Assembly (NCBI GenBank): GCA_003649565.1
Contig: QMSF01000011.1
Span: 1 to 11,218, forward strand
Direction of reading: 5' to 3'
DNA length: 11,218 nt
DNA from: Thermoprotei archaeon
GTDB taxonomy: Archaea > Thermoproteota > Methanomethylicia > Nezhaarchaeales > WYZ-LMO8
Shown: positions 1 through 11,218 of the stretch, piece after piece
Layout of the letters: each line of letters begins with the position of its first letter
Position numbering within the stretch: the stretch's first letter is position 1
The notes under the pieces: model-generated
What the model saw: only the letters and a program-made list of their open reading frames with translations
Told to the model about the DNA's origin: nothing
Databases searched by the model: none
Position numbers and translations under genes: made by a program

Positions 1-2
1 AT

Positions 3-428
3 ATAAATGTCCCATTGCCTCCCCTTACGGGCGATGATTTATATGAAGAAGTTTTGAACAACATAGTCGAGAAGGTTTTGAGAGAAAGTTCCCCTGAAAT
101 ATTGTTACTATCAGCTGGCTTTGATGCGCATAAAGAAGACCCAATAACATCCATGAAACTATCAGTAAATTCCTTTGTAAAAATAGCCGAGATGATTAAG
201 AGATTGAAAGAAAATGGAGTAACTAGGAAGTTTATCTTTGTGCTTGAAGGAGGGTATGGGCCTGGACTTGCTAAAGGTGTTTACAACATCTTGGCATGTC
301 TAATCGACTTGCCAAGTGTTGAGAAGGAAGATAAGACAATTTCAACAAGTGGTGTTAAGCAAAGTGGCTTAAAAGTAATAGGGAATGTAATTGAGAAAAT
401 CCTAAAGCCATATTGGGGGTTAGAGTAA
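3..428 (+). CDS. Histone deacetylase-family (AcuC/HDAC fold) protein, C-terminal part
   Basis: Only the last 141 residues are in the window; the gene begins before base 1, and the frame is open from base 3 (reads INVPLPPLTGDDLY). It belongs to the arginase/deacetylase-fold zinc hydrolases, which remove acyl groups from lysines, acetylpolyamines or related small molecules. Visible motifs are the PLPPLTGD loop, SAGFDAH (its Asp is a zinc ligand in the family) and LEGGYGPG, which carries the active-site Tyr. The other zinc ligands (DxH) lie in the missing half. The substrate cannot be told from this fragment. The stop TAA (426-428) shares its last A with the ATG of purA, so the two are translationally coupled. 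The family is sure; the exact function is open. Confidence 0.88.
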   Translation: MNVPLPPLTGDDLYEEVLNNIVEKVLRESSPEILLLSAGFDAHKEDPITSMKLSVNSFVKIAEMIKRLKENGVTRKFIFVLEGGYGPGLAKGVYNILACLIDLPSVEKEDKTISTSGVKQSGLKVIGNVIEKILKPYWGLE

Positions 429-1455
429 TGCTGACTGTTGTTGTAGGAGGCTTCTTCGGGGATGAGGGAAAGGCGTTAGCCCCCTAGAAGGTAAAATCTG
501 TGGTTACTTGGCATTAAAGGATGATGTAAAAGTCGCAGTTAGGACAGGATCGGTCAATGCAGGCCATACAGTTGTTTACAATAACAGAGAGTACAAATTG
601 AGAATGATACCTTGTAGCTTCATAAATCCCCATACTACTCTTTGCATTGCCGCTGGAGCAAACATAAGGATTGACGTTTTAATGAGCGAATTAGAGCTGA
701 CAGGGACTAGCGATAGGCTGAAAGTTGATCCTCAAGCATCTATTATTGAAGAAAAACACGTGAAGAGAGAAAGAGAAAATCAACATTTAATGTCTAGGAT
801 AGGTTCTACAGGTCAAGGAGTTGGAGCAGCAATAGAAGATAGAGTGAGAAGAATCGCTAAACTAGCTCGTGACGTAGAAGAGCTACGTAACTACTTAGAC
901 GATGTGCTGGCTATTGTTTGCAACGCATTAGACCATGACCATAACGTATTGCTTGAAGGTACGCAAGGATATTATCTATCGTTGTACCATGGCACTTATC
1001 CTTATGTTACGAGCAGGGATACCACTGCATCAGCAGTGTGCAGCGAAGTTGGCATAGGACCTAAAATGGTCGATGAGGTCATAGTGGTCTTTAAATCGTA
1101 TGTCACGAGAGTTGGCGAAGGACCATTACCTGGCGAGCTGCCTGAAGAAGAAGCCGAAAAGTTGGGGCTTGTTGAAGTGGCTACCGTAACTGGTAGGAGG
1201 AGAAGAGTGGCATTCTTTAATTACGATCTTGCTAAAAAGGCTGTAATAGCTAATAGTGCAACTCAAGTAGCATTAACAAGGATAGATACCCTATTTCCTA
1301 ATGCATCAAGAACCAGGAGATACGAAGATCTACCGCGTGAAGCTAAAGAATTCATAGAGAACATTGAAAACAATCTAAAAGTCCCTGTAACCATTGTAAG
1401 TACTGGGCCGGATGTCTTTGACACTATAGACCTTAGAGGTATTAAAGGACTGTAA
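428..1455 (+). CDS. purA: Adenylosuccinate synthetase, interrupted by a 17-base putative BHB intron; coding = join(428..470,488..1455)
   Basis: PurA joins IMP and aspartate using GTP to give adenylosuccinate, the committed step to AMP. Read straight, the ATG at 428 gives only 19 codons before TAG (485-487). The rest of the enzyme, from YLALKDD onward, is open in a different frame. Removing bases 471-487 fuses the two into 336 residues, the usual length of short archaeal PurA. It restores GDEGKGKI (residues 11-18; D12 is the catalytic Asp) and places His41 in NAGHTV where E. coli has its catalytic His41. Other family motifs are GSTGQGVG, EGTQG, SRDTTAS, YVTRVGEG, SATQVALTRID and the C-terminal STGPD. 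The ATG overlaps the upstream stop by one base. A G-run at 415-419 could serve as a weak ribosome site. The 3' end overlaps glmS by 14 bases. Family is certain; expression through splicing is inferred. Confidence 0.93.
471..487 (+). other. Putative bulge-helix-bulge (BHB) intron in purA pre-mRNA
   Basis: Seen in sequence: bases 465-468 (AGGG) pair perfectly with 482-485 (CCCU). The 3-nt bulges are 469-471 (AAA) and 486-488 (AGA). An inner stem of 472-474 (GGC) with 479-481 (GCC) is closed by a GUUA loop (475-478). This is the 3-4-3 core cut by archaeal tRNA-splicing endonuclease, which cleaves after the second bulge base. Cuts at 470|471 and 487|488 remove 17 bases and give GGA AAA GGT AAA, encoding G-K-G-K. 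Four cut registers could restore this protein sequence, and only this one gives a paired central helix. Its last three bases are an in-frame TAG, so unspliced mRNA yields a 19-residue peptide. The outer exon helix is weak (G464/A489 do not pair), so the motif would be of relaxed type. Confidence 0.8.
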
Positions 1456-3259
1456 CGGACTTAGCAAGATTGCGAGGCTTGTCTGGATCAAAACCTCGAG
1501 CCACAGCAGTGTAATAAGCCAACAATTGAAGAGGTATGACATGAAGTATTGGTGCCAACATTTTAAGTTCTATATTCGGAAGCACAAAGACATTGTCTGA
1601 TATTTCTCTTACCTCTTTATCGCCCTCTTCCACACATGAAATTATAAAGGCACCTCTAGCCTTCATTTCCATTATGTTGCCGATTATTTTATCGTAAGTC
1701 TCATCACGGGGGCATATGAAGATGCATGGATAACCATCCTCTATGAGAGCTATGGGTCCATGCTTTGATTCTCCTGCAGGATAACCTTCAGCGTGAATAT
1801 AGCTTATTTCCTTTAGCTTCAAGGCACCTTCAAGTGCCGTGACAATATTTATCCCTCGGGCTAAGAAGAAAGCATGATGTTTGAGAGATAGCTTTATTGA
1901 AAGATCTCTTGCTATGCCATCATTTAATGAGAGAGCCGATTCGATAAGTTTGGCTGAAGATCTTAAAAGTGCCTCAGCTTCTTTTGCTAGCTCTAAGTTT
2001 ACACCTTTAATCTTTGCAGCTTCTATGCTTATTCTGGTCAGCATTAGAAGCTGTGCTATAAATGTCTTGGTTGCAGCTACGCCTATCTCAGGTCCTGCAT
2101 AGAGTCCAACATATGACGAGACTAACCTCGTTATTGAGGAGCCCATGACATTTGTCAACGCTAATAACTTCACATCAGCGTTTTGGAGGCTTCTTAGAAC
2201 ATGCAGTATGTCTGCCGTCTCCCCAGATTGTGATATAGCTAGAATTGCGGTATTGCTCTTAAGATTGGTGTAGAGATTATTAAATTCTGATGCTATGACA
2301 GGATAAGCGTCGATATCAGCCATGGAGCGAAGTATGTAGGAGCCGAAGATACATGCATGATATGAAGTGCCGCATCCAATGAGATATATTCTATCAGATT
2401 CAACTATTCTATTGGCTAATTGAGTTATAAAATGGCGAGGTGCATTGATTATATTCAAAGCTACTTGAGGCTGCTCATAAATCTCTTTGATCATGTAATG
2501 CGCAAAGCCGCCTTTATCAGTGATGTAGCCTAGTTCTCCTCTTGCTACAATTTTTAGCGGTAATTGTTCACCTGTTTGCAAAGCCCTTAGGACGACAGAA
2601 GTAGGTCTTATTATTGCCATCTCACCGTCATTCATAATAACGACGTTTTCTACTTCTTGAGGAAGAGCTGGGATATCGGAAGAGCAACATACAAAGTTTG
2701 AGGATAAGCCTATGACAAGAGGACTCTCCATTTTTGCACAAAATATGGTGTCTTCATGATATGCTGAGATGACTGCAAAGGCATAAGAGCCTTTGAGAGT
2801 TAAAGCCGCTTTTCTAACCGATTCTTCGAGCGATAAACCTTGATTTACGAACATTTCAATTAAGTGGGCTATTACTTCACTATCCGTCCTTGAACGTATT
2901 TTATGACCTAGCTTTTCTAATTGTGCACGTAGCTCCAAGTAATTTTCAATTACACCATTATGGACTACAGCTATCTTGCCTTCACAATCAGTCATAGGAT
3001 GAGCATTTTCTTTAGATGGAGCACCATGAGTAGCCCATCGAGTATGCCCTATACCACATTTACCTGGTAGAAAGCTTAAGTGTAATGCTCCTTCGACATC
3101 CTCAATTTTACCCTGATCTTTCTTTAAATACAAGCAACCATTGTAAGATGTCGCTAAGCCAACTGAGTCATAACCTCTATACTCTAACTTCTTCAGAGAG
3201 TCGTAGATTATGCGTGATACGCCGTCTTTAAGAGCCGTGCAACCAAAAATTCCACACAA
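1442..3259 (-). CDS. glmS: Glutamine--fructose-6-phosphate aminotransferase (isomerizing)
   Basis: GlmS makes glucosamine-6-phosphate from fructose-6-phosphate and glutamine, the entry to UDP-GlcNAc for glycan and N-glycosylation precursors. It is full length at 605 residues. The class II glutaminase domain (about 1-215) has Cys2 as nucleophile after Met removal, HTRWATHG (72-79) and NG (101-102). Two SIS sugar-isomerase domains follow: the first has GCGTSYHA, SQSGET (343-348) and GPEIGVAATKTF; the second has E477, K481, E484 and H500 at the positions of E. coli E481, K485, E488 and H504. The tail PRNLAKSVTV matches the family, with K600 as the fructose-binding Lys. The start is TTG. It is fixed because Cys must directly follow the initiator, and GGTGA (3270-3266) lies 6 bases upstream. 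No glmS ribozyme is visible in the leader. Confidence 0.97.
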   Translation of the reverse strand: MCGIFGCTALKDGVSRIIYDSLKKLEYRGYDSVGLATSYNGCLYLKKDQGKIEDVEGALHLSFLPGKCGIGHTRWATHGAPSKENAHPMTDCEGKIAVVHNGVIENYLELRAQLEKLGHKIRSRTDSEVIAHLIEMFVNQGLSLEESVRKAALTLKGSYAFAVISAYHEDTIFCAKMESPLVIGLSSNFVCCSSDIPALPQEVENVVIMNDGEMAIIRPTSVVLRALQTGEQLPLKIVARGELGYITDKGGFAHYMIKEIYEQPQVALNIINAPRHFITQLANRIVESDRIYLIGCGTSYHACIFGSYILRSMADIDAYPVIASEFNNLYTNLKSNTAILAISQSGETADILHVLRSLQNADVKLLALTNVMGSSITRLVSSYVGLYAGPEIGVAATKTFIAQLLMLTRISIEAAKIKGVNLELAKEAEALLRSSAKLIESALSLNDGIARDLSIKLSLKHHAFFLARGINIVTALEGALKLKEISYIHAEGYPAGESKHGPIALIEDGYPCIFICPRDETYDKIIGNIMEMKARGAFIISCVEEGDKEVREISDNVFVLPNIELKMLAPILHVIPLQLLAYYTAVARGFDPDKPRNLAKSVTVL

Positions 3260-3296
3260 CAGAATTCACCGCTAATTCACGTTAAGCTAAGTAAAA

Positions 3297-3310
3297 CTGC
3301 TTAAATACAG
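3297..3310. promoter_or_regulatory. Shared TATA region of the divergent glmS / 3350 gene pair
   Basis: CTGCTTAAATACAG lies almost midway between the two start codons, about 40 bases from each. It reads as an archaeal box A on both strands: CTTAAATA forward and TATTTAAG in reverse. Transcription starts about 25 bases away on each side would leave roughly 20-base leaders. One element may therefore serve both genes. Inferred from sequence and spacing only. Confidence 0.5.
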
Positions 3311-3313
3311 GTA

Positions 3314-3329
3314 GATAGCTTTAACTATC
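3314..3329. promoter_or_regulatory. Small inverted repeat GATAG-N6-CTATC downstream of the TATA element
   Basis: The perfect 5-base arms GATAG (3314-3318) and CTATC (3325-3329) flank CTTTAA. The repeat sits just before the expected transcription start of the gene at 3350. It could be a repressor operator. It is short enough to arise by chance. Confidence 0.25.
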
Positions 3330-3349
3330 ATAAACAGGCGTAATGAAAC

Positions 3350-3601
3350 ATGAAAAAAGAGCTTTCACATGTTATTGAAGCCAAAAGAGCGATAGAGGAT
3401 TTCATGAGCAAAGTAGATAGATTGACGAGCCGTGGAGAGCTCAACTCTGATGGTGTTAAAGCCCTAACAAGGATAATTAAATTGTTAAATAGATCCGGCA
3501 TGAGAAGCGACGCTTCAAAGCTTTCCAGAAGACTTAAAGATCATAGTAATCTGGAAATGATCTTGTCTACACTCTCTCAAATAGAGGAGAAGTTAGGGTG
3601 A
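3350..3601 (+). CDS. Small, charged, probably all-helical protein of unknown function
   Basis: I do not recognise this 83-residue protein. It is rich in Lys, Arg, Glu, Ser and Leu, has no Cys or Trp, no signal peptide and no membrane segment. Its heptad-like Leu/Ile spacing (for example LTRIIKLLNRS, 39-49, and LEMILSTLSQIEEKL near the end) suggests two or three amphipathic helices. It is probably a real gene: it follows a good TATA element, and its stop TGA (3599-3601) overlaps the GTG start of the CYTH gene in a GTGA arrangement, with the next gene's ribosome site (GAGGAG, 3584-3589) inside it. An ATG at 3343 is in another frame and hits a stop soon, so 3350 is the start. A role tied to the CYTH protein is only contextual. 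Confidence 0.72.
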   Translation: MKKELSHVIEAKRAIEDFMSKVDRLTSRGELNSDGVKALTRIIKLLNRSGMRSDASKLSRRLKDHSNLEMILSTLSQIEEKLG

Positions 3602-4158
3602 TCGAAGTAGAAGTTAAAGTAGCTATAAACGAAAAAGACAAAGAGAAGATCATTAAAAGGCTTAATACTCACGGAGAGCTTCTAGGCGTTTACAACGAGG
3701 AAGATACATTTTTCAAGAGTCTGCATGATCCATCGTATGGCAGAGATAAAACGCTTAAGCTTCGAAGAAGAGATAATGAGATTAAATTAATATTCAAACA
3801 AAAAGGGGCGAATGGGGAGTTTAAAGAAAATCTTGAAATTGAAGTTAAGATAAATGAGCATGATGCTAATAGCGTTTTGCGATTGCTTAGATATTTAGGA
3901 TTCGAGGAGTCAATAATCATTAGGAAGAAAAGGACTGCTTATAGAGTTAATGATTGCATTGTAAATCTCGATGATGTTGAGAACCTAGGTCTTTTCGTGG
4001 AAATAGAGGTTTTAACTGATGAATATAAGAGGGAAGAAGCTCATGAAAAAATAGAGAAGGTACTATCAACTCTGGGAATCTCTGGTAGAGAGCTGATACG
4101 CTATAGTTATGTGGAAATGCTCAAACAAAGGTGTAAGGTTAAATTACGAGGCTTTTAG
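3598..4158 (+). CDS. CYTH-domain protein (class IV adenylate cyclase CyaB / thiamine-triphosphatase-like)
   Basis: The CYTH triphosphate tunnel fold binds triphosphates and divalent metals inside a beta barrel; members include CyaB-type adenylate cyclases, thiamine triphosphatases and inorganic triphosphatases. The whole 186-residue protein fits the family. It shows the hallmark ExExK (EVEVK, 3-7), an EDTFF strand (35-39), LKLRRR (53-58), KLIFKQKG (63-70), basic KKRTAYR (110-116), NLDDVENLG (123-131), FVEIE (133-137), and RYSYVEML near the C terminus. Start is GTG at 3598, preceded by GAGGAG eight bases upstream and overlapping the previous stop by four bases. The 3' end overlaps thiC by 20 bases. 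Placement beside a thiamine gene hints at thiamine-triphosphate hydrolysis, but the genes are on opposite strands. I cannot tell cyclase from triphosphatase. Confidence 0.9.
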   Translation: MIEVEVKVAINEKDKEKIIKRLNTHGELLGVYNEEDTFFKSLHDPSYGRDKTLKLRRRDNEIKLIFKQKGANGEFKENLEIEVKINEHDANSVLRLLRYLGFEESIIIRKKRTAYRVNDCIVNLDDVENLGLFVEIEVLTDEYKREEAHEKIEKVLSTLGISGRELIRYSYVEMLKQRCKVKLRGF

Positions 4159-5458
4159 TTTTAACGTCCTTTACTTCTCGACCTAGGAACTTAGATAATA
4201 TGAGATAAACGCAGTATTCACCGCATACAGAACAAGCACCACTCTTTGATGGTACTCGATCATGTATTTTCTTAGCAGTTTCAGGATCTATTGCTAGCTT
4301 AAATTGTGTTTCCCAATCAAGTGCCGCTCTTGCCTTAGATAATTCAAGATCCCACTTCAATGCCTTTTCTCCTAGTCTAACTATGTCTCCTGCATGTGCA
4401 GCTATCTTACTTGCTATAATGCCTTGTTTAATGTCCTCAGGTAGCGGTATGCCTAAGTGCTCTGAGGGGTAAACAGCGCAGAGATAATCAACCCCTGCCG
4501 CAACCGCTAATGCTCCACCTATTGCTAAGGTTATATGGTCATACCCTGGTGCTACATCAGTTACTAAGGGACCTAACGTGTATAGAGGAGCGTGATCCGT
4601 TATTATCTTTGCCTGCTTTATATGATGTTCTACTTGATTTAGGGGCATATGACCAGGTCCTTCAACTATTGCTTGCACACCTCTTGCTCTTGTGATCTTA
4701 ACTAATTTGCCTACCGTAAGGAGCTCAGTTATTTGCGCTATATCATTAGCATCTGCTTGACAACCAGGTCTTAGACCATCTCCTAGGCTTATCGCGAAAT
4801 CGTATTCCCTTGCTAGATCAAGTATTAGATCATAATGTTCGAGTAGAGGATTTTCACGCTCATTATGAATGATCCATGCGGCTATTATTGCACCGCCTCT
4901 GCTCACTATGCCAGCTACTCGTGGATGTTTTCTAAGAAGCTCAACAGCCTCTTTTGTTACACCTGCATGAATTGTCATGAAGTCGACTCCATCTTTTGCA
5001 TGAAGTTCTATGGCCTTTAGTATATCATCTATTGTCATGTGGACTATAGAGCCATACTTCTTGATAGCCATGTGTGCTGCTTCGTATATTGGCACTGTTC
5101 CTACAGGAACCGTAACACTTTTTATTATGGCTCTTCGTATTTCATCCATTTGGTCTGACGTTGAGAGATCCATGACAGTATCTGCTCCATATTTGACAGC
5201 TAGCTTGGCTTTTTCGACTTCCATGTTTATATCAGAAAGATCCATTGAAGAGCCAACGTTTGCATTAACTTTGGCTTTAAGACCTTCTCCTATTCCTATG
5301 GGATCTACATTTTCCCTTACTACATTTCTTGGTATTACCATTCTACCATTAGCCACGCCTCTAATTACAAATGACACATCGACATCTTCTTTCAAAGCAA
5401 CTATCTTAAACTCTTCTAAGACCACACCTCGCTTTGCAGCTTCAAGCGTTGTTGTCAA
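4139..5458 (-). CDS. thiC: Phosphomethylpyrimidine synthase (HMP-P synthase)
   Basis: ThiC is a radical-SAM-type enzyme that rearranges aminoimidazole ribotide into the HMP-P pyrimidine of thiamine. The 439-residue length fits the short form lacking the long N-terminal extension of bacterial ThiC. Family motifs are NVGSS (67-71), GADTVMDLST (91-100), PVGTVPIYEA (118-127), FMTIHAGVT (160-168), SRGGAI, SLGDGLRPG (224-232), VEGPGHMP (265-272) and TDVAPGYDHIT (300-310). The C-terminal iron-sulfur cysteines are C409, C412 and C416, i.e. CX2CX3C, one residue shorter than the CX2CX4C described for bacterial and plant ThiC. Start is TTG: an upstream TAG blocks the frame after five codons, and AGGTG (5470-5466) sits 7 bases upstream. 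The leader shows no TPP-riboswitch core. Confidence 0.96.
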   Translation of the reverse strand: MTTTLEAAKRGVVLEEFKIVALKEDVDVSFVIRGVANGRMVIPRNVVRENVDPIGIGEGLKAKVNANVGSSMDLSDINMEVEKAKLAVKYGADTVMDLSTSDQMDEIRRAIIKSVTVPVGTVPIYEAAHMAIKKYGSIVHMTIDDILKAIELHAKDGVDFMTIHAGVTKEAVELLRKHPRVAGIVSRGGAIIAAWIIHNERENPLLEHYDLILDLAREYDFAISLGDGLRPGCQADANDIAQITELLTVGKLVKITRARGVQAIVEGPGHMPLNQVEHHIKQAKIITDHAPLYTLGPLVTDVAPGYDHITLAIGGALAVAAGVDYLCAVYPSEHLGIPLPEDIKQGIIASKIAAHAGDIVRLGEKALKWDLELSKARAALDWETQFKLAIDPETAKKIHDRVPSKSGACSVCGEYCVYLILSKFLGREVKDVKTKSLVI

Positions 5459-5514
5459 GAATATACACCTGCACTAAAGATGAGGATGCTTAACTAAAAC
5501 CTTTCCTACGACAC

Positions 5515-5531
5515 ACTTTAAGTAATAAAGT
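5515..5531. promoter_or_regulatory. Overlapping divergent promoter region with inverted repeat ACTTTA-N5-TAAAGT (thiC / lsm)
   Basis: ACTTTA (5515-5520) and TAAAGT (5526-5531) are perfect 6-base arms around AGTAA. Forward, TTTAAGTA could be the TATA box for lsm, about 60 bases before its ATG. In reverse, CTTTATTA preceded by an A-run (a purine-rich BRE) could serve thiC, 65 bases before its TTG. It could also be a regulator site covering both. Inferred from sequence. Confidence 0.4.
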
Positions 5532-5583
5532 TTTTTAGCAGATGTCACAGATGGGTGTGTGTACGATCGAGAAGTGAGAGGCT

Positions 5584-5814
5584 ATGGTGAAAAGTGATCC
5601 TTTGAAAATGTTGATGAAAGCAGTAAACGGAGAAGTCGTGGTAAGGCTAAAAGATGGACGAAGCTGTCGAGGTATACTTGAGAAATGTGATCAATGCATG
5701 AATTTACTTTTAAACGACGCTGAAGAGATAAACGAGAACGAGGGACCTATAGCTAAGTATGGTAAAGTGCTGATTAGGGGGAGTAACATTTTATTTGTTA
5801 AATTGAGAGAGTAA
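5584..5814 (+). CDS. Lsm/Sm-like archaeal protein (SmAP)
   Basis: The 76-residue protein is a single Sm fold. Archaeal SmAPs form heptameric or hexameric rings that bind U-rich RNA and are linked to RNA processing. The Sm1 motif spans about 14-45 (GEVVVRLKDGR, G30, D36, and MN at 39-40 in the RNA-binding loop). Sm2 is GKVLIRGSNILFVKL (60-74), with the conserved IRG. Three cysteines (C28, C35, C38) cluster around the RNA-binding loop; C38 stands where His is common. Start ATG is preceded by the purine-rich GTGAGAGG, though close to the start. The stop is 29 bases before the ATG of mat, with no clear terminator, so the two are probably co-transcribed. Confidence 0.95.
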   Translation: MVKSDPLKMLMKAVNGEVVVRLKDGRSCRGILEKCDQCMNLLLNDAEEINENEGPIAKYGKVLIRGSNILFVKLRE

Positions 5815-5843
5815 TCGCTAAAACCTAACATAACAGGCGCGTG

Positions 5844-7067
5844 ATGAAGTTGTCGAACAAAACTAGCTTCATATCTATTGAAGGGCTTGCACAAAAGGCT
5901 GTATATGAACAGGAAGTTGAAATGGTTGAAAGAAAGGGTAAAGGGCATCCTGATACCTTAGCAGACAACATATCTGAAGCCGTTTGTCGTGAATTATGTA
6001 ACTACTACCTAGAAAACTATGGTACAATTTTGCATCATAACGTTGATAAGGCGCTAATAGTGGGTGGCAGGGCCATTCCTAAGTTTGGCGGCGGAATGAT
6101 ATGTGAGCCCATATACATTGTTGTTGCAGGGCGAGCTGTAACACATGTAATGAGGGAAGGAGGCATAGACATGATACCGATAGGCAGCATAGCTCTAAAG
6201 GCCATGAGAGATTGTCTTAAGCAGACGTTTAGACATTTAGATCCTGATAGGCATGTTATTTTGGACTATAAAATCAAACAAGGCTCTGTTGATTTAGTTA
6301 AAGTTTTTGAGCTAGGTGAGAAAGTACCTCTTGCTAATGACACTTCTTTTGGAGTAGGATACGCTCCACTCACTGATACTGAAAAGCTAGTATTAGAAGT
6401 TGAAAGAATGCTAAACTCCAATGAGTATAAGAAGAAAAATCCAGCTGTTGGAGAGGACATAAAGGTATTAGCCGTAAGGAGAGGAAGAAAAGTTGATTTA
6501 ACAGTAGCTTGTGCAATGATAAGCTCCTATATCAATAAGCTTGACGATTACCTTAAAGTTAAAGAGGATGTTAAAGAAGACGTTTTGAAAATAGCATCCA
6601 AATATGAGCTTGAGGTAAACGTTGAGGTAAATGCTGCAGACAAGCCTGAGCTCGGCCTTATATACTTAACGGTAACAGGAACCTCTGCAGAAGCCGGGGA
6701 TGACGGCAATACTGGAAGAGGAAATAGGGCTAATGGGCTTATAACGCCAAATAGATATATGTCACTTGAAGCTGTAGCTGGGAAGAATCCGGTTAGCCAT
6801 ATAGGTAAGATATACAACATTATTTCGACAAATATAGCAAGGACCATATACGAAGAAACTCGTAAAATAAAAGAAGTTTATGTGCACATGCTAAGTCGTA
6901 TAGGACAACCAATAAATAAACCATTAGTTGTAAGCGTGAAGGTCATACCTCAAGAGGGCGTTACTATAGATGCATTAAGGTATGACATTGAAAGCATTGT
7001 TCAAAGCGAGTTAGACAACATATCTAAAGTCCGAGACCAACTTCTAAAGGCCCCTCTCGACCTTTAA
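5844..7067 (+). CDS. mat: Methionine adenosyltransferase, archaeal type
   Basis: The enzyme makes S-adenosylmethionine from ATP and methionine. It is the archaeal family, distant from bacterial MetK, at 407 residues. Visible motifs are ERKGKGHPDTLADNISEAV (29-47), the VDKALIVGGRAIPKFGGG stretch (67-84), GRAVTHVMREGG, VGYAPLTDTE (171-180), and the glycine-rich GDDGNTGRGNRANGLITP stretch (285-302) followed by SLEAVAGKNPVSHIGK. The ATG at 5844 is preferred. A GTG directly before it (5841) is also in frame and would add one residue. No strong ribosome site is seen; AACAGGCG (5833-5839 with one extra A before) sits just upstream. It supplies the SAM that Dph5-type methylation in diphthamide synthesis and ThiC radical chemistry use. 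Confidence 0.97.
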   Translation: MKLSNKTSFISIEGLAQKAVYEQEVEMVERKGKGHPDTLADNISEAVCRELCNYYLENYGTILHHNVDKALIVGGRAIPKFGGGMICEPIYIVVAGRAVTHVMREGGIDMIPIGSIALKAMRDCLKQTFRHLDPDRHVILDYKIKQGSVDLVKVFELGEKVPLANDTSFGVGYAPLTDTEKLVLEVERMLNSNEYKKKNPAVGEDIKVLAVRRGRKVDLTVACAMISSYINKLDDYLKVKEDVKEDVLKIASKYELEVNVEVNAADKPELGLIYLTVTGTSAEAGDDGNTGRGNRANGLITPNRYMSLEAVAGKNPVSHIGKIYNIISTNIARTIYEETRKIKEVYVHMLSRIGQPINKPLVVSVKVIPQEGVTIDALRYDIESIVQSELDNISKVRDQLLKAPLDL

Positions 7068-7089
7068 CAAATTAAGTCGATATAAGGCC

Positions 7090-9192
7090 TTATTGATACA
7101 TCTTTTCTAATTGTTTAGCACGCTCTTCACGGTAACTTTTTAGAATCTCTATGAGCTTCTCTTTGATTTTTTGGTCTCTCTCAGAAAGGAGTTTCTCCCG
7201 CTGTTCCCTTATTTGATGCTCAATCGACGAGCTCGTATAGAGGAAATCAAGAACCCTTTCTATCTTGACTTCCTCAGAATCAATTATCGGTATACATTTT
7301 TCCCTGAGCATAGTGGAGATGTTGGCTGGTATTTTAGCTAATGAAGTTATTATTGCTTTAGGCTCTATGTTAAGTAAGTAATGTAAGCCTTCAATATTCG
7401 AAGAGCTAGGATCACGGACGAATACTATGTCCCCTTTTTGTAGAGGCCCATACTTCATAGCTTCTTCAATCGATCTCTTAGTGATGGAGCGTATTTCTTT
7501 GATTATTACGATATCTCCTTTAATTACATCCTTTATTAATTTCTTCAGTTGTTCAACGAGATGCTCTAAGTCTTCAACTTTCGCTTTTAATTCACTTATT
7601 ATCTTCACGGAATGTTCAAGTTTTTGCTTCAAAAGGCTTTCTTCTTTTTCCTGAAGAGGCTGAGCTTTTAGGGGTGCTTTCATTAGAGCTTCTTCAAGTT
7701 CTTCAACTTTTGCTTCCTTTTCTTTGAGCATTTTAAGAAGCGTGAGACGTGACTCTTCAAGGTCTTTTATTATCTTATTTTGTTCTTCAACTTTATCTCT
7801 AAGCTTGGAAAGTTCTTGTTTTAGTCTTTGAACTTCGGGATCTACGTGATGAGTCATGGCTGAATGCATGGTATTCTTGTTGTCTTTTAGTAACACCTTG
7901 TCCAAGGCCTCCTTTATCGTGAGGCCTTTAATGAGTAAAGCCTTGGCTTTCTCTATTTGAGGATATGACAAGTTAAGTTCTTTAGCTTTTGCTTCAAGTT
8001 GCATAAATTTGCTCTTAAAGTTTAAGTATGCCTTTAATGCTGCAGCAAGGGCGTCCCGTTGATGCGCATTTTTTATTATGTCTTTGAAATTACTTATGTG
8101 ATCTTGTATTATGTGTCTTTTCTCCTCAATAGTCATATCTCTAGGTGGTGTGTAGATTTCACAACCTAGGAGAGATGCCATTTTCTCTATGATGGCTGGT
8201 GCACGTCTAACGTCTGAGGCTATTATTATGGGTTTTCCAAATTTAGTCAGAATCTTTGTTATTGTCATTTTATCTAAGGCTAGGCCGCTGCTGACAAATA
8301 GAGGATTACCATTTAGATCTAATATTGCCAGACCTGTCACTATTCCAGGATCTAAGCCGACTATGAGCGGCTTATCGGTGTGACTTGTTCCGCTTGCATG
8401 CGATTCCTCAAGGCTGGGAATTCTAGTCAACAGCTTTATGTTAACACCGCTCTTCTTGATTATTTCATTTAGAGGCTTTATCCACTTTTTAACTTGTGAG
8501 GAAGGACAATTGAGAAGGAGAATGCTTCTTTCAAGCCCATACTTAGATTTTTGAACGTAGTACTCTATTTCATCATCGCTCCTGTGTTTTTTCAGTTCGT
8601 CAAGGAGCATGTTCGTTATTTGTCTTATAGCTGAGCGTTGTGATCTACTGTATCTCCCCTGGCTCATGCCTCCTGAACCGAAGCTTCTTCCTCTCGACAC
8701 TATTATTACGGTCCTTATGCTTGAAGGTTCTATTATGGTAGTCCCCACGCCTTTTAAAGCTAGTAAGGCTGATGCTTCAGCGGCCTGTAAAGGTGGTAAA
8801 TGCGATTTTCTCTCGCTTACTACACCTTCTTTGAATGCTAGTTCAGTTAATTTCACGTAACGTTCTTCATCACATTTAGTTACTTCAACTAATCTTATCT
8901 TGTCGATATGCTTGCCAAGTCTTTTTTTGACTTCATTTATGGAACCGCCTAATTCATATAGGTTATCCACAGCTAGAGTATCCACATGATACTTCCTGAT
9001 GAGGCGAGATACTGTCTCCCAATCAACGCCTTCTCTACGATCTATTACCGCACCCTTATCATTAATTATGACTAGTGCATATTCTTGCATATGACGTTGT
9101 GATGGCATTAAATCCAAGCCCATTACTATTCTTTGTTTACTAACTGCCTCATGAAGAGCCAAATAGCCCCTTACCCCGTTGCTTCTTATCAC
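7090..9192 (-). CDS. DUF460 / COG2433 protein: apparently two RNase-H-like domains plus long coiled coil
   Basis: A 700-residue archaeal protein of unproven function. Residues 21-150 look like an RNase-H-like fold (RIVMGLDLMPSQ with D26, TLAVDN with D76, E139 in QAAEASALLAL). A basic Gly/Ser/Arg loop (RGRSFGSGGMSQGRYSRSQR, 167-186) follows. Residues 275-395 form the RuvC/YqgF-like DUF460 core: IVGLDPGIVTG (D281), IIASDVRR (D327), NAHQRDALAAALKAY (D380). After it come a linker and a long coiled coil (about 450-560), then a C-terminal alpha/beta domain (560-650) and a charged helical tail. The three acids per RNase-H-like domain suggest metal-dependent nuclease or nucleic-acid binding. GTG start is uncertain: a TATA-like TTTAATTAAA lies only 4 bases upstream, so the TTG at codon 11 is an alternative. 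It follows rio2 after 33 bases. Confidence 0.9.
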   Translation of the reverse strand: MIRSNGVRGYLALHEAVSKQRIVMGLDLMPSQRHMQEYALVIINDKGAVIDRREGVDWETVSRLIRKYHVDTLAVDNLYELGGSINEVKKRLGKHIDKIRLVEVTKCDEERYVKLTELAFKEGVVSERKSHLPPLQAAEASALLALKGVGTTIIEPSSIRTVIIVSRGRSFGSGGMSQGRYSRSQRSAIRQITNMLLDELKKHRSDDEIEYYVQKSKYGLERSILLLNCPSSQVKKWIKPLNEIIKKSGVNIKLLTRIPSLEESHASGTSHTDKPLIVGLDPGIVTGLAILDLNGNPLFVSSGLALDKMTITKILTKFGKPIIIASDVRRAPAIIEKMASLLGCEIYTPPRDMTIEEKRHIIQDHISNFKDIIKNAHQRDALAAALKAYLNFKSKFMQLEAKAKELNLSYPQIEKAKALLIKGLTIKEALDKVLLKDNKNTMHSAMTHHVDPEVQRLKQELSKLRDKVEEQNKIIKDLEESRLTLLKMLKEKEAKVEELEEALMKAPLKAQPLQEKEESLLKQKLEHSVKIISELKAKVEDLEHLVEQLKKLIKDVIKGDIVIIKEIRSITKRSIEEAMKYGPLQKGDIVFVRDPSSSNIEGLHYLLNIEPKAIITSLAKIPANISTMLREKCIPIIDSEEVKIERVLDFLYTSSSIEHQIREQREKLLSERDQKIKEKLIEILKSYREERAKQLEKMYQ

Positions 9193-9195
9193 GTA

Positions 9196-9205
9196 TTTAA
9201 TTAAA
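9196..9205 (-). promoter_or_regulatory. TATA-like TTTAATTAAA before the DUF460 gene
   Basis: This perfect 10-base palindrome lies in the 33-base gap after rio2. If it is a real box A for the minus strand, transcription would start near 9174, inside the annotated DUF460 reading frame. That would favour the in-frame TTG at 9162 as start and give DUF460 its own promoter. An AT-rich spacer by chance is equally possible. Confidence 0.3.
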
Positions 9206-9225
9206 CGACAAGATAAGAAGAGATG

Positions 9226-10092
9226 CTAGCCCTTAATATCCTTTAATACTCCTTCAACATCTATATTTAAACCAAATCTTCTATTGAAAAAGCGTACTAA
9301 ATTCACTATATCCCTTTTAAGATATTCAAAGCTTCTAGGATGGTTTTTGGGGACCCATTGAGGCCAGTCTATGATTAAGATATCGAAGTCAGGCTTTACT
9401 ATGACATTGAATTCGCTTAGATCTGCATGGACAATAGATGCTTCATGATAAGCCTTCTTAACGTTCTCTATTATCTCAGTAAATGTTTGAAGTGGGTCAG
9501 GTAGATCCGTGATTACATACAGCGGATCGCCAATTATTATGTCCATTATTATGGCATGCCTATTGTGAGATATAGGTTTAGGAACCCTAATGCCTAAAGG
9601 ATATAATGCCTCTAATGCCTCGTATTCTCTTCTAGCTGCAGTACAGGATTGTTTATACCATGAGGGTGATTCGCCATAAGACCTTAATCTCTTTGTTTGC
9701 CTAAAACTCGACCTTCCGACTCTATGGAATTTTATGGCTATTCTATACCCTGAGGGTGATAAGCCATCATAAACGTCGGCTTCTTTACCTACGCCAAGCT
9801 TTATGCCGACAGCATCGAGCACTCCATGGTCAACAAAATACTTGAGAGCTAAAGCATCACGACCATATTGCCTTAATGCATACCCTAAGTATTCTTGCTT
9901 TCTTCTGCCTATCAGACCCAATTTATGAAGTTTGTCGAGATCCTCAAGTAAATCCTCTACAGATTTTCTTAACTGTCTTGCTAAAATATCAATGGGGATA
10001 TATTCATATCTTAAGTGAAGTCTCTCCATTGCCAATAAGATCTTATAATCATGATCTTTAAGTGACTTCATTATTGAAGCTACAACTGACAT
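9226..10092 (-). CDS. rio2: Rio2 family atypical serine kinase/ATPase
   Basis: Rio2 is an atypical kinase-fold ATPase acting in late maturation of the small ribosomal subunit in archaea and eukaryotes. The 288-residue protein has the Rio2-specific N-terminal winged helix (about 1-90). The RIO domain follows: P-loop LGVGKEADVYDG (99-110), ATP-contact K121 in AIKFHR, catalytic HADLSEFN (222-229, D224) and metal-binding IDWPQWV (241-247, D242). A flexible loop (QTKRLRSYGESPSWY, 132-146) lies between strands, as in the family. All catalytic residues are present. The ATG shares one base with the dph6 stop (TAATG), and a near-perfect ribosome site AAGGAGGT (10109-10102) lies 9 bases upstream inside dph6, so translation is coupled but independently strong. 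Confidence 0.97.
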   Translation of the reverse strand: MSVVASIMKSLKDHDYKILLAMERLHLRYEYIPIDILARQLRKSVEDLLEDLDKLHKLGLIGRRKQEYLGYALRQYGRDALALKYFVDHGVLDAVGIKLGVGKEADVYDGLSPSGYRIAIKFHRVGRSSFRQTKRLRSYGESPSWYKQSCTAARREYEALEALYPLGIRVPKPISHNRHAIIMDIIIGDPLYVITDLPDPLQTFTEIIENVKKAYHEASIVHADLSEFNVIVKPDFDILIIDWPQWVPKNHPRSFEYLKRDIVNLVRFFNRRFGLNIDVEGVLKDIKG

Positions 10093-10781
10093 TATGTATT
10101 TACCTCCTTATCAGCCAATTCGGCATTCAAAATTATCATTTCACCCCAATTTCTATGCCATGTTATCTTATAGTCAAGCACTTTGATTTTCTTCTTAAAG
10201 CAAGGCGCATCTATAACAAAAGTTTCATATTCACCTCCTTCACCACATGGATGTACGCCCCACATTTTAAGAAGCTTCTTAAGATGTTCCACAAAGGCTT
10301 CGTCTATTTCTTTTCCTAACCATTGTGATGTTAATCCTTCAGCGTAGACTCCCACTATTAGGACTTTAAAGTTTTCATTTAATATTCTTTGAAGAATGTT
10401 AAGAGGGTCTAATCCCCAGAGAGGGGTTATTAGTTTTAGGCCTACTTTATCACATATTTCTTGAAGTATTTTTCTCTGATAGTTACTAGCCATTACACCG
10501 GAGACTATACCGTCAATTCCATGATTTTGTTTTAATTGAAAGAAAGTTTGTTCCATAACTTCATGCTCATTGTCTTGCGGTGTGCTTACCAAATCTTGAG
10601 GAAGCCCTATAGATTTAGCTTGCAAAGTAGTCCATCTGATATTGGGTACATGAAAAAGCATTGATTCAGGATTCTGGGGGTAGAATGTTATAAATCTCTT
10701 GACTTTAAATCCCATTTTAGATGCTAAGTAGCAAGCATATGTACTGTCTTTTCCTCCACTCCATAGACAAGCCACTTTCAC
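10092..10781 (-). CDS. dph6: Diphthine--ammonia ligase
   Basis: Dph6 performs the last step of diphthamide synthesis, the ATP-dependent amidation of diphthine on the EF-2 histidine. The 229-residue length is normal for the archaeal single-domain form. It is an adenine nucleotide alpha hydrolase (PP-loop) protein with SGGKDS (8-13), the GVMASNYQRKILQEIC stretch (95-110), PLWG (120-123), and the family signature GEGGEYETFV (180-189). Start is GTG at 10781, since the nearby ATG at 10786 hits TGA after two codons. AAGGAG (10797-10792) inside the end of gatE is the ribosome site, 10 bases upstream of the GTG. It sits 6 bases after the gatE stop and overlaps rio2 by one base, so the three form one operon. 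Confidence 0.95.
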   Translation of the reverse strand: MKVACLWSGGKDSTYACYLASKMGFKVKRFITFYPQNPESMLFHVPNIRWTTLQAKSIGLPQDLVSTPQDNEHEVMEQTFFQLKQNHGIDGIVSGVMASNYQRKILQEICDKVGLKLITPLWGLDPLNILQRILNENFKVLIVGVYAEGLTSQWLGKEIDEAFVEHLKKLLKMWGVHPCGEGGEYETFVIDAPCFKKKIKVLDYKITWHRNWGEMIILNAELADKEVNT

Positions 10782-10787
10782 TTCATG

Positions 10788-11218
10788 TCAACTCCTTGAT
10801 TGTATAACTTGGCTCACTTTTTCCTTAACTATGTCGCTAACAAGCTTTCCATCTACTTTACCTCTTAAGATAGACATCACTTTTCCCATTATCATCTTGA
10901 TGGCTCTTTCACCTTTATTCATTATTACTTCTTTATTTTCATTTACTATGCGTTCTACAAGGCTATACACTTCTTCGAGCGACATAGTTTTAAGGCCAAG
11001 TTGCTCTATGATTGTCATAACTGGTAAATCAGGCTTTTCAGCCATAGCTTTTAGAACATCAGGTATAGCCTCCTTAGCTATGATTTTTTGTCCTAAAGCC
11101 TTAAAGAGATCTAAAAGCTTCGTTTCATCGATGTTTTCTAATGGAACTCCATCCCTCTTTAGGCTTTTCCATGTATATTCTAATGTTGTTGCCACGATTA
11201 CTGGTGGCACTTCTGGTA
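10788..11218 (-). CDS. gatE: Glutamyl-tRNA(Gln) amidotransferase subunit E, C-terminal part
   Basis: GatE, with GatD, converts Glu-tRNA(Gln) to Gln-tRNA(Gln) in archaea. Only the last 142 or so residues of a protein usually above 600 are present; the reading frame runs off the window edge (PEVPPVIVATTL...). The fragment covers the hinge helix and the YqeY-like tail domain shared by GatB and GatE that contacts the tRNA elbow. Family marks are LKRDGVPLENI, KIIAKEAIPDVLKAM, NENKEVI, and the terminal MGKVMSILRGKVDGKLVSDIV. The MGxVM and RGKxDGKLV tail is more GatE-like than GatB-like, but with the kinase-fold half missing this rests on memory of the family. A GTG at 11210 is internal, not the true start. 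Confidence 0.87.
   Translation of the reverse strand, partial: PEVPPVIVATTLEYTWKSLKRDGVPLENIDETKLLDLFKALGQKIIAKEAIPDVLKAMAEKPDLPVMTIIEQLGLKTMSLEEVYSLVERIVNENKEVIMNKGERAIKMIMGKVMSILRGKVDGKLVSDIVKEKVSQVIQSRS

What the first reader, a model, noticed from the sequence alone, without database searches (positions are those of the whole stretch)
465..488. Minimal 17-nt bulge-helix-bulge intron in a protein-coding gene (purA)
The direct reading frame of purA breaks inside GDEGKGK. The RNA folds as AGGG(465-468):CCCU(482-485), with 3-nt bulges AAA (469-471) and AGA (486-488), topped by GGC:GCC and a GUUA loop. Endonuclease cuts after the second base of each bulge remove exactly 17 bases and restore both frame and the invariant motif. 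Structure and protein restoration are independent tests that agree. Established: archaeal pre-mRNA introns of this type are known for cbf5. An intron in purA, and one this small, is to my knowledge unusual. The weak outer helix means a relaxed motif.
Basis: partly seen in the sequence, partly recalled or inferred. Interest (0 to 1): 0.93.

Follow-up and report, generated by a model that had tools for sequence, protein, structure and literature searches.

The report
Tiny archaeal mRNA intron in purA
An uncultured archaeon's gene for an essential purine-making enzyme is interrupted, in its active-site codons, by a 17-letter intron that the tRNA-splicing machinery very probably cuts out, and the same gene is interrupted at the same spot in many related archaea.

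Summary
purA (ATG 428) reads GDEGKA...stop; removing 471-487 (or, equivalently, 472-488) restores GDEGKGKICGY and an ungapped PurA. An insert of 15-30 nt lies at this codon in 28 other genomes: Nezhaarchaeota, Methanomethylicales, a Brockarchaeota-like class and the order of G212. In 29 of 29 a 4-bp helix joins exon and intron, 3-nt bulges flank it, and cutting after the second base of each bulge restores the Lys codon. Shuffled introns give that helix in about 5%, and helix plus three inner pairs in 0.24%. The helices vary by compensation. This is a relaxed (HBh') bulge-helix-bulge pre-mRNA intron: a known kind (cbf5), in a new gene. The size is ordinary for the kind (cbf5: 16-44 bp). A related genome, G002, has more: rps5, hypD, mtnA and cbf5; rps5 and hypD are interrupted in all five Nezhaarchaeota genomes searched. 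No RNA data are at hand, so splicing is inferred, and standard folding does not favour the motif in the window.

The parts
428..470 (+). purA exon 1: MLTVVVGGFFGDEG plus the first base of the Lys codon
   Evidence: Conserved as protein upstream of the frame break: among six Nezhaarchaeota sequences, 68 synonymous against 5 non-synonymous codon differences summed over pairs, 12 codons before the Lys codon
471..487 (+). 17-nt intron AGGCGTTAGCCCCCTAG (472-488 gives the same mRNA)
   Evidence: inserts at the same codon in 28 other genomes
488..1455 (+). purA exon 2 with stop codon
   Evidence: Pfam Adenylsucc_synt E 5.3e-68 on 508-1452
465..468 (+). central helix H, 5' strand AGGG, in exon 1
   Evidence: Pairs in 29 of 29
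469..471 (+). 5' bulge AAA; predicted cut 470^471
   Evidence: AAA in 29 of 29
472..474 (+). inner helix h', 5' strand GGC
   Evidence: Three end pairs complementary in 29 of 29, with compensatory changes; in L048 (15 nt) the third would close a 2-nt loop
475..478 (+). GTTA loop
   Evidence: varies in relatives
479..481 (+). inner helix h', 3' strand GCC
482..485 (+). central helix H, 3' strand CCCT, in the intron
485..487 (+). TAG stop met by the unspliced frame
486..488 (+). 3' bulge AGA; predicted cut 487^488
   Evidence: AGA 19, AAA 9, ATA 1 of 29

Best explanation
Bases 471-487 are an archaeal bulge-helix-bulge (BHB) pre-mRNA intron of the relaxed HBh' form. In the purA transcript the exon's AGGG pairs with the intron's CCCU. 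The archaeal tRNA-splicing endonuclease, most likely the (alpha-beta)2 type, cuts after the second base of each 3-nt bulge. The tRNA ligase RtcB joins the exons, which makes the Lys codon AAA of the loop GDEGKGK, and the mRNA is translated into full-length adenylosuccinate synthetase. Shown here: sequence, frame restoration, conservation, pair compensation, selection on exon 1, and presence of the enzymes in relatives. Inferred: cleavage, ligation and translation of the spliced mRNA. That GDEGKGK is the catalytic nucleotide-binding loop is recalled.
For: 29 of 29 interrupted purA genes (28 distinct intron sequences) have four helix pairs, two 3-nt bulges, three complementary inner pairs, and a frame-restoring cut at the motif's position. 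Where the frame could also be restored by shifting the cut, those positions had 3 or fewer helix pairs (26 sequences). Shuffles of 26 introns gave 2,497 (helix) and 126 (helix plus inner pairs) of 52,000. H pair 1 is A-U in 11, G-C in 15, G-U in 3; inner pairs 1-3 use 2, 4 and 5 pair types with no break. 21 of 31 PurA-positive genomes in the class of G001, 5 of 11 in the class of G006 and 2 of 5 in the order of G212 carry it. None of the 20 nearest catalogue proteins (P0002-P0021) contains GDEGKGK (some are short pieces). Two endonuclease genes in 7 of 9 genomes, RtcB in 13 of 15. The Nezhaarchaeota genomes also have cbf5 split where the known pre-mRNA intron lies, and fitting introns in rps5 (5 of 5) and hypD (5 of 5).
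Against: No RNA data. The helix is not favoured by RNAfold in the window (P 0.01 at 37 C), and P exceeds 0.5 in only 13 to 19 of 27 sequences, depending on flank and temperature. No outer helix in 29 of 29, so an enzyme that needs the strict motif might not cut it. A fourth inner pair is broken in 7 of 24 introns that have one. The window's own genome is not held, so its endonuclease was not seen. G002 lacks the alpha subunit and RtcB, and G006 lacks RtcB; I take these as gaps in metagenome assemblies, which was not tested.
Confidence: 0.94

Rival explanations
1. Programmed translational bypassing: the ribosome stops at the Lys codon, skips the hairpin and lands on a matching codon before GGN.
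For: A conserved hairpin beside a coding gap resembles phage T4 gene 60 (recalled, not from a call). A hop would also restore the frame.
Against: The codon before GGN, where the ribosome would land, is AGA, GAA, GAG or ATA in 19 of 26 and AAA or AAG in 7, GAA in the window, while the take-off codon is AAA or AAG. What is fixed is the exon-intron helix and the 3-nt bulges, which bypassing does not require. The same genomes have cbf5 split at the site whose splicing was seen in partial cDNAs of other archaea (PMC2738675, results section read).
Confidence: 0.03
2. Assembly error, sequencing error or a decaying pseudogene.
For: The named examples are metagenome assemblies, and a single 17-nt frameshift looks like an indel.
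Against: The same codon in 29 genes with 28 different intron sequences; purifying selection on exon 1 (68 synonymous against 5 non-synonymous in six Nezhaarchaeota; over 27 sequences 1,671 against 668). In the class of G001 the search reported one PurA match per genome, except two contig-end pieces in intronless G018, so no intact second copy was seen.
Confidence: 0.01
3. Ribosomal frameshifting, or restart at an internal codon giving a PurA that lacks the loop.
For: Gene callers predict starts at TTG 508 or in the wrong frame.
Against: To restore GDEGKGK, 15-30 nt must be left out, which a slip of one or two bases does not do; reading through would put extra residues or a stop in the loop. 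A restart would discard the loop, yet exon 1 is under purifying selection.
Confidence: 0.02

Closest known systems
cbf5 pre-mRNA intron of Desulfurococcales and Sulfolobales
   Same: [quoted passage not shown] disrupts the codon of a catalytic residue; lineage-specific gain and loss (PMC2738675, results section read). Spliced partial cDNAs are reported there.
   Different: Different gene (purA) and lineages (Nezhaarchaeota, Methanomethylicales, Brockarchaeota-like class, order of G212); purA splicing has not been shown by cDNA.
Archaeal pre-tRNA introns with relaxed HBh' motif
   Same: Relaxed motif that lacks one part of the strict hBHBh' form; such introns are efficiently removed by (alpha-beta)2 and epsilon2 endonucleases (PMC6379350, passages).
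   Different: Lies in a coding sequence, so the exon strand of the helix must also spell Glu-Gly.
[quoted passage not shown]
   Same: An mRNA substrate of the archaeal splicing endonuclease (PMC7714728, passages).
   Different: Untranslated region, so removal does not restore a reading frame.
Putative 12-bp introns of the rudivirus SIRV1
   Same: Very short inserts in archaeal coding genes (as described in PMC2738675).
   Different: Splicing not demonstrated, and function is possible without removal; here a cellular gene, a structured hairpin and a broken frame.

Membership tests
Archaeal BHB pre-mRNA intron | Interrupts a protein-coding frame that is restored by exact removal | tested here: met
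Archaeal BHB pre-mRNA intron | 4-bp central helix between exon and intron with two 3-nt bulges; cuts after the second bulge base fall at the exon borders | tested here: met
   29 of 29; shuffle control
Archaeal BHB pre-mRNA intron | Base pairs supported by compensatory change in relatives | tested here: met
   H pair 1: AU 11, GC 15, GU 3; inner pairs 1-3 vary without a break. H pairs 2-4 never vary (G-C in 29), so they say nothing either way
Archaeal BHB pre-mRNA intron | Strict hBHBh' motif with outer helix h | tested here: not met
   First outer position unpaired in 29 of 29; hence a relaxed HBh' form. Unconventional motifs are usual in cbf5 introns (PMC2738675), so this does not exclude membership
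Archaeal BHB pre-mRNA intron | The motif is the favoured fold of the window's transcript | tested here: inconclusive
   P(H) 0.01-0.09 in the window, above 0.5 in 13-19 of 27; the model leaves out the enzyme
Archaeal BHB pre-mRNA intron | Relatives have the splicing endonuclease and the RtcB ligase | tested here: met
   Two endonuclease genes in 7 of 9 genomes, 4 of the 6 intron-bearing ones among them; RtcB in 13 of 15. The window's own genome is not held
Archaeal BHB pre-mRNA intron | Spliced RNA and excised intron observed; cleavage in vitro | not testable with these tools
   No transcript data or bench work
Translational bypass element | Matching take-off and landing codons | tested here: not met
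   Landing codon AAA or AAG in 7 of 26, other in 19; GAA in the window

The most novel reading that the evidence does not exclude
In these uncultured archaea, mRNA splicing by the tRNA-splicing enzymes is a routine, conserved layer of gene expression. One Nezhaarchaeota genome has at least five interrupted genes (purA, rps5, hypD, mtnA, cbf5), the introns sit in highly conserved codons, and purA has gained or lost its intron at least five times at nearly the same site. The ribosomal-protein and nucleotide-synthesis targets would let splicing set growth-related output.
Probability: 0.6. Interest if true: 0.88.

Novelty: new member of a known kind. Interest (0 to 1): 0.8.

Why it matters
Archaeal mRNA introns have been treated as a curiosity of one gene, cbf5. 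This finding puts one in a central metabolic enzyme, conserved across several lineages, and makes it testable in a genus with an isolate (Methanosuratincola petrocarbonis LWZ-6, JCM 39528; PMC12244365, passages; the intron itself was seen here in M. subterraneus, L076). The purA site also shows natural gain or loss and one-base sliding, which bear on how such introns arise. Practically, the gene predictions seen here truncate or misread the interrupted genes, so protein databases of these archaea hold false N-termini.

Tried and rejected
RNAfold z-scores were not informative. Viral-contig scan for PurA: 22 stretches, none a relative. Pattern search for the Nezha-type intron: 23 of 398 genomes, 26 places; 10 are purA introns; of the other 16 only L137 was looked at (not purA) and the rest are taken as chance. 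That pattern misses the Methanomethylicales type, so one search repeated the survey by protein: 320 of 398 genomes matched, but the place table was cut off, so further lineages may have been missed. Genomes with a flag or extra length were checked: G306, G387 and G285 are uninterrupted; G025 and G321, first passed over as fragments, carry the intron. G097 holds only distant split matches and was not resolved. The scan of G002 for BHB introns gave 138 raw candidates; the 45 with the best inner helix were judged by eye. uL22, ugd and the trpF/trpB boundary were rejected on reading the DNA; the rest were not followed.

Shuffles, folding and the exon-1 counts use 27 genes; the tree uses 26 intron and 62 intact rows, without L126 (short), G025 and G321 (quick method).

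Papers: ten searches. Only searches used the gene's name: (purA, intron, archaea, splicing endonuclease) found no paper with all four terms; the 20 listed of 67 papers do not hold 'adenylosuccinate synthetase'. One search (Nezhaarchaeota, intron) found none. Searches were read as listings. rps5, hypD and mtnA were not searched by name. The library lacks most subscription papers. Watanabe 2002 and Yoshinari 2006 were not read.

Full report
WHAT IS THERE. The window comes from an archaeon whose PurA groups with Nezhaarchaeota (six-row clade, SH-aLRT 100; nearest row 82% identical). purA starts at ATG 428 and reads MLTVVVGGFFGDEGKALAP, then TAG 485-487. Downstream, GKICGYLALKDD runs open to 1455. 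Removing 471-487 joins the two into 336 residues that align to an intact archaeal PurA with no gaps over 331 residues. All coordinates in the finding are correct. The cut is ambiguous by one base on sequence alone (471 and 488 are both A); the mRNA is the same.

RELATIVES. None of the 20 nearest catalogue proteins (77-99% identical) contains GDEGKGK. Several begin in a wrong frame and run GPLKGKICAYL; some are short pieces that say little. The first intact one is P0022 at 64%. DNA from genome collections and whole-genome searches gave 29 interrupted genes, window included, with inserts of 15-30 nt at the same codon: six Nezhaarchaeota (one of them labelled Methanomethylicota), 16 others in the class of G001 (the named ones labelled Methanomethylicales, Methanomethylicota or kin), five in the Brockarchaeota-like class of G006 (among them one labelled Bathyarchaeota and one Thaumarchaeota), and two in the order of G212. 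In the class of G001, 21 of 31 genomes with PurA carry it; in the class of G006, 5 of 11; in the order of G212, 2 of 5, the other three matching without an interruption at the site.

STRUCTURE TEST. For each insert I asked for a cut that restores the Lys codon and the flanking codons and lies after the second base of two 3-nt bulges around a 4-bp helix. It is met in 29 of 29. Some introns allow other frame-restoring cuts; these had 3 or fewer helix pairs (26 sequences). Shuffling the intron letters with exons fixed gave 2,497 of 52,000 for the helix and 126 of 52,000 with three inner pairs as well (26 introns); for the window 497 and 31 of 20,000. Bulge 1 is AAA in all; bulge 2 is AGA, AAA or ATA. 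Helix pair 1 is A-U, G-C or G-U; pairs 2-4 never vary. Inner pairs show GC/AU; GC/CG/AU/UA; CG/UA/UG/GU/AU, with no broken pair in 29. In L048 the third inner pair would close a 2-nt loop, so it is doubtful; a fourth pair is broken in 7 of 24. No outer helix forms (0 of 29), so the motif is the relaxed HBh' form.

EXONS ARE CODING. In the 12 codons just before the interruption, six Nezhaarchaeota sequences differ by 68 synonymous and 5 non-synonymous codon changes summed over pairs; over 27 sequences 1,671 and 668. A pseudogene, or a start downstream of the insert, would not be expected to show this. All 29 interrupted genes spell GAG-GGA or GAG-GGG before the cut, as the helix requires; 17 of 62 intact genes do (one of the 62 was not found by the search expression).

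AGAINST. The fold is not the favoured one in standard RNA folding of the window, and in the family it exceeds P 0.5 in 13 to 19 of 27. The model ignores the enzyme, but this is the weakest point for the window itself. There is no transcript evidence. The window's genome is not held.

BYPASS AND FRAMESHIFT. A ribosomal hop would need matching take-off and landing codons. The codon before GGN is AAA or AAG in 7 of 26 and AGA, GAA, GAG or ATA in 19 (GAA in the window), while take-off is AAA or AAG. Splicing explains all cases with one rule.

MACHINERY. Two splicing-endonuclease genes were found in 7 of 9 genomes (G001, G004-G009) and one in G002 and G003; G007-G009 have intact purA. RtcB was found in 13 of 15, not in G002 and G006. 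[quoted passage not shown] That these genomes hold alpha and beta subunits is inferred from two PF01974 hits of different strength, not from structure.

OTHER INTRONS IN THE SAME LINEAGE. A scan of the 1.02-Mb contig of G002 recovered purA and found introns in rps5, hypD, mtnA and cbf5. Pfam matches run across these four junctions (for purA the best stretch begins downstream). rps5 is interrupted in 5 of 5 Nezhaarchaeota genomes and uninterrupted at the site in the 10 others searched (for G034); its helix is ACGG:CCGU in three and ACAG:CUGU in two, a compensated exon-intron change. hypD is interrupted in 5 of 5, each fitting the BHB rule with introns of 20-23 nt; of the other 10 genomes G109 has one unexamined stop and G008 gave a fragment. 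mtnA is split in G002; G001, G042 and G043 hold one in-frame TAG, not examined, and G003 gave no match. cbf5 matches are split near residue 70 in 15 of 21 genomes, all five Nezhaarchaeota among them; the six unsplit are Methanomethylicales-type, two of them with one TGA, not examined. In G002 the cut divides the Asp codon of GTLDPKVTG. The published intron disrupts the catalytic residue's codon (PMC2738675); that this is the same Asp is recalled.

HISTORY. On a PurA tree of 88 rows the trait needs 6 changes, at least 5 forced by starred branches (quick method). G018 lies inside an 11-row clade (98) whose other ten rows have introns, but it has an uninterrupted GAGGGGAAGGG, which looks like exact loss. 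Nezhaarchaeota and the class of G006 split the Lys codon after base 1 (11 genes), the others after base 2 (18), so the site slid by one base or was hit more than once.

NOVELTY. The kind is known: BHB pre-mRNA introns, reported for cbf5 (PMC2738675, results section read). A 2020 paper calls that the only additional BHB intron reported in archaea, besides BHB sites it found in one Haloferax 5' UTR (PMC7714728, passages). The searches named in Tried and rejected found no report for purA. Small size is ordinary for the kind. Cleavage and ligation remain to be shown.

Noticed in passing
L210 18948-18975 (G002:C1 858948-858975, - strand); L268, L274, L277, L278: BHB-type intron of 22-30 nt in the gene for ribosomal protein uS5 (rps5), inside Q[KR]QTD|AGE..SRFK, in all five Nezhaarchaeota genomes searched, with a compensated change in the exon-intron helix.
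   Followed up: partly
L217 17666-17687 (G002:C1 997666-997687, + strand); L289-L292: BHB-type intron of 20-23 nt in hypD inside MHVCG|THEW in all five Nezhaarchaeota genomes searched; the hairpin varies.
   Followed up: partly
L211 19429-19459 (G002:C1 879429-879459, - strand); L307-L309: 31-nt BHB-type intron in an mtnA/IF-2B family gene, inside LTHC|NAGALATVGYG; three other Nezhaarchaeota copies have one in-frame TAG.
   Followed up: no
L191 19620-19641 (G002:C1 479620-479641, - strand); L240, L249, L250, L252, L254, L255: cbf5 is split near residue 70 (GTL|DPKVTG) in 15 of 21 genomes, well outside the Desulfurococcales and Sulfolobales where the intron was described; the six Methanomethylicales-type copies gave one unsplit match.
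   Followed up: partly
L124 around 1530, - strand: PurA of G018 sits inside the intron-bearing clade but has an uninterrupted GDEGKGK: a candidate for exact intron loss through spliced mRNA or gene replacement.
   Followed up: partly
window 465-488 and relatives: The splice site lies one base later in the Lys codon in Methanomethylicales and the order of G212 (AA|A, 18 genes) than in Nezhaarchaeota and the class of G006 (A|AA, 11 genes): sliding or independent gain.
   Followed up: no
window 7093-9192, - strand: 700-aa protein with a DUF460 domain between the AdoMet synthetase and RIO2 kinase genes.
   Followed up: no
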